Shown here one piece after another: positions 1-64,000 of a DNA stretch of 64,000 bases. A model generated the notes under the pieces. That model saw only the letters and a program-made list of their open reading frames with translations. It made no database searches and was not told the origin of the DNA. A program made the position numbers and the translations under genes. Position 1 is the stretch's first letter. Every line of letters starts with the position of its first letter. Source of the DNA: Clostridiales bacterium (lineage in GTDB: Bacteria; Bacillota; Clostridia; Christensenellales; DTU072); the NCBI GenBank assembly GCA_012800525.1, contig JAAZJD010000038.1:1-64000 (forward strand). The letters run 5' to 3'.

Positions 1-943
1 GAATCGTCCCTATATACATATCCACATAATATCTAAAATCTTTAGTTTTCTCACTATGATTTAAGAAAAAATAATAATTTACATTACCTGCATTGTCTTC
101 AACCCTTAAATAATACCTTGCTGGTTCTGCAATATTAAATTTATAATAACCATCCTCTAGAGTTGCAGATAGTGAATCTACAAAATTAAAATGGTTGTCA
201 TATATCTCTATTAAGTTTAAATAACTATCAAACGAATCTAAGGGTTTAATATCGGTTAATAACACATATAACTCACTGTCAAACTTTGAAGAAGTAGATT
301 CTTTATCTTTTATAATATCAACCGTTTTTATTCCACTTTTACCACCTGAAATTGATTTTGATTCATCCGAAAAAGGAACCTTATATATTCTTCCATATGG
401 AGTGATATCAAAATCAATTTCATTAATACTCGTTATAGTCGGTGCATCAATATCTATTTTTTCAATGTAAGCAATAATTTCTTCTTGCCTATCATCATAT
501 AAGACATTAGCATAAAATGTCCCATTGCTTTTAAAAACCAAAGAAAATATCCACTTTTCATTTTCATATTTAAGTTTAGAGCCCCTATTTATATCTTCCT
601 CAATATAAGAATTTAATTCTATTGGACTTTCTTGACTTGCAATTGCATAATTTTTAAACTTTATAGCATCTTCTGGTATAAAATAAATTTCTATCAAAGG
701 CGCACTTGATATATTTTCTATTTCAAAAATATATTCTATGCCATCTTTTACTGTAAAATAATCACCTTTGGGAGATTTTATTTTGTAATTAAAAGGCTGA
801 CCAGTGTTTGCATATGCATTTATACTAAAACAATTTAAATTTTTATTTGTAATAAAGAAAAGAAAAAACAACAACAAAACACAAATAATAATAAAATATT
901 TATTCTTTTTCTGCTTATTAAAAACAGTCACCCCTTCATTCAT
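1..943 (-). CDS. Secreted/membrane-anchored protein with N-terminal hydrophobic segment, 3' end outside the window (partial)
   Basis: Manual translation of the minus strand from ATG at 943 stays open to position 1: MNEGVTVFNKQKKNKYFIIICVLLLFFLFFITNKNLNCFSINAYANTGQPFNYKIKSPKGDYFTVKDG...YYKFNIAEPARYYLRVEDNAGNVNYYFFLNHSEKTKDFRYYVDMYIGTI. Not in the ORF track. Lies ~24 nt downstream of the giant ORF on the same strand. Confidence 0.8.
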   Translation of the reverse strand, partial: MNEGVTVFNKQKKNKYFIIICVLLLFFLFFITNKNLNCFSINAYANTGQPFNYKIKSPKGDYFTVKDGIEYIFEIENISSAPLIEIYFIPEDAIKFKNYAIASQESPIELNSYIEEDINRGSKLKYENEKWIFSLVFKSNGTFYANVLYDDRQEEIIAYIEKIDIDAPTITSINEIDFDITPYGRIYKVPFSDESKSISGGKSGIKTVDIIKDKESTSSKFDSELYVLLTDIKPLDSFDSYLNLIEIYDNHFNFVDSLSATLEDGYYKFNIAEPARYYLRVEDNAGNVNYYFFLNHSEKTKDFRYYVDMYIGTI

Positions 944-966
944 AAATCTTTTTAATAGACTGGTTT

Positions 967-3900
967 TTATTTACGCCAATTCCGTTTTTTATTTATTTCT
1001 GCTCTTTCGACTCGTTTTTCTGCCCTTATTTGAGCCTCTTCTTCGTCAACACCAAATCCATAAGCTCTTTGTACTTCTGAGGACACCTTCTTTCTCTTTT
1101 TCAAAGGATATGCAATTAATATAGCTATTATTCCAACTATTAACATTAACACTGCACCAGCAATGACAATCACCCAATAAGGAAATTCATTTGAATATAT
1201 TAAAATTTCACCTGAACTATTTGCATGGAAAGTTAAGTAATCATCTTCTCTTTCAGCTTGAATACTTTGTCCCGCAAGATTTCCTTTGAATTCTACTTTT
1301 AAATTTTTAGATGCAAGCATCTCTTTAGGTAGCTTAATATAAAATTTTACAGGAGCATCAACAGTTGTTTCAATTCCATTTTTCATAACTACTATACGCT
1401 TAACAACGGCAGTTTGTCCAATGAGTTTAGTTAATGCGCTTGTTTTGTTAGCCGTATCTTCTATGTCTAAAAACTCAACACTAACATTAGGATCAAATCC
1501 CTCTAAATTTCTCGCATAAGATTCTGAATTATAATCATGTATAATTTCTTTCTTAATTTTAACTTCTAAATTATCTACTGAAGGCATATTCACATAATAA
1601 TTTGAAGCAGCTAAACCACTAATTGACATCTTCCGAACTGCTATTTTATGTACCCCAACATTAAACCTTCCGTCAACAGTCATCGCTTGCATCGAAAGCT
1701 TTACCTCATCATTGCCTTCAATCCCCTCTAGCTCACCTGAAATTCTAATATCACTTAAGCCATCATATGCTTTATCATAAGCAATTATATTAGTTATAGC
1801 TAAAGCCTTTCTTTTTATAACAAACAAACTATTAATTTGTATGGGATGATAATTTTCATCTATAATTTCTGCTTTTACCGCATGTGTACCAGCAGATTGT
1901 GGCATAGCTTGACCAGAACCAGGAAATGTTATTTTCACTTTCACGTTAGCCGAAACTGGTGATGTTATTATATTGGGTGGTAAGATTGTACTTCCATAAA
2001 CATTGTTAGTTAAAGAAGAATTTTCAAAACTAATGTTAACTGTTGCTTTCACTATATTAAATCTAATACTCTCCATTGCTTTCAATGTATAATTTGATAA
2101 GTTGTCCATTTTAGGATATATTAAATATTCACCGACATTAGTTGGTGCATTTATAAACCTTGAAGATGAATTAGGTTTTCCATACTCCACTTCAATGCCT
2201 TCTGAAATTAAATCAACTTTATCCATATCAAATAAAGCAAGAGAGGATTGATTAACCTTTATTAACTTATTTAATGTTTGACCATATTGAGTTTGATATT
2301 CATTGACAAGTTTTGAATCTAGATTATCAACAATATAATAATCTAATGAAACAGTTCTTTTCAAAATATTAATATAATATTCTACTTCACCACAATAATT
2401 ATCATCTTCTATGGTAGCTACATAGCTGCCATATGTTCCGACATTTCTAATTATGCCAGTATTCAATTCTTCTTCAAATGCCACATTGCTTACTAAAGCA
2501 TCTTCTCCTTCAAAAAAACTAAACGTTGGAGCTGTAATTAAATCTCCATAAATAAATGTGGTATTTTCAACAACAAAACTCAATAATTTCTTAACAACTC
2601 TAACATTAGTTTTACCTTCATATTGTTCATAATTTGCATCATTTGGAATAAAAATATATTCGCTTTCATATAATCCTACTCCCAAGATCATTGGTATATT
2701 TGGATATTTATACTGAATTGTCCCTAGTATAGCCCCTAGCATGATGTTGTTTTCATTTTTAAATACACCACCTGAAATTGAACTAGCTTGAAGCTTATCC
2801 CCATAACTTATATTTGTAGTTTGAGGATTTTCGGCACAATATATTTTCCCAGCATTAATTGTAAACTGTGTACTTGTTTCACCTATATAATTTCTGTGAT
2901 TTGATCTAACAGTTATTTTATAAACACCCACATTTCGTGGATATTCAACGGCTACCCCTCCTAAAGTTTCAGCCGTAATAATAGTTTCAATTTGCTCATT
3001 AAGAACAGTTGAAAAACTTGGCCACATTGCCTCAGCAGTATAAAAAACAGATAAATTACTGAATTTAAAATCGATTTCTCTTTGTTCAACCTTGATACTC
3101 ATATATGAATAAGAAATATCAAAATTGGGAGATATTGGCTGAAATACTACCCTAACCTCATTATATTCACCAGCATTAGGCCTTTCACCTACAATTGGAT
3201 CTGACAAAAAGAATACACCTTCAATTAATGTTTGCCCTATTGTTTCAACAGCACGCCCGCCTTCTAAAATAACATCATGTAACAAAGAATCTCCATATTT
3301 AATTGTTTTTTGCGGAGAAAATGGAGTTGTTTCAATATGTGTTTTTGCCTTATTTATTTTTAAATCAACATTGGCGCTACCTTTATATCCCTCTATCCCT
3401 ACAACTGTTACAGTCACCCTATAATTACCTGCATTTTGTGGCCGGTCCACACTTTGGTTTGCGTTATCTTTGTCATTATAAGATAATACATACCCTTGAT
3501 TTTCAATCAGTGAAACTGGAACTTGAATATTTCCACGCATATAATAAAAACTTGGTAATATACTATAGTGTTGCCCAAAGGTTATTTGATATTCAGGTTT
3601 ATCAAATGTAATATTTAAGTTAGCTTTTTCAACTATATAATCAAACCTTCGATCTATCGAATAATAAAATGGATGAGTTTGTAAGACTTTTATTTTTACA
3701 TAATAAGTACCTAATGCCCTAGGCTGAGAACCTCCCAGTAAAACATCATTATTAAGTCTATAATATTTTACATCTAAAACTTCATTGGGAATAATTGCAT
3801 CGTCAACCATAAACTTGACATGCAAATGGGTATCAATAAAGCTTATTTGATTATTTACTATTACAATATCATCAGTGATATCACGTTTATTAATAATAAA

Positions 3901-6900
3901 TTCAACAACAGCTTCGCCATAGTATTTACCTTGCCCTAATAGTTGGCCATCATTAGCATAGTTACGCTCATCTACTGATATATAAAATCGATATCTATCG
4001 GGTGCAATAGTTGCAGATGCCTCTACTTCTTGATTAGAGGAATTCAATATTTTAGAAATTATAATATGCTCGCTAGATATTTGATAACTTGTATTATTTA
4101 TATTTAGATGTTGCTTAATATTTATTGGAAGCCCATCATAACTTTTACTAGATTGACTTAATGTAATGTTGTTAGCAGCAATTTTAACCATTGCCCAAGA
4201 CGTTATTGTTATATTCATTAATTCATAATTAGTATTTTCTATTTTTAATCCACATGTAACAAACGGTAAAGCAATATCAGAAGTAGAAACAACTCTAGCT
4301 AAATCCTCCTCTGATGCACTATTAACTATATATGTAACATCATACTGAGTAATGATTGAATAATTTTTACTGTCTGCAAGTTGAATATGATATTGTTTGT
4401 TATTAATTGCTTCTAAAATAGTTTGATTTTTATGAACTCTTAAATATGATTTGTTTGCATCATAAATCATTGTCCCTAGGTTTAAAGGAACTGTAACCTT
4501 TCCATAATATATGTTAAAAGTAGTGTCCGTTGGGATAAATTGGAAATCAACTTCCTCTCCAACATTTGGAACAATATTTGAGTTAACCCATGAAAAAGTG
4601 CCAGATTTATCTATTCCTCCGCCTTGAGCGGTACCTGTAATTTCAAAGCAATTTAAACTTTCTCCATAAATTGCATTTTCACCATTAATGTGTGCAACAG
4701 TAATATCTACACTTGTTATAGTATTTCCAACAATCCAAATAGAGGCTTGTACAGTTGTATCAAAATAATATTGTGTTTCACTTGGAACAAAACGCAAAAC
4801 AATAAAATTTTTATTAGCCGCTGTAAACTGTCTACCATATTCATTTTCATGTATAGAAAATGTACCAGATATTTGTGTCTGAGTACCTTCTATGATTGCT
4901 TTGCCTCCTGATATAATGCTGTTGTCAGATTCTGAAAGCACATCTCCAAGATTTTTATCTTGCAAGTTAGGAATTACTACAATTTTAGGAAGAGCCTTGC
5001 TTATGGTAAACTGTGTTGCAGAAATCTTCTCACCAGCATAGTTAAAATCATCTATTCTAACTTTTACATCATATTTCCCAACATCCTTAGGAAATGCTTG
5101 AGAAAACTCTCCACCAAGTTTTTTGTAAAAAATTGTCAATTTTATCTCAGGATAATCACCGGAAATATTGGCAGGACTAGCGCCTGAAATCTCTTCTAAC
5201 GTTCTATTTACTTGAGCCTGAACCCTTAGCTCTTTTGCTTGATATGATTGTGTTAATGATTCTTCAATAAAATATAATGATTGTGATATATCTCTTTTTG
5301 TAATTTTTAAATTCAATTTTGATAACGGATTGTTAAAATTAGCAGAAAAATCAGCATTTAATTCATAAGTAACATCTAATCTATAATCGCCTACACCATA
5401 ATTGCTAATATTTTGATATACCTTCCATTCACCAATTCCGTGTTGCATAAGTTCTGCTGGAGCTGAGCTTCCGTGCTTTTGCCATTTTATTTCTGCAGAA
5501 TTTTGATTTATTGATGAGTTGACATAAGACATTTCTGATCCATAAGCAATAGAACTAACGCCAATATTTAAAGTTGGAGCAACGGTAACAGTTAGATTTG
5601 CTTTTTGTATTGTAATAAATGTGTAGTATGTTCCTGTATAATTTCCTGAGCCTGCAACAGAAATCCTAGTGTAATATATCCCAGCATTTATTGCAGAGCT
5701 TTCATACCCTTGAAGTTCTTTGTAAGATCTGTCAGATTCATCATATGGTACACCATCAATATAATATACGGTACTTTCATCGATCTTTTTATATTCATAA
5801 GATGCGACTGAAGAAAATTCTCCTAATAAAAATCTAGCAGAAATGGCTCCACCATTATAATAAAATGTCCTTAATTGAGTTTCAATGTTATAATTTGAAA
5901 AATCAATTTCTTGTGCTTCTACTATAAGTTCTAATTCTTCACCCATTAAATCTGTTGTTATAGCTCTAATATATCCATCTTGATTAAAATTTACTCTCAC
6001 TTTGTAAATCCCAGCATCACCGTTAGGCTTTAATGCAGTCCAAACCGTTTCAGCTTGATACTTATATTCTACTGAGTATGCCACCGATTGATGAGGTGAG
6101 TCTATGCCATCAATAATTACTCTTTCAAAAATTACTCCCACATCTACAAGTGTGTCGCTGCTATTTGGATTTGCATATACTTGAGTTAAATCAGAAAAAC
6201 CTACTATACTTGGAACAATATAGAAGGTTAAATTTTGAGAGCCTTCAAAATTTCTATGTACTACTGAAATGCTCATCGAGTATTTCCCAACTCTAGTAGG
6301 CTCAACCACATTGCCTGCATAATTAACAAAAGTTTTGTTATATCTAAATTCATTAGCAACACTTTCAATGTTAGTAAAATCAGAATTGTATACTGGTATA
6401 GGAGATTGAGGCATACCTGTATATGTTTGCTCTATATCACTATTTGAAAAATTGATTTTTGCCTTATTTACAACTATATTTTTAGTGTCTTGCCCTTGCA
6501 AAACCGTTGTATATTCATCTGAAATATCTTCTCTAATCTTTACTTTTAAAATATAGTTACCAGATTCGATAATTGACAATACAGGGCCATTAGCACTTAA
6601 ATACTGAATGTTTAAAATAACATTTAATCTTTCCTGTGGAATATATTCATTAGAAATAGGATGCTTTATATTAATTATAGGTTTTTGCTCCTCTCCATTG
6701 TAAGTGTAAGTAAAAGAATCCGTATCATATTCAAAAGCAACATTTCTTTTAGTAACATTGAAAATCAAGCTTTTTTCAAATGGTTTAAAATATTGATAAA
6801 TGCCATTATCTCCAATTGGTGTGAAGTTAACAAGATATTCTCTTTCACCTATACGTATTTGTTCAACCCCTTCTTCTATGATAATGCCAACCTGACTATT

Positions 6901-9900
6901 TTCAACAAAATTTAAATTGCCTGAAAAATATAGCATATTGCTTTGATTTCCATTATTTAATGTTATATTTTCCAACAAATGATTCAAATCCGCTAACATA
7001 TACCCAAATTCTAAATCAGGCAAACTTTGGTTTAAATGGAGTTCTGGCCTAATTACATAACAAGGTTTTTGAATGCTGCCTACATAATTACTTTCAAGAT
7101 TAGAAACAGATATAATAACTATGTATATCCCTGGCTTTGTATTTCTACCAATCTTCGGAATTCGAATAAAATCTGGGTAATTTTGATCGATAAATTCTCC
7201 TAATTCAGTGTTTGGTTCTTCATTTTCGCCTCTAGCCCTAAAATACATATAATTTAAACGAATATTTGGTATCGGGTCACCTCCAACATTAACCGTTAAC
7301 TTATCACTTTCGTTGTTTTCATGTGAATAATAATAAATTAAACCTTTTGTATCCTCACCACTATTTGCAGGAGAACCATCACTCAAGTCCCCCTCTTTAA
7401 GATTAAATAGAAGAGTTTTATATTCTTCCCCTTCTTTATAGTTAAAATTAAACGTTACCTCTTTTGGTGTAACTGTTAATGGAATGTTTGCTTCTCCGTA
7501 AAAATAGTAACATTTTTTTAATTTATCATAGTCTGCATGGTCTTTGTTAAACTTAAAATTATAAGCAATTGAGTGATTGCCACCATTCAATATACTTCCT
7601 TCTAGAGTATTATTTACTAACGATAACGAATACATAGATGGAGTTAAAGAAAAACCATTACTTTGAATTTGGCCTTCAATACTAGAAGAATTAAATTCAT
7701 TTCCATACTCAAAAGAAGTTAAATTAACATTTTCAAAACTAAGTAGAGCCCTCACGACATTTATATCAATTTCTTGATGATAAATTTCGTAGTTATTATT
7801 CTTAACGAATATATCATTTTCATATACCCCTGCTTCCCAAATTAATCTTACTTTATGTGAGCGTGGATTATCCCCTTCATAAATGACAGGAAGTATAAGT
7901 TTTCCTTGATTCACAGGGCTATACTCCCTTTCCTCTATTACTTGTCTATCATAATACTCTTCTTCAGTTTCAAAATAAAATCTGCCATCAACTAGAATAT
8001 CTGCACCTACCGCTGGTCTAAATATTAATGGTCTTGCACTAGTAATATCCAAAATATGCAAGCTTTCATTTAAAATTTGCCCATACTCTAAGTGTCCCGT
8101 TTTTCCCAAATGATAACCATCTAAAGCATATGTTTCATAATTTTCTAGTAAAGAAATAGACGGCTCTGTAATAACCGCACCTACTGGTGGAGTTACTCTA
8201 ACTTTTATATGTTCAGTTCCTATGTAATTTAAACTATCAATAGAAACCTTAAATACATATTCACCAACATCCAAAAAGTTATATATACTATTAACGAAAT
8301 CAACATAAATCCATTCAGATTCTTTTTCAGAATATATTGAAAACAAATAATTTTCTATATATTCTATATGGTCATCGGATCCTTCAACAACTTCAATGTC
8401 AGGATGTATAGAATTCAACAAAGGCCTATTCAAATACATATACATATAGTCTATTTCATATATACCAGTTATTCCAATCAAACTATCAAACTCAAAAATT
8501 TCATCTTTTTTAGTTACATTTGTATAGTCATTTTCCGTGGCTTCTTCATCAACTTCTACATTTAGTTGCTTTTTGTTGATATTCATAATCACCGATAAAG
8601 GTGAACTTGTATAATTACACTTTGTACTATCAATACTTACTTCAACCTCATAGGTCCCTGCATTTACAGGTACTGTATTTGACCAGGCACCTCCTATTGC
8701 TCTATAAAGAACTTTGAAAACCACACCTTTTTTTCTTTCAACTGGATTGGTGATATCATCATTTAAGATTATCAAAGGCCCATTATCATCTTCAGCTGCA
8801 AAAAATATCTCCTGAGATTCACCATTATATGTTCTTTCAATAATATCACTTTGTGCGCCGCCTGCAACAAAAACCGTTGCTTGTTTAGGTAACACTCTAA
8901 CACTAATACTTACTTCTATTTTGTTATAATTACCTGAGTGTAATGTTCCAGGCCTTATAACATATTCAATTTGCCCCTCTTCTTCTACTTCATCATAATA
9001 ATATTGGAAAAAACTAAAATTATTTTGTATTGTTTCTTTGTCCAAAGACGATAAATCAATAGGTTGATATTCTATTCTTATTTGATAATTTTCACTACTT
9101 GATGGTAAAGAAAAATCATCACCATACTCACCAGTATAATTCGGAGACAAGACAGTGTATATGCCATATAATCCTCTTATATAAGATGCATGATAAAAAG
9201 TACCATTGATATTTATTGCATCATCATGAGAAATAAATTGACCTGAACTGTTTTTACTTTGAAGCTTTAACTTACCATCAATTTCATTATTGGGATCGTC
9301 CTCTAAAGGATATTTAAACATATCACCAAAAACACCTACTGAATCACCAAAATATAATACCCCCATTTGTTGCAACTGACTCAACTGTGCAAAAGCTTTT
9401 TCTATCTTATAGCTACCTATATTGCTTCCGTAATATCTAGAATTTTCTCCAACTTTTACAGAAACTCTATAACCGTATTGACCAGCATCAATAAATGGCT
9501 CTACCTTAGGTTTATCTATATCAACTGAGGTTATGTTATATAAATCAAACTGCACAGTAGAATCTGGAGATTTAGTAGCATTTTCTAGTGTTGTCAATTT
9601 TAATGTATCTCCATCATATGGCAACATTAACGTATATCCTTTTTTGCTCATAGGAATAAGTGAAGTTGTCATAATTTCTATAGGATGTGACACATCTGTA
9701 TCCAATGTAACAACTGCATAACGTCCAGGCAAACCTTGAAATTCTTCTGGAATACCGGAAGCTCCTTCCTTATATACTTTTATATTGTACTTGATAGTAT
9801 CAAAATACTCTGTTTCCATTTCAGGTTTTGGTGATATTTGCAAACCATTAATTTTTGAAAAAGCATCAAAATCGTTATTAATATCTTGAGCTATACCTAC

Positions 9901-12222
9901 ATCACTATAACCTAGTTTAAAAGTATACTTCGTTTGATTATGTCTTATGTTAATTAGCTCACCGAAATGCAAATTAATTTCTAAGCCATTATGAGTATTC
10001 CAATCATTATCTAAAATTTTGTATATCATATCATAATGAATTATTTTTTTAGCCCCAGCTGTTATAACCTCTCTTCCAACAGCCTTGTCAGTGGTTATAC
10101 CTGGAGAATTGTTGGCATTATTATATCTAACGAGAGTATATTGACTTGCCTGTTCTTCGTTCATCGAAAATCTTATTACAACCTCAGAATCTCTTTTAAA
10201 CGAAGCGGCATAGCCTGATTGGACACCACTTCCTGAAGTTGGCAACTGATCCTTTAAAATATCACCACTATATAGAGAGGGATTGTTTATATAAAAATAT
10301 CCAATACCAAAATTAGGATATTGACTAGCTTGATACATCTCATTTGCGACAAACATCGAAAGTTTTATCTGCTTAGCTTCTGCATCCACTCGAACAGCAT
10401 TACCTTGACTAAGCGAATAAACTTGTGGAGAAGAAACATTTCCTGCTCTATCAACAGTCATCAATACTAGTGTGTTTATCTCACCACCCACAAACTCCTT
10501 TTGCAGTTTATTTATGTCATCATCTTTGCTCTTAAGTGCCCCAAGCAAAGTAACTTGATATCCTAAATAATTTGGACTTGAAGAACCAAAATCAATAGCA
10601 TTGACGGAAATGCTTGAAATATTACTTGGCAATGCCACGGCATACAGTCTTTCTAGGCTGTCTAATTTTAATCCCTCTCCCCCTAAACCATAATCTTCAC
10701 TTAACAAAGCTTCTGGATTATAACTCGATGCCGTGAGATTAATTGGAACGCTATTGTTCTTTGTATACCAGCCTTTATTTTCAATTGTGATACCAAATTC
10801 GGATGAAGCATCTATTACAGGTTTGTTGGGATTAGAATTATCAATATTTAGTGACCACACAGTGTTTGATGAGTCACTAATGAAGGTTTCAAAATCAACT
10901 GTATTATTGTAATTAAAATATGAAATTTTGCCATCTTTTCTTGCCTGAAACAATCTAGGTATAATATGCAATTTATTTTGAACGGGAGCCTCATAAGAAG
11001 CACCTAAAATTCCAGCGCTGGCAACTTTAAATTTAATAATTCCATAAATTCCACTATCATCTACACCTATTGATTCCTGTATCAATGCTCCGTTTTGTTC
11101 ATTTGATAAATCTGCATGCTTGACAAAGCGACGCCAAAGAACATCGCTTGTAGTGTGTGGTGAATTAAAAATTTTGCTAAAAATCTTAAAATCATTATGA
11201 AAAGTATTTATTGGATATTTTGATGAACCTATGTCAATTCCATACTTAATCTCAATAAAATCGCCACTTTTGATGTAAACTTTATTCATCGGAATATTAT
11301 TAAATAAAGTTCCACCTACATTAACAACTCCGCTCATCATTGGCATAAGGCGTACTGTTTCTCTATTAACTCCAGTTATTTCTATTTGTGTATCATCAGA
11401 TATTGATAAATAATAATCTGAAGAAAAAGAGACTTCAACAGTAAGTTTTAATTGAGATACCTCCAATTTCATGTCCGCATTTTCTGTCTTGATTACCAGT
11501 ATTAAATGTGGCTTATCTTTAGGGGGAACTTCTGTAGGATTTTTCAATGAAAACATATCTTCAACAGAATAATTAACATCATTACGTAAACACACTCCTG
11601 AACTGTCTCCAAGACTCGCTACAAAATCATAAGTTCCGCCTAAATATATTTCCCTTGCATAATTTAAGTCATCTATTCCTTCTCTTGCTGAAATAAGCTC
11701 TATTTCATTTTCAATTGAATTTAATCCATCACCAAAGGAATCAGGAGAACCAAATTTATTGCTTGCATAAGCTACGTAAGCTCTATAATGATGCGTGTCT
11801 CCTGCCCCAAGATTTAATGCCTTAACTCTACCATTGAACTTAACCTCTGCTTTCATATATGGAGAACGCATAGCACTATATATTCCAGCATCACCATCTA
11901 TTGTAATGGGAATGCTAGCTATTATATATCCACCTTTAAACGTTATGTTATTTTGAGAAAAAGAATACTCGGTGCTATCATCGGCAATTAAAAAATCGAC
12001 ACCGTCTTTGTCAGTACCGCCAGTAGGATTTATTGCATTAGATAAATTGATTTCTGTGGCATATAATTCCTTGCGACCACCAATATTACTCGTATATGCC
12101 TCTGCACAATAACCTCTCACTTGAATAAAATTATTTGAAAGCGAAAAAATTCCTAGAACGAAGAAAATGAATAACAACACAATTATAGTAATGGTTTTAT
12201 GTTTGGTCGCCTGTTGTTGCAT
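967..12222 (-). CDS. Giant (3751 aa) cell-surface protein with many MBG-like repeats, a YDG-like domain, N-terminal signal/TM segment and C-terminal TM helix with basic cytoplasmic tail
   Basis: Uninterrupted 11.3 kb ORF; SD AAGGAG before ATG; repeated 'G-x-Y-x-V-x-V...NY-x-G' motifs; 'AYDKAYDGLSDIRISGELEGIEGNDEVKL' is YDG-like; C-terminus WVIVIAGAVLMLIVGIIAILIAYPLKKRKK. Confidence 0.92.
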   Translation of the reverse strand: MQQQATKHKTITIIVLLFIFFVLGIFSLSNNFIQVRGYCAEAYTSNIGGRKELYATEINLSNAINPTGGTDKDGVDFLIADDSTEYSFSQNNITFKGGYIIASIPITIDGDAGIYSAMRSPYMKAEVKFNGRVKALNLGAGDTHHYRAYVAYASNKFGSPDSFGDGLNSIENEIELISAREGIDDLNYAREIYLGGTYDFVASLGDSSGVCLRNDVNYSVEDMFSLKNPTEVPPKDKPHLILVIKTENADMKLEVSQLKLTVEVSFSSDYYLSISDDTQIEITGVNRETVRLMPMMSGVVNVGGTLFNNIPMNKVYIKSGDFIEIKYGIDIGSSKYPINTFHNDFKIFSKIFNSPHTTSDVLWRRFVKHADLSNEQNGALIQESIGVDDSGIYGIIKFKVASAGILGASYEAPVQNKLHIIPRLFQARKDGKISYFNYNNTVDFETFISDSSNTVWSLNIDNSNPNKPVIDASSEFGITIENKGWYTKNNSVPINLTASSYNPEALLSEDYGLGGEGLKLDSLERLYAVALPSNISSISVNAIDFGSSSPNYLGYQVTLLGALKSKDDDINKLQKEFVGGEINTLVLMTVDRAGNVSSPQVYSLSQGNAVRVDAEAKQIKLSMFVANEMYQASQYPNFGIGYFYINNPSLYSGDILKDQLPTSGSGVQSGYAASFKRDSEVVIRFSMNEEQASQYTLVRYNNANNSPGITTDKAVGREVITAGAKKIIHYDMIYKILDNDWNTHNGLEINLHFGELINIRHNQTKYTFKLGYSDVGIAQDINNDFDAFSKINGLQISPKPEMETEYFDTIKYNIKVYKEGASGIPEEFQGLPGRYAVVTLDTDVSHPIEIMTTSLIPMSKKGYTLMLPYDGDTLKLTTLENATKSPDSTVQFDLYNITSVDIDKPKVEPFIDAGQYGYRVSVKVGENSRYYGSNIGSYKIEKAFAQLSQLQQMGVLYFGDSVGVFGDMFKYPLEDDPNNEIDGKLKLQSKNSSGQFISHDDAININGTFYHASYIRGLYGIYTVLSPNYTGEYGDDFSLPSSSENYQIRIEYQPIDLSSLDKETIQNNFSFFQYYYDEVEEEGQIEYVIRPGTLHSGNYNKIEVSISVRVLPKQATVFVAGGAQSDIIERTYNGESQEIFFAAEDDNGPLIILNDDITNPVERKKGVVFKVLYRAIGGAWSNTVPVNAGTYEVEVSIDSTKCNYTSSPLSVIMNINKKQLNVEVDEEATENDYTNVTKKDEIFEFDSLIGITGIYEIDYMYMYLNRPLLNSIHPDIEVVEGSDDHIEYIENYLFSIYSEKESEWIYVDFVNSIYNFLDVGEYVFKVSIDSLNYIGTEHIKVRVTPPVGAVITEPSISLLENYETYALDGYHLGKTGHLEYGQILNESLHILDITSARPLIFRPAVGADILVDGRFYFETEEEYYDRQVIEEREYSPVNQGKLILPVIYEGDNPRSHKVRLIWEAGVYENDIFVKNNNYEIYHQEIDINVVRALLSFENVNLTSFEYGNEFNSSSIEGQIQSNGFSLTPSMYSLSLVNNTLEGSILNGGNHSIAYNFKFNKDHADYDKLKKCYYFYGEANIPLTVTPKEVTFNFNYKEGEEYKTLLFNLKEGDLSDGSPANSGEDTKGLIYYYSHENNESDKLTVNVGGDPIPNIRLNYMYFRARGENEEPNTELGEFIDQNYPDFIRIPKIGRNTKPGIYIVIISVSNLESNYVGSIQKPCYVIRPELHLNQSLPDLEFGYMLADLNHLLENITLNNGNQSNMLYFSGNLNFVENSQVGIIIEEGVEQIRIGEREYLVNFTPIGDNGIYQYFKPFEKSLIFNVTKRNVAFEYDTDSFTYTYNGEEQKPIINIKHPISNEYIPQERLNVILNIQYLSANGPVLSIIESGNYILKVKIREDISDEYTTVLQGQDTKNIVVNKAKINFSNSDIEQTYTGMPQSPIPVYNSDFTNIESVANEFRYNKTFVNYAGNVVEPTRVGKYSMSISVVHRNFEGSQNLTFYIVPSIVGFSDLTQVYANPNSSDTLVDVGVIFERVIIDGIDSPHQSVAYSVEYKYQAETVWTALKPNGDAGIYKVRVNFNQDGYIRAITTDLMGEELELIVEAQEIDFSNYNIETQLRTFYYNGGAISARFLLGEFSSVASYEYKKIDESTVYYIDGVPYDESDRSYKELQGYESSAINAGIYYTRISVAGSGNYTGTYYTFITIQKANLTVTVAPTLNIGVSSIAYGSEMSYVNSSINQNSAEIKWQKHGSSAPAELMQHGIGEWKVYQNISNYGVGDYRLDVTYELNADFSANFNNPLSKLNLKITKRDISQSLYFIEESLTQSYQAKELRVQAQVNRTLEEISGASPANISGDYPEIKLTIFYKKLGGEFSQAFPKDVGKYDVKVRIDDFNYAGEKISATQFTISKALPKIVVIPNLQDKNLGDVLSESDNSIISGGKAIIEGTQTQISGTFSIHENEYGRQFTAANKNFIVLRFVPSETQYYFDTTVQASIWIVGNTITSVDITVAHINGENAIYGESLNCFEITGTAQGGGIDKSGTFSWVNSNIVPNVGEEVDFQFIPTDTTFNIYYGKVTVPLNLGTMIYDANKSYLRVHKNQTILEAINNKQYHIQLADSKNYSIITQYDVTYIVNSASEEDLARVVSTSDIALPFVTCGLKIENTNYELMNITITSWAMVKIAANNITLSQSSKSYDGLPINIKQHLNINNTSYQISSEHIIISKILNSSNQEVEASATIAPDRYRFYISVDERNYANDGQLLGQGKYYGEAVVEFIINKRDITDDIVIVNNQISFIDTHLHVKFMVDDAIIPNEVLDVKYYRLNNDVLLGGSQPRALGTYYVKIKVLQTHPFYYSIDRRFDYIVEKANLNITFDKPEYQITFGQHYSILPSFYYMRGNIQVPVSLIENQGYVLSYNDKDNANQSVDRPQNAGNYRVTVTVVGIEGYKGSANVDLKINKAKTHIETTPFSPQKTIKYGDSLLHDVILEGGRAVETIGQTLIEGVFFLSDPIVGERPNAGEYNEVRVVFQPISPNFDISYSYMSIKVEQREIDFKFSNLSVFYTAEAMWPSFSTVLNEQIETIITAETLGGVAVEYPRNVGVYKITVRSNHRNYIGETSTQFTINAGKIYCAENPQTTNISYGDKLQASSISGGVFKNENNIMLGAILGTIQYKYPNIPMILGVGLYESEYIFIPNDANYEQYEGKTNVRVVKKLLSFVVENTTFIYGDLITAPTFSFFEGEDALVSNVAFEEELNTGIIRNVGTYGSYVATIEDDNYCGEVEYYINILKRTVSLDYYIVDNLDSKLVNEYQTQYGQTLNKLIKVNQSSLALFDMDKVDLISEGIEVEYGKPNSSSRFINAPTNVGEYLIYPKMDNLSNYTLKAMESIRFNIVKATVNISFENSSLTNNVYGSTILPPNIITSPVSANVKVKITFPGSGQAMPQSAGTHAVKAEIIDENYHPIQINSLFVIKRKALAITNIIAYDKAYDGLSDIRISGELEGIEGNDEVKLSMQAMTVDGRFNVGVHKIAVRKMSISGLAASNYYVNMPSVDNLEVKIKKEIIHDYNSESYARNLEGFDPNVSVEFLDIEDTANKTSALTKLIGQTAVVKRIVVMKNGIETTVDAPVKFYIKLPKEMLASKNLKVEFKGNLAGQSIQAEREDDYLTFHANSSGEILIYSNEFPYWVIVIAGAVLMLIVGIIAILIAYPLKKRKKVSSEVQRAYGFGVDEEEAQIRAEKRVERAEINKKRNWRK

Positions 12223-12245
12223 TTAAAAATCTCCTTTACTTATAT

Positions 12246-12275
12246 AACATACTATATTGTTAAATTGCATGTCAA
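12246..12275 (-). promoter_or_regulatory. Putative sigma-A promoter for the giant surface protein gene (TTGACA-N18-TATGTT)
   Basis: Minus strand reads TTGACATGCAATTTAACAATATAGTATGTT about 25 nt upstream of the start codon. Confidence 0.5.
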
Positions 12276-12555
12276 CAAAGCTTTAATATATTATATATGT
12301 AAATTACTCAAACAAATAGCTTAAACTAGCATTTTCACAAAAAATTAACAATAGCTATTCCATTTTTTCATAAATTTTGCTAAAACACCGTGCTGTACTA
12401 TATTATGCGGTTGAAAACATACTCTAAAACGTGAAAACAAATCACTGCTTCCAAAAATAGGAACACAAATTATTAAGTTTTATTGTACACTAATGCAATA
12501 CAAATTAAAAATGCATGACATAGAATATATTACAAAAGGAAAAACTAAAATATTC

Positions 12556-12573
12556 TGTATCTATAGCTACATA
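12556..12573. repeat. Intergenic 18-nt repeat copy 1, TGTATCTATAGCTACATA (imperfect palindrome)
   Basis: Exact match to 32241-32258; core TGTAkCTATAGmTACA is symmetric apart from one position pair. Confidence 0.6.
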
Positions 12574-12771
12574 TTTTGAAACTGCCAATTTAGACATCAA
12601 AATAGAATCAATTTTGCAATCTACCACATATTAGACCATATAAACTAAAACAATTCTTTGATTAGCTATAAACTCAAAAATATCAACCAAACTTGCTTAT
12701 CTCAATCTTCAAGATGATTGAATTTTTGCTCTACAAGCAAAAATATGTATCTGAAGATACGTATTATTTTT

Positions 12772-13227
12772 CTACTTTAAAGTATCAAATTTAACTATCT
12801 CAAGCCCAGCTTCTGCAAACATTTGCATACTAAAATCATCTGGATAACCTTGATCAAAAACAACTCTTTTAATTCCACTATTTATTATCATTTTTGCACA
12901 TATACTACATGGCTGATGTGTACAATACAAAGTTGCACCTTCAACACTAGTTCCCATTTTTGCCGCTTGGATAATCGCATTTTGTTCAGCATGTATTGCA
13001 TAACAAGTTTCATGACAAGTGCCCGAAGGGATGCCTAATTTGGTTCTAAGACAATATCCCTTTTCTTTGCAACTTTCTATACCACTTCCTGCACCATTAT
13101 ACCCAGTAGTTAAAATTCTTTTGTCTCTAGTTATTATTGCGCCAACTTGTCTATCCTTTTTATAACAAGAGGACCAAGTGCTAACAAAATAAGCCATCTT
13201 CATAAATCTATCATCCCATTTATCCAT
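12772..13227 (-). CDS. dCMP deaminase / ComEB-like deoxycytidylate deaminase
   Basis: Zinc-binding deaminase motifs HAEQNAI and PCSICAKMI; the likely start is the internal MDKWDDRFM preceded by AAGGTGAAT, not the ORF-track start at 13287. Confidence 0.88.
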   Translation of the reverse strand: MDKWDDRFMKMAYFVSTWSSCYKKDRQVGAIITRDKRILTTGYNGAGSGIESCKEKGYCLRTKLGIPSGTCHETCYAIHAEQNAIIQAAKMGTSVEGATLYCTHQPCSICAKMIINSGIKRVVFDQGYPDDFSMQMFAEAGLEIVKFDTLK

Positions 13228-13395
13228 ATATTCACCTTGTTTAGTTGTAAAAATTAATTTGCTTGTATTATCATAATAATGATACAAAAATATTTTGTTG
13301 TATTCAAGCCTTAAATCATCAACAGCACCATTAAATTCGCATGTATTAATTATATTTGATGGTTTTATGCACTAGATTCAAGAGTGTAAATTATG

Positions 13396-13424
13396 TTGCA
13401 ACAGAAAATTGATTGTGTTATAAT
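13396..13424 (+). promoter_or_regulatory. Sigma-A-type promoter for groESL (TTGCAA-N17-TATAAT)
   Basis: TTGCAA at 13396-13401, consensus TATAAT at 13419-13424, 17 nt spacer, just upstream of CIRCE. Confidence 0.75.
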
Positions 13425-13428
13425 GCTT

Positions 13429-13455
13429 TTAGCACTCTAGCACCTAGACTGCTAA
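13429..13455 (+). promoter_or_regulatory. CIRCE operator (HrcA binding site)
   Basis: TTAGCACTC-N9-GACTGCTAA; consensus TTAGCACTC-N9-GAGTGCTAA with one mismatch, directly upstream of groES. Confidence 0.92.
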
Positions 13456-13482
13456 ACTAAATTTTAGGAGGAAGTTAATGCA

Positions 13483-13770
13483 ATGAAAATTAGACCTTTA
13501 TTTGATAGAATTGTAGTTCAACATATTGAAAGTAGTGAAACAACACCATTTGGACTAATTTTACCAAGTGCAAATCAAGAAAAATCCCAAATTGCCCAAA
13601 TTATTGCAATTGGAGATGGTGGTTTAGTTGATGGTAAAGAAATTAAAATGGTGGTAAAGCCAGGGAACAAAATTTTATATAGTAAATATGCAGGATCTGA
13701 TTTTAAATTAGATGGAAAAGATTATGTGATAATCAAACAATCAGATATTCTTGCAATAATAGAAGACTAA
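13483..13770 (+). CDS. groES: Co-chaperonin GroES
   Basis: MKIRPLFDRIVVQHIE...GNKILYSKYAGSDFKLDGKDYVIIKQSDILAIIED; adjacent groEL; CIRCE upstream. Confidence 0.97.
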   Translation: MKIRPLFDRIVVQHIESSETTPFGLILPSANQEKSQIAQIIAIGDGGLVDGKEIKMVVKPGNKILYSKYAGSDFKLDGKDYVIIKQSDILAIIED

Positions 13771-13775
13771 CTTAA

Positions 13776-15416
<1,641 letters not shown>

Positions 15417-15420
15417 AAGC

Positions 15421-15450
15421 AAAACCCCTTGCAAATCACAAGGGGTTTTT
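15421..15450. terminator. Bidirectional intrinsic terminator between groEL and the convergent LRR gene
   Basis: AAAACCCCTTgcaaatcacAAGGGGTTTTT. Confidence 0.9.
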
Positions 15451-15478
15451 ACATTACTTTAAACATTATCTTTCACTT

Positions 15479-18421
15479 TTAACCTAGCGGATAAACTAAT
15501 ATCTTATTTTCCTCATCCGGCATTCCATTTTCTTTCCAATTTGTATAATATATTTTATTTTCTTCAAAATAGTCATATCCCGCTAACATATTACTTGCTA
15601 TGGCTTGTGAAAAAAAGCAAACTTCAAGATCTTGATGAGCTGATTTAAATACATACACTGCAAGAGGAAGACCAAACAACTCTTTCGAAATTTTATTTAC
15701 ATCTGAAAATTCAATATAAGCATATTTTAAATTTTTGCAATTAGAAAAAGCACTAGCTCCTAAAGTTTTTATGACATCGTTGTTACCTATATAAACTTTT
15801 TCAACTCCACATGAATTAAAAGCTGCAACTCTTATATCTATACTTGTGCCTTTAATTAACTTTACCGTTTTTAAATCATTGCACCTAACGAAACAATTTG
15901 CACCAATAAATTTCAAATTAGAATTGCTTGCAAAATTTGTAATTGCGGTTCCTGTAAAAGCATATTGCCCTATCGTTTCTAAATTAGTACCACTATTTTC
16001 ATTTAAAATATTGACCCAATATAAGCTACTATTATCGTGAAATGCAAAATCTCCAATTTTTGTAACAGCTTCAGGAAGGGTTACTTTACTTACTGGCTTT
16101 AAGAAGCAATATGGACCCAATTCCTTTACAATTTTATGCACTGTAATGCCATCATCATTATAGTATATTATTTCAGGAATAGTAGTTTCGTATGGAATGT
16201 TACCCCAAATATTAGTTATTCTAATATCATCATTTACTCCTGGGTTTATATCTTCATATGCAATTTTATATCTATAAAGAACATCCTTATACGTTTCATT
16301 CCTTTCATGAACATATTTACTAGAAAGAATTCTTTTTTGAACATCAGGGGCTTCTGCATTAATATCTTTAAAATTCTGAAACTTGTCATCGGGAACAAAA
16401 AATTTAAAATATGCATTCATAAATCCTAAATCTCTTAAACTAGATTTTTGAGGACCAAACTCAAATGGCATATCTGTACTATCAATAAATATCGCTTCTA
16501 GCTTAGGGTTGTTTATAAAAACATTTTTTCCAAAATAATTAAGTTTGGGGAAAACGACTTCTTCCACTATCGAGTTATTAAAAACATTGTCTTCCACTCT
16601 TATCAAATTGCTATTGGAGGGAAAAGCTATATTTGATAACTTAACATTACTAAAAGCACTGGAGCGTAAATACTTTAAAGAACTAGGGAAAGCTAAATAT
16701 TTAAAATTGTTTTCTGAGGCAGAAAGATTAGAAATAGCAAAAGCCTCTTTTTCTATATCTTCAATTCCTTCTGCTAAATAGACATAACCATTAACACCAT
16801 TATTTACAAAGGTCGAACCTATATCACATTTCATTGATACACTATTGTAAAAGGTCTTTTCAGGAATTATTGTAATCGTTGTAGGCTCAATTTCATTAAT
16901 TTTTAAAAGCGGTGAGGGATCCACAGGTCTTAAAACATTCATTGCGAATGTTTTTAACTCTCGGCAGTTCGCAAAAGAACTTTTTCCAAAATTAGCTCTA
17001 TCTAGGCTAAGACCATGTTCAAAATACAAACTGACAATTTCACTTGTCTCAAATGCGCTATCCCCTATATATGTTACTGTATTAGGTATAAATACGCCCT
17101 TAAGTAGGCGTGCAGTCGTCGAGCTTAACTCATCAATATTTTTTACAACATACTCCACTGGAGTTGTCCCATAAAATGCTTCCTTGCCTATTTTCCATAA
17201 TGTTTTTGGAAATTCTTTATTAATTAAGGTAATTTCTCCACAATTTTTAAATGCCGCATCCTTTATTTCCTCAACAGCATTTAAATCTATTTTTAATTTC
17301 TTTACACCTTCAAATGCATTTTCTCCAATATATCTAATATTATTTCCAAGATGTATTTCAAAATCACCAGCTTTATATGATGAAAAAGCTCTAGGCGAAA
17401 TTCCTAAAATTGGTTTATTTTGATATTCATCGGGTATATACTCATTTTTTAGTTCATTTTTTAATATTGGATTATTTTTGTACATAACCGGCTCTATATT
17501 TACCCCTTTAATTGCTACCCCTTGTTCTCCCTCATATTCACAGTCTTCATACAAATATCTATCGATAAATTTAGGTTTAATTTCAATATTTTTGACATAT
17601 GAATAAAAAATTGTATCATTTGGATTGACAAGTTTTGGCTCTTCTTCTACTGTGTACCAACCAACAAAACCTTTACCTAATGGACACCTTCCGCCATGAT
17701 ATCTTTCTGACAAAATGAGTTCTAAATTGTTATACGGAAGTATAAAACGCCCTAAATACCTTACACTCAGTTCTTTTGTTTTTTTCACAACATTGCCATC
17801 ACCATCATATATTATATTTACCCCAGCAGTGTGTTCTTCAGAGTTTGAAATTTCAGTTAAATCACAAGTTACTACAAATTCAGGATTGTATGTGACATTC
17901 ATATTTAATTGAGTTTTATAATCTACTCTCTCATTAGGCAAACGATAGCCAATTCCATTTAATGTTATTTGTTTTACATTACTGGTTAACGCTGATAGTT
18001 TTACAATTATTTGGCTGTAATATGAGTTTACTGAAAATGTATTCGTTTTATCTATCGATTCATCTTGGTTAATATATTTTGTATTATTCACTGTTACATA
18101 ATCAATAGGAGCAGCTTTAGGATTATCCAAATTTATATGCATATAAAGTATCTCTGGTTTTTGTGTTTCACTATGCTCAGCTAGATATAACGTCTCTCCA
18201 TTAATGCCTTTTTGCACCATATCCTCATCTATGCTACTTACAAAATTAACATCCAAAATTTTAAACAAAGGTTTATCTACTTTTTTATTACAAGAAACAA
18301 GAAGAATAGTAAATAAAATTAATAGAGAAACAACAAATGACAAATAAATCCATTTGCTAAAAATAACTGTATTGTTACCCCTTTTATCATTTTTAATAAT
18401 CATAAAAATGCTACCCTGCAT
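15479..18421 (-). CDS. BspA-like leucine-rich-repeat (LRR_5) lipoprotein, 980 aa
   Basis: Lipobox LLVSCNKK; repeated 'AFxxC..L..I.L...V..IG..AF' motifs (e.g. IGDSAFETSEIVSLYF, LGASAFSNCKNLKYAYI). Confidence 0.88.
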   Translation of the reverse strand: MQGSIFMIIKNDKRGNNTVIFSKWIYLSFVVSLLILFTILLVSCNKKVDKPLFKILDVNFVSSIDEDMVQKGINGETLYLAEHSETQKPEILYMHINLDNPKAAPIDYVTVNNTKYINQDESIDKTNTFSVNSYYSQIIVKLSALTSNVKQITLNGIGYRLPNERVDYKTQLNMNVTYNPEFVVTCDLTEISNSEEHTAGVNIIYDGDGNVVKKTKELSVRYLGRFILPYNNLELILSERYHGGRCPLGKGFVGWYTVEEEPKLVNPNDTIFYSYVKNIEIKPKFIDRYLYEDCEYEGEQGVAIKGVNIEPVMYKNNPILKNELKNEYIPDEYQNKPILGISPRAFSSYKAGDFEIHLGNNIRYIGENAFEGVKKLKIDLNAVEEIKDAAFKNCGEITLINKEFPKTLWKIGKEAFYGTTPVEYVVKNIDELSSTTARLLKGVFIPNTVTYIGDSAFETSEIVSLYFEHGLSLDRANFGKSSFANCRELKTFAMNVLRPVDPSPLLKINEIEPTTITIIPEKTFYNSVSMKCDIGSTFVNNGVNGYVYLAEGIEDIEKEAFAISNLSASENNFKYLAFPSSLKYLRSSAFSNVKLSNIAFPSNSNLIRVEDNVFNNSIVEEVVFPKLNYFGKNVFINNPKLEAIFIDSTDMPFEFGPQKSSLRDLGFMNAYFKFFVPDDKFQNFKDINAEAPDVQKRILSSKYVHERNETYKDVLYRYKIAYEDINPGVNDDIRITNIWGNIPYETTIPEIIYYNDDGITVHKIVKELGPYCFLKPVSKVTLPEAVTKIGDFAFHDNSSLYWVNILNENSGTNLETIGQYAFTGTAITNFASNSNLKFIGANCFVRCNDLKTVKLIKGTSIDIRVAAFNSCGVEKVYIGNNDVIKTLGASAFSNCKNLKYAYIEFSDVNKISKELFGLPLAVYVFKSAHQDLEVCFFSQAIASNMLAGYDYFEENKIYYTNWKENGMPDEENKILVYPLG

Positions 18422-18506
18422 ATCTAGAGATATTTAAATTATATAACATTTTATTTGCAAACATTCAAGTTGCTTTAATTTTTTACACAAAATTTTATCT
18501 ACAATC

Positions 18507-18536
18507 AAAAACCTCTGCATTTTTGCAGAGGTTTTT
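18507..18536 (-). terminator. Intrinsic terminator downstream of the DAP decarboxylase-like gene
   Basis: AAAACCTCTGCatttttGCAGAGGTTTTT hairpin flanked by A/T tracts. Confidence 0.88.
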
Positions 18537-18553
18537 GGTTAACTTTAGTATTA

Positions 18554-19810
18554 TTAATCTTGAAACTCGGGAAGAATATCTAGTGTTGCAAAATAATCTT
18601 TTGGTATTTCTGCTCTTCGTATCAACCTATATGAACCATCTTCATTTAGTAGTATTTCAGCACTTCTTAGTTTTCCGTTATAGTTGTACCCCATTGCATG
18701 TCCATGTGCACCAGCATCATGAATGAACAAATAATCACCTCTATCTACTTTAGGAATAACTCTATCTATTGCAAACTTATCACTGTTTTCACAAAGAGAG
18801 CCAACTACATCACATTTATAATTAGGCTCCATGTCTTCTTTTCCTAAAACCGAAATATGATGATATGCTCCATAAATTGCAGGACGCATCAAATGTGCTG
18901 CACATGCATCAACTCCAACATACTCTTTGTGGGTATGTTTAAAATGAATAACTTGTGTAACAAGTCCACCATAGGGAGCTAACATATACCTCCCCAGTTC
19001 AGTGAATATTTTTATATTCTCCATACCTGCTGGAATTAAAATTTCATCATATGCCTTTTTTACTCCATTAGAAATTTTATATATGTCTGCTTTTGGATCT
19101 TCAGGTCTATATGGCACACCAATGCCTCCACTTAAATTTACAAATACAAAATTTGCTCCAGTTTGTTTTTTGATATCTACAATTCTATTAAAAAGCACTT
19201 TTGATAAAGCTGGATAGTATTCATTTCCGATAGTGTTACTTGCTAAAAATGCATGTACACCGAACTCTTTTACACCTTTTTTCATCAAAATCTTTACTGC
19301 CTCATACATTTGTTCAGTTGTAAGTCCATATTTTGCTTCAGCGGGATTGCCCATTATGGATGTGCCTATTTTAAATTCCCCACCCGGATTATATCTAAGG
19401 CTAATTTTTTTTGGAATGCCAGCATGCTCTTCTAAATATTCTATGTGAGTAATATCATCCAAGTTTATTATTACATTTAGTTTTCTTGCCAAAATATATT
19501 CTTTAGCTTCAGTTTCGTTGGATGAAAACATTATTTCATCTCCTGAAAAACCAAGTTTTTCAGCCATTAGCAATTCAGTATATGAAGAACAATCTACTCC
19601 ACACCCTCCCTTTTTTAATAATTTAATAATTTCTGGACTAGGTGTTGCTTTTACGGCAAAATATTCTTTAAAGCCCTTATTCCAACTAAATGCATCTAAC
19701 AACTCGTTCATATTATTGACTATTCCTTTTTGGTCGTATATGTGAAATGGAGTTGGATATGTTTTTGCTATTTCTTTTATTTTTTCTAGTGATACAAATG
19801 GTTTTTTCAT
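18554..19810 (-). CDS. lysA: Diaminopimelate decarboxylase-like PLP enzyme (fold type III)
   Basis: YFAVKATPSPEIIKLLKKGGCGVDCSSYTEL (PLP-lysine motif), NLSGGIGVPYRP, ELGRYMLAPYG, CDVVGSLCENSDKFA. Confidence 0.88.
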   Translation of the reverse strand: MKKPFVSLEKIKEIAKTYPTPFHIYDQKGIVNNMNELLDAFSWNKGFKEYFAVKATPSPEIIKLLKKGGCGVDCSSYTELLMAEKLGFSGDEIMFSSNETEAKEYILARKLNVIINLDDITHIEYLEEHAGIPKKISLRYNPGGEFKIGTSIMGNPAEAKYGLTTEQMYEAVKILMKKGVKEFGVHAFLASNTIGNEYYPALSKVLFNRIVDIKKQTGANFVFVNLSGGIGVPYRPEDPKADIYKISNGVKKAYDEILIPAGMENIKIFTELGRYMLAPYGGLVTQVIHFKHTHKEYVGVDACAAHLMRPAIYGAYHHISVLGKEDMEPNYKCDVVGSLCENSDKFAIDRVIPKVDRGDYLFIHDAGAHGHAMGYNYNGKLRSAEILLNEDGSYRLIRRAEIPKDYFATLDILPEFQD

Positions 19811-19922
19811 AAATTTCTCCTATCTCTTGAATCTTTTAAGTCATTATATGTATTTAGCTAGCTTTAGTCAACTTAATGAGCTCATTTCAATATAAAACCC
19901 CTACTTTATCCATCAAATTATA

Positions 19923-19952
19923 TTGTCTTAGATGTGATTAAGGTGCTATAAT
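19923..19952 (+). promoter_or_regulatory. Putative promoter for the PEPCK gene (TTGTCT-N18-TATAAT)
   Basis: Consensus TATAAT at 19947-19952, 28 nt before the ATG, followed by SD AGGAGG. Confidence 0.6.
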
Positions 19953-19980
19953 CTAAATAATAATTTTTAGGAGGAAACCG

Positions 19981-21789
19981 ATGAACATTACTTTTACTGA
20001 TAACAAAGAAATTAAAGATTTTATAGAAAAATATGCAAAAATTATGCAGCCAGATGATATTGTACTTATTGATGGAAGCAAAAAACAAGCAAGGCAATTA
20101 ATTAATGAAGCAGCAAGCACTGGAGAAATCATCAAATTGAATAATAAACTTTTACCTGGATGCTTATATCATAGAACTGCACCAAATGATGTGGCTCGTG
20201 TAGAAGATAGAACATTTATATGTACTGATACGAAAGAAGAAGCCGGTCCATCTAATCACTGGAAAGAACCAAAAGAGGCTTATAAAATGCTTGACAGTAT
20301 TGCTAAAGGAGCTATGAAAGGTAGAACGATGTATGTTATTCCATATTCTATGTGTAAAATTGGGTCACCTTTTGCAAAATATGGAATCGAACTTACAGAT
20401 AGCATTTATGTTGTACTAAATATGATGATAATGACAAGAGTACACACAAAAGTTCTTAAAAAAATTGAAAAAACAGGTGAGTTTGTAAAAGGTATCCATA
20501 GTAAAGTAAAATTAGAGCTTGAAAATCGCTATATTTGTCATTTCCCACAAGATAATCTTATTTACTCTCTAAACAGTGGTTACGGCGGCAATGTTTTACT
20601 TGGCAAAAAGTGTTTTGCCCTAAGAATCGCCTCATATCAAGGCTGGAAAGAAGGTTGGATGGCTGAACATATGTTAATTCTAGGAGTAGAAAAGCCCAAT
20701 GGTGAAGTTAAATATATAACGGGTGCTTTCCCTTCTGCGTGTGGGAAAACAAACTTGGCAATGTTAGTCCCACCAAAGGCATATTCTGACAAAGGATACA
20801 AAGTTTGGACTGTTGGTGATGACATCGCATGGATAAGGAAAGGTAAAGGTGGAAAATTGTATGCAATAAATCCAGAAAATGGCTTTTTTGGAGTTGCACC
20901 TGGTACAAATGAAAAATCTAACCCCAATGCTCTTCATTCAACAAAAACCAATACTATTTTCACAAACGTTGTTTACAATCAAAAAAATAAAACTGTATGG
21001 TGGGAAGGACTAGATAAAAATCCTCCAAAGAATGTTTACGACTGGCTTGGAAATAAATGGTCTCCTGGCATGACAGATAAAGATGGCAAACCAATTAAGG
21101 GAGCTAACCCAAACAGCAGGTTTACAGCCCCTGCTAAGAATTGTCCTGTAATTTCTAGTGAATTTGAAAATCCAAAAGGAGTTCCAATTACTGCGATGTT
21201 ATTTGGTGGACGTAGAGCAAAATCTGCTCCTCTTGTATATGAGGCAAGAGATTGGAAGCACGGAGTATTTATGGGTGTTACCATGGCTTCTGAAACAACA
21301 GCGGCTGCTGCAGGTGCAGTTGGTGTAACACGAAGAGATCCCATGGCAATGTTACCATTTTGCGGATATAATATGGCAGATTATTTCCAACATTGGCTTG
21401 ATATGGGCAAGAAAATAAAAGTAGAAAATAGACCAAAAATTTTCCACGTCAACTGGTTTAGAACTGATGATAATGGCAAATTTATTTGGCCAGGATTTGG
21501 AGACAATATGCGAGTTCTTGACTGGATACTACGTCGCTGTGAAGGAACAGTAGGCGCAGTTGAAACCCCTATTGGCTATATGCCTAACCCTGAAGATATT
21601 AATCTTGAAGGATTAGAAGATTTTACTGTTGATGAATTAAAAACAATTCTTGACTGTGATAAAGAAGTTTGGACAAAAGAAGCTGATGAAATTGAGGCGT
21701 ATTTCAACAAAACTTTCGGTGATACTCTACCTAAAGAGCTTAAAGCTGAGTTAAATAAACTAAAAAAGAATCTCAAAACACGCAAATAA
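19981..21789 (+). CDS. pckG: Phosphoenolpyruvate carboxykinase (GTP)
   Basis: GAFPSACGKTNLAMLVPP (GTP-PEPCK P-loop), VGDDIAWIR, FHVNWFRTDDNGKFIWPGFGDNMRVLDWI. Confidence 0.97.
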   Translation: MNITFTDNKEIKDFIEKYAKIMQPDDIVLIDGSKKQARQLINEAASTGEIIKLNNKLLPGCLYHRTAPNDVARVEDRTFICTDTKEEAGPSNHWKEPKEAYKMLDSIAKGAMKGRTMYVIPYSMCKIGSPFAKYGIELTDSIYVVLNMMIMTRVHTKVLKKIEKTGEFVKGIHSKVKLELENRYICHFPQDNLIYSLNSGYGGNVLLGKKCFALRIASYQGWKEGWMAEHMLILGVEKPNGEVKYITGAFPSACGKTNLAMLVPPKAYSDKGYKVWTVGDDIAWIRKGKGGKLYAINPENGFFGVAPGTNEKSNPNALHSTKTNTIFTNVVYNQKNKTVWWEGLDKNPPKNVYDWLGNKWSPGMTDKDGKPIKGANPNSRFTAPAKNCPVISSEFENPKGVPITAMLFGGRRAKSAPLVYEARDWKHGVFMGVTMASETTAAAAGAVGVTRRDPMAMLPFCGYNMADYFQHWLDMGKKIKVENRPKIFHVNWFRTDDNGKFIWPGFGDNMRVLDWILRRCEGTVGAVETPIGYMPNPEDINLEGLEDFTVDELKTILDCDKEVWTKEADEIEAYFNKTFGDTLPKELKAELNKLKKNLKTRK

Positions 21790-21805
21790 TTAACCTAATA
21801 ATACA

Positions 21806-21837
21806 ACAGGAGCTACATTTTGTAGCTCCTGTTTTTT
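21806..21837. terminator. Intrinsic terminator between convergent pckG and the SecB-like gene
   Basis: ACAGGAGCTACAttttTGTAGCTCCTGTTTTTT. Confidence 0.9.
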
Positions 21838-21850
21838 GTAATTTCACTTT

Positions 21851-22285
21851 TTATATATTATCGTCGATTGGCCTAATTACTATATTGTCAATCATACTAT
21901 CCTTTTTAGCTTCAACTGGCTTTTTAAAATCAATATAAGGTAAAAAATATGGATTCATATTTGCATTTACTGTTATGTTGGCAATCATACTTCTTAAAAA
22001 GGGATAAAATATTTCACATGCTTCGATTCTCAAAGTGTCTAGATCTGCCATATTTTTTATCTTAAATTCTGCAAGTGATTTTAAGCTTATATCAAAAGGT
22101 GTTGGTGCTTCTAAGGAATTAGATATTTTGACATTTACTAAAACTTTTAAAATATCATTGTTCATATTTATATTAAATTCCAATTTAGGATTAATTACGT
22201 ATTGCTGTTTGTTTTGAGCAATGGTTGCATTTAAAACAAAAGTTGACTCATTAACAACATACCCTTTAAAAAGTAAATTCGACAT
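21851..22285 (-). CDS. SecB-like (protein-export chaperone family) protein
   Basis: 144 aa; C-terminal signature IEACEIFYPFLRSMIANITVNANMNPYFLPYIDF resembles the SecB '..lFPf.R..i...T...g..p..l.pi.F' motif. Confidence 0.7.
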   Translation of the reverse strand: MSNLLFKGYVVNESTFVLNATIAQNKQQYVINPKLEFNINMNNDILKVLVNVKISNSLEAPTPFDISLKSLAEFKIKNMADLDTLRIEACEIFYPFLRSMIANITVNANMNPYFLPYIDFKKPVEAKKDSMIDNIVIRPIDDNI

Positions 22286-22322
22286 TTTTTCTCCCCTTTA
22301 TATATGATTTCTATAAAATATT

Positions 22323-23363
22323 TTAAGTATATTTATCATTCTTGATGCTAGTTTCATTTCTTTCATGTTTTAATTCAAAATCTCTGCCTTCATCAAACAT
22401 TTGAGCTTGGGATCTAAAACCAAAACCAGAAACTTCGCTGGCTTTATTTATATACATAAAAGCCTCAGGGTCTATTGTTGCAACAATTTTCTTTAACTGA
22501 GAAGCTTGTCTCTTTTTAACAACACAAATTAAGATCATTCTATTGTATTGTGTGTATATACCCTTACCATCTAAAATTGTTCCACCTCTTTTTAATTCTG
22601 CAACTACAGCTTTCCCAATTTCTTCAGCTTTAGAAGTTATTATGTTAAAAACATAACTTGATTCAAGTCCATTAGTAATAATATCAGCAACTTTTGAAGT
22701 TATATAAAGTGTAATAAATGAATAAAATATTGGCAAAGATACAGCTAAAAATATTTCATTTGCATTTTTGCCCTCTATATTTATGATACCAATAATTCCA
22801 GAAAACAATACAATAATACTGTCAAATACAAAAATTTGCCAATTAACATTTATGTTAGGATTTCTTTTATATCCTAATTTGGCAATAATGTCTGTTCCTC
22901 CAAGAGATGAATTGATCATCAACAAAAATCCTAACGAAACACCAGCCAAAATACCACCAACGAGTGCCGCAATAATAACAATTCCGCTATCAATTGCTCC
23001 TTCAAACACAGGGAATTTAATCAATGAAAAGAGTCCCATAAACCCTGAATAAAGCAATACACAAAAAGCAGTATTAAAAGTAAAACGTTTGTTTAATTTA
23101 AAAAAAGATATGATTAGCAATGGTATATTTAACACAAAAACTACTACTGCGGGGTTAAACACACTCTCAGCTAAAGAAACATTATATTGTTTCACTATAT
23201 TATAAACTACTGAAGCAATACCACCAATTCCTCCTGGTGCAAAAGCATTTGGAACAATAAAAACATAAGTTGAAACTGCTCTAATAAAACTTAAAACAAT
23301 AAAAGCAGTATACAAGAGAACATATTTACGTATTTTCTTTTTTAATAAGTTTTTATCTTCCAT
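22323..23363 (-). CDS. YitT family membrane protein (DUF2179 C-terminal domain)
   Basis: N-terminal TM segments with FVIPNAFAPGGIGGIASVVYNI; C-terminal RGGTILDGKGIYTQYNRMILICVVKKRQASQLKKIVATIDPEAFMYI. Confidence 0.9.
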   Translation of the reverse strand: MEDKNLLKKKIRKYVLLYTAFIVLSFIRAVSTYVFIVPNAFAPGGIGGIASVVYNIVKQYNVSLAESVFNPAVVVFVLNIPLLIISFFKLNKRFTFNTAFCVLLYSGFMGLFSLIKFPVFEGAIDSGIVIIAALVGGILAGVSLGFLLMINSSLGGTDIIAKLGYKRNPNINVNWQIFVFDSIIVLFSGIIGIINIEGKNANEIFLAVSLPIFYSFITLYITSKVADIITNGLESSYVFNIITSKAEEIGKAVVAELKRGGTILDGKGIYTQYNRMILICVVKKRQASQLKKIVATIDPEAFMYINKASEVSGFGFRSQAQMFDEGRDFELKHERNETSIKNDKYT

Positions 23364-23416
23364 ATCTACCTCAAAATTGCATATTTTAAACTCAGTTTAT
23401 GACTACAACAACATCA

Positions 23417-24058
23417 TTATTTTGTCCCAAACAACCTATCCCCTGCATCCCCCAGTCCAGGTAAAATATATCCCTTTTCATTAAGTTGGCGATCAAGTGC
23501 AGAAACAAAAATTTTAACATCTTTGTGATCTTTAGCAACTGCATCAACTCCCTCTGGAGCGGCAATAATAGACATCAATTTTATTTTTTTGCAGCCATAT
23601 TTTTTCTTAAGTATGTCTATTGTTGCTTTTGCACTGCCACCTGTCGCTAACATCGGATCTAAAACAATACAAATTTTGTCTTTAATATTTTCAGGCAATT
23701 TACAATAGTACTCATTAGGCAATAAACTTTCTTCATCTCTATATATACCTATATGTCCTACTTTGGCTGTTGGAAATAACATATGAACCCCATTTACCAT
23801 GCCTAATCCTGCCCTTAATATTGGTACAATAGCAATGCTATCATCTACAACCACATTTTGCGAGCAAGATTCAAGCGGAGTCTCTACGACAATTTTCTTT
23901 GTTGGAACATCTTTTAACGCTTCATAGGCCATCAAGGCTGTAATTTCTTCAACCAACTCTCTAAAATGCTTTGTATCTGTATTCTTATCTCTTAATAATG
24001 CAATTTTGTGTGATATCAAAGGATGATTAAATATTGTTACATTTTCAAATTTTTGCAT
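23417..24058 (-). CDS. upp: Uracil phosphoribosyltransferase
   Basis: [69 protein letters not shown]. Confidence 0.97.
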
Positions 24059-24084
24059 TTTTACTCCTTTACATTTTGATCTTG

Positions 24085-25614
24085 TTAAGCTTCATCTTCT
24101 GATGATGTAGTAACTTCTTCTAAGTCACTAGACTTACTTGATTCTACACTGCAGTCTTCTAAGATAGAAGCATTTTCTGGATCCTTAGTTTCGTTTTCAT
24201 CAGATTGCAAGTTTATGTATGTATATTGTGCTTTTTCTTCCTCTTTATTAGGCATTACTAAATTCAATATAATTCCGACTAATGTCGCTATAGCTAAAGG
24301 TGAAATTTCTACATCTCCTATTTGCATCTTAAACATTTTTGCAAGGTTATGATTGTCAGAATATTGTGACAATGCATCCCCAACAATGCTCATAGAATTT
24401 AAACCTAATCCCAAAGAAAGAATTATAGATACAATTATCATATTACGACTGTTATTAAAGTCAACTCTAGCTTCAACCATAGCTCTTAAGCCAGATGCTG
24501 AAATCATGCCAAAAAGCACTATTGAAGCCCCTCCAATTACGGCAGCAGGTATGGTGCTTAAGAATGCCCCAAAAACAGAGAAAACCCCAAACACTACAGC
24601 TAAACAAGCAGCATAAAAAAGATTTTTAGGATTATAGTTTTTGGTTATTGCTAAAACTGCGGTATTTTCACCATACGTTGTATTTGGAGGTCCACCAATC
24701 AATCCACTTGCCATCGTTGCTAGCCCATCTCCTAACAACGTTCTATTTAGTCCAGGGTCTACCATAAAATCTTTTTCACAAATTATGCTATTTGCCGATA
24801 TATCACCTAAATGCTCCATAAACGTTACAATAGCCATAGGAGCTATCATTAAAATTGCACTTGCATATTGACTCCCTTTAGCTAACCCAAACCCTTTATA
24901 AAATGAAAGCTCTTTCCCAATATTTTGAAAAATGATTATATTATTTTTTGAAAACACACCTTTATAACTTACAAGTCCTATAGCTGCTGCATAAATATAA
25001 CCTACAATAAAACCAAAAAGAATAGGTATAACTTTTAAAAAGCTGTTTTTCGGTGCAAAAGCATTTACCACAACTATTGTTAATGCTGTAATAATTGCTG
25101 TTGTCCAATGCTTCCATGCGGCCTCACCATATCCTGGTATTATTATGTTGTTATAAAACATTTTTGGAACTAAAATCATACCTATAAGTATAATAACTGG
25201 ACCAACTACTTCTGCGGGAAACAACTTCCTTATTTTTTGAACCCCTATAAATTTTATTAGAAATGACAGGATAACATATATCAATCCTGCCACTAAAATA
25301 CCAACCACTGCAGTTGACATTGCCGCTTGCCATTCAGGTGAATACATCTCTGTTGGACCAACGATAGCTATTAAAGCTGGCAAAAAAGCAAAAGAACTTC
25401 CCAAAAAAACAGGAACTTTCTTTTGTGTTACAAAATAAAAAATTATAGTTCCGATACCTGCACCGATTAAAGCCATTGAAATGCTCATATTTGAAATTAT
25501 AGGTACAACAATAGTTGCACCTAACATTGCAAACATATGCTGAAAAGCTAAAATCCCATTTTTAACTTGACTTTTATACTTAAAATTTTTAAAAATATCC
25601 TTTTTTATTTTCAT
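24085..25614 (-). CDS. uraA: Uracil permease / nucleobase:cation symporter (NCS2, UraA-type)
   Basis: [49 protein letters not shown]; likely start MKIKKD preceded by GGAGGGAATCT. Confidence 0.93.
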
Positions 25615-25719
25615 TAGATTCCCTCCTAGCACCTAATATCTTAACTAGAATTGTAACATTATATGGACAGTGTGACAATATGATTTTTCTATAAAAATAT
25701 ATTTTATTAGGGTTTATGC

Positions 25720-27198
25720 TCAGTAAGCATACACCTTAACGGTCCTAAAAACTGGATCTGATCGCGACTGCAATATGGCTATCCTAATTTCACTAGTTTT
25801 AGGTAAATTCTCCGAAAATCTCACTATCCGAAGTGATCCAATGTTGCCACATGTTGCTACCAATAACCAACTATCTTTTGATTTAAAGTAAACGTTAAAC
25901 TTTTCAATCCTTTGACCCTCTAAAATGTCTTCTCTTAAATGTATTTCCTGTATACTCTTTTCATCATTAAATTTTAGATTTAACAAATATTCACCTTCTA
26001 AAAAAGAGACTCCTTTGTTATCAAACGATGAAATAATTTCACTCAATATCTCTCGACTTTTTATTGTATTTCCTATGCTTGCTACATATGCAACTTCATT
26101 TTTTTCATCCCAATTAATTAATTTTCCAAAAGCTTCTAACACACGTTGATCCGCCTTTGCAATATTTCCTTTTTTATTTAAAGGTACATTTAACAATAAA
26201 GAGGCATTTTTCCCAACTGAATTATAGTAAATTTGCTCTAGTTCATAAACATTTTTCGGTTTTTGATACCAATGATAAAACCAACCTTTTCTTATACTTA
26301 CATCCATTTCTGAAGGATACCAAACAAGAGAATCATAATGCTTTAAAACATCTCTACTCCCTAAATCCTCAGAAGTCAAATTTAAAGGTTCCACAATAAT
26401 ATTATTTGATTGTAAGCATTTACTAAAATTTGATAACTGTTCTGGCACTACTAACCATTCATCTTTTCTACCTTGTCCTTTTTCATTGCCTATCCATCGA
26501 ACATCAGGACCCATAATTGCAATGACAGCATTAGGTTGATTTTCTCGAATTAAACTATAATATGCCTCAAAATCATATTCAAAATTTTCGCTTTTTTTAT
26601 CTTTTGCCCCATCTAACCAGACTTCAAATATAGGGCCATATTGAGTCGTAAGCTCATGTAATTGCTCTAAATATAAGATATTGTATTTATTTGTTCCATA
26701 TTCTTTTGCACTTCTATCCCATGGAGATAAATATATACCAAAATGCATATTTTTTTTCTTGCAGGCCTCCGCCAACTCTTTCACTATATCCCCTTTGCCA
26801 TTTTTATATTTAGATTTTTTTATGCTATGATTTGTTGTTTGGGTTTGCCACAAACAAAAACCATCGTGATGTTTAGCCGTTAAGATAATTCCTTGACTGC
26901 CGCTTTTTTTTAATATCTCCACAATGCTCTCTGCATCAAAAGTTTTTAACTTAAATTGAGTTGGCTTTTCTTTTCCCGTTCCCCATTCCTTACCAGTATA
27001 GGTATTCATCCCAAAATGTATAAAGTTGTAATATTTAATATCATTATAAATTTGTTGTTGTGAGTTTGGACGTATAGAAATAAGTCTTTCTACTTCAATA
27101 CCATATTTATCAACTCCATTATTATCTTTATAGGCTAAATAAAAATCTTTTTCTTTTTTTTCTTCTAACACTTTATCAAATATATTATTTTTATACAT
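25720..27198 (-). CDS. Alpha-L-fucosidase (GH29), no evident signal peptide
   Basis: YYNFIHFGMNTYTGKEWGTG, LTAKHHDGFCLWQT, GIYLSPWDR, PIFEVWLDGAK, SLLLNVPLNKKGNI. Confidence 0.92.
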   Translation of the reverse strand: MYKNNIFDKVLEEKKEKDFYLAYKDNNGVDKYGIEVERLISIRPNSQQQIYNDIKYYNFIHFGMNTYTGKEWGTGKEKPTQFKLKTFDAESIVEILKKSGSQGIILTAKHHDGFCLWQTQTTNHSIKKSKYKNGKGDIVKELAEACKKKNMHFGIYLSPWDRSAKEYGTNKYNILYLEQLHELTTQYGPIFEVWLDGAKDKKSENFEYDFEAYYSLIRENQPNAVIAIMGPDVRWIGNEKGQGRKDEWLVVPEQLSNFSKCLQSNNIIVEPLNLTSEDLGSRDVLKHYDSLVWYPSEMDVSIRKGWFYHWYQKPKNVYELEQIYYNSVGKNASLLLNVPLNKKGNIAKADQRVLEAFGKLINWDEKNEVAYVASIGNTIKSREILSEIISSFDNKGVSFLEGEYLLNLKFNDEKSIQEIHLREDILEGQRIEKFNVYFKSKDSWLLVATCGNIGSLRIVRFSENLPKTSEIRIAILQSRSDPVFRTVKVYAY

Positions 27199-27256
27199 TT
27201 ATTTACCCCCCCATCCTTATTGTTTAAAGCCACACAAAAAGTCAACACTGCTTTCA

Positions 27257-28996
27257 TCATATACTCAAATAATTATCCACAGACTTTCCGTAAAAGACCC
27301 TATTTTCTTCATGGGTAATCCAATTAGTATTCCATGTATCAGGTCTTGCATTAGCTTGCACAAAAACTTGAAATTGAACTGATGAATCTCCCACATTAAA
27401 AGCCCCAGCATCTATATGCGTTACACATTCTCTCAAATAAAACTTTTCTAATGATCTACATTTTGCAAAAGCATTTTCCCCAATTGTATGTAAATCTTGT
27501 AGCATATGTGCGTTAATTACTTTTAATTTAAGACAATTGTAAAATGCATTTTTACCTATTCTTTGAATATTCTCACTAAGATTTATATCGCCTAAATTTT
27601 TACAACTAGCAAAAACACCTTGCTTAATTTCTGTAATAGTTTGTGGAACTTCAATTTCTAGCAAATTTTCACATCCAAGAAATGTATCTTCAAATAGCGT
27701 TATAAATTCACTGTTATTTTTAGGTAATTTTATACTATTAAGCAATTTACAATGTGCAAAAGCTGTTTTTTCTATTCTACATATATTTTCAGAAAGTGAT
27801 ACTCTTTTCAAGTTTGTATTTTCATAAAAACAACCTTCACCAATAATAATTTGAGAATAAATTAAGTTACTTTGCTCAAAAAAAACTTCTTCTAATTCTT
27901 TGCAATCACGGAATGCTTCCTTGCAAATCTGAAGTTCACCTAAGCTTTTTTGAAAATATAAATTTTTTATTTTTGAACTCCAATAAGCATTTATTCCAAT
28001 TTTAGTAATGGATTCAGGAATTACTAAGTCTTCTAATGCTGTTGACTTAAATGCCAAATTCCCAATTTCTTTTAAACTGTTTGTCAAATTAATTGTTTTT
28101 AAATCAATGCAATCTTTAAATGTAGAGTCACTAATTTTTGATATTCCAGATGGCAACTGTATATTTTCTATTTTAGAACAATTTTCAAAAGCTGATTTTC
28201 CTATAAATTTAAGGGATTCAGGCAATTGAACCGAAGATAGTTTTAAGCATTTATAAAATGAATATTGCCCAAGTTCTTCTATTTGATTTTCTATAAATAA
28301 ACTTATGATTGAAGTATTTTCAAATGCACTGTCTCCAATTTTTTTTATTAATATACCGTTTATTTTAGAAGGTATAAAAAGAGAAATAGCTGTATTAACA
28401 CCTGCCTTAAAACCTAAAATTGTATTATTCGCACTATCAAAGTTAAAAAGATCATTTAATGTTTGAGTGGTAGACCATTTTCCATATAATACTATATTAG
28501 AAGTAACAGGCTTACTAACATACTCTTGAGCAAAATTAGAATCTAAATACCATCCCTCAAACACCTTATTTTCTAATGTTGGTATGTATATTTGAGGCAC
28601 ATTACCTTCATAGACCTTTTCGATATGTTGTTCTTGATCATCAATTTTAAAAGTAACTTTATATTCTGCCAAATTTGAAATAATTTTTGTATATCTACCA
28701 TATACATTCAAATTGGATTTTATGATAATAGAGCTATCAAATGGTACATTCCATATATCCTCATCTAAGTACCAACCATCAAAAATATATCCAGCAGAAT
28801 TTTCAGGTTCAGGAATTATATCAATCACACTTCCCTCTTTTACCTCTTTAACCATCCAAGGAGTAGAATAATCCATTAAATAAAAACGAACAAAAAAATT
28901 TTTATTAGAGCAACTCAAAAGTAATAATATACAAAAAACAAACAAAGTAAATATAAAAAATATTTTATAAAACTTAATTTGGTTTTGTGATTTCAT
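27257..28996 (-). CDS. Lipoprotein with two InlB/Listeria-Bacteroides-type repeats and BspA-like LRRs
   Basis: Lipobox LLLLSCSNK; 'GYIFDGWYLDEDIWNVPFDSSIIIKSNLNVYGRY' and 'VFEGWYLDSNFAQEYVSKPVTSNIVLYGKW'; LRR_5 motifs such as IGKSAFENCSKIENIQLPSGI. Confidence 0.9.
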   Translation of the reverse strand: MKSQNQIKFYKIFFIFTLFVFCILLLLSCSNKNFFVRFYLMDYSTPWMVKEVKEGSVIDIIPEPENSAGYIFDGWYLDEDIWNVPFDSSIIIKSNLNVYGRYTKIISNLAEYKVTFKIDDQEQHIEKVYEGNVPQIYIPTLENKVFEGWYLDSNFAQEYVSKPVTSNIVLYGKWSTTQTLNDLFNFDSANNTILGFKAGVNTAISLFIPSKINGILIKKIGDSAFENTSIISLFIENQIEELGQYSFYKCLKLSSVQLPESLKFIGKSAFENCSKIENIQLPSGISKISDSTFKDCIDLKTINLTNSLKEIGNLAFKSTALEDLVIPESITKIGINAYWSSKIKNLYFQKSLGELQICKEAFRDCKELEEVFFEQSNLIYSQIIIGEGCFYENTNLKRVSLSENICRIEKTAFAHCKLLNSIKLPKNNSEFITLFEDTFLGCENLLEIEVPQTITEIKQGVFASCKNLGDINLSENIQRIGKNAFYNCLKLKVINAHMLQDLHTIGENAFAKCRSLEKFYLRECVTHIDAGAFNVGDSSVQFQVFVQANARPDTWNTNWITHEENRVFYGKSVDNYLSI

Positions 28997-29029
28997 TATC
29001 TCGCTCTCTCCAACTATTACAATATAAAT

Positions 29030-29467
29030 TTATTTTTCAATTATTATTGTGACAGGGCCATCGTTTATTTGTTCGATTTTCATGTGTGCCCCAAACAACC
29101 CATAAGAAACTTTGAGGCCGTATTCTTCTAAAATCTTACCAAAATATAAATACATTTCATTTGCCTCTTTTGGTTTTTCTGCTTTTGTAAAATCAGGCCT
29201 ATTGCCTCTTTGGCAATTTCCAATAAGTGTAAATTGAGAAACAAGCATTATTTCACCACCGCTATCCAGTACCGAATAATTCATTTTTCCTTGGCAATCC
29301 TCAAATATCCTTAAATTTGCAACTTTTCTTGCTAAGTATTGTGCATTTGTCTCTGTGTCACCCTCTTCGATTCCAAGGTATACACAAAGACCAGCAGCTA
29401 TCTTAGACACCAAAGCCCCCTCTACATATAACTTAACATTTTTAACTCTTTGAATTACAACTTTCAT
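29030..29467 (-). CDS. dtd: D-aminoacyl-tRNA deacylase
   Basis: MKVVIQRVKNVKLYVEG, SVLDSGGEIMLVSQFTLIGNCQRGNRPDFTKAE, FGAHMKIEQINDGPVTI. Confidence 0.97.
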   Translation of the reverse strand: MKVVIQRVKNVKLYVEGALVSKIAAGLCVYLGIEEGDTETNAQYLARKVANLRIFEDCQGKMNYSVLDSGGEIMLVSQFTLIGNCQRGNRPDFTKAEKPKEANEMYLYFGKILEEYGLKVSYGLFGAHMKIEQINDGPVTIIIEK

Positions 29468-29565
29468 TTTATCTCCAAATAAATTTTTCTATATTATTTT
29501 GAACATACAATAAAACGTATAATCAACAAACCCATCTATTTAATATTTGATGATTCTACAACAAA

Positions 29566-29587
29566 GAGTGCCAAAGTTTTGACACTC
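29566..29587 (-). terminator. Weak candidate terminator hairpin upstream of dtd
   Basis: GAGTGccaaagttttgaCACTC with a short T-rich stretch on the minus-strand 3' side. Confidence 0.45.
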
Positions 29588-29590
29588 TCA

Positions 29591-29640
29591 GTAAGTTTAA
29601 CACAAACTCAAGTAAACTTACATATAATATGTAAGTTTAC
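29591..29640. repeat. Three copies of decamer GTAAGTTTAC, two forming a perfect 29-nt palindrome
   Basis: GTAAGTTTAa (29591), GTAAACTTAC (29612), GTAAGTTTAC (29631); 29612-29640 = GTAAACTTACATAT-A-ATATGTAAGTTTAC. Confidence 0.85.
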
Positions 29641-29672
29641 CGATATTTTAGTTGTTTATTTTTATTTTATAC

Positions 29673-30257
29673 TTATTTCTTTAAAAACTCGTTCCCAGCT
29701 AAAATACTTTGAGCATCAGCAATATATTTGTTAACTGATGGTTTTGGGGCTTCAGCTTTCTTTGGTTCTACTGGTTTTGTTGCCTTTTTAGCTTTTTGAA
29801 CACGTGAAGGAGGAGCAGCATATCCTTTTCTTAAAGCACTCATTGGTACTTGGTAAAAACCATTGTATGCATATTGCCATTTCCCCTCTGCTATGTTTAT
29901 GTCGTAGACGTCAATTCCTTTCGATTTCAAAAGATTTAAAATAGGCAAAATGTCTCCTTCGCCAGTTATAAATCCAACTGCTTGAATTGTTCCATCATAT
30001 GCAATTGTTGTTGCATCCATTATTTGCCTACTATCAAGTCTATTCCTACGACGACTAGCACTTGGCAAAGAAGTATCATATCCGTTTGCAGCAATATATT
30101 CATTAAAATCACGATTACGTTTAGCTACGTAATCATAAAATTTACATGCCACTACATCAAATTTGACCTCTAAACCTTTTACAATTTCTTTGAATCCTTC
30201 ACAAGATAGCTTAAGAGCACCTAAGTCAGCTAGAATGATCATTTTTGCTTTACTCAT
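29673..30257 (-). CDS. NYN/PIN-like (LabA/DUF88-type) domain protein with basic Pro/Lys-rich C-terminal region
   Basis: Acidic motifs ILADLGALKLS, RNRLDSRQIMDATTIAYDG, AVGFITGEGDILPILNLLKSKGIDVY; tail KAKKATKPVEPKKAEAPKPS. Confidence 0.8.
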   Translation of the reverse strand: MSKAKMIILADLGALKLSCEGFKEIVKGLEVKFDVVACKFYDYVAKRNRDFNEYIAANGYDTSLPSASRRRNRLDSRQIMDATTIAYDGTIQAVGFITGEGDILPILNLLKSKGIDVYDINIAEGKWQYAYNGFYQVPMSALRKGYAAPPSRVQKAKKATKPVEPKKAEAPKPSVNKYIADAQSILAGNEFLKK

Positions 30258-30271
30258 TAAAGTTTCTCCTC

Positions 30272-31117
30272 CTAAAATTTATTTTTATTATATGTTTCTC
30301 TCGCATGATAAAAGAGATATTGTTGTGCATAACCGCTTAAATCACCGAAATATTCACTTAAAAACTTTGATTTTTGATCAGCTGTGTATCCTTCTTTGTC
30401 AAACATATTCATAAATACTTTTTCTATCCAAGTATCAGTAGGAAAACTATCCGTTTTATGATAACCAAACAATAAGATACAATCTGCCACTTTTCTTCCT
30501 ACACCTTTTAGCTTCATCAACTCTTTCCGAGCTAACTCCGTGGGCAATTCTTTCAAACTTTCCAAATTAAATCCGGAATTTAACTCTTTTATTGTTTCTA
30601 CTAAATATCTAGCTCTGTAGCCAGTTCCAATTTGCCTAAAAAAATCTTCCGTGCAATCCCTTAATTCATAAGCAGTTGGAAAAGCTCTATAATGACCAAA
30701 ATCCTTTCCTTTTTTGTTGCAAAGAATTTCAATAATTTTTTTGATGCGGGGAATATTATTGTTTGCTGATATGATAAAAGATAACAAAGTTTCCTCCACA
30801 TCTTGTCTCAATATTCTTAAACCGCTTGCAAAATTTATTGACTCATTCATGAAAGAAAACTTTGATAATTTTTCTTTAATTACACTGTAATCATTTTGCA
30901 AATCAAAATAATTTTCAAAGTACACAGGATCTACCGTTGATATTATAACACAGTCATTATCTAAAAACAATACACAATATTTGTCTTTTGCTATTACTTC
31001 ATACCTTTCTATATACTTTTGGTACCTAAACACTTGACCACATTCGAAAATGTGGTCAAGTGAAAAATCTTCTAGATTATTAATAATAATCGTATCATTA
31101 GAAACTTTATAATCCAT
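30272..31117 (-). CDS. ogg: 8-oxoguanine DNA glycosylase-like (HhH-GPD) protein
   Basis: FECGQVFRYQ, SFIISANNNIPRIKKII, ELMKLKGVGRKVADCILLFGYHKTDSFPTDTWIEKV (HhH plus GPD). Confidence 0.93.
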   Translation of the reverse strand: MDYKVSNDTIIINNLEDFSLDHIFECGQVFRYQKYIERYEVIAKDKYCVLFLDNDCVIISTVDPVYFENYFDLQNDYSVIKEKLSKFSFMNESINFASGLRILRQDVEETLLSFIISANNNIPRIKKIIEILCNKKGKDFGHYRAFPTAYELRDCTEDFFRQIGTGYRARYLVETIKELNSGFNLESLKELPTELARKELMKLKGVGRKVADCILLFGYHKTDSFPTDTWIEKVFMNMFDKEGYTADQKSKFLSEYFGDLSGYAQQYLFYHARETYNKNKF

Positions 31118-31126
31118 GAAAAGCTA

Positions 31127-31405
31127 CTAATTTACGGCATACACACTTACTTGTTTGTTAAATTTTCCTTTTCTTTCAAACTTTACAACTCCGTCAACAG
31201 TAGCAAATAAAGTATCATCTTTGCCTCTTCCTACATTATTGCCAGGATGAATTTTTGTGCCTCTTTGCCTAACCAAAATATTACCTGCAAGAACAAACTG
31301 ACCATCAGATCTCTTTGCTCCTAACCTTTTGGCATGACTATCACGACCATTTTTAGAACTTCCGCCACCTTTCTTTGTAGCAAATAATTGTAATTTAATA
31401 AACAT
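31127..31405 (-). CDS. rpmA: 50S ribosomal protein L27 with Prp-cleaved N-terminal extension
   Basis: [68 protein letters not shown]. Confidence 0.98.
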
Positions 31406-31406
31406 T

Positions 31407-31742
31407 TTAAGCCTCCATTAATTTCATATATTGAGGAAATTGAGATTCGATATCTTTTAAGCCTTCTTTCATTGTTTGTAAAATAATTTCCGTTTTTTCA
31501 TTAGGATTATCAAGCTTACACTTTAAATACCCATCTCTTTCTTCTACTGTATATTCAATCTTTTCAAATAAAACTTTAACAAGACCTAACACAGCTGTTT
31601 GCACTATAGAAGATACTGATGCACATATAATGTCATAGCCTTCTTCTGCATAGTTTGCATGACCTTTTACTTCAATCAAATATATCAACTTGTCTTTTTG
31701 TTTAATTGAAACATTAATCATGTTACTTTTTAATCTCAACAA
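31407..31742 (-). CDS. prp: Ribosomal-processing cysteine protease Prp (the real start may be internal, near 31721)
   Basis: [26 protein letters not shown], with conserved His/Cys, located between rplU and rpmA. Confidence 0.93.
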
Positions 31743-32028
31743 TTTTAAGTTGAGTGTATGGTTGTCTATGACCTTGACGTTTTCTTATGTTTTTCTTAGC
31801 CTTATATGTGAAAATATTAAGCTTCGGTCCTTTTCCATTAAAAACAACCTCGGCTTTAACCTTTGATTTATTTACATCATTTGCAACGAAAACTTTTCCA
31901 TTGTCAGAAATCATTACAACTTTTAAATCAACAGTTTCGCCTATTTCTGCTTTGATTAGTTCAACTTTGATAAGCTGATCTTTTTCGACCTTATATTGCT
32001 TCCCGCCGACTTCAACGATTGCGTACAT
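31723..32028 (-). CDS. rplU: 50S ribosomal protein L21
   Basis: MYAIVEVGGKQYKVEKDQLIKVELI...[22 protein letters not shown]. Confidence 0.98.
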   Translation of the reverse strand: MYAIVEVGGKQYKVEKDQLIKVELIKAEIGETVDLKVVMISDNGKVFVANDVNKSKVKAEVVFNGKGPKLNIFTYKAKKNIRKRQGHRQPYTQLKIVEIKK

Positions 32029-32035
32029 AATTTAC

Positions 32036-32110
32036 CTCCTCTATAATCAGGATCTCGCCAATAAGGTAGTTTTACAACTTTTAATACCTTTCTTGTGCGG
32101 CTTTTATAGA
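32036..32110 (-). ncRNA. L21 ribosomal-protein leader candidate
   Basis: Minus strand TCTATAAAAGCCGCACAAGAAAGGTATTAAAAGTTGTAAAACTACCTTATTGGCGAGATCCTGATTATAGAGGAGG: closing helix CTATAA/TTATAG, internal AGGTA/TACCT hairpin, directly upstream of the rplU SD. Confidence 0.72.
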
Positions 32111-32240
32111 CTAACATATTAACAATAAATAAGTAAAGCATTTTAACAAAAGATATTGCATTAAGCCGTTGTAAGGTTAGTTTTGCAATAACTTTGCATG
32201 TCATATGATAAACATCGAAAAACCGTCTATAAGCCTATAT

Positions 32241-32258
32241 TGTATCTATAGCTACATA
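32241..32258. repeat. Intergenic 18-nt repeat copy 2, TGTATCTATAGCTACATA
   Basis: Exact match to 12556-12573, located between the DUF2344 gene and the rplU leader. Confidence 0.6.
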
Positions 32259-32266
32259 AACTTAGG

Positions 32267-32941
32267 TTATTTTTTTAAATTCAGCTCCATTTTTGATAAA
32301 TATGTATCTATAGATATATCTTCTTTACCAATATATTGATTTGTTTTTACGACATTACTAATTTCAAGATCAGCAGACAACAATGTATTTATTCCACTTA
32401 AAAAATCATTAATTCTAAGATTTAAACTTTCCGTTGACAGTAAGCGAACTATCATTTTATTTTTAACATATCCAATATCAACGATTAAATTTGATACATC
32501 TTGAATAATATATTGTCTTTTTTGTTTTTTGCGAACAACAAAACCTTCATTGATTGCTTTTTTAACAAGACTAAACTTATCTTGTTTTATATTTTTAAGT
32601 AATATTTCATACTCTGAGACTGCGCCTAAATTAAATACCTTAGGATCTCTTTCAGTCACCCAAACATCTAAAAATTCTATTCCTTTTGGCGTTTGCCCAG
32701 CACAATCTTTTATAAATGCTTCTTTACTTATATTGGGTATATCAACACTGAAATATTCGCATTTGGATGCTACCCCAAGTGGCAATGGTTTTGACATTTT
32801 AAATATAGGTCTAGGATTAAATCCTTGTGTAAAAATTGGCATAAATCCAGCTCTTTTTATAGTTCTTTGCAAAATTGTTTGCATATCTAGATGAGAAAGA
32901 AACCTGGCTTGCTCTAATTTAGAATATTTTACAGTTAACAT
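32267..32941 (-). CDS. DUF2344 / TIGR03936-family radical-SAM-linked protein
   Basis: KYSKLEQARFLSHLDMQTILQRTIKRAGFMPIFTQGFNPRPIFKMSKPLPLGVAS. Confidence 0.92.
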   Translation of the reverse strand: MLTVKYSKLEQARFLSHLDMQTILQRTIKRAGFMPIFTQGFNPRPIFKMSKPLPLGVASKCEYFSVDIPNISKEAFIKDCAGQTPKGIEFLDVWVTERDPKVFNLGAVSEYEILLKNIKQDKFSLVKKAINEGFVVRKKQKRQYIIQDVSNLIVDIGYVKNKMIVRLLSTESLNLRINDFLSGINTLLSADLEISNVVKTNQYIGKEDISIDTYLSKMELNLKK

Positions 32942-34725
32942 CTCATATCCTCTTCACATTTAATATGCTGAGAGCATTTTGCTAGTTTATTTGCCCCACA
33001 ATGGTTGCAATTAAACTTACATCCCTCTGTAGTTAATCCATTTAAAGCTTTAATATATTCATTTTTTAAATATTTTTGTGAAACTCCAAAATCAATAAAA
33101 TTCCATGGCAACACCGCATCCAAATCTCGTTCTGCAACATAAATATCTAAATCAATGCCCATATCTTTTGCAGCATCATTCCAATATTTGATATCAAATT
33201 TATCCCCCCAAGAATCGAACTTTGCTCCCTTTTTGTAAGCTTTTTCAATCAATTTAGCTAATTTTCTATCTCCCCTTGCGAGGACCGCTTCAACAAAAGA
33301 TGTTTTAGAATCATGCCAATTATATGATACATTCTTTATTTTTTTAAATTTTTGATATAAATAATTTTGCTTATAGGTCATTTCATCTAGCCCTATTTGC
33401 TTTACCCACTGAAAAGGTGTAACGGGTTTAGGAACAAAAACAGCTACCGAAATTGTAATGTTGATATTTTTCTTGCCAGTTAAATCAACATATAATCTGT
33501 TGATTCTCTCGCAAATCTCCACGATACCATCTAAATCAGCATCAGTTTCTGTCGGGAGTCCAATCATAAAATATAATTTAAAACTTCTACATTTATTTGA
33601 AATAGCATTTTTAATTGTTATATCAATATCTTCATCTGTAATATTTTTGTTTATTACATCTCGCAAACGCTGAGTACCTGCCTCTGGAGCAAAAGTAATA
33701 CTTGACGACCTTCCAAGCTTAAAAAGCGATGCATCATACGAGTCTAATCTTAAGCTTGGTATTTGCACTTTGATATTTAACTGCTTAGCTAACTTAGGTA
33801 ACACATAAAGCAATTCAGATATTTCACAATAATCACCCGTAGAAAGACTAGATATTCCAATTTCTTCATATCCACTACTTTTTATTAGGTTTTCTATTAA
33901 TTTTAAAACTGTTTGAAATGATCTATTTCTAATTGGTCTATAAAAAAAACAAGCCTGACAAAATCTACAACCGGCATAACAACCTCTAAACAACTCTACA
34001 ACAGGTCTATCGTGTACAATTTTTATATTAGGCACAATCATTTTTGCAGGAAATTCCGCTAAATCTAAATTTTTAACAACAGATTTCTTCACTTTTTCTT
34101 GACAAACACCTTCTTTTACAACACATAATGAAGGCACATAAATACCTTCTATTTTCTTGCATTCTTCTAAAATTTTTGTCTTATTACCTTTGTTTTCTCT
34201 TACTATATCTGCGACTTTTAAACTAACTTCTTCCCCATCACCAATACAAATTATATCGAAAAACTCAGCAAATGGTTCAGGATTTGCAGTACAAGGGCCT
34301 CCTGCAACTAACAAAGGGAAACTCTCGTCTCTTTCTTTTGCATAAAATGGTATATTGGACAATTCCAACATATATAAAATGTTAGTATATGCCATTTCAT
34401 ACTGAATACTAAATCCTAGAATATCAAAATCCCTTAAACTTCTTCTAGTTTCAAGCGAAAATAATTCAATATCGTTTTCTCTTAACATTGCTCCCATATC
34501 AACCCAAGGAGCAAAAACTCTTTCACATAATATATGTTGATTGTTATTTAAAATATTGTATAAAATCTTAATACCCAAATTGCTCATCCCTATTTCATAA
34601 ACATCAGGAAAAGCTATACAAAATGTCAAATCATATTTTTTTTTAATATCACAAATTCCAAATTCACCGCCAATATAGCGGCCAGGATTTTCCACATTAA
34701 GTAAAATACTATCAAGTTTTTTCAT
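32935..34725 (-). CDS. TIGR03960-family B12-binding-domain radical SAM protein
   Basis: FRGCYAGCRFCQACFFYRPIRNRS (CxxxCxxC), AGGPCTANPEPFAEFFDIICIGDGEE; likely start MKKLDSILLNVENPGRYIGGE. Confidence 0.92.
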   Translation of the reverse strand: MKKLDSILLNVENPGRYIGGEFGICDIKKKYDLTFCIAFPDVYEIGMSNLGIKILYNILNNNQHILCERVFAPWVDMGAMLRENDIELFSLETRRSLRDFDILGFSIQYEMAYTNILYMLELSNIPFYAKERDESFPLLVAGGPCTANPEPFAEFFDIICIGDGEEVSLKVADIVRENKGNKTKILEECKKIEGIYVPSLCVVKEGVCQEKVKKSVVKNLDLAEFPAKMIVPNIKIVHDRPVVELFRGCYAGCRFCQACFFYRPIRNRSFQTVLKLIENLIKSSGYEEIGISSLSTGDYCEISELLYVLPKLAKQLNIKVQIPSLRLDSYDASLFKLGRSSSITFAPEAGTQRLRDVINKNITDEDIDITIKNAISNKCRSFKLYFMIGLPTETDADLDGIVEICERINRLYVDLTGKKNINITISVAVFVPKPVTPFQWVKQIGLDEMTYKQNYLYQKFKKIKNVSYNWHDSKTSFVEAVLARGDRKLAKLIEKAYKKGAKFDSWGDKFDIKYWNDAAKDMGIDLDIYVAERDLDAVLPWNFIDFGVSQKYLKNEYIKALNGLTTEGCKFNCNHCGANKLAKCSQHIKCEEDMRC

Positions 34726-34730
34726 GAAAA

Positions 34731-35681
34731 TTAATTTTCTAAAAACATAGCCAAACATCCATAAATACCAGCATCGTTCATTAACTCAGCCTTCTTTACT
34801 AAAACTCTTGTTTTATTGTCTGCGCCATAGCTATACCTATTAACAAATGCTTGTATTCTACGCATTAATGAATCTCCTTCATTTGAAATTCCACCACCTA
34901 TAAGCACAATTTCAGGACGAAATATATTCACTAAATTAACTAACCCCTCCCCAACATATCTAAGATATCGCTTTACTACTTTTGCCCCTACAAGGTCTCC
35001 TTGCTTTTCTGCATCAAATGCAGTTTTACCATTTACTGTTCCTTCTTTATTGGCAATATGCGCTAAAATACTGTTTGGGTTTTTGTCGATAGCTTCCTTT
35101 GTTTGTCTAATTAATGCGGTAGCAGAACCATAACTTTCCCAGCATCCCTTTCTTCCACAAGTACAAGGTTCACCATTAAATCGAATTATCATATGCCCGC
35201 CTTCACCACCTGCTCCAGCTTTGCCTAAAATTAATTTTCCACCACTAATTATACCAGTACCAATTCCAGTCCCTAGAGTTATAAAAACTATATCCTTATA
35301 ATTTTTTGCACTTCCAAAATGCATTTCACCTAGCACAGCAACATTTGCATCATTTCCGATTTTGACTGGAACATTTATATGCTTTTGAAACTCTTTAACA
35401 ATGGGAACATTTTTAAATGCAATATTATTAGCATAAGTGATTACCCCCCTTTTTGAATCAATCGATCCTGGTATCGCCATTCCCACACCAATTAGGTCTT
35501 TTTGATTTAATTTTTGTCTTTTAAGCATATCCAAGCAAAGGTCTCTTAAGCGCTCTACGAAAATTTTATAATCTTGATTTGTTACAGTTTTTAAAGTTCC
35601 TCTTTCTAATATATCTCCATTTTTACTAAACAAAGCACCTTTAATACTCATACCACCAATATCCAAACCAATATAATACAT
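34731..35681 (-). CDS. ROK family glucokinase-like sugar kinase
   Basis: MYYIGLDIGGMSIKGALF, GLGTGIGTG, GHMIIRFNGEPCTCGRKGCWESYGSATAL; SD GGAGG before MYYIG. Confidence 0.93.
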   Translation of the reverse strand: MYYIGLDIGGMSIKGALFSKNGDILERGTLKTVTNQDYKIFVERLRDLCLDMLKRQKLNQKDLIGVGMAIPGSIDSKRGVITYANNIAFKNVPIVKEFQKHINVPVKIGNDANVAVLGEMHFGSAKNYKDIVFITLGTGIGTGIISGGKLILGKAGAGGEGGHMIIRFNGEPCTCGRKGCWESYGSATALIRQTKEAIDKNPNSILAHIANKEGTVNGKTAFDAEKQGDLVGAKVVKRYLRYVGEGLVNLVNIFRPEIVLIGGGISNEGDSLMRRIQAFVNRYSYGADNKTRVLVKKAELMNDAGIYGCLAMFLEN

Positions 35682-35785
35682 ACTTCCTCCAAAATGTTCT
35701 TTTTTATTATATGAAGTCATTTTTTATTAAAATACAACTTTAAAACAAAAAATTCTTGATAAATTTGACACTTCGATGTCATGCT

Positions 35786-36754
35786 CTATAGGTAAGCTAC
35801 TAAAATTTTAGCATCATTTGATTCTAATATCACACTATAATTTGCGGGTACAAAATATGTATCGCCCTTCTCAGCCTTTTGCTCATTGTCTAACAAAACC
35901 TCACCTTCAACTACAGTAACAGCCATAAACGACTTTGATTTTAATAAGCTAATTTTTCCTTTCAAAACATACTCATCAAGCGAGTAATATGCTGTTTTTT
36001 CTATATTTCTAAACTTACCAAATCCTTCAAAAACATAATCATCAACTATATTAACTTCAGTTGCCTCAAAATTAATTATTTCTTCAGCCTTTTCTATATG
36101 CAAAGGTCTCTTGTTTCCACTAGAATCCCTTCTATCATAATCATATATCCTATAAGTTATATTACTGTTTTGCTGAATCTCATAAAGTGTTATTCCCTGC
36201 ATAACGGCATGAACTGTTCCAGGATAAACAGTGATGTAATCCCCAGCTTTAACCTCAATCTTATTCAGTAAATTTGCAACAACACCATTTTTAACAGCTT
36301 CTTCAAAATCTTTTCTTGTTGTATCTTCTTTAAATCCAACTAATAAATATGCCCCAGGCTCTGCATCTAAAACATACCAAGTTTCTATCTTTCCATATTG
36401 ATTTTCTCTTTGCAAAGCATAACTGTCATCAGGGTGAACTTGAATTGATAAATCGGATGTTGCATCCAACATTTTTATGAGCATGGGGAAAAACTGATAA
36501 TCTAAAACTTTATCACCAAATAGTTCTGGATTATCATCATATAAATCTCTTAACGATTTTCCATTAATGCACGAGGATTCGCTTTCTGGATACATAGACA
36601 GTTCCCAACTTTCAGCAATTTTCTTTTGAAAGTCAGCTTTACCCCAAATTGTACTGAGTTTTGTGCCTCCCCAAATATAATCTTTCAATACAGGACACAA
36701 TTTAAATGGCTTGATTATTTTCTCTTTCATAACAAAAATTCTAACAAAAAACAC
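35786..36754 (-). CDS. manA: Class I mannose-6-phosphate isomerase (start possibly internal at MKEKII, 36730)
   Basis: LKDYIWGGTKLSTIWGK, IQVHPDDSYALQRENQYGKIETWYVLDAEPGAYLLVGFK, PGTVHAVMQGITLYEIQQNSNITYRIYDYDR. Confidence 0.95.
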   Translation of the reverse strand: MFFVRIFVMKEKIIKPFKLCPVLKDYIWGGTKLSTIWGKADFQKKIAESWELSMYPESESSCINGKSLRDLYDDNPELFGDKVLDYQFFPMLIKMLDATSDLSIQVHPDDSYALQRENQYGKIETWYVLDAEPGAYLLVGFKEDTTRKDFEEAVKNGVVANLLNKIEVKAGDYITVYPGTVHAVMQGITLYEIQQNSNITYRIYDYDRRDSSGNKRPLHIEKAEEIINFEATEVNIVDDYVFEGFGKFRNIEKTAYYSLDEYVLKGKISLLKSKSFMAVTVVEGEVLLDNEQKAEKGDTYFVPANYSVILESNDAKILVAYL

Positions 36755-36961
36755 TCTACTTTGTCAATATTGCAAATTTTTAGATTTACAAAAGTTACTT
36801 CTCAGTTAATTCTCAGAGTAAGTGCAACTTTTAGGTCAGCCCTCGAAAAGTTTGTCAAAGTAAATGAACTTTAAAATTCAATCATAAAACCAAATTTGAT
36901 AACTAAAAATAACGAGATTTTTTAGCAACTCATTTTATACAACAAAAAAGTGAAAACAGTT

Positions 36962-37600
36962 CTATTTAACATCATCTTTTTCAATAATCTCTTTAACCTT
37001 CATTAAGGTTATGATATTTGCACGCTCTCTTTCATCAAGTTTCATAGTAATATACTTAATAGTTTCTTCAAGCTCAGGAATCAAAACATATTCAAGTGCA
37101 TTTACCCTTCTTCTATTTCTCTCTATTTCCTTAGCTAGCATATTGCATGTTTTTTCAATTTCTGCGAGCTTAATTAATTGAGGCAAAAGAAAATTCATTG
37201 ATAAAATGGATTTATCGAGATCAGAACTTACAGTAATAAAAGAATATGACAACAAATCTTTTTCTATGCTTTTAGTTATATTAATCTTGGGAACTTCTAC
37301 GCTCATAATGTTTTGTGTTAAACAATTTATTTCCACTTTACTAGAAGGGATTAAAACAGCTTCTTCAATGATTTTAGGCCCATTTATTGCACTAGCAATC
37401 AAAAATGATTGAAGTCCTTTTTCAATTGATGACTCGACTTCTTTTCGAATTTTTTCATTGTCCCGAATTAACAACATAAATTGACGAACCATCTCGTCTG
37501 CTTTATCTTTTAATAACTTATGACCTCTTTTTGCAGTTGCGAGACGATTTTTCAAGGAACGAAGTTCCATTCTAGTTGGATTTACATTTAATCTTGCCAT
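36962..37600 (-). CDS. ntpD: V-type ATP synthase subunit D
   Basis: MARLNVNPTRMELRSLKNRLATAKRGHKLLKDKADEM; position in the V-ATPase operon. Confidence 0.97.
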   Translation of the reverse strand: MARLNVNPTRMELRSLKNRLATAKRGHKLLKDKADEMVRQFMLLIRDNEKIRKEVESSIEKGLQSFLIASAINGPKIIEEAVLIPSSKVEINCLTQNIMSVEVPKINITKSIEKDLLSYSFITVSSDLDKSILSMNFLLPQLIKLAEIEKTCNMLAKEIERNRRRVNALEYVLIPELEETIKYITMKLDERERANIITLMKVKEIIEKDDVK

Positions 37601-37655
37601 ATTTCTTTTAAATCATTTGTGTTTATTTGATTTACTATAATTTGATACATTGGCT

Positions 37656-39026
37656 TTATGCATCATAATATTCATCTAAATAGTTATCTCTAATACGTTT
37701 CAGTTCAGATTTTGGTAGTATTCTCAATAAACGCCAACCTAAATCTAAAGTTTCTATTATTGTTCTATTATTAGTGAATCCTTGAGCAATATACTTTGAC
37801 TCAAACTCTTCAGCAAATCTTGCAAATTTTAAATCAATTTCCGTAAGAGCTGCCTCTCCTAGTATTGCAGCAAGTTCTTTAGAAGATTTTCCTCTTGCAT
37901 AAGCTGCAAATAACTGATTCATTGTATCGGCATGATCTTTTCTTGTTTTGTTTTCACCGATACCCTTATCTTTAAGCCTTGATAACGAAGGAAGAACGTC
38001 AATCGGTGGATTAATGCCATTTTTATACAATTCTCGAGAAAGAATAATTTGTCCCTCTGTGATGTAACCAGTTAAATCTGGAATTGGATGTGTTTTATCA
38101 TCTTCTGGCATAGTTAATATTGGGATTTGAGTTATAGATCCCTTTTTTCCTTTTATTCTTCCCGCTCTTTCATATATGCTAGCCAAATCAGTATACATAT
38201 ATCCTGGATAGCCCCTCCTTCCTGGAATTTCTTTCCTTGCAGCGGATACTTCCCTAAGTGCTTCAGCATAATTAGTTATATCTGTCATAATAACAAGGAC
38301 ATGCATGCCTTTCTCAAAAGCCAAATATTCTGCTGCAGTTAAAGCCATTCTTGGTGTAGCTATTCTTTCAATAGCTGGATCATTTGCAAGATTTACAAAC
38401 ACAACTGACCTGTCAATCGCTCCTGTTTTTTTAAAATCATTTATAAAAAAATCTGCTTCTTCAAAGGTTATCCCAATAGCAGCAAATACAACAGCAAACT
38501 TAGAGCTATCATCTAAAACTCGAGCTTGCCTAGCAATTTGGGCTGCTAATTGTGCATGCGGTAAACCTGATGCAGAAAAAACAGGTAATTTTTGTCCTCT
38601 TACTAAAGTATTTAAGCCATCTATTGCACTTATTCCAGTTTGTATAAACTCATCTGGGTAATCTCTAGCTGCTGGATTAATAGGTTGTCCATTGATGTTA
38701 TATTTCTTTTCAGGGATTATCTTTGCTCCGCCATCTATAGGATTTCCCATTCCATCAAAAACTCTTCCTAACATATCTTCCGAACAAGCAAGTTCTAGGC
38801 TATGTCCAAGAAATCTAGCTTTACTTGTGCTAATTTTAATGCCAGCTGCACCTTCAAAAAGTTGCACCAAGGCTTTAGCACCCTCAATTTCTAGAACTTT
38901 TCCTTGCCTAATGCTCCCATCTTGCTGATGTATTTCAACTAATTCATCAAACTTTACACCACTCACACCATCTACTAGCATTAGAGGTCCAACAACTTCT
39001 TTAATTGACTTATACTCTTTTAACAT
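37656..39026 (-). CDS. ntpB: V-type ATP synthase subunit B
   Basis: [60 protein letters not shown]. Confidence 0.98.
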
Positions 39027-39034
39027 ACTCTCAC

Positions 39035-40780
39035 CTATATATTCAAACTTGAAATTTGAGCTTTGAACTCTTCTTCAATCTTATCAAATTCAGCTAAATT
39101 TTTTTCTTCAATATATTTACTTCTTCCAATTTTCTCCTTGACACTTAAAGATAAAATATCATTAATATCTATGCCATCTTCTAGGGCTTTTTTACCAAGG
39201 TCATTGGCTAAAATAATCAACTTAAGCATTCTGTATTGCTTATTTAAGGAAGCATAAGTATCAACCTCATGAAAAGCATTTTGATGCAAATAATCTTCTC
39301 TTATTGATTTTGCAGTATCCATGGTTAATCTATCTTTGCTTGATAAGGCATCAACACCTACAAGTCTAACTATTTCATTTAAAGAGGCTTCTTCTTGAAG
39401 TATACTCATTGCCCTGATGACTAAATTTACCCAATCCGGAGATATAGATTCTCCATACCAATCTTTTAATTTATCTTGATACAAGCTATAACTTATTAGC
39501 CAATCAACAGCGGGGAAATGCCTACTATATGCAAGTTGTGCGGATAATCCCCAAAACACTTTTACTATACGTAATGTTGCTTGAGAAACAGGCTCTGACA
39601 AATCACCACCTGGAGGACTTACTGCACCAATTGCAGAAATTGAACCTACTTTATTCTTGCTTCCTAAAACTCGTGCCATACCAGCTCTTTCATAAAACTC
39701 AGCAAGCCTAGATGACAAATAAGCTGGATAACCCTCTTCACCTGGCATTTCTTCAAGTCTCCCACTCATTTCACGCAAAGCTTCAGCCCATCTACTTGTA
39801 CTATCTGCCATTATTGCAACGCCATATCCCATATCTCTAAAGTATTCAGCTATGGTAATTCCTGTGTAAATACTTGCTTCTCTTGCTGCAACTGGCATAT
39901 CAGAAGTATTTGCTATCAATACTGTTCTTTGCATTAATGATTGCCCTGTCCTTGGATCTTTAAGATTAGGAAACTCATTTAAAACATCCGTCATTTCATT
40001 CCCACGCTCACCACATCCAACGTATACAATTATATCTGCATCTGCCCATTTTGCAAGTTGATGCTGCACAACTGTTTTCCCACTTCCAAAAGGGCCTGGA
40101 ACTGCAGCAACTCCACCTTTAGCAATTGGGAAAAAAGTATCTATCACTCTTTGTCCCGTAATCATTGGTTGATACGGAGAAAGCTTTTCTTTATATGGCC
40201 TACCTTTTCTTACTGCACATTTTTGAACCATAGTAATATTTTTTTCTTCTTTGTCGGTTTTAATTTTTGCAATAACATCATCAATTGTGTAGTTTCCGTT
40301 TGCTATTTGTGAGACAACACCTCTAAATCCAACTGGTACCATTATTGAATGTCTAACTATTGGGTTTTCCTGAACAAAACCTAACTCGTCACCTTCAGTG
40401 ACCTTATCACCTTCTTTCACAGTAGCGACAAAGTTCCACTTTTTCTTATCATCTAAAGCTCTAACGCTTACTCCACGTTCAATTCTATCTCCACTTTTTT
40501 TCAACAATGCATCTAGAGGACGCTGTATACCATCATATATCGAACCAATAAGCCCTGGACCTAACTCAACCGATAAAGGCTCATTTGTTGAAAAAACCTC
40601 ATCTCCAGGTCCTATCCCAGCTGTTTCTTCGTAAACTTGAATGGAGGCTTTGTCATCTCTAAGTTCAATGATTTCACCTATTAATCTATCCTTGCCAACC
40701 CTAACAACATCATACATTTTACTTTCAGCCATTCCTTCTGCAACAATTAATGGTCCTGATACCTTAATTATTCTTCCCAT
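39035..40780 (-). CDS. ntpA: V-type ATP synthase subunit A (catalytic)
   Basis: [57 protein letters not shown]; start [10 protein letters not shown] after GGAGG. Confidence 0.98.
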
Positions 40781-40811
40781 AGATTCCTCCCTATATTTCA
40801 AGCTTGCCAAC

Positions 40812-41132
40812 TTACCTATTTATATTTAATATGTCAATGCCTACTGCCTTTTCTACATACATAGAAAGCTGCTTTAAACCAAATCCTGTGCTACCTTTAG
40901 AAGATGGGATTGGTATTATTGCAGGGTACGCCTTGTCAACAAATCTTTCGATTGTACCTTGAATTTCTTGTGCAATATCATCTGTTATCAAAATAATGCT
41001 ATAATCATTTGCGATATTTTTTAACAAATTAGAAGTTTCAAAATATGAACTTGCATCAAACACATCCACTCCTAAAGCTCTAAACACTAATACGCTATCC
41101 TTGTCTCCAATTACTGCTATTTTATTAGTCAT
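40812..41132 (-). CDS. ntpF: V-type ATP synthase subunit F
   Basis: [25 protein letters not shown]...[22 protein letters not shown]; operon position. Confidence 0.95.
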
Positions 41133-42096
41133 ATAATCTCCTTATTCTTTTTCTAATTTGTTCTTTATCAACATTATTTTTTAAGCAAATTAAAATATAC
41201 CTAAGCACATTTATCTCATTTATTTTTTCTAAGTAAAAAGCTAAAGATGGCGCATCTGTTAAAAGATCGTTCTTATCAATAGATATATTTTTCATCAACA
41301 TATACTCTTTTAAACGCTCAAGCTCATCAAGTGGAGTTTCAAAGATAGTGTCTTTATATTCCTCAAATGCTGTTTCTAATAAAATATTTTTAACTTTCAA
41401 ATTATCCTCAAAAATCTCCTCGAAGATATGGATGTCATATTTGCCACCTTTAATAAATAAAGACTTAAAATAAAAATAATTTCCGCCCGCTTTAATTACT
41501 CTAACTAAATTAATAATATTTGTATAATTAATGAAATTTTCAAAATACTCTTTGACATATTTTGAAACAAAAGGCTTAGATATTCTATCACGAATATCAT
41601 CTAGCATAGCAATATCAATTTTCACATCTATATCTCTTGCTGTAATCTCCTCATAAGATCCTTTAATTTTTACAATCAAATCATCAATAAAAGGATTTAT
41701 TAATGGCTTGTCTGACCAAATTTTATCTTTTAATTCAACGGTAGAATAAATTCCTCTATCATCTAATAAATAGCCAAAATCTTTCTTTTCAAAATAGCTT
41801 TTCAATAACACTTTAATATTGTGATAATCAGAAAACAAGAAAAAACACTCTATCCCTGTTTTTAATGGAATATTTTCTTTAGCATAAACGTCTATAATAT
41901 TTGTTTCTGCTTGTAACAATTTTTCGAAATCGGAATAAGATTCTAAAACAATTCCGCCACCATAATTATTTTCTAGCAATATTTTCACAGCAGATTCTAA
42001 ATCTAAAGACTCTGCAATTCTATATAGTCTTTCTACGCTTAACAGCTTGTCTATTTTTGAAACAGCCACTGCATTTGAAAATAATATATCTTTCAT
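41125..42096 (-). CDS. ntpC: V-type ATP synthase subunit C
   Basis: Operon position between E and F; helical protein with IKVLLKSYFEKKDF. Confidence 0.9.
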   Translation of the reverse strand: MKDILFSNAVAVSKIDKLLSVERLYRIAESLDLESAVKILLENNYGGGIVLESYSDFEKLLQAETNIIDVYAKENIPLKTGIECFFLFSDYHNIKVLLKSYFEKKDFGYLLDDRGIYSTVELKDKIWSDKPLINPFIDDLIVKIKGSYEEITARDIDVKIDIAMLDDIRDRISKPFVSKYVKEYFENFINYTNIINLVRVIKAGGNYFYFKSLFIKGGKYDIHIFEEIFEDNLKVKNILLETAFEEYKDTIFETPLDELERLKEYMLMKNISIDKNDLLTDAPSLAFYLEKINEINVLRYILICLKNNVDKEQIRKRIRRLYD

Positions 42097-42100
42097 AGCC

Positions 42101-42682
42101 CTACTCTTGCATTTTAAAAATTTGATTTGAAATATTAGTTTCTATTTCATTTCTAAGATTGAGCATTAACACCTCAAAGCTAAAATTTTTATCAAAATTT
42201 TCATTTGAAAGTATTACACCACCTAATATGTCGATATATTGATTTGAAAGCACAATTTTTTTCCCAAGTCTTTTTGACTCATTTGCTATAAAATCTTTTG
42301 TAATAACACTCTTATCTTTCAAGCTAATCAATACCGTATCACCATCTTCAGAATTATTCAACAATGAAGATATTATTTTTAAATACTCTTGTTTAGGCAA
42401 ATTTAATAGTTTTTTCATTGCATCATTAAATGCTACATCTAAAATACCACGTTTAGTAGCTAAAATTAACTTTTTAACATCTAAATTTGCATCCACTATT
42501 GCTTGTTTTAAAATGTCTTCTCGAATTAAATTTGTTTCCTCATATGCTTTTTGTTTCGAGACAGTAACATCAAAAGATGCCCTATTAATAATCTCCTGAG
42601 CCTTTTCGCTTCCTTCATTTCTTGTTGACGTTGCAATCTTTTGAGCATCATCTAAAATAACATTTATGAGCTTATCTGACAT
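42101..42682 (-). CDS. ntpE: V-type ATP synthase subunit E (start approximate)
   Basis: Operon position; MSDKLINVILDDAQKIATSTRNEGSEKAQEIINRA coiled N-terminus, preceded by AAAGGAG. Confidence 0.88.
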   Translation of the reverse strand: MSDKLINVILDDAQKIATSTRNEGSEKAQEIINRASFDVTVSKQKAYEETNLIREDILKQAIVDANLDVKKLILATKRGILDVAFNDAMKKLLNLPKQEYLKIISSLLNNSEDGDTVLISLKDKSVITKDFIANESKRLGKKIVLSNQYIDILGGVILSNENFDKNFSFEVLMLNLRNEIETNISNQIFKMQE

Positions 42683-42772
42683 CATTACTCCTTTATTTAA
42701 AATTATTTCTAACATGATAAATCTTTCTAAATTTAGAAAAATCCCTACAATGCTTTAATTTTATAGAAACTA

Positions 42773-43255
42773 TTATTGAACAGCCGTCCAGTTAACGACA
42801 AATACAGCAATGAATGAAATAATAAATGATAATAAGGCATAAGTTTCAACCATAGCTGTAAATAAAATTCCTTTAACATACTCTTCAGGTTTTTTTGCTA
42901 CTAATGCAATACCTGCAACTGCTACTTTACCTTGATATATAGCTGAAAGAAATCCTCCAAGTGCCATAGGTATACAAGATGCAAAAATGCCAACTCCAGC
43001 TGTTGATGATAAAACTGCAAGTGTTCCAAAGGCATTGACCTTTGCTAGCACTAAAAAAGCTATAATGAAACCATAAATTCCTTGGCTACCTGGTAAAAGT
43101 TGCAAAACCAAGCATTTGATAAACTTATCAGGGTCTTCTGATACCACACCAGATGCCGCTCTACCGGCCATTGATACACCAATAGAACTCCCAATACAAC
43201 TCATCACGGCTGCCGCCGCTGCTCCTAAGAATGCTAAAATAATTCCAATTTGCAT
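42773..43255 (-). CDS. ntpK: V-type ATP synthase subunit K (proteolipid, two fused hairpins)
   Basis: MQIGIILAFLGAAAAAVMSCIGSSIGVSMAG; LPGSQGIYGFIIAF; AMVETYALLSF; SD GGAGG upstream of the internal ATG. Confidence 0.97.
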   Translation of the reverse strand: MQIGIILAFLGAAAAAVMSCIGSSIGVSMAGRAASGVVSEDPDKFIKCLVLQLLPGSQGIYGFIIAFLVLAKVNAFGTLAVLSSTAGVGIFASCIPMALGGFLSAIYQGKVAVAGIALVAKKPEEYVKGILFTAMVETYALLSFIISFIAVFVVNWTAVQ

Positions 43256-43366
43256 ATTTTCCTCCAAAATTCATTTTATTTTTTTATATCTTTACTAGCC
43301 CTAAGGCAGTAAAATTCGCTTTCATCTTATTTATATCTCATTATATAACAATAGTAACTTTTATCT

Positions 43367-45445
43367 TTATACTTTAACCCTTGATTTTTTAGTCATTGTA
43401 AGCTTTTCATCTAAATATGTGAAGCGTGTTTTATGACCAAATGGAGCAAATGCATGTCCTTCACCACTATAAAATTTACCAAAAAACTCTACATATTGTA
43501 GCCTTGAATTGTGCACATAAACACTTAGAAGATTTATTCCCATGTTAAAAGCATGCCCTACTACCCATATTATTATAGCAATCATAAAACCGAAAACACC
43601 ACCACCAACCATATTTTTGACTATTAAACCTATTCTATTAAACACCAAGGCAATAACACCTGTTGTTAAACTTAAGCCAAACAATCTTGAGTATGACAAC
43701 ACATCACTTATAACATTTACAGAACCATACAAATTGCTAAATGCACCTGTAAACATTGATAATATTTTTTTCTTGCCAACAGCTCCACCCGCAAGCAACA
43801 TTATCAAACCAATAAGAGCTACTACAATGCCCACTGTTTTTACTGTTTGGAGATTATTAAAAGATTTAACAACAATAGATAAAGCAAAAATTCCACCTCC
43901 CAAAAAAATAACAACCCAACTAAAATCGTTCAATATACCATCAATAACTTTTCCATCTTTAATTTTTTGTACACCATTTAAAACAAACCCCACTGCTATT
44001 TGGATTATTCCCATTACAAGTGCAAGTGCAAAAATTACTATACTCCCAACTCCAAGTGAATCTAGTTTTTTCATGCTCCAAAGCATTTTGCCAAACGCAG
44101 TTGTAGTCATAGCTGATTCTTCTAAACCAAAATATGAGCCAAAAATTACCCCCCAAATAATACATGAAAAACCACATAACATAAACATTTTTATAAAACT
44201 ACCTGAATCTTTAACAGGTTTTTTTATAAGCAAAAATAATGCACATCCCAAAGTTAGTATTGCTCCATATCCTACATCACCTAACATAAATCCAAAAAAT
44301 AATATATAAAAAAATGCAACAAAGGGGTTGGGATCAATTCCATTATACTCAGGAGCCCCATACATTGCCGTAATATTTTTTGAGAATGGTTCTACAATTT
44401 TGTTATTAATAAAATAACTAGGCACAATCTCGCCTTCTTTAGGCTCTTCAATAAAAATAAGTGTGCTAGTAGAAACATTAGATAATTCATTTTTGGTTAT
44501 CTCAACCTTATCGCGAGGAACCCATCCCTCCAATATAATTGTATGTTTTGTTAGAGAAGATTCTTCAATTGCTTCTTGTTTTGCAAGCTCTAATGTGTAG
44601 AAGTCATACAAAAATTTGTATGCAGATATATTTTCTACAGCATTAATTGCTTCCTTTTTTATCCTCTTTATTTCCTCTTCAATCTCAAAAATCTCCTCAT
44701 TTATCTTGTTTATTTTTTCTGCTGGCAACACATCATCATTATAAGGACACGATTGAAAACCAACTTGTATTAACTTTTTATTGAGTTCATCCATATCTCT
44801 TATTAATGAAAGAATGACCACTATAGATTGTTTATCAATTATTTTAGTTGTTAAAAACACATTTTGAGGCAAAACTAAATTTTTTAAATTATCAGTCTCA
44901 ACCAAACCAACCGATATTTTCACATGATTAGTGTTCTTTATTTCAGAAAACTTAATATCTAATGCTTCATATTTTTTAATTGCTGTCCTTTCTAGTTCCA
45001 GTCTTCCTTTTTGATTTTTAAGCTCTACTAATTTCAAACTTATTTCTTCTAAATTTGAAATTTCAGAAAACAACTCATACTCGCTGTCCACATAAGACTC
45101 TAAATACTCATAATCAAAAACTCTATTGATTTTTCCAAGATCAATTTTAATTTCCAGGTTTTTACTATTATTTTTCTTCTCTTTTTTTAGTTTTTTATAG
45201 GCATTAGCGTTTTCCAAGTTTATATCTTTGGATAAAGATTTTAAAAAACTAAACGCAAATTCAAGTTTTTGAATTTTTTCTTCAATTTTAGATTTTAATT
45301 CCGTCTGATTTGTTTTAATTGTTTCATTATAGCTTTTAGACTGAACCAACTCCACTGTACCCAGTTGAGTTAATTTTTTAAATATCTTGCCTTTTTCATT
45401 TCTATGAAAAATAAGGCTTATTTTATTCATTCTACTTATTGCCAT
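43367..45445 (-). CDS. ntpI: V-type ATP synthase subunit I
   Basis: N-terminal coiled-coil region, C-terminal multi-TM region with FFGFMLGDVGYGAIL and LSYSRLFGLSLTTGVIA. Confidence 0.96.
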   Translation of the reverse strand: MAISRMNKISLIFHRNEKGKIFKKLTQLGTVELVQSKSYNETIKTNQTELKSKIEEKIQKLEFAFSFLKSLSKDINLENANAYKKLKKEKKNNSKNLEIKIDLGKINRVFDYEYLESYVDSEYELFSEISNLEEISLKLVELKNQKGRLELERTAIKKYEALDIKFSEIKNTNHVKISVGLVETDNLKNLVLPQNVFLTTKIIDKQSIVVILSLIRDMDELNKKLIQVGFQSCPYNDDVLPAEKINKINEEIFEIEEEIKRIKKEAINAVENISAYKFLYDFYTLELAKQEAIEESSLTKHTIILEGWVPRDKVEITKNELSNVSTSTLIFIEEPKEGEIVPSYFINNKIVEPFSKNITAMYGAPEYNGIDPNPFVAFFYILFFGFMLGDVGYGAILTLGCALFLLIKKPVKDSGSFIKMFMLCGFSCIIWGVIFGSYFGLEESAMTTTAFGKMLWSMKKLDSLGVGSIVIFALALVMGIIQIAVGFVLNGVQKIKDGKVIDGILNDFSWVVIFLGGGIFALSIVVKSFNNLQTVKTVGIVVALIGLIMLLAGGAVGKKKILSMFTGAFSNLYGSVNVISDVLSYSRLFGLSLTTGVIALVFNRIGLIVKNMVGGGVFGFMIAIIIWVVGHAFNMGINLLSVYVHNSRLQYVEFFGKFYSGEGHAFAPFGHKTRFTYLDEKLTMTKKSRVKV

Positions 45446-45464
45446 AACATCTTACACTAAAATT

Positions 45465-45779
45465 TTAACTATATTTTTCTAAAAATGCATTAATTATGCT
45501 TTCTGTTGCTTTTTGAGTATTTGTATCTTTTTTAATTTTCTCAGATGCTGTTTTGCCAATTTTCAAGATATGTTCTCTCTCTTTTTCGGCATCAACTTTT
45601 GCAACCTCTATAGATTTTTGCCTTTGCAATGCGATATCTTCTTTTCCAATATCAATAATTTTTTTTGCTTCTTCCAAGGCTTCTAAATTGACTTTTTTTG
45701 CTTCTTCCAAAGCTTGCTCAACTATATATGTCGCTTCTTGTTCAGCTGATAATATTTTATTTAATGTCTCTTTGATCAT
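45465..45779 (-). CDS. V-type ATP synthase subunit H/G-like stalk protein
   Basis: 104 aa Glu/Lys/Ala-rich coiled coil at the 5' end of the V-ATPase operon. Confidence 0.75.
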   Translation of the reverse strand: MIKETLNKILSAEQEATYIVEQALEEAKKVNLEALEEAKKIIDIGKEDIALQRQKSIEVAKVDAEKEREHILKIGKTASEKIKKDTNTQKATESIINAFLEKYS

Positions 45780-45876
45780 AAAAACCTCAAAATCCGTACT
45801 ACTAACTTGTAATATTGTCTATTAATATGCATTTAAAGTCAATCAAGCATACAAACTAAACTAAATAGACAAATTT

Positions 45877-46326
45877 CTATTTACTTTGTTCCGTTTCAAT
45901 ATTGCTAATTTTATCCAGTCTTTTTTGATGCCTTCCCCCTTCAAAATTTGTTTGTATAAAAATCTTTGTAAAGGCATAAGCATCATCGCTTGATGTAATT
46001 CTCCCACCTAATGCCATAATATTTGCATTATTATGCTCTCTTGCCATTTGAGCACTAAAACCATCTGTCACATGGGCGCACCTAATACCATTATATTTAT
46101 TTGCTGCGATGGATATGCCAATACCTGTCCCACAAATCAATACTCCCATATCTACATCTTTATTCAAAACTGCTTTAGCTACTAAACTTGCATAATCCGG
46201 ATAATCCACAGAATCTAAACTATTTGTTCCATAGTCTATATACTCAACATTACTGTCTTTTATGGCTTTCAAAACTGAATCCTTTAAATTAAATCCACCA
46301 TGATCACAACCCACACCTATTTTCAT
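45877..46326 (-). CDS. rpiB: Ribose 5-phosphate isomerase B
   Basis: MKIGVGCDHGGFNLKDSV, YPDYA, GVLICGTGIGISIAANKYNGIRCAHV, HNNANIMALGGR; SD GGAGGTG upstream. Confidence 0.96.
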   Translation of the reverse strand: MKIGVGCDHGGFNLKDSVLKAIKDSNVEYIDYGTNSLDSVDYPDYASLVAKAVLNKDVDMGVLICGTGIGISIAANKYNGIRCAHVTDGFSAQMAREHNNANIMALGGRITSSDDAYAFTKIFIQTNFEGGRHQKRLDKISNIETEQSK

Positions 46327-46417
46327 TGTAAACACCTCCATTCTAACTTAACAATATCATATTATATATGTTCGTATCAAATAATATAAAATTCCTAGTT
46401 TGCAAAATAACATCCAA

Positions 46418-47413
46418 TTAAACTATGATGTGTGAAGTTGCCTTTTCTATCCTATTATTTAATGAAAAAAAATCAGGAAAATCACCAAAGTTTTGCAAGA
46501 TTATGTAGTTATATTTTTTTTCTGCATACCTTAAAGTATCAAAAAATGAACTCATGCATTCTTCAACACTATCGCCTAATGACAATGTCTCAATATTAAC
46601 AGGCAAGTCTTTAATAAAATTTAAATTTCCAATAATCACAGGTCTATTACATTTATCATTTGCGATTTTTTTGTAATGCATAATTGCTCTATCTTGTAAT
46701 TTTGCGCCAACGCAAATACACTTTGGAGCATAATGCTGATATTTCATTCCTGGAGATGCAGCTACCTTAACTTCACCTTTAAAATTTTTCACCTCCAACA
46801 AATATGGTACCAACATACTTGCAGATATGGCCCCAGGTCTCAATATTGTATAAGGTTTTTTTGTCAAATCTAACACAGTACTTTCTATTCCTACTTGACT
46901 TTTTCCGCCATCTAGAATCATTGGTATTTTTCCATCCATATCTTCATAAACTGCCTGCCCCGTTGTAGGACTAAGTCTGCCGCTAATATTTGCTGAAGGT
47001 GCAGCAATTGGAGTGTTTGATTTAGACAACAACATTCTAGCTAACTCATTATTTGGAAATCTAATTCCTACTGTATTGAGTCCAGAAGTGGTTATACTAG
47101 GAATATCGGGATGTTTGTTTAAAATTAATGTTAATGGCCCTGGAGTAAATATATCTATTAAAATATATGCCTCTTCAGGGATGTCTTTTGCTACTTTATT
47201 TAATTGATCTTTTGAAAACAAATGCACAATTAAAGGATTGTCTGCAGGGCGCCCTTTTGCTTTAAATATCTTAGCAACTGCTTCTGCATTAAATGCATCT
47301 GCACCAAGACCATAAACAGTTTCTGTAGGAAAAGCTACAACCTCTCCCTTTCGAATTAATTCAGCCGCTTCTTCAATTAATTCTTTACCACCAATTTTTG
47401 TTTTCATATACAC
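46418..47413 (-). CDS. L-threonylcarbamoyladenylate synthase (Sua5/YrdC)
   Basis: GEVVAFPTETVYGLGADAFN, KGRPADNPLIVH, APSANISGRLSPTT, SPGMKYQHYAP (Sua5 domain linker). Confidence 0.95.
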   Translation of the reverse strand: MYMKTKIGGKELIEEAAELIRKGEVVAFPTETVYGLGADAFNAEAVAKIFKAKGRPADNPLIVHLFSKDQLNKVAKDIPEEAYILIDIFTPGPLTLILNKHPDIPSITTSGLNTVGIRFPNNELARMLLSKSNTPIAAPSANISGRLSPTTGQAVYEDMDGKIPMILDGGKSQVGIESTVLDLTKKPYTILRPGAISASMLVPYLLEVKNFKGEVKVAASPGMKYQHYAPKCICVGAKLQDRAIMHYKKIANDKCNRPVIIGNLNFIKDLPVNIETLSLGDSVEECMSSFFDTLRYAEKKYNYIILQNFGDFPDFFSLNNRIEKATSHIIV

Positions 47414-47466
47414 CTAAACATTATTAAATCTATTTTAAACATATTACACAATAATTAATTTAACCT

Positions 47467-49377
47467 TTATTTTAATTTATATAAAGTCCAAACTTCACCC
47501 TGCTTCCCAAAAACATAACTATCAAACATTTGGTCATCTTTTAAGGTTAAATCTAAAACTGTTATTTCATCAAATTCTTCAGGAAATAATTGCTTACCAT
47601 CATTTGAGTATAATCCAAATTTTTTAGAAACTCTTGTCGTATAAGTTCCATTATTAACTGAATACACATCTACATTATGTATAGGGCTTAGTGTTGCTTT
47701 TCCCTCTTTGTTTTTGCTTACCCTCCAATAATCTACACTATAAATATACTCTTCTTCACTTTCCTCATAAGTTCTATACGTGTATTTTCCAGCAATAGAA
47801 TGTCCGCCAAAAAATGGTGTTATAAAATCATATTCAAAATCCAATATTACCTTTTGTGTTTCAACATCAATCGCACCAAATTTTTGCATAACATTAACAT
47901 TTGTTTGGCTGCTTAAATCATTTTTTTCCACAATTAAAACCTTGTCATGAACCAAATATTGACTATAAGCAATCTTGTCTTCACTTTTTAATATTGAAGT
48001 AATTCCACCATCATGATAACTATAAAACTTAGCATCTTCAGGAAATAATGAATAGTTTGGGTCTATTCTTTCAACACCATATCCATCGATAAAAAGTAAT
48101 GGCAAATATGCATTTTCAATTAGTGTCGTTTTACCCTCAGGAGTATATATAACAAATGAAGTGGAATAAATTTTTTGTCCTTCTTTCGTCGTGCCAGTAA
48201 GAAATGCTTCGTATAAGATAGAATGTCCATCCTTCGCTAATTTTTGGGTTTCTATCAATGGATAATCATAAATTTTCTCAGCAACATATTTATAAAAGTC
48301 TTCTTCAGAATATTCATTTTTATATAACTCATAGTCTTTAGTATAGCCTAATGAAATAGATTCTTCATAAACTTTGGTTATAGTATTAATTAATTCAGAC
48401 GAATAACTATTAGCTACGATTAACACCTTTCCAACATCAAATTCTTTATTAGATTTAACATTATATCCCCTAGTAAGGATTTTAATATATTCTGCTTCGC
48501 CATCTGCACCAGTTCTTACCATATCAAAGCCATCAAATGTTGTACTTTCCGCTCTAATACCAACCAATATATATTCATAGTTTCCTAAATAGTATGGCAC
48601 AACCTCGACATAATTATGATCAACTTCAGCGACCCTAAAAGGAACATGCTTTTTTACTTCTTTAAACTCACCATTTTGAATATCACAAAAATCATAAAAC
48701 CGAACTTGCCCAGGCATAGCAGCACTAATATACCCATCATTAAAATTAAAGCTTGCTCCACTTGAAACACCGGATATTCTTCCTATTTCTAACAAAGTAT
48801 TAGAACTACAATAATCATAAACAATAGCGAAACTATAGTCTATATTATTATTAAAATCAAAGACAGGATTTTTACCACCAATAACTACTAATCTTGAATC
48901 ATCCAAAAAAGTGTATTGGTTAATTTGATTATCATACTCCACACTGAATGAATCTCCAGTCTCAAACCCCAATGGACTTTCTTTAATATTTATTATTCCA
49001 ATTTTTTCTTTAAGTTCATTATTAATATACTCTTTTGTAACAACAATTGCATGATTGTTTCTAATGTCTATTATTTCACTAAATAAAGGCTCTATCAAAA
49101 TTTTATTTTCTGTACATAAACCATATCTAATATCTGTGCCACCTTTGTCAGCCAAAATATTTCTTTTTATTTCAAATAATCCTGAAATTGCATCATAACT
49201 ACTAAACTCATAGTTTTCAGGTAATGATAACAATTTCTCAGTTTGTGAATATAAAGGAGTTGAATTATAGTTTTTAAAATATATTGGCCTTTCTTCACCT
49301 TTTGTACAAGAAGACAATGCGACTAAAAAGCATAACACTAAAAACAAAAACAATACAAATAACTTTTTATTTTTCAT
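47467..49377 (-). CDS. Lipoprotein with WG-repeat-like motifs, 636 aa
   Basis: Lipobox ALSSCTKG; 'KFGLYSNDGKQLFPEEFDEI' and 'RYGLCTENKILIEPLFSEI' resemble WG repeats. Confidence 0.7.
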   Translation of the reverse strand: MKNKKLFVLFLFLVLCFLVALSSCTKGEERPIYFKNYNSTPLYSQTEKLLSLPENYEFSSYDAISGLFEIKRNILADKGGTDIRYGLCTENKILIEPLFSEIIDIRNNHAIVVTKEYINNELKEKIGIINIKESPLGFETGDSFSVEYDNQINQYTFLDDSRLVVIGGKNPVFDFNNNIDYSFAIVYDYCSSNTLLEIGRISGVSSGASFNFNDGYISAAMPGQVRFYDFCDIQNGEFKEVKKHVPFRVAEVDHNYVEVVPYYLGNYEYILVGIRAESTTFDGFDMVRTGADGEAEYIKILTRGYNVKSNKEFDVGKVLIVANSYSSELINTITKVYEESISLGYTKDYELYKNEYSEEDFYKYVAEKIYDYPLIETQKLAKDGHSILYEAFLTGTTKEGQKIYSTSFVIYTPEGKTTLIENAYLPLLFIDGYGVERIDPNYSLFPEDAKFYSYHDGGITSILKSEDKIAYSQYLVHDKVLIVEKNDLSSQTNVNVMQKFGAIDVETQKVILDFEYDFITPFFGGHSIAGKYTYRTYEESEEEYIYSVDYWRVSKNKEGKATLSPIHNVDVYSVNNGTYTTRVSKKFGLYSNDGKQLFPEEFDEITVLDLTLKDDQMFDSYVFGKQGEVWTLYKLK

Positions 49378-49450
49378 AATTTACATATCTAGCATAGCAT
49401 ATTAGGGTTGAAATAAATGTGTTTAAAAATAAAAAATTTAATATTTTAAA

Positions 49451-50248
49451 TTATATGTCTATTTTTTTTATGCACTTAGCTGGACATTTTTCAAAACAAA
49501 CACCGCAAGCAGTACACTTTTCATAATCAAATACTGGAAGATTATTTTCAAAACTCAAAGCCCCTTCTTTGCAGTTTTTAACACATATTTGACATCCTAT
49601 GCACCCATTTTTACAATAAGAGCGAACTTCTTTACCTTTATCAGGAGAACTACAAGCAATATAGTATTTTGCATTTGCAGGCAATCTCTTAATTAAATTT
49701 TTCGGACAATTTGAAATACAAAGACCGCATTGAGTACAAGACTCTTGTTCAACTATAGCACAGCCATCTTTTAGTTCAATTGCATGGTATGGACACTCTG
49801 CAATACACTTGCTCATTCCAATGCATCCTACAGGACAGGCCTTCCTTCCACCAGCTAACAGCTCAACGCTTGAGCAGTCACCATACCCTTGATATGCATA
49901 TTTATCTAAACATGAATTGCCACCACTACAAGCAACAACAACAATAGATTTTTCCCCCACATCTGCACTTCCTAATATCTTTGCTATTTCTTCTTTAGAT
50001 TCCATAGATGTTGCACTACAGCTTGAAAGTGAAGCTTCACCATTCACTAACGCTTCCGCAAACGCAGAACACCCTGCAAAACCACAGGCCCCACAATTAG
50101 CACCAGATAATAGACTCTCAACCATTTCAATTTTAGGATCAACTTCAACAAGAAATTTTTTGCTAAAAAAAGCAATAGTTATAGCAAAAGCAAGAGATAA
50201 GCCTGCTAGAAGAGCAACTGGAATTATAATCTGAAGAGCTGTACTCAT
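49451..50248 (-). CDS. rnfB: RnfB, ferredoxin:NAD+ oxidoreductase (electron transport complex) subunit B
   Basis: SGANCGACGFAGCSAFAEAL (4Fe4S), multiple CxxCxxCxxxCP clusters. Confidence 0.96.
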   Translation of the reverse strand: MSTALQIIIPVALLAGLSLAFAITIAFFSKKFLVEVDPKIEMVESLLSGANCGACGFAGCSAFAEALVNGEASLSSCSATSMESKEEIAKILGSADVGEKSIVVVACSGGNSCLDKYAYQGYGDCSSVELLAGGRKACPVGCIGMSKCIAECPYHAIELKDGCAIVEQESCTQCGLCISNCPKNLIKRLPANAKYYIACSSPDKGKEVRSYCKNGCIGCQICVKNCKEGALSFENNLPVFDYEKCTACGVCFEKCPAKCIKKIDI

Positions 50249-50255
50249 ATATCAC

Positions 50256-50855
50256 CTACCCTATATTAAATCCTGAAAATGCTGCAAATGCCATAGCCAT
50301 TATTGAAGCAATTAATAACGTAATTGGAAAACCTTGAAAACTCTTTGGTATATCTGCCGTTTCTAGTTTTTCTCTAATTCCAGCTAAAATTAAAATAGCT
50401 ATAGTAAAACCAATCCCACTACTTATACCATTTATAAAAGCAATTAGCAATCCTGAAGCTGCAGATGAAACTGGGATTGAAACATTCATAATTGCAACAC
50501 CTAAAACCGCACAGTTTGTTGTAATTAATGGCAAGTACACTCCCAGGGCTGAATATAATCCAGGAGAAAATCTTTTGACTACTATTTCAACTAATTGAAT
50601 TAATGATGCAATAACCAAAATAAAAACAATAGTTTGTAAATATAATATATTGGCTTTAATCAACAACAAATTCAAAGCATAAGTTATAACGCTAGCAACT
50701 CCCATTACAAAAATTACCGCAAAACCCATACCCAATGCGGTATCAATTTTTTTTGAAACCCCTAAAAATGGACAAATACCTAAAAATCTTGAGAGGATAA
50801 AATTGTTTACTAATATTGCATTAACAACTAAAACTAATATTGCAGTTACACTCAT
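50256..50855 (-). CDS. rnfA: RnfA, electron transport complex subunit A
   Basis: NNFILSRFLGICPFLGVSKKIDTALGMGFAVIFVM; LPLITTNCAVLGVAI. Confidence 0.97.
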   Translation of the reverse strand: MSVTAILVLVVNAILVNNFILSRFLGICPFLGVSKKIDTALGMGFAVIFVMGVASVITYALNLLLIKANILYLQTIVFILVIASLIQLVEIVVKRFSPGLYSALGVYLPLITTNCAVLGVAIMNVSIPVSSAASGLLIAFINGISSGIGFTIAILILAGIREKLETADIPKSFQGFPITLLIASIMAMAFAAFSGFNIG

Positions 50856-51559
50856 AAAGCAATCTCTTCCTCCTCTGTTTCATTTTTCGTATTTAATTTT
50901 GCTCCCTGTTGAGACTTTTTTCTTTCACTATACTCGCTTACTTTATCAACAGTTACGTTGAATATCACTATCAAAAGCCCAAAAACCATAAATCCACCAG
51001 CTGGTAAAATAAATATTGTCATAGGTAACTCTGCTTGAGATAAAGCCCTTAAAGAGAAACCAAAAATTGCACCTGCGCCGATGAATTCTCGAATTGCGCC
51101 CATAATAGTAAGGGCTAATGTAAAACCTAAACCTATACCTAACCCGTCCATAGCGGATGGCAAAACTTTATTTAGAGATGCAAAGCCTTCAGCTCTTGCT
51201 AATAAAATACAATTAACTACAATTAAAGGAATAAATAAACCAAGGCTATCATGCAGTGAAGGAATAAATTTTTTCATTACCATATCAACAACTGTAGAAA
51301 ATGTTGATATTATCAATATATAGCAAGGAATTCTTACTTTTCTTGGAATAAAGTTTCTCAACATAGAAATTATAATGTTAGAACAAATTAATACAAAAGT
51401 TACTGCAAGTCCCATTGATAAACCGTTTATAGCACTAGTTGTTACAGCTAATGTTGGGCAAGTTCCTAAAACCAATCTAAATGTTGGATTATTTTTGATA
51501 ATTCCATCCTTAATTGGTGTTATTAGGTCCTCAACTGTTAGTTTTTTCTTATTTTCCAC
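50852..51559 (-). CDS. rnfE: RnfE, electron transport complex subunit E
   Basis: NPTFRLVLGTCPTLAVTTSAINGLSMGLAVTFVL; FIPLIVVNCILLARAEGFAS. Confidence 0.97.
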   Translation of the reverse strand: MENKKKLTVEDLITPIKDGIIKNNPTFRLVLGTCPTLAVTTSAINGLSMGLAVTFVLICSNIIISMLRNFIPRKVRIPCYILIISTFSTVVDMVMKKFIPSLHDSLGLFIPLIVVNCILLARAEGFASLNKVLPSAMDGLGIGLGFTLALTIMGAIREFIGAGAIFGFSLRALSQAELPMTIFILPAGGFMVFGLLIVIFNVTVDKVSEYSERKKSQQGAKLNTKNETEEEEIAL

Positions 51560-51572
51560 CCCAAACTCCTTT

Positions 51573-52190
51573 TTAATTCCACACTACATGGTCTTTTGTA
51601 TCTATATATGCTTTAACAGCACTTTTTACTGCAACATTTACTCCAATTGAAGAGTACGTTGCACTAGTTACATTACTATAATTAAAATCACCGCCACTGT
51701 TTGGTAACTCTATCAAAGGTTTAGATGAAACTTTAAATCCATTAACATTTAGATTTTTATACTGATTTAAATAGTTTATTTCAAGAGCTTTGCTCCCAAG
51801 ACCAGGCGTTTCAGCATGCTTATATGAGCTAACGGAAGTTATTATATCATTTTTAATAACAACTATTAATGAAATCCCTTCAGCATTGTAGCAACTATTT
51901 TTTGTTTTTAATGCTTTTGTAATAAAAACCCTGCTCTCATCTCCAGTTTTCCCTATATATATAATCTCTGTTTCAGGAAAACTTTCTAAATTTGCAAATT
52001 GTGAAATTTCATATGATTTTTCTATTTCAATATTTGACTTAGCAAGTGCTCTTTCTATTGACTCAGACTCGGAAACATAAGTGAACATATTAACAACGCT
52101 CAAGATGAGAGCCGCAACCAAAGCCAAGACGCTAAGCGCCACAACTATCATGATGTCTTCCTTGCTTACTTTTAACTTCGTCTTTTTCAT
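51573..52190 (-). CDS. rnfG: RnfG, electron transport complex subunit G
   Basis: Single N-terminal TM; AETPGLGSKA; SNVTSATYSSIGV flavinylation-type motif; operon position. Confidence 0.92.
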   Translation of the reverse strand: MKKTKLKVSKEDIMIVVALSVLALVAALILSVVNMFTYVSESESIERALAKSNIEIEKSYEISQFANLESFPETEIIYIGKTGDESRVFITKALKTKNSCYNAEGISLIVVIKNDIITSVSSYKHAETPGLGSKALEINYLNQYKNLNVNGFKVSSKPLIELPNSGGDFNYSNVTSATYSSIGVNVAVKSAVKAYIDTKDHVVWN

Positions 52191-52195
52191 TTTAT

Positions 52196-53224
52196 TTAAA
52201 GTCCTTCTTTTATCGTTTTCCTTTTCTTTTTCACAAATCCTAATGGCTTTGGTTTAAATATTTTATCAAGTAAAGGAGCTAAAATATTTACAATCAAAAT
52301 GGACAAGCACACTCCTTCTGGATATCCACCATACCTTCTTATTAAAATCGTAAGTAATCCTGCTAAAATGGCATAAACTATTACACCCCAAAATGTTTTT
52401 GGTGCTGTTGCATAATCAGTTAACATAAAAGTTGCCCCGAACAGTAATCCACCACCCAACAGGCTGGGAAGTATAAAGTTATAACCTTTTTTATAAAAAA
52501 TTAAGGTAAATATAACACTCGATGCTAAATATGTTAACGGTATTTTCCAATCAATGATTTTAAAAACTAAAAGATATATTAATGATAAAATAATGGCTAA
52601 AGAGCACACTTCACCAATACTTCCCCCTATGCGTCCTAAAAACATATCTAATAAGTTTAAGTTTAAAAATCCCGTCTGCGCACTAGTTTTTATAGTTCCT
52701 AGTGGTGTAGCAGTTGTAATATATGATGCTGAAGAACAAATATTTTTGAATCCTGCAAAAAAATCAAGTGGTCTTGTGGAGTAATTAATTGGAGGCATAA
52801 ATCTTGTCATTTGAGCAGTCCATGATAAAGCTAAAAACACTCTAGCTGTTGCTGCAGGATTTGCAAAATTCTTACCAAGTCCTCCAAAAAGCATCTTTAC
52901 AAAAAGAGTTGCAAATACACCACCAACAATGGGAATATAAAAAGGAACTGTCGGTGGCAAATTTAATCCCAAAATTAATCCTGTTACTACTGCCGATAAA
53001 TCATAAACAGTAATAGGTTTTTTTCTTAATTTGTTATATAACCATTCACCAAATACCGCTCCTGCTACTGATAAAGCAACTAAAAATAAAGAATACAACC
53101 CAAAAAAGACAATTCCTGCAACGAGAGGAAAAGATAAAGCAATAATGACATGAAGCATTATTTTTTTAGTTGTTAAATTGGTACCAACATGTGGCGATGA
53201 AGATACTATATATTTTTCTTGCAT
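52196..53224 (-). CDS. rnfD: RnfD, electron transport complex subunit D
   Basis: SSSPHVGTNLTTKKIM; LFGGLGKNFANPAATARVF; ITTATPLGTIK covalent-FMN-type motif. Confidence 0.96.
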   Translation of the reverse strand: MQEKYIVSSSPHVGTNLTTKKIMLHVIIALSFPLVAGIVFFGLYSLFLVALSVAGAVFGEWLYNKLRKKPITVYDLSAVVTGLILGLNLPPTVPFYIPIVGGVFATLFVKMLFGGLGKNFANPAATARVFLALSWTAQMTRFMPPINYSTRPLDFFAGFKNICSSASYITTATPLGTIKTSAQTGFLNLNLLDMFLGRIGGSIGEVCSLAIILSLIYLLVFKIIDWKIPLTYLASSVIFTLIFYKKGYNFILPSLLGGGLLFGATFMLTDYATAPKTFWGVIVYAILAGLLTILIRRYGGYPEGVCLSILIVNILAPLLDKIFKPKPLGFVKKKRKTIKEGL

Positions 53225-53295
53225 TCCTTTCTTTACACCTCAGTCTTTTCTATATTTCATTTAATCATTTATGTTTTTATATATCTATTATATAT

Positions 53296-54609
53296 CTATT
53301 TTTTTAGATTTTTTTCTCTAATAAGTTTTTTTGCAAGTCTTTGTGATTGAACTAATGGTCTTTTAGCAGGACAAACATAAGCACAACATCCACATTCTAT
53401 ACAACTTAATGCATAATATGATTCAGCCTTTTCAATCTTATTATTTAAAACAGCATCGTCTATTAACATTGGCATTAAGTTTATAGGACAAGCTCTTGCA
53501 CATCGCCCACAACCGATACAAGGAGTTGGTGATACATCTCTAATCTCTTTTTCAGTTAACAATAAAATTGCAGAACTTCCTTTGCTTATAACTGTTTTTA
53601 AATTATGCATAGAAACACCCATCATGGGTCCTCCAGAAATAATTTTCACAAATTCATTTGCTCCACCAAGATAATCTACAACTTCTTCATATGGTATTCC
53701 TATTCTTGCATGTAAATTTGCAGGTCTTTTTATACCTTTACCTGAAACTGTTAAATACCTAGTATAGCTTGTTTTTCCCAAATATACGGCTTCATATAAT
53801 GCTAAACAAGTAGAGACATTTAATACTATATATCCGATATCTGATGGTAATCCTCCATTAGGGACAATTTCTTTTGTTAAAGCATAAATTAGTTGTTTCT
53901 CTCCACCTTGTGGATATTTTGTTTTCAACTCAAATACACTTAATTGCTCATCATCTACGTGGCTAATTATATGTTCTATTGCTTCTTTTTTATTTGCTTC
54001 TATTCCAAAAAAAACCTGCTTAGTATCTAATGCCTTTTTTACCAAATCTACACCTTTCAAAATCTCAATAGGTTTTTCGAGCATTAACCTATAATCTGTT
54101 GTTATATATGGTTCACACTCTGAGCCATTGATTATCAATGCCTTAATTGGATTTTTAGGTTCAAGTTTAACATGAGTTGGAAAAGTAGCTCCACCCATTC
54201 CAACAATCCCAGCTTCTTTACATCTAGCTATAATTTCTTCACTACTTGGATTTTCTAATGGTTCCAAAAAAGCTTCATCATATTTATAATCATTTTCTAT
54301 AACTATATGGCGAACACGTCTGCCAGCAGCATTTTCTCTAGCTTCAAAACCTAAAACTGTACCTGAAACAGAGCTATGTATATTGGCAGATACATAACCA
54401 TTAGCTAAGCCTATTTTTTGACCTACTTTAACATAATCTCCCGCTTGTACTGTCGGAGTGCATGGTGCTCCAATGTGTTGTACAAGTGGAATATAAACCT
54501 TTGCTCCAACAGGCATTTCTTCAAATGCGCTATCTTTGCTTAAATCTTTCATCTCTTTTGGGTGTATTCCGCCTCTTTTAAAAGTAAGCTTAAACAATGT
54601 TTCCTCCAC
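53296..54609 (-). CDS. rnfC: RnfC, electron transport complex subunit C
   Basis: FKRGGIHPKEMKDLS; GMGGATFPTHVKL; CIGCGRCARACPINLMP and CIECGCCAYVCPAKRPLVQ. Confidence 0.97.
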   Translation of the reverse strand: MEETLFKLTFKRGGIHPKEMKDLSKDSAFEEMPVGAKVYIPLVQHIGAPCTPTVQAGDYVKVGQKIGLANGYVSANIHSSVSGTVLGFEARENAAGRRVRHIVIENDYKYDEAFLEPLENPSSEEIIARCKEAGIVGMGGATFPTHVKLEPKNPIKALIINGSECEPYITTDYRLMLEKPIEILKGVDLVKKALDTKQVFFGIEANKKEAIEHIISHVDDEQLSVFELKTKYPQGGEKQLIYALTKEIVPNGGLPSDIGYIVLNVSTCLALYEAVYLGKTSYTRYLTVSGKGIKRPANLHARIGIPYEEVVDYLGGANEFVKIISGGPMMGVSMHNLKTVISKGSSAILLLTEKEIRDVSPTPCIGCGRCARACPINLMPMLIDDAVLNNKIEKAESYYALSCIECGCCAYVCPAKRPLVQSQRLAKKLIREKNLKK

Positions 54610-54723
54610 ATATAATATGCATAAAACCTACAACTATTATTATAGTATATTAATCATTTAAAGTAAACATACAAAAAATCAGATTGATTCAAATTTTAAC
54701 TATCAAATCAAAGCGTTCGAAAT

Positions 54724-54760
54724 TAAAAAAGCAGGTGCATGATCCTAACATGCACCTGCT
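54724..54760 (-). terminator. Intrinsic terminator downstream of the 1616-aa lipoprotein gene
   Basis: Minus strand AGCAGGTGCATG-ttaggat-CATGCACCTGCT followed by TTTTTAATT; perfect 12-bp stem. Confidence 0.93.
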
Positions 54761-54786
54761 CCTTTTTGCATTGTGTCAAACCAACA

Positions 54787-57700
54787 TTAATCTATAAATT
54801 CTGAATCATCAACATCTTTTTTAGTTGTTTCTGTTTTTGCTTGTTTGACTTCTTGTTCTAGGTCTGTTGGCACTTTGCTTTTAACAATAATCTTTTGCCC
54901 TTTAACAAATCTAGCTTTAATTTTTCTAAATCCGATAATAGCTAATGCAAGCACTAGTATTGCGGCTATGACAATGGAAGAAACAAGCAACCATAACTGA
55001 GAATCTATTTTACCTTTTCCATCATCAGTTTTAGGATCTTCTTCTTTGGGATCTACTTCTAACTCTTCGTCCTTTGGAGCATCGAACTTATATGCAACTT
55101 CATTTGCAACTTGTTGATCAAACTCGTCTGCTGTCATATTATCAATTTTTTCTATTGCAACGTCATCTATTATTAACATTCCTTTGAAAAAGTTTTTAAC
55201 ATCTGTAGCATCAGCAGCTTTACCTATTCCATCATTGGTTCCAAGATGAAAAGCTATTTTATTAGAAGAAATTGTACTGTTTTTTTCATCGCTAAAGATA
55301 TAAAATGTATATTCTTTTAACTCAACACCTGATATTTCTACTATTTTTGTATTGTTTTCTGAATCTTTACCAGGAATAAATCTAAATTGTGCTTTATTAT
55401 CATTTTCAGTTAAAAGCTTTGCCCAAAAACTTATCTTATAATATTTATTAGCTTCAATATCAAATCCTGAACTCATTTCATAATATTGTCCATTTGCTTC
55501 AATGTTGACCATCATTAGGAAATTAGAACCTTGGCCATTATTGGATTCCAAAAATGCATTTAATTTATCGATATAGAATAAAGAAGTTTCCTCATCAAAT
55601 TTTTGTGATATTTTACCTCTTATTTGATCTGTTAGAGACTTTCTACTATATACTCCATTTAAGATTGCGGGAACCTCATCTCCCGTTGGTTTTTGATAAG
55701 GAACTGTCCCAGCCGGTTGATGATGCGTGTATGCACCAGGTTTCCTGCCTAAATAATCATCATTTGCATCTGAGCTACTATCAAAACTATCCACTCTATA
55801 GTCTACTATTGTATGTATTGCTTGATTGCTATATGGTGATTTTAATTCTTTAATATCTTTTAAAACATAGAATTCATTTTCTTTTATTTTATAATCTGCT
55901 TCTTCTTTGCCATCAATATTTTCAAGCCCGTAAGCATATAAATTAAACTGAGATTCATTTTCTAGTTTTTGAATATTTACATCATCAAAATAGACTGTGC
56001 CCTTTGATAAACCAAACTTACTGTCTTCATTTAAATCAATATCTTTGGCATATTTATTCCCTAAAGCAAGCTCTAAAGTAACTCTCCCGTCTACATAGCC
56101 AGTATTTATTAAAATTCTATATTGAACCCATTTATCATTAGTATTAATATCTGTAAATCCTGCATATTCACCCTTTCTATCATATGATTTTTTAACTAAG
56201 GTAGAGGAAGTATCTTCTAGTGTAATAGAAGCTTTGGTTTCTACACCTATAGTTTTTACCCAAAGCGTTACCAAATAATAGCTTCCTTTGGAAATTGTGT
56301 ATGTACCATTATACTTATATAATGCTGTTACTTCAGCATCAGGTGAACTAATCATAAGCAGATTGTCGCTGTTTGTACTTATATAATCTCCCTTTGTGGA
56401 ATCTCCATACATATTAGAAACTGCAGCACCTTCATCTATGTAACCAAAAGCATCGTAATGTTTATAATTTATTATCCCGTAAGTGACCTTAAGTTTATCC
56501 TCATTAGATATATTAGCTGGGAAATCACCAGTTCCTGCTCCTGAAATACTCAAAACCGTGGTTTTAGGTGAAAAAACTAAATCATAGTTTGTTCCACTAT
56601 GATGTGAGCCTTTTGGGCCAGCAGCTCTTATATAGTATTTCCCATTTCTTGTTGCTGTGTAAGATGTCGCATCTGGATTATCAATAATATTGACAAGTAT
56701 GTTATCTTTTTTTAGCGTTTTTTCAATTCCATCAATTACTTCTTTTTGCTCATACTCATTCATATAAACATAATAATGTGTTGCACCTTCTACTTTTTCC
56801 CAGGTTAATTTATCTGTACCATCAACTTTGAAAGATTTAACTGCCTCCAATCCAACCGCTTCTTCTTTATATTGCCAGTTAGTAGGAGTCACTTCTTTGA
56901 TTAAATAACCATCTTCACTAAACTTTTCCCTATTTTCATATTCTTTTGAATCAAAGGTTCTAAAAAATCCATTATCAAATGAGGAATTTTTGGAGCTTGT
57001 ACTATCTTTTGCGGAGATATCTTTGGTTGTATCTAAATTTTTATTTGCTTCAGTATACTCATCATTAGATATTTTTTGCCATGTAGGAGCGGTGAAAAAA
57101 ACTACACCAGCTGTTCTAGTGTCTAGCGCTGTGATATCCCCTTCTCCTAAAATAATTTCAAATCCAAATCTTTGAATTTCAGTCTCAGCACCTTTAATAT
57201 ATGCTACATATTCAGTCCATTCGTTAACATTTATATTTGAAAATGTTGCAAGTTCTGTTGATTTGTTTTTCTCTTCAGTATCAATTTGCCATATTTTGAC
57301 CTTAGCACCCATATTCGAAGGAATACCCTCTGTATTAATCCAAAATGAAAATCTATAAAAATTGTTTGGACGCACTAATAATAAATCTTCAAGACCAGCA
57401 TTAACTGGGTTCCCATGTTCATCTTTTGCATTTATATCAGAATCTTTAATGAAGAAACTTATACTTGAAGCTGTATCATTGCCTTTATGGTTTAGAACTA
57501 ATAAATCAGTATTTACCTCAACTCCGCCATGTTTTATTCTCAAAGTTCCTGGCCCTTTGCTGATCCCTTCAAGACCCACCACTCCATCAATAGGCTCAGG
57601 TGAATTTATAAAATCACTATTTCCTGAAACTTTGCCTGCTATTGAATTTTTTGATGCTTCATTTACACCAAGTTTCTCATCGTCAACTCGTTGATATTTC

Positions 57701-59637
57701 CAAACCTTACCTTCTGCTCCATCAAGTTCTTCAAAGTCTTCATTCGTAGAATCTACCAAATCAAAACCATCATAATCACCTTCGCTTAAAATTGATAGTT
57801 CATAATAATTTGATTCTTCTGATGGATCAACATCCTCCTTTACTGTAACTTTTAAATCATCAAAAAATGCTGCTCCAGGCATCAATGTAGAATCCCCCCA
57901 GTAACCATGCCCATACCAAAACTCAGGAGTTATTTCTCTTTTTGATAAGCTATTGCCCTTAATCTTTATGGTTAATTGTTCCCATCTGCCCCAATCTAAA
58001 GTAGAATAACTCAAAAGTTTGTCAGAATCTGTTACAGAAACACCTGAAACTTTAAACAATGCCTGTGCTTTGCTTTCCTTTTCGTAAAAGGCTTTATATT
58101 TGTTATATGTTTCAACTTTTTCTTCATATTCCTTTACTTTTGTTGCATCTTTTTGTTCTGATTCAGAAAGTGGGGTAGGTGCTTTCACTTGAGGGATCCA
58201 TATATAAACCCATACAGAAATATCATAGTATTTATCCTTTTCTATTGTTATTTTATTTTTTGCAGTATAACCCGCGCCACTAATCTTTCCTGAGGGATGC
58301 CAAATTAAAAGAGCTGTTGAGTCAATACTTGTGCCAGTCCTTCCATTATCTACATTTCCTAACAAATTGTAACTCCAGCTATCGTCAGCACCCTTTTTCA
58401 TGAAATGCTCATAATTTTGGGGGGCAACAAAAGTTGAATCAATTTTTTGATACTTATCAACTGCAACATCTTGCTCTTCATCATTTTTTCCTACACTATA
58501 AAGCTTTGACATATCAAAAATTCCAATTGGAAATTTGTTACTGCTATATGTTGGATAGTCTGGGAACTGATTTTTTTCGTCTGTAGTTAACTTTTTATCG
58601 CCTATAACAAAATCATACTGAGCTTGAATTCCTCTTTTTGCAGAATAATAGTACTCATTTGAAGAGCTAGAATACGATGCAGTGTAGTCTGTTATAGCAT
58701 TAAAACTAGGATCTACTACAGACAAATCCATATATCTTTCAACATTGCCATTCGCATCTTGTTTGTATTCACCATTTTCAAATGTACTTTTAATATCATC
58801 AATATCATCTACATTAGATATTTTTTCCACAAGAACATTGTCATATAAAACAGTACCTGCAGCTAAATATGGATTAGAATTTGTGGATGTGTTTATATAT
58901 TCTGGACCATGCCCCAACCAAAGTTTTAAATTAAATGTTGTGTTAGCATATTTATTTGTTGCGATATAAAAACTATATGTTTTCCAACTCTGTTCAGTAT
59001 TAATAGAAAGAATTTGCGAATACATAGTTGATGTAATTTCTATTGCAGCCCCACTATATTCTGTGGGCTCAAATAAATCAGTGTATACATCTATGCTTAA
59101 TTTATAAAATGAGTCTTTTGCTAAAGATGATGAATTAGATAGTGAAAAATACACTGAACCTTGTTTTTTATCTATATCAGGCATAGAAATAATCATAGCG
59201 TTTTTATCATTAAATTCACCATCTGCATTTTTAGGTGTTGATGGTGCTAAACCAGGGAATTTTGAAAAGGAATATTTGAGTTCAGCATTGGAAGAACTAT
59301 TAAAATTAAACAATGATTTCTTCTCGTTAAAAAGATTTTCTTCTAGTTCAATAACACCCATTTTCACTTTTGCATCTGAAGACTTAAATGAACCATCATT
59401 TTTCGTCCAATTAACAACTTCTGTTTGCAAATATGAATTGGGATCTTTAGCTTTTGCAAATTTAAATGATCCGTTGTTTATTAAAGTACCATCATTTTGA
59501 GTTGCTGGAGTTTCTTCAGGTTTTTTGTCCTCCACATTTGTTGACGGATCAACACATGCCGCAAGTAGCAATAAGCTAAAAATCAATATAATCGCTAAAA
59601 AAACTAGAAGTCGTTTTTGTTTATTCTTTTTCATCAT
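54787..59637 (-). CDS. Modular 1616-aa lipoprotein with several jelly-roll/CBM-like modules, an FN3-like segment and a C-terminal TM helix
   Basis: Lipobox LLLLAACVDP; recurrent 'YY.isvWv......W..y...i' and 'G..ffDdv.v..i' motifs; C-terminus LWLLVSSIVIAAILVLALAIIGFRKIKARF. Confidence 0.88.
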   Translation of the reverse strand: MMKKNKQKRLLVFLAIILIFSLLLLAACVDPSTNVEDKKPEETPATQNDGTLINNGSFKFAKAKDPNSYLQTEVVNWTKNDGSFKSSDAKVKMGVIELEENLFNEKKSLFNFNSSSNAELKYSFSKFPGLAPSTPKNADGEFNDKNAMIISMPDIDKKQGSVYFSLSNSSSLAKDSFYKLSIDVYTDLFEPTEYSGAAIEITSTMYSQILSINTEQSWKTYSFYIATNKYANTTFNLKLWLGHGPEYINTSTNSNPYLAAGTVLYDNVLVEKISNVDDIDDIKSTFENGEYKQDANGNVERYMDLSVVDPSFNAITDYTASYSSSSNEYYYSAKRGIQAQYDFVIGDKKLTTDEKNQFPDYPTYSSNKFPIGIFDMSKLYSVGKNDEEQDVAVDKYQKIDSTFVAPQNYEHFMKKGADDSWSYNLLGNVDNGRTGTSIDSTALLIWHPSGKISGAGYTAKNKITIEKDKYYDISVWVYIWIPQVKAPTPLSESEQKDATKVKEYEEKVETYNKYKAFYEKESKAQALFKVSGVSVTDSDKLLSYSTLDWGRWEQLTIKIKGNSLSKREITPEFWYGHGYWGDSTLMPGAAFFDDLKVTVKEDVDPSEESNYYELSILSEGDYDGFDLVDSTNEDFEELDGAEGKVWKYQRVDDEKLGVNEASKNSIAGKVSGNSDFINSPEPIDGVVGLEGISKGPGTLRIKHGGVEVNTDLLVLNHKGNDTASSISFFIKDSDINAKDEHGNPVNAGLEDLLLVRPNNFYRFSFWINTEGIPSNMGAKVKIWQIDTEEKNKSTELATFSNINVNEWTEYVAYIKGAETEIQRFGFEIILGEGDITALDTRTAGVVFFTAPTWQKISNDEYTEANKNLDTTKDISAKDSTSSKNSSFDNGFFRTFDSKEYENREKFSEDGYLIKEVTPTNWQYKEEAVGLEAVKSFKVDGTDKLTWEKVEGATHYYVYMNEYEQKEVIDGIEKTLKKDNILVNIIDNPDATSYTATRNGKYYIRAAGPKGSHHSGTNYDLVFSPKTTVLSISGAGTGDFPANISNEDKLKVTYGIINYKHYDAFGYIDEGAAVSNMYGDSTKGDYISTNSDNLLMISSPDAEVTALYKYNGTYTISKGSYYLVTLWVKTIGVETKASITLEDTSSTLVKKSYDRKGEYAGFTDINTNDKWVQYRILINTGYVDGRVTLELALGNKYAKDIDLNEDSKFGLSKGTVYFDDVNIQKLENESQFNLYAYGLENIDGKEEADYKIKENEFYVLKDIKELKSPYSNQAIHTIVDYRVDSFDSSSDANDDYLGRKPGAYTHHQPAGTVPYQKPTGDEVPAILNGVYSRKSLTDQIRGKISQKFDEETSLFYIDKLNAFLESNNGQGSNFLMMVNIEANGQYYEMSSGFDIEANKYYKISFWAKLLTENDNKAQFRFIPGKDSENNTKIVEISGVELKEYTFYIFSDEKNSTISSNKIAFHLGTNDGIGKAADATDVKNFFKGMLIIDDVAIEKIDNMTADEFDQQVANEVAYKFDAPKDEELEVDPKEEDPKTDDGKGKIDSQLWLLVSSIVIAAILVLALAIIGFRKIKARFVKGQKIIVKSKVPTDLEQEVKQAKTETTKKDVDDSEFID

Positions 59638-59826
59638 CTTTCACCTTATAAAATGTTATATTTTAAATCTATATTATATTAACATATAAAATGAGTTGAT
59701 ATCAACGAAATAAAATCTTAATTTTTATGACAGTTTTGTGATGCACTAAAATAAGATTGAATAATTTGCCTTAATAGTAGGATATTGTTACATTTTATGG
59801 TATTATAAATTTAATAGCTTATTGGC

Positions 59827-59928
59827 GACTAAGCAGAGTAGATATGAAACGTAAAGTGTCACGGAATGGGATGTTGTCTGTGAACGAAAGGGAAAACCTG
59901 CGATTTCATATCGCGTCCGTTGCGAGTC
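59827..59928 (+). ncRNA. Tetrahydrofolate (THF-I/folT-type) riboswitch aptamer
   Basis: GCAGAGTAGATATGAAACGTAAAGTGTCACGGAATGGGATGTTGTCTGTGAACGAAAGGGAAAACCTGCGATTTCATATCGCGTCCGTTGC follows the THF riboswitch pattern (GAGUAGA...GUxAAGUG...GAAUGGGAUGU...AACGAA...xUCCG); stems GACT/AGTC, GCAG/TTGC, ATATGAAA/TTTCATAT, TCACGG/CTGTGA; next gene is FolT-like. Confidence 0.93.
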
Positions 59929-59948
59929 TTTAAAACAACAATTGACGT

Positions 59949-59979
59949 GTCCTCTCTGCGTGGTAGGAGGACTTTTTTT
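59949..59979 (+). terminator. Riboswitch expression platform: intrinsic terminator overlapping the folT SD
   Basis: GTCCTC-tctgcgtggtag-GAGGAC-TTTTTTT; SD AGGAGG at 59965-59970 lies mostly in the 3' stem arm; ATG at 59980. Confidence 0.85.
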
Positions 59980-60579
59980 ATGAAAAAAACTTATTTTACA
60001 ACTAAAAGAATTGCTTATATTGCAATATTTACTGCAATGTCAATTGCATTAAAAACTTTTTCATTTAACGTTACAGTATCAAATAAAATTTCATTAATGA
60101 CATCCATGAATATACTTGCTGGTATTTTTACTGGGCCTATTGGAGGATTTATAGTTGGAGCTCTAGGTGATGGCATAGGATTTTTAATTAATCCTGCAGG
60201 TGGAGCTTGGATGCCTTTGATAACTCTTGTTTCTGGGCTTAGTGGACTTATTCCAGGTTTAGTTTTCAAAATAAAAAAATTACATTCGATAGTAAAAATT
60301 GTTTTATCTATCGTATTAGTTTACTTCATATGTACGGTTTTATTGAACTCTCTCATTATTTATTATTTTTTTATTCAAAATCGAAAAACATTTTTTGTTT
60401 GGTGGCTTACTAGAATCCCATTACAATCTGGTGTCTATTTAGTAAATTCTATATTGGTTATTGTTTTGTACAAAGTATTAGAACCTAGGATAAACTTTAA
60501 TTTTAAAGAGAAAAAAATAGAAATAACTTCTGAAAATATACCCAAAACAGAAATAAATGAAGCTGATTATAAACTTTAA
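59980..60579 (+). CDS. folT: Folate-family ECF transporter S component (FolT-like)
   Basis: MKKTYFTTKRIAYIAIFTAMSIALKTFSFNV...GIFTGPIGGFIVGALGDGIGFLINPAGGAWMPLITLVSGLSGLIPGL; THF riboswitch directly upstream. The ORF-track TTG start at 59920 is inside the riboswitch. Confidence 0.92.
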   Translation: MKKTYFTTKRIAYIAIFTAMSIALKTFSFNVTVSNKISLMTSMNILAGIFTGPIGGFIVGALGDGIGFLINPAGGAWMPLITLVSGLSGLIPGLVFKIKKLHSIVKIVLSIVLVYFICTVLLNSLIIYYFFIQNRKTFFVWWLTRIPLQSGVYLVNSILVIVLYKVLEPRINFNFKEKKIEITSENIPKTEINEADYKL

Positions 60580-60684
60580 ATATAAAAGGGGTCGTTAAGA
60601 AAGCTCTAAGATGACTCATAAATGCATTTATTTTTCAATTAATATCAAAAACAGCCTTCCCCACCCCTCATCGTATTTGTTTTT

Positions 60685-60722
60685 TATAAAAAAACTGTTG
60701 AAAATTTTTTAGTTTCTAACAG
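60685..60722 (-). terminator. Intrinsic terminator downstream of uvrA
   Basis: Minus strand CTGTTagaaactaaaaaattttcAACAG followed by TTTTTTTAT. Confidence 0.75.
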
Positions 60723-60757
60723 CCCTCCTTTAGCACCCAGTGTTTAATAATCTTTAC

Positions 60758-63562
60758 TTATAAAACTTTATTTAAATATTCTCCCGTTGCACTATTTTTA
60801 TTTTTAGCGATTTCTTCTGGAGAGCCTGATGCAATTAAATATCCTCCTTCATCCCCTCCTTCTGGGCCTAAATCAATAACATGATCCGATACTTTTATTA
60901 TATCTAGGTTATGCTCGATTATTATTATAGTGTTGCCTTTATCAGCTAATTTATTCAATATATTAATTAATTTTTCTACGTCTGCCATATGTAATCCAGT
61001 TGTAGGCTCATCCAAAATATATAAAGTCCTACCTGTGCTTCTTTTTGAAAGTTCTGTAGCTAATTTAACCCTTTGAGCTTCACCTCCAGATAGTGTTGTA
61101 GAAGGCTGTCCGAGTTTAATATAGCCTAGTCCTACATCATTTAAAGTTTCAAGTTTTCTACTTATTTGTGGCATATTTTTAAAAAATTCAAGACCCTGTG
61201 ATACTGTCATGTCCAAAACATCAAAAATGGATTTCCCTTTAAATTTTACCTCTAATGTTTCATTATTGTATCTTTTTCCCTTGCAAACTTCACATGGGAT
61301 ATATACATCTGGCAGGAAATGCATTTCAATTTTGATAATTCCATCGCCCATGCAGTGCTCACACCGTCCACCTTTAACATTAAAACTGAACCTACCAGGT
61401 TTATATCCTCTTGCTTTAGCATCAGGAGTTTGAGCAAACAAATTTCTAATCATTGTAAACAAATCTGTATATGTCGCAGGATTCGATCTTGGTGTCCTGC
61501 CAATTGGACTTTGATCAATGTTGATAACTTTATCAAGATACTCTCTTCCTGTTATGTCAGAATAACTTCCCTCTTCAATGTTTGCCCTATTTAAATTATT
61601 TGCCAAATTTGGATAAATGATACCATTAACTAATGAAGATTTTCCTGAACCAGATACCCCTGTTACTGCTGTCATCAATCCTATTGGAAAATCGACATTA
61701 ATATTTTTCAAATTGTTTTGTTTCGCTCCTATTACTGATAAAAATCTTCCATCTTGCTTTCTTCTCTTTTGAGGCAATTTTATTTTTCGTCTACCCGATA
61801 AAAAGTCACCGGTAATTGATTTAGGCTCATTCATTATATCTGCAATAGATCCTTGGGCCACCAAATATCCGCCATTTTCACCAGCACCAGGACCAATATC
61901 AATAATATGATCTGCCTCCCTAATTGTTTCCTCATCATGTTCAACGACTATTAATGTATTTCCTAAATCTCTTAATTTTTTGAGTGTTGCTAGCAACTTT
62001 GAATTATCTCTTTGATGAAGACCAATGCTTGGTTCATCTAAAATATATAAAACACCCATCAAACCACTTCCTATTTGAGTAGCTAATCTAATTCTTTGGC
62101 TTTCTCCACCACTTAATGTTCCGCTAGATCTAGATAATGTCAAATACCCTAATCCAACATCAATTAAAAAAGTCAATCTATCATCAATTTCTTTTAAAAT
62201 GGGTTTAGCTATAAGCATTTCTGAATTTGATAACTTTATATGAGCAAAAAATCTTTTTAAACTAATGATTGGCATGTCACTTAATTGTGAAATATTTCTA
62301 CCATTAATCAAAATATGCAAAACTTCCTTTTTTAAGCGCTTCCCATTACAAATCAAACAAGGAGTTTCAACCATATACCTTTCTATGTCGCGCTTCACGC
62401 CTTCAGACTGAGTAGCATTATAACGCCTTTGCATTTTGCCTATAATGCCTTCATTTTTTTGTTGAATAATTTTTTGACCCCAATAAACATTAAGTATGTC
62501 ATCACTGCCATAGAAAATAATGTCTTTGTATTTCTTTTTTAGATTTTTCCAAGGAATGTCTAAAGAAAATTTATGTTTATCTGCCAACTGCTTTAAGGTC
62601 TTAGTTAAATTTGATTCAATGTCTATTAAATACCATCCACTTACTTTTATAGCACCTTGATTCAAAGACAAATTTTCATCAACAACAATCTGTTTTTCTG
62701 AAACTTGCATCTTTGTTCCAATGCCTGCACAATTTGGGCAGGCACCATAAGGGCTATTAAAAGAAAATAATCTTGGACTAAGTTCTGGTATAATAACATC
62801 ATTATGTATTGGACAAGCAAGTTTTGAAGAAAAGATATAATTTTGATTGTTAATATTTGCAACAACTAAACCTTTAGCTAAATTAAGTGCTGTTTCGATA
62901 CTTTCGTTTAATCTCCTAGTTATACCTTCTTTTATGACCAATCTATCTATAACGACATTTATATCATGTTTTAAATTTTTTTCTAGATTAATTTCTTCAC
63001 CAAGCTGGTATATTTCACCATCTACGCGCACTCTTGCAAAACCATTTTTATATAAATTTTCGAACTCTTTTTTATATTCACCTTTTCTTCCCCTAACAAT
63101 AGGAGCTTCAATTAGCAACTTGCTACCTTCATCAAAAGATAATATTTTTTGCACAATTTGATCGACTGTTATAGCTATAATTTCGGTTCCACATATTGAA
63201 CAATGAGGCACCCCTATCCTTGAGTACAACAATCTCATATAGTCATATATTTCAGTAACTGTTCCTACTGTTGAGCGTGGATTATTGCTTGTGGTTTTTT
63301 GATCTATTGAAATTGCTGGAGAAAGTCCATCAATAGATTCTACATTTGGTTTATCCATTTGTCCTAAAAACTGCCTTGCATAACTAGATAAACTTTCTAT
63401 ATATCTTCTTTGTCCTTCCGCAAAAATTGTATCAAAAGCTAAGCTAGATTTTCCTGAACCGCTTAAGCCTGTTAATACAACAAGTTTTTCTCTAGGAATC
63501 ACAACATCTAAATTTTTTAAATTATTTTCTTTTGCACCTTTGATAATTATATCAGTTAGCAT
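60758..63562 (-). CDS. uvrA: Excinuclease ABC subunit A
   Basis: [64 protein letters not shown]. Confidence 0.99.
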
Positions 63563-63601
63563 ACTTTAACTATCCTTTCCATAACTTCTAATATTTTTAT
63601 T

Positions 63602-64000
63602 TTAATTAATAGGCTTTCTACTTTTCTTATTGTACAAAGTACGTAAATATGAAATACGATCCCTGATAATGATTGCTTGTTCAAAATCATATGTCGATGT
63701 TGCTGCATTCATCTTATCATATAAATCTTTTATTTCTTTATTAATTTCAAATACACTTAATTTGTCTTCTTCTAGTTTTGTCTTCTTTGAAATTACTAGA
63801 GTATTTTTAATTTCTTTTTGTATTGATTTTGGGATAATATTATGCAACATATTATAGTCTTTTTGAATTTTTCGTCTTCGATTAGTTTCTGTAATAGCTT
63901 CTTGCATACTTTTAGTTACGGTGTCAGCATACATTATCACATAAGAGTTTGCATTTCTACTAGCCCTACCTACGGTTTGTATAAGAGATGTTCTTGATCT
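63602..64000 (-). CDS. uvrB: Excinuclease ABC subunit B, C-terminal part (5' end outside the window)
   Basis: Minus-strand frame is open to the window edge: [50 protein letters not shown]...; C-terminal UVR motif [13 protein letters not shown]. Confidence 0.96.

Follow-up and report, generated by a model that had tools for sequence, protein, structure and literature searches.

What does a single hairpin between a THF-I aptamer and the start codon of a folate importer gene control: transcription, translation or both? The question is raised by one locus in a 64,000-nt stretch of DNA (the window), where an earlier note had proposed a THF riboswitch. A covariance-model search bears out the proposal: RF01831 (Rfam THF-I) matches positions 59832-59924 of the + strand over the whole model (1-99) with 71.2 bits, where the gathering score is 36 (E = 2.8e-14). 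Rfam has no other match in the window, and the genome of 1.78 Mb carries no second THF aptamer. Both closing helices that had been read from the letters are present, GACT (59827-59830) with AGTC (59925-59928), and GCAG (59833-59836) with TTGC (59920-59923), the latter with one G-U pair. RF01831 comprises folT, folE and folC switches of Gram-positive bacteria (PMC9881143, PMC6800512), and here too the aptamer stands directly upstream of a folate transport/synthesis gene, folT, whose product is a membrane protein of 199 residues with its start at ATG 59980. An in-frame TTG at 59920 was considered as an alternative start; it lies inside the aptamer, and the ATG, which has its own Shine-Dalgarno sequence (SD), is preferred. 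From its sequence, the locus is a THF-I riboswitch upstream of a folate importer gene, with a predicted response to the ligand. It has in common with other THF-I riboswitches the aptamer sequence and structure, the controlled gene and P1 as the switching helix; the aptamer shows no difference from them, whereas the details of the expression platform are the lineage's own. The features of the aptamer and the gene are as follows.

59827-59838, + strand: predicted switching strand GACTAAGCAGAG, the 5′ strand of P1 and its extension when ligand is bound and the antiterminator strand otherwise (sequence, folding)
59832-59924, + strand: THF-I riboswitch aptamer (RF01831), a full aptamer with a covariance-model score above the curated cut-off
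59920-59928, + strand: 3′ strand of P1 and its extension, TTGC and AGTC (sequence, folding)
59980-60579, + strand: folT, folate-family ECF transporter S component, 199 aa (TIGR04518, 88 bits with a cut-off of 60; PF12822 and PF07155)

The expression platform consists of a hairpin, a U-tract and the SD, the geometry of which, like the aptamer and the gene, was computed directly.

59949-59972, + strand: putative terminator/SD-sequestering hairpin, 10 bp with one bulge, -12.1 kcal/mol (folding)
59965-59970, + strand: Shine-Dalgarno AGGAGG, 9 nt from its last base to the ATG, fully paired in the hairpin
59973-59979, + strand: U7 tract of the putative terminator, abutting the start codon (sequence)

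The stem GTCCTC (59949-59954)/GAGGAC (59967-59972) and the T7 that follows it (59973-59979) are present as the earlier note had described, but the hairpin is longer than was stated there: it pairs as GUCCUC-(U)-CUGC-GUG-GUAG-GAGGAC, with 10 bp and one bulged U. Because of this greater length, the whole AGGAGG, which had been placed in the hairpin, is paired in the predicted fold (all six bases, 59965-59970). The T7 was said to end one base before the ATG, but it directly adjoins ATG 59980. A consensus terminator scan gave no match at 59949-59972, as it accepts only ungapped stems with loops of 3-8 and so passes over a stem with a bulge, and folding of the whole leader gave an energy only slightly below that of shuffled sequences (z = -1.5). 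Barrick and Breaker (2007) defined "dual transcription and translation attenuation" by a ribosome-binding site in the 3′ side of a terminator hairpin that lies at most 10 nt from the start codon, and proposed that such hairpins stop transcription and, failing that, translation (PMC2258182). The window locus likewise has an intrinsic terminator (stem and U-tail) downstream of the aptamer, which we call from the 10-bp hairpin and the U7 tract (PMC2258182 used the Rnall program); the hairpin ends at 59972, 7 nt from ATG 59980, with the SD on its 3′ side. This arrangement suggests one stem built both to stop transcription and to hide the ribosome site.

Is this arrangement a coincidence of a single locus? 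A search with the FolT protein reached only two related loci, 23-25% identical and from uncultured Oscillospiraceae, and whole genomes were therefore searched with RF01831, which gave a comparison set of 243 distinct loci in 55 families, with the start codons and SDs of the relatives assigned by rule and not by annotation. The SD lies inside a terminator-like hairpin at 171 of the 243 loci, a locus-level count in which members of the same family are not independent of one another. When the leader upstream of the SD was shuffled with its dinucleotides kept, SD hairpins with a dG of -8 or lower fell from 86% to 37% of 240 leaders, and SD hairpins with a U-tract (at least five T in seven bases) fell from 152 to 51, with the T-run itself kept as it was. 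Runs of at least five T between SD and start were found in 157 of 227 THF-I genes (69%); among the other genes at these loci the count was 3 of 121 (2.5%), a 28-fold difference. Other riboswitch genes carry them at 5/30 (TPP, same family), 1/28 (FMN) and 0/12 (purine, both from the same order), and the window's own family has the run in 34 of 37 members. The shuffles and the T-run counts, with the 171 loci, support the claim that one hairpin has the features of both a terminator and an SD-sequestering element, and on these comparisons the fused terminator/SD is a real, favored feature of THF-I here and not a single-locus coincidence. Two TPP riboswitch loci of the same family (L276 and L278) share this fused design (CTCCT...AAAAAGGAGTTTTTTTATG), which most TPP switches in the family lack.

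These counts also bear on a switch that works on translation only, in which the hairpin would merely sequester the SD and the T-run would reflect composition or spacing. Such a switch is consistent with the U-tract adjoining the ATG, with the pairing of all six SD bases, and with the SD-sequestered state being the thermodynamic minimum of the full-length RNA. However, a purely sequestering hairpin needs no U-tract, and the T-runs are both far commoner in THF-I genes than in neighbors at the same loci and seldom seen in the genes of most other riboswitches in related genomes; we therefore consider a translation-only switch quite unlikely.

The exact complementarity of GCAGAG (59833-59838) and CTCTGC (59954-59959), on which a P1-versus-antiterminator switch had been proposed, is present, and folding extends the predicted antiterminator by ACUA (59828-59831) with UGGU (59961-59964).

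59954-59964, + strand: 3′ strand of the predicted antiterminator, CTCTGC and TGGT, overlapping the terminator 5′ arm and loop (forced and free nascent folds)

In nascent chains up to 59945, the minimum free energy (MFE) structure is P1 with its GACT/AGTC extension, and in chains ending at 59962-59970 it is the antiterminator, with a probability over 0.99. At 59966, the antiterminator is favored by ∼8 kcal/mol over the most stable fold with P1 intact. With the 3′ arm fully made (chain at 59974), P1 plus the terminator takes the lead, by 3.6 kcal/mol over the antiterminator state, and at full length without ligand the terminator state is more stable by 3.6-4.2 kcal/mol; all of these energies ignore the pseudoknot of the THF aptamer and the ligand, both of which stabilize P1. 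THF at the pseudoknot site contacts U7 and controls the stability of P1 (PMC11477058). Folding with and without P1 constrained thus has the antiterminator winning until the 3′ arm of the terminator is made. According to the same models, P1 and the terminator can coexist without ligand, which counts against the mechanism; since the full-length terminator state is the more stable one without ligand, the ON state has to be a kinetic one or one that ribosomes maintain.

In the predicted antiterminator state, the SD starts directly after the last base of the helix and is unpaired. This raises the prospect of a purely transcriptional attenuator, in which the SD sits in the 3′ arm to save space and has no regulatory effect, and in which read-through RNA keeps the antiterminator. 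The nascent folds suggest that the antiterminator may indeed persist past the U-tract with the SD free, but because the terminator fold is the favored one at full length, the SD would tend to be hidden in read-through transcripts. There is also an experimental precedent for a gain from SD hiding: in the pT181 repC attenuator, one hairpin adds translational to transcriptional repression, from 85% to 98% (PMC5435934). We regard the purely transcriptional reading as unlikely. The terminator hairpin of pT181 repC also blocks the ribosome-binding site, as predicted for the window locus; repC is controlled by an antisense RNA, whereas the window locus is predicted to be controlled by a metabolite.

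If the aptamer 5′ strand and the platform do pair, they should change together between families. As loci within a family are not independent, the swap tests were done by family. When platforms were permuted among families, 25 of 20000 permutations reached the observed mean complementarity with the aptamer 5′ strands. The signal peaks in windows beginning at -1 to +1 base of the aptamer start (all families, 0 to 5 of 4000 permutations), is strongest at the P1 5′ strand and GAG, and has vanished in windows that begin 10 or more bases inside the aptamer; a restriction to the window's order weakens it (9 to 45 of 4000). Compensatory sets are found in the window's family, f1 (GCAGAG/CTCTGC), in f17 (ACAAAG/CTTTGT, TACAAAG/CTTTGTA and GCAAAG/CTTTGC), in f20 (TATGCAAAG/CTTTGCATA), in f6 (ACAGCAGAGT/GCTCTGCTGT and ACGGCAGAG/CTCTGCCGT) and in f3 (GGAAG/CTTCC). 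A fold-based test used chains that stop short of the SD. The 5′ strand pairs at 0.52 with its own leader and at 0.34 with those of other families, a difference of modest significance (family-level P = 0.011); in the window's family, the values are 0.72 and 0.39. The alternative pairing, its conservation and its covariation were computed directly, and the forced and free nascent folds together with the covariation between families support the switch proposed in the earlier note. Four relatives with GGTTCTTTGCAGAAGGACTTTTTTTATG (L011, L047, L048 and L049) keep the antiterminator helix via a G-U pair (TGCAGAG/CTTTGCA).

The strongest swap signal over all families comes from a window at the aptamer 3′ end and linker (3′-4), as would be expected if the antiterminator were formed by the 3′ strand of P1 or the downstream linker instead of GCAGAG. 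Where the leader is short, this window can reach into the platform, and we did not count the 3′-strand signal as evidence. At the window locus, moreover, the free nascent MFE structure is the GCAGAG/CTCTGC helix, and this helix is kept in the window's own family, so an antiterminator from another strand is very unlikely here. Elsewhere the 5′ strand is not always used. In families f48, f24, f38 and f11, the fold-based test gave the aptamer 5′ strand no preference for its own leader, and these families probably use another antiterminator strand; the class would then have at least one other platform design. By these comparisons, the antiterminator from the aptamer 5′ strand is not universal for THF-I. 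The loci of these four families have mostly SD-containing hairpins.

Taken with the dual reading of the hairpin, these data make it likely, in our judgment, that the THF-I riboswitch shuts folT off under plentiful reduced folate by way of a terminator/SD hairpin that is opposed by an antiterminator; the OFF direction is assigned by analogy with the known THF-I class. As the leader is transcribed, the aptamer would fold first. Without ligand, GACTAAGCAGAG would leave P1 and pair with CUCUGC(G)UGGU once this is transcribed. The antiterminator would then occupy the terminator 5′ arm and loop while the adjacent AGGAGG stays single-stranded, and in this state RNA polymerase could read on and ribosomes could start. 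With THF bound, P1 would be locked and CUCUGC free, and the hairpin GUCCUCUCUGCGUGGUAGGAGGAC-U7 would form, ending transcription and hiding the SD in any transcript that escapes. We infer both this ligand response and the actual occurrence of termination and translational block. A class-wide extension is more tentative, and we would place it slightly below an even chance: THF-I riboswitches in this bacterial class may be specialized on the fused terminator/SD platform, and in part of them the ligand-binding strand (the P1 5′ strand and the conserved GAG beside the pterin-contacting U) may act as a decoy for the SD, such that a single pyrimidine tract pairs with either the aptamer core or the SD and one strand couples ligand binding, antitermination and SD exposure.

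The fused design itself is already known (PMC2258182, PMC5435934). The 2007 survey predates the THF class, and THF-I here uses the platform far more than the related TPP, FMN and purine switches; in related genomes its frequency is ∼4 times that of TPP and far above that of FMN and purine, which raises the question of why folate should have a double lock. A literature search short of the main THF-I papers found no statement of the platform preference or of a 5′-strand antiterminator backed by covariation. The strength of this preference and the covariation support for the antiterminator are modestly new, although they may already be known. The covariation data single out the strand exchange to mutate, and the locus offers a clean case, open to experiment, in which one RNA hairpin would gate a vitamin importer at the levels of transcription and translation alike.

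folT is flanked by two genes on the opposite strand. uvrA (60758-63562, - strand) is convergent to it, and a consensus terminator scan found none between the two. Divergent from folT, at 54787-59637 (- strand), lies a gene for a predicted lipoprotein of 1616 residues with an LLAAC lipobox and a C-terminal transmembrane segment, for which no match was found in Pfam or NCBIfam. One candidate promoter element lies upstream of the aptamer.

59798-59806, + strand: candidate extended -10 element TGGTATTAT of the folT promoter (sequence)

The motif TGnTAnnnT occurs upstream of 21 of 36 members of the window's family, compared with 2.8 in shuffles. In the window, 25 nt separate the element from the aptamer; most copies in the family end 5-8 nt before it, a spacing that would place the transcript start of these relatives near the first base of the aptamer.
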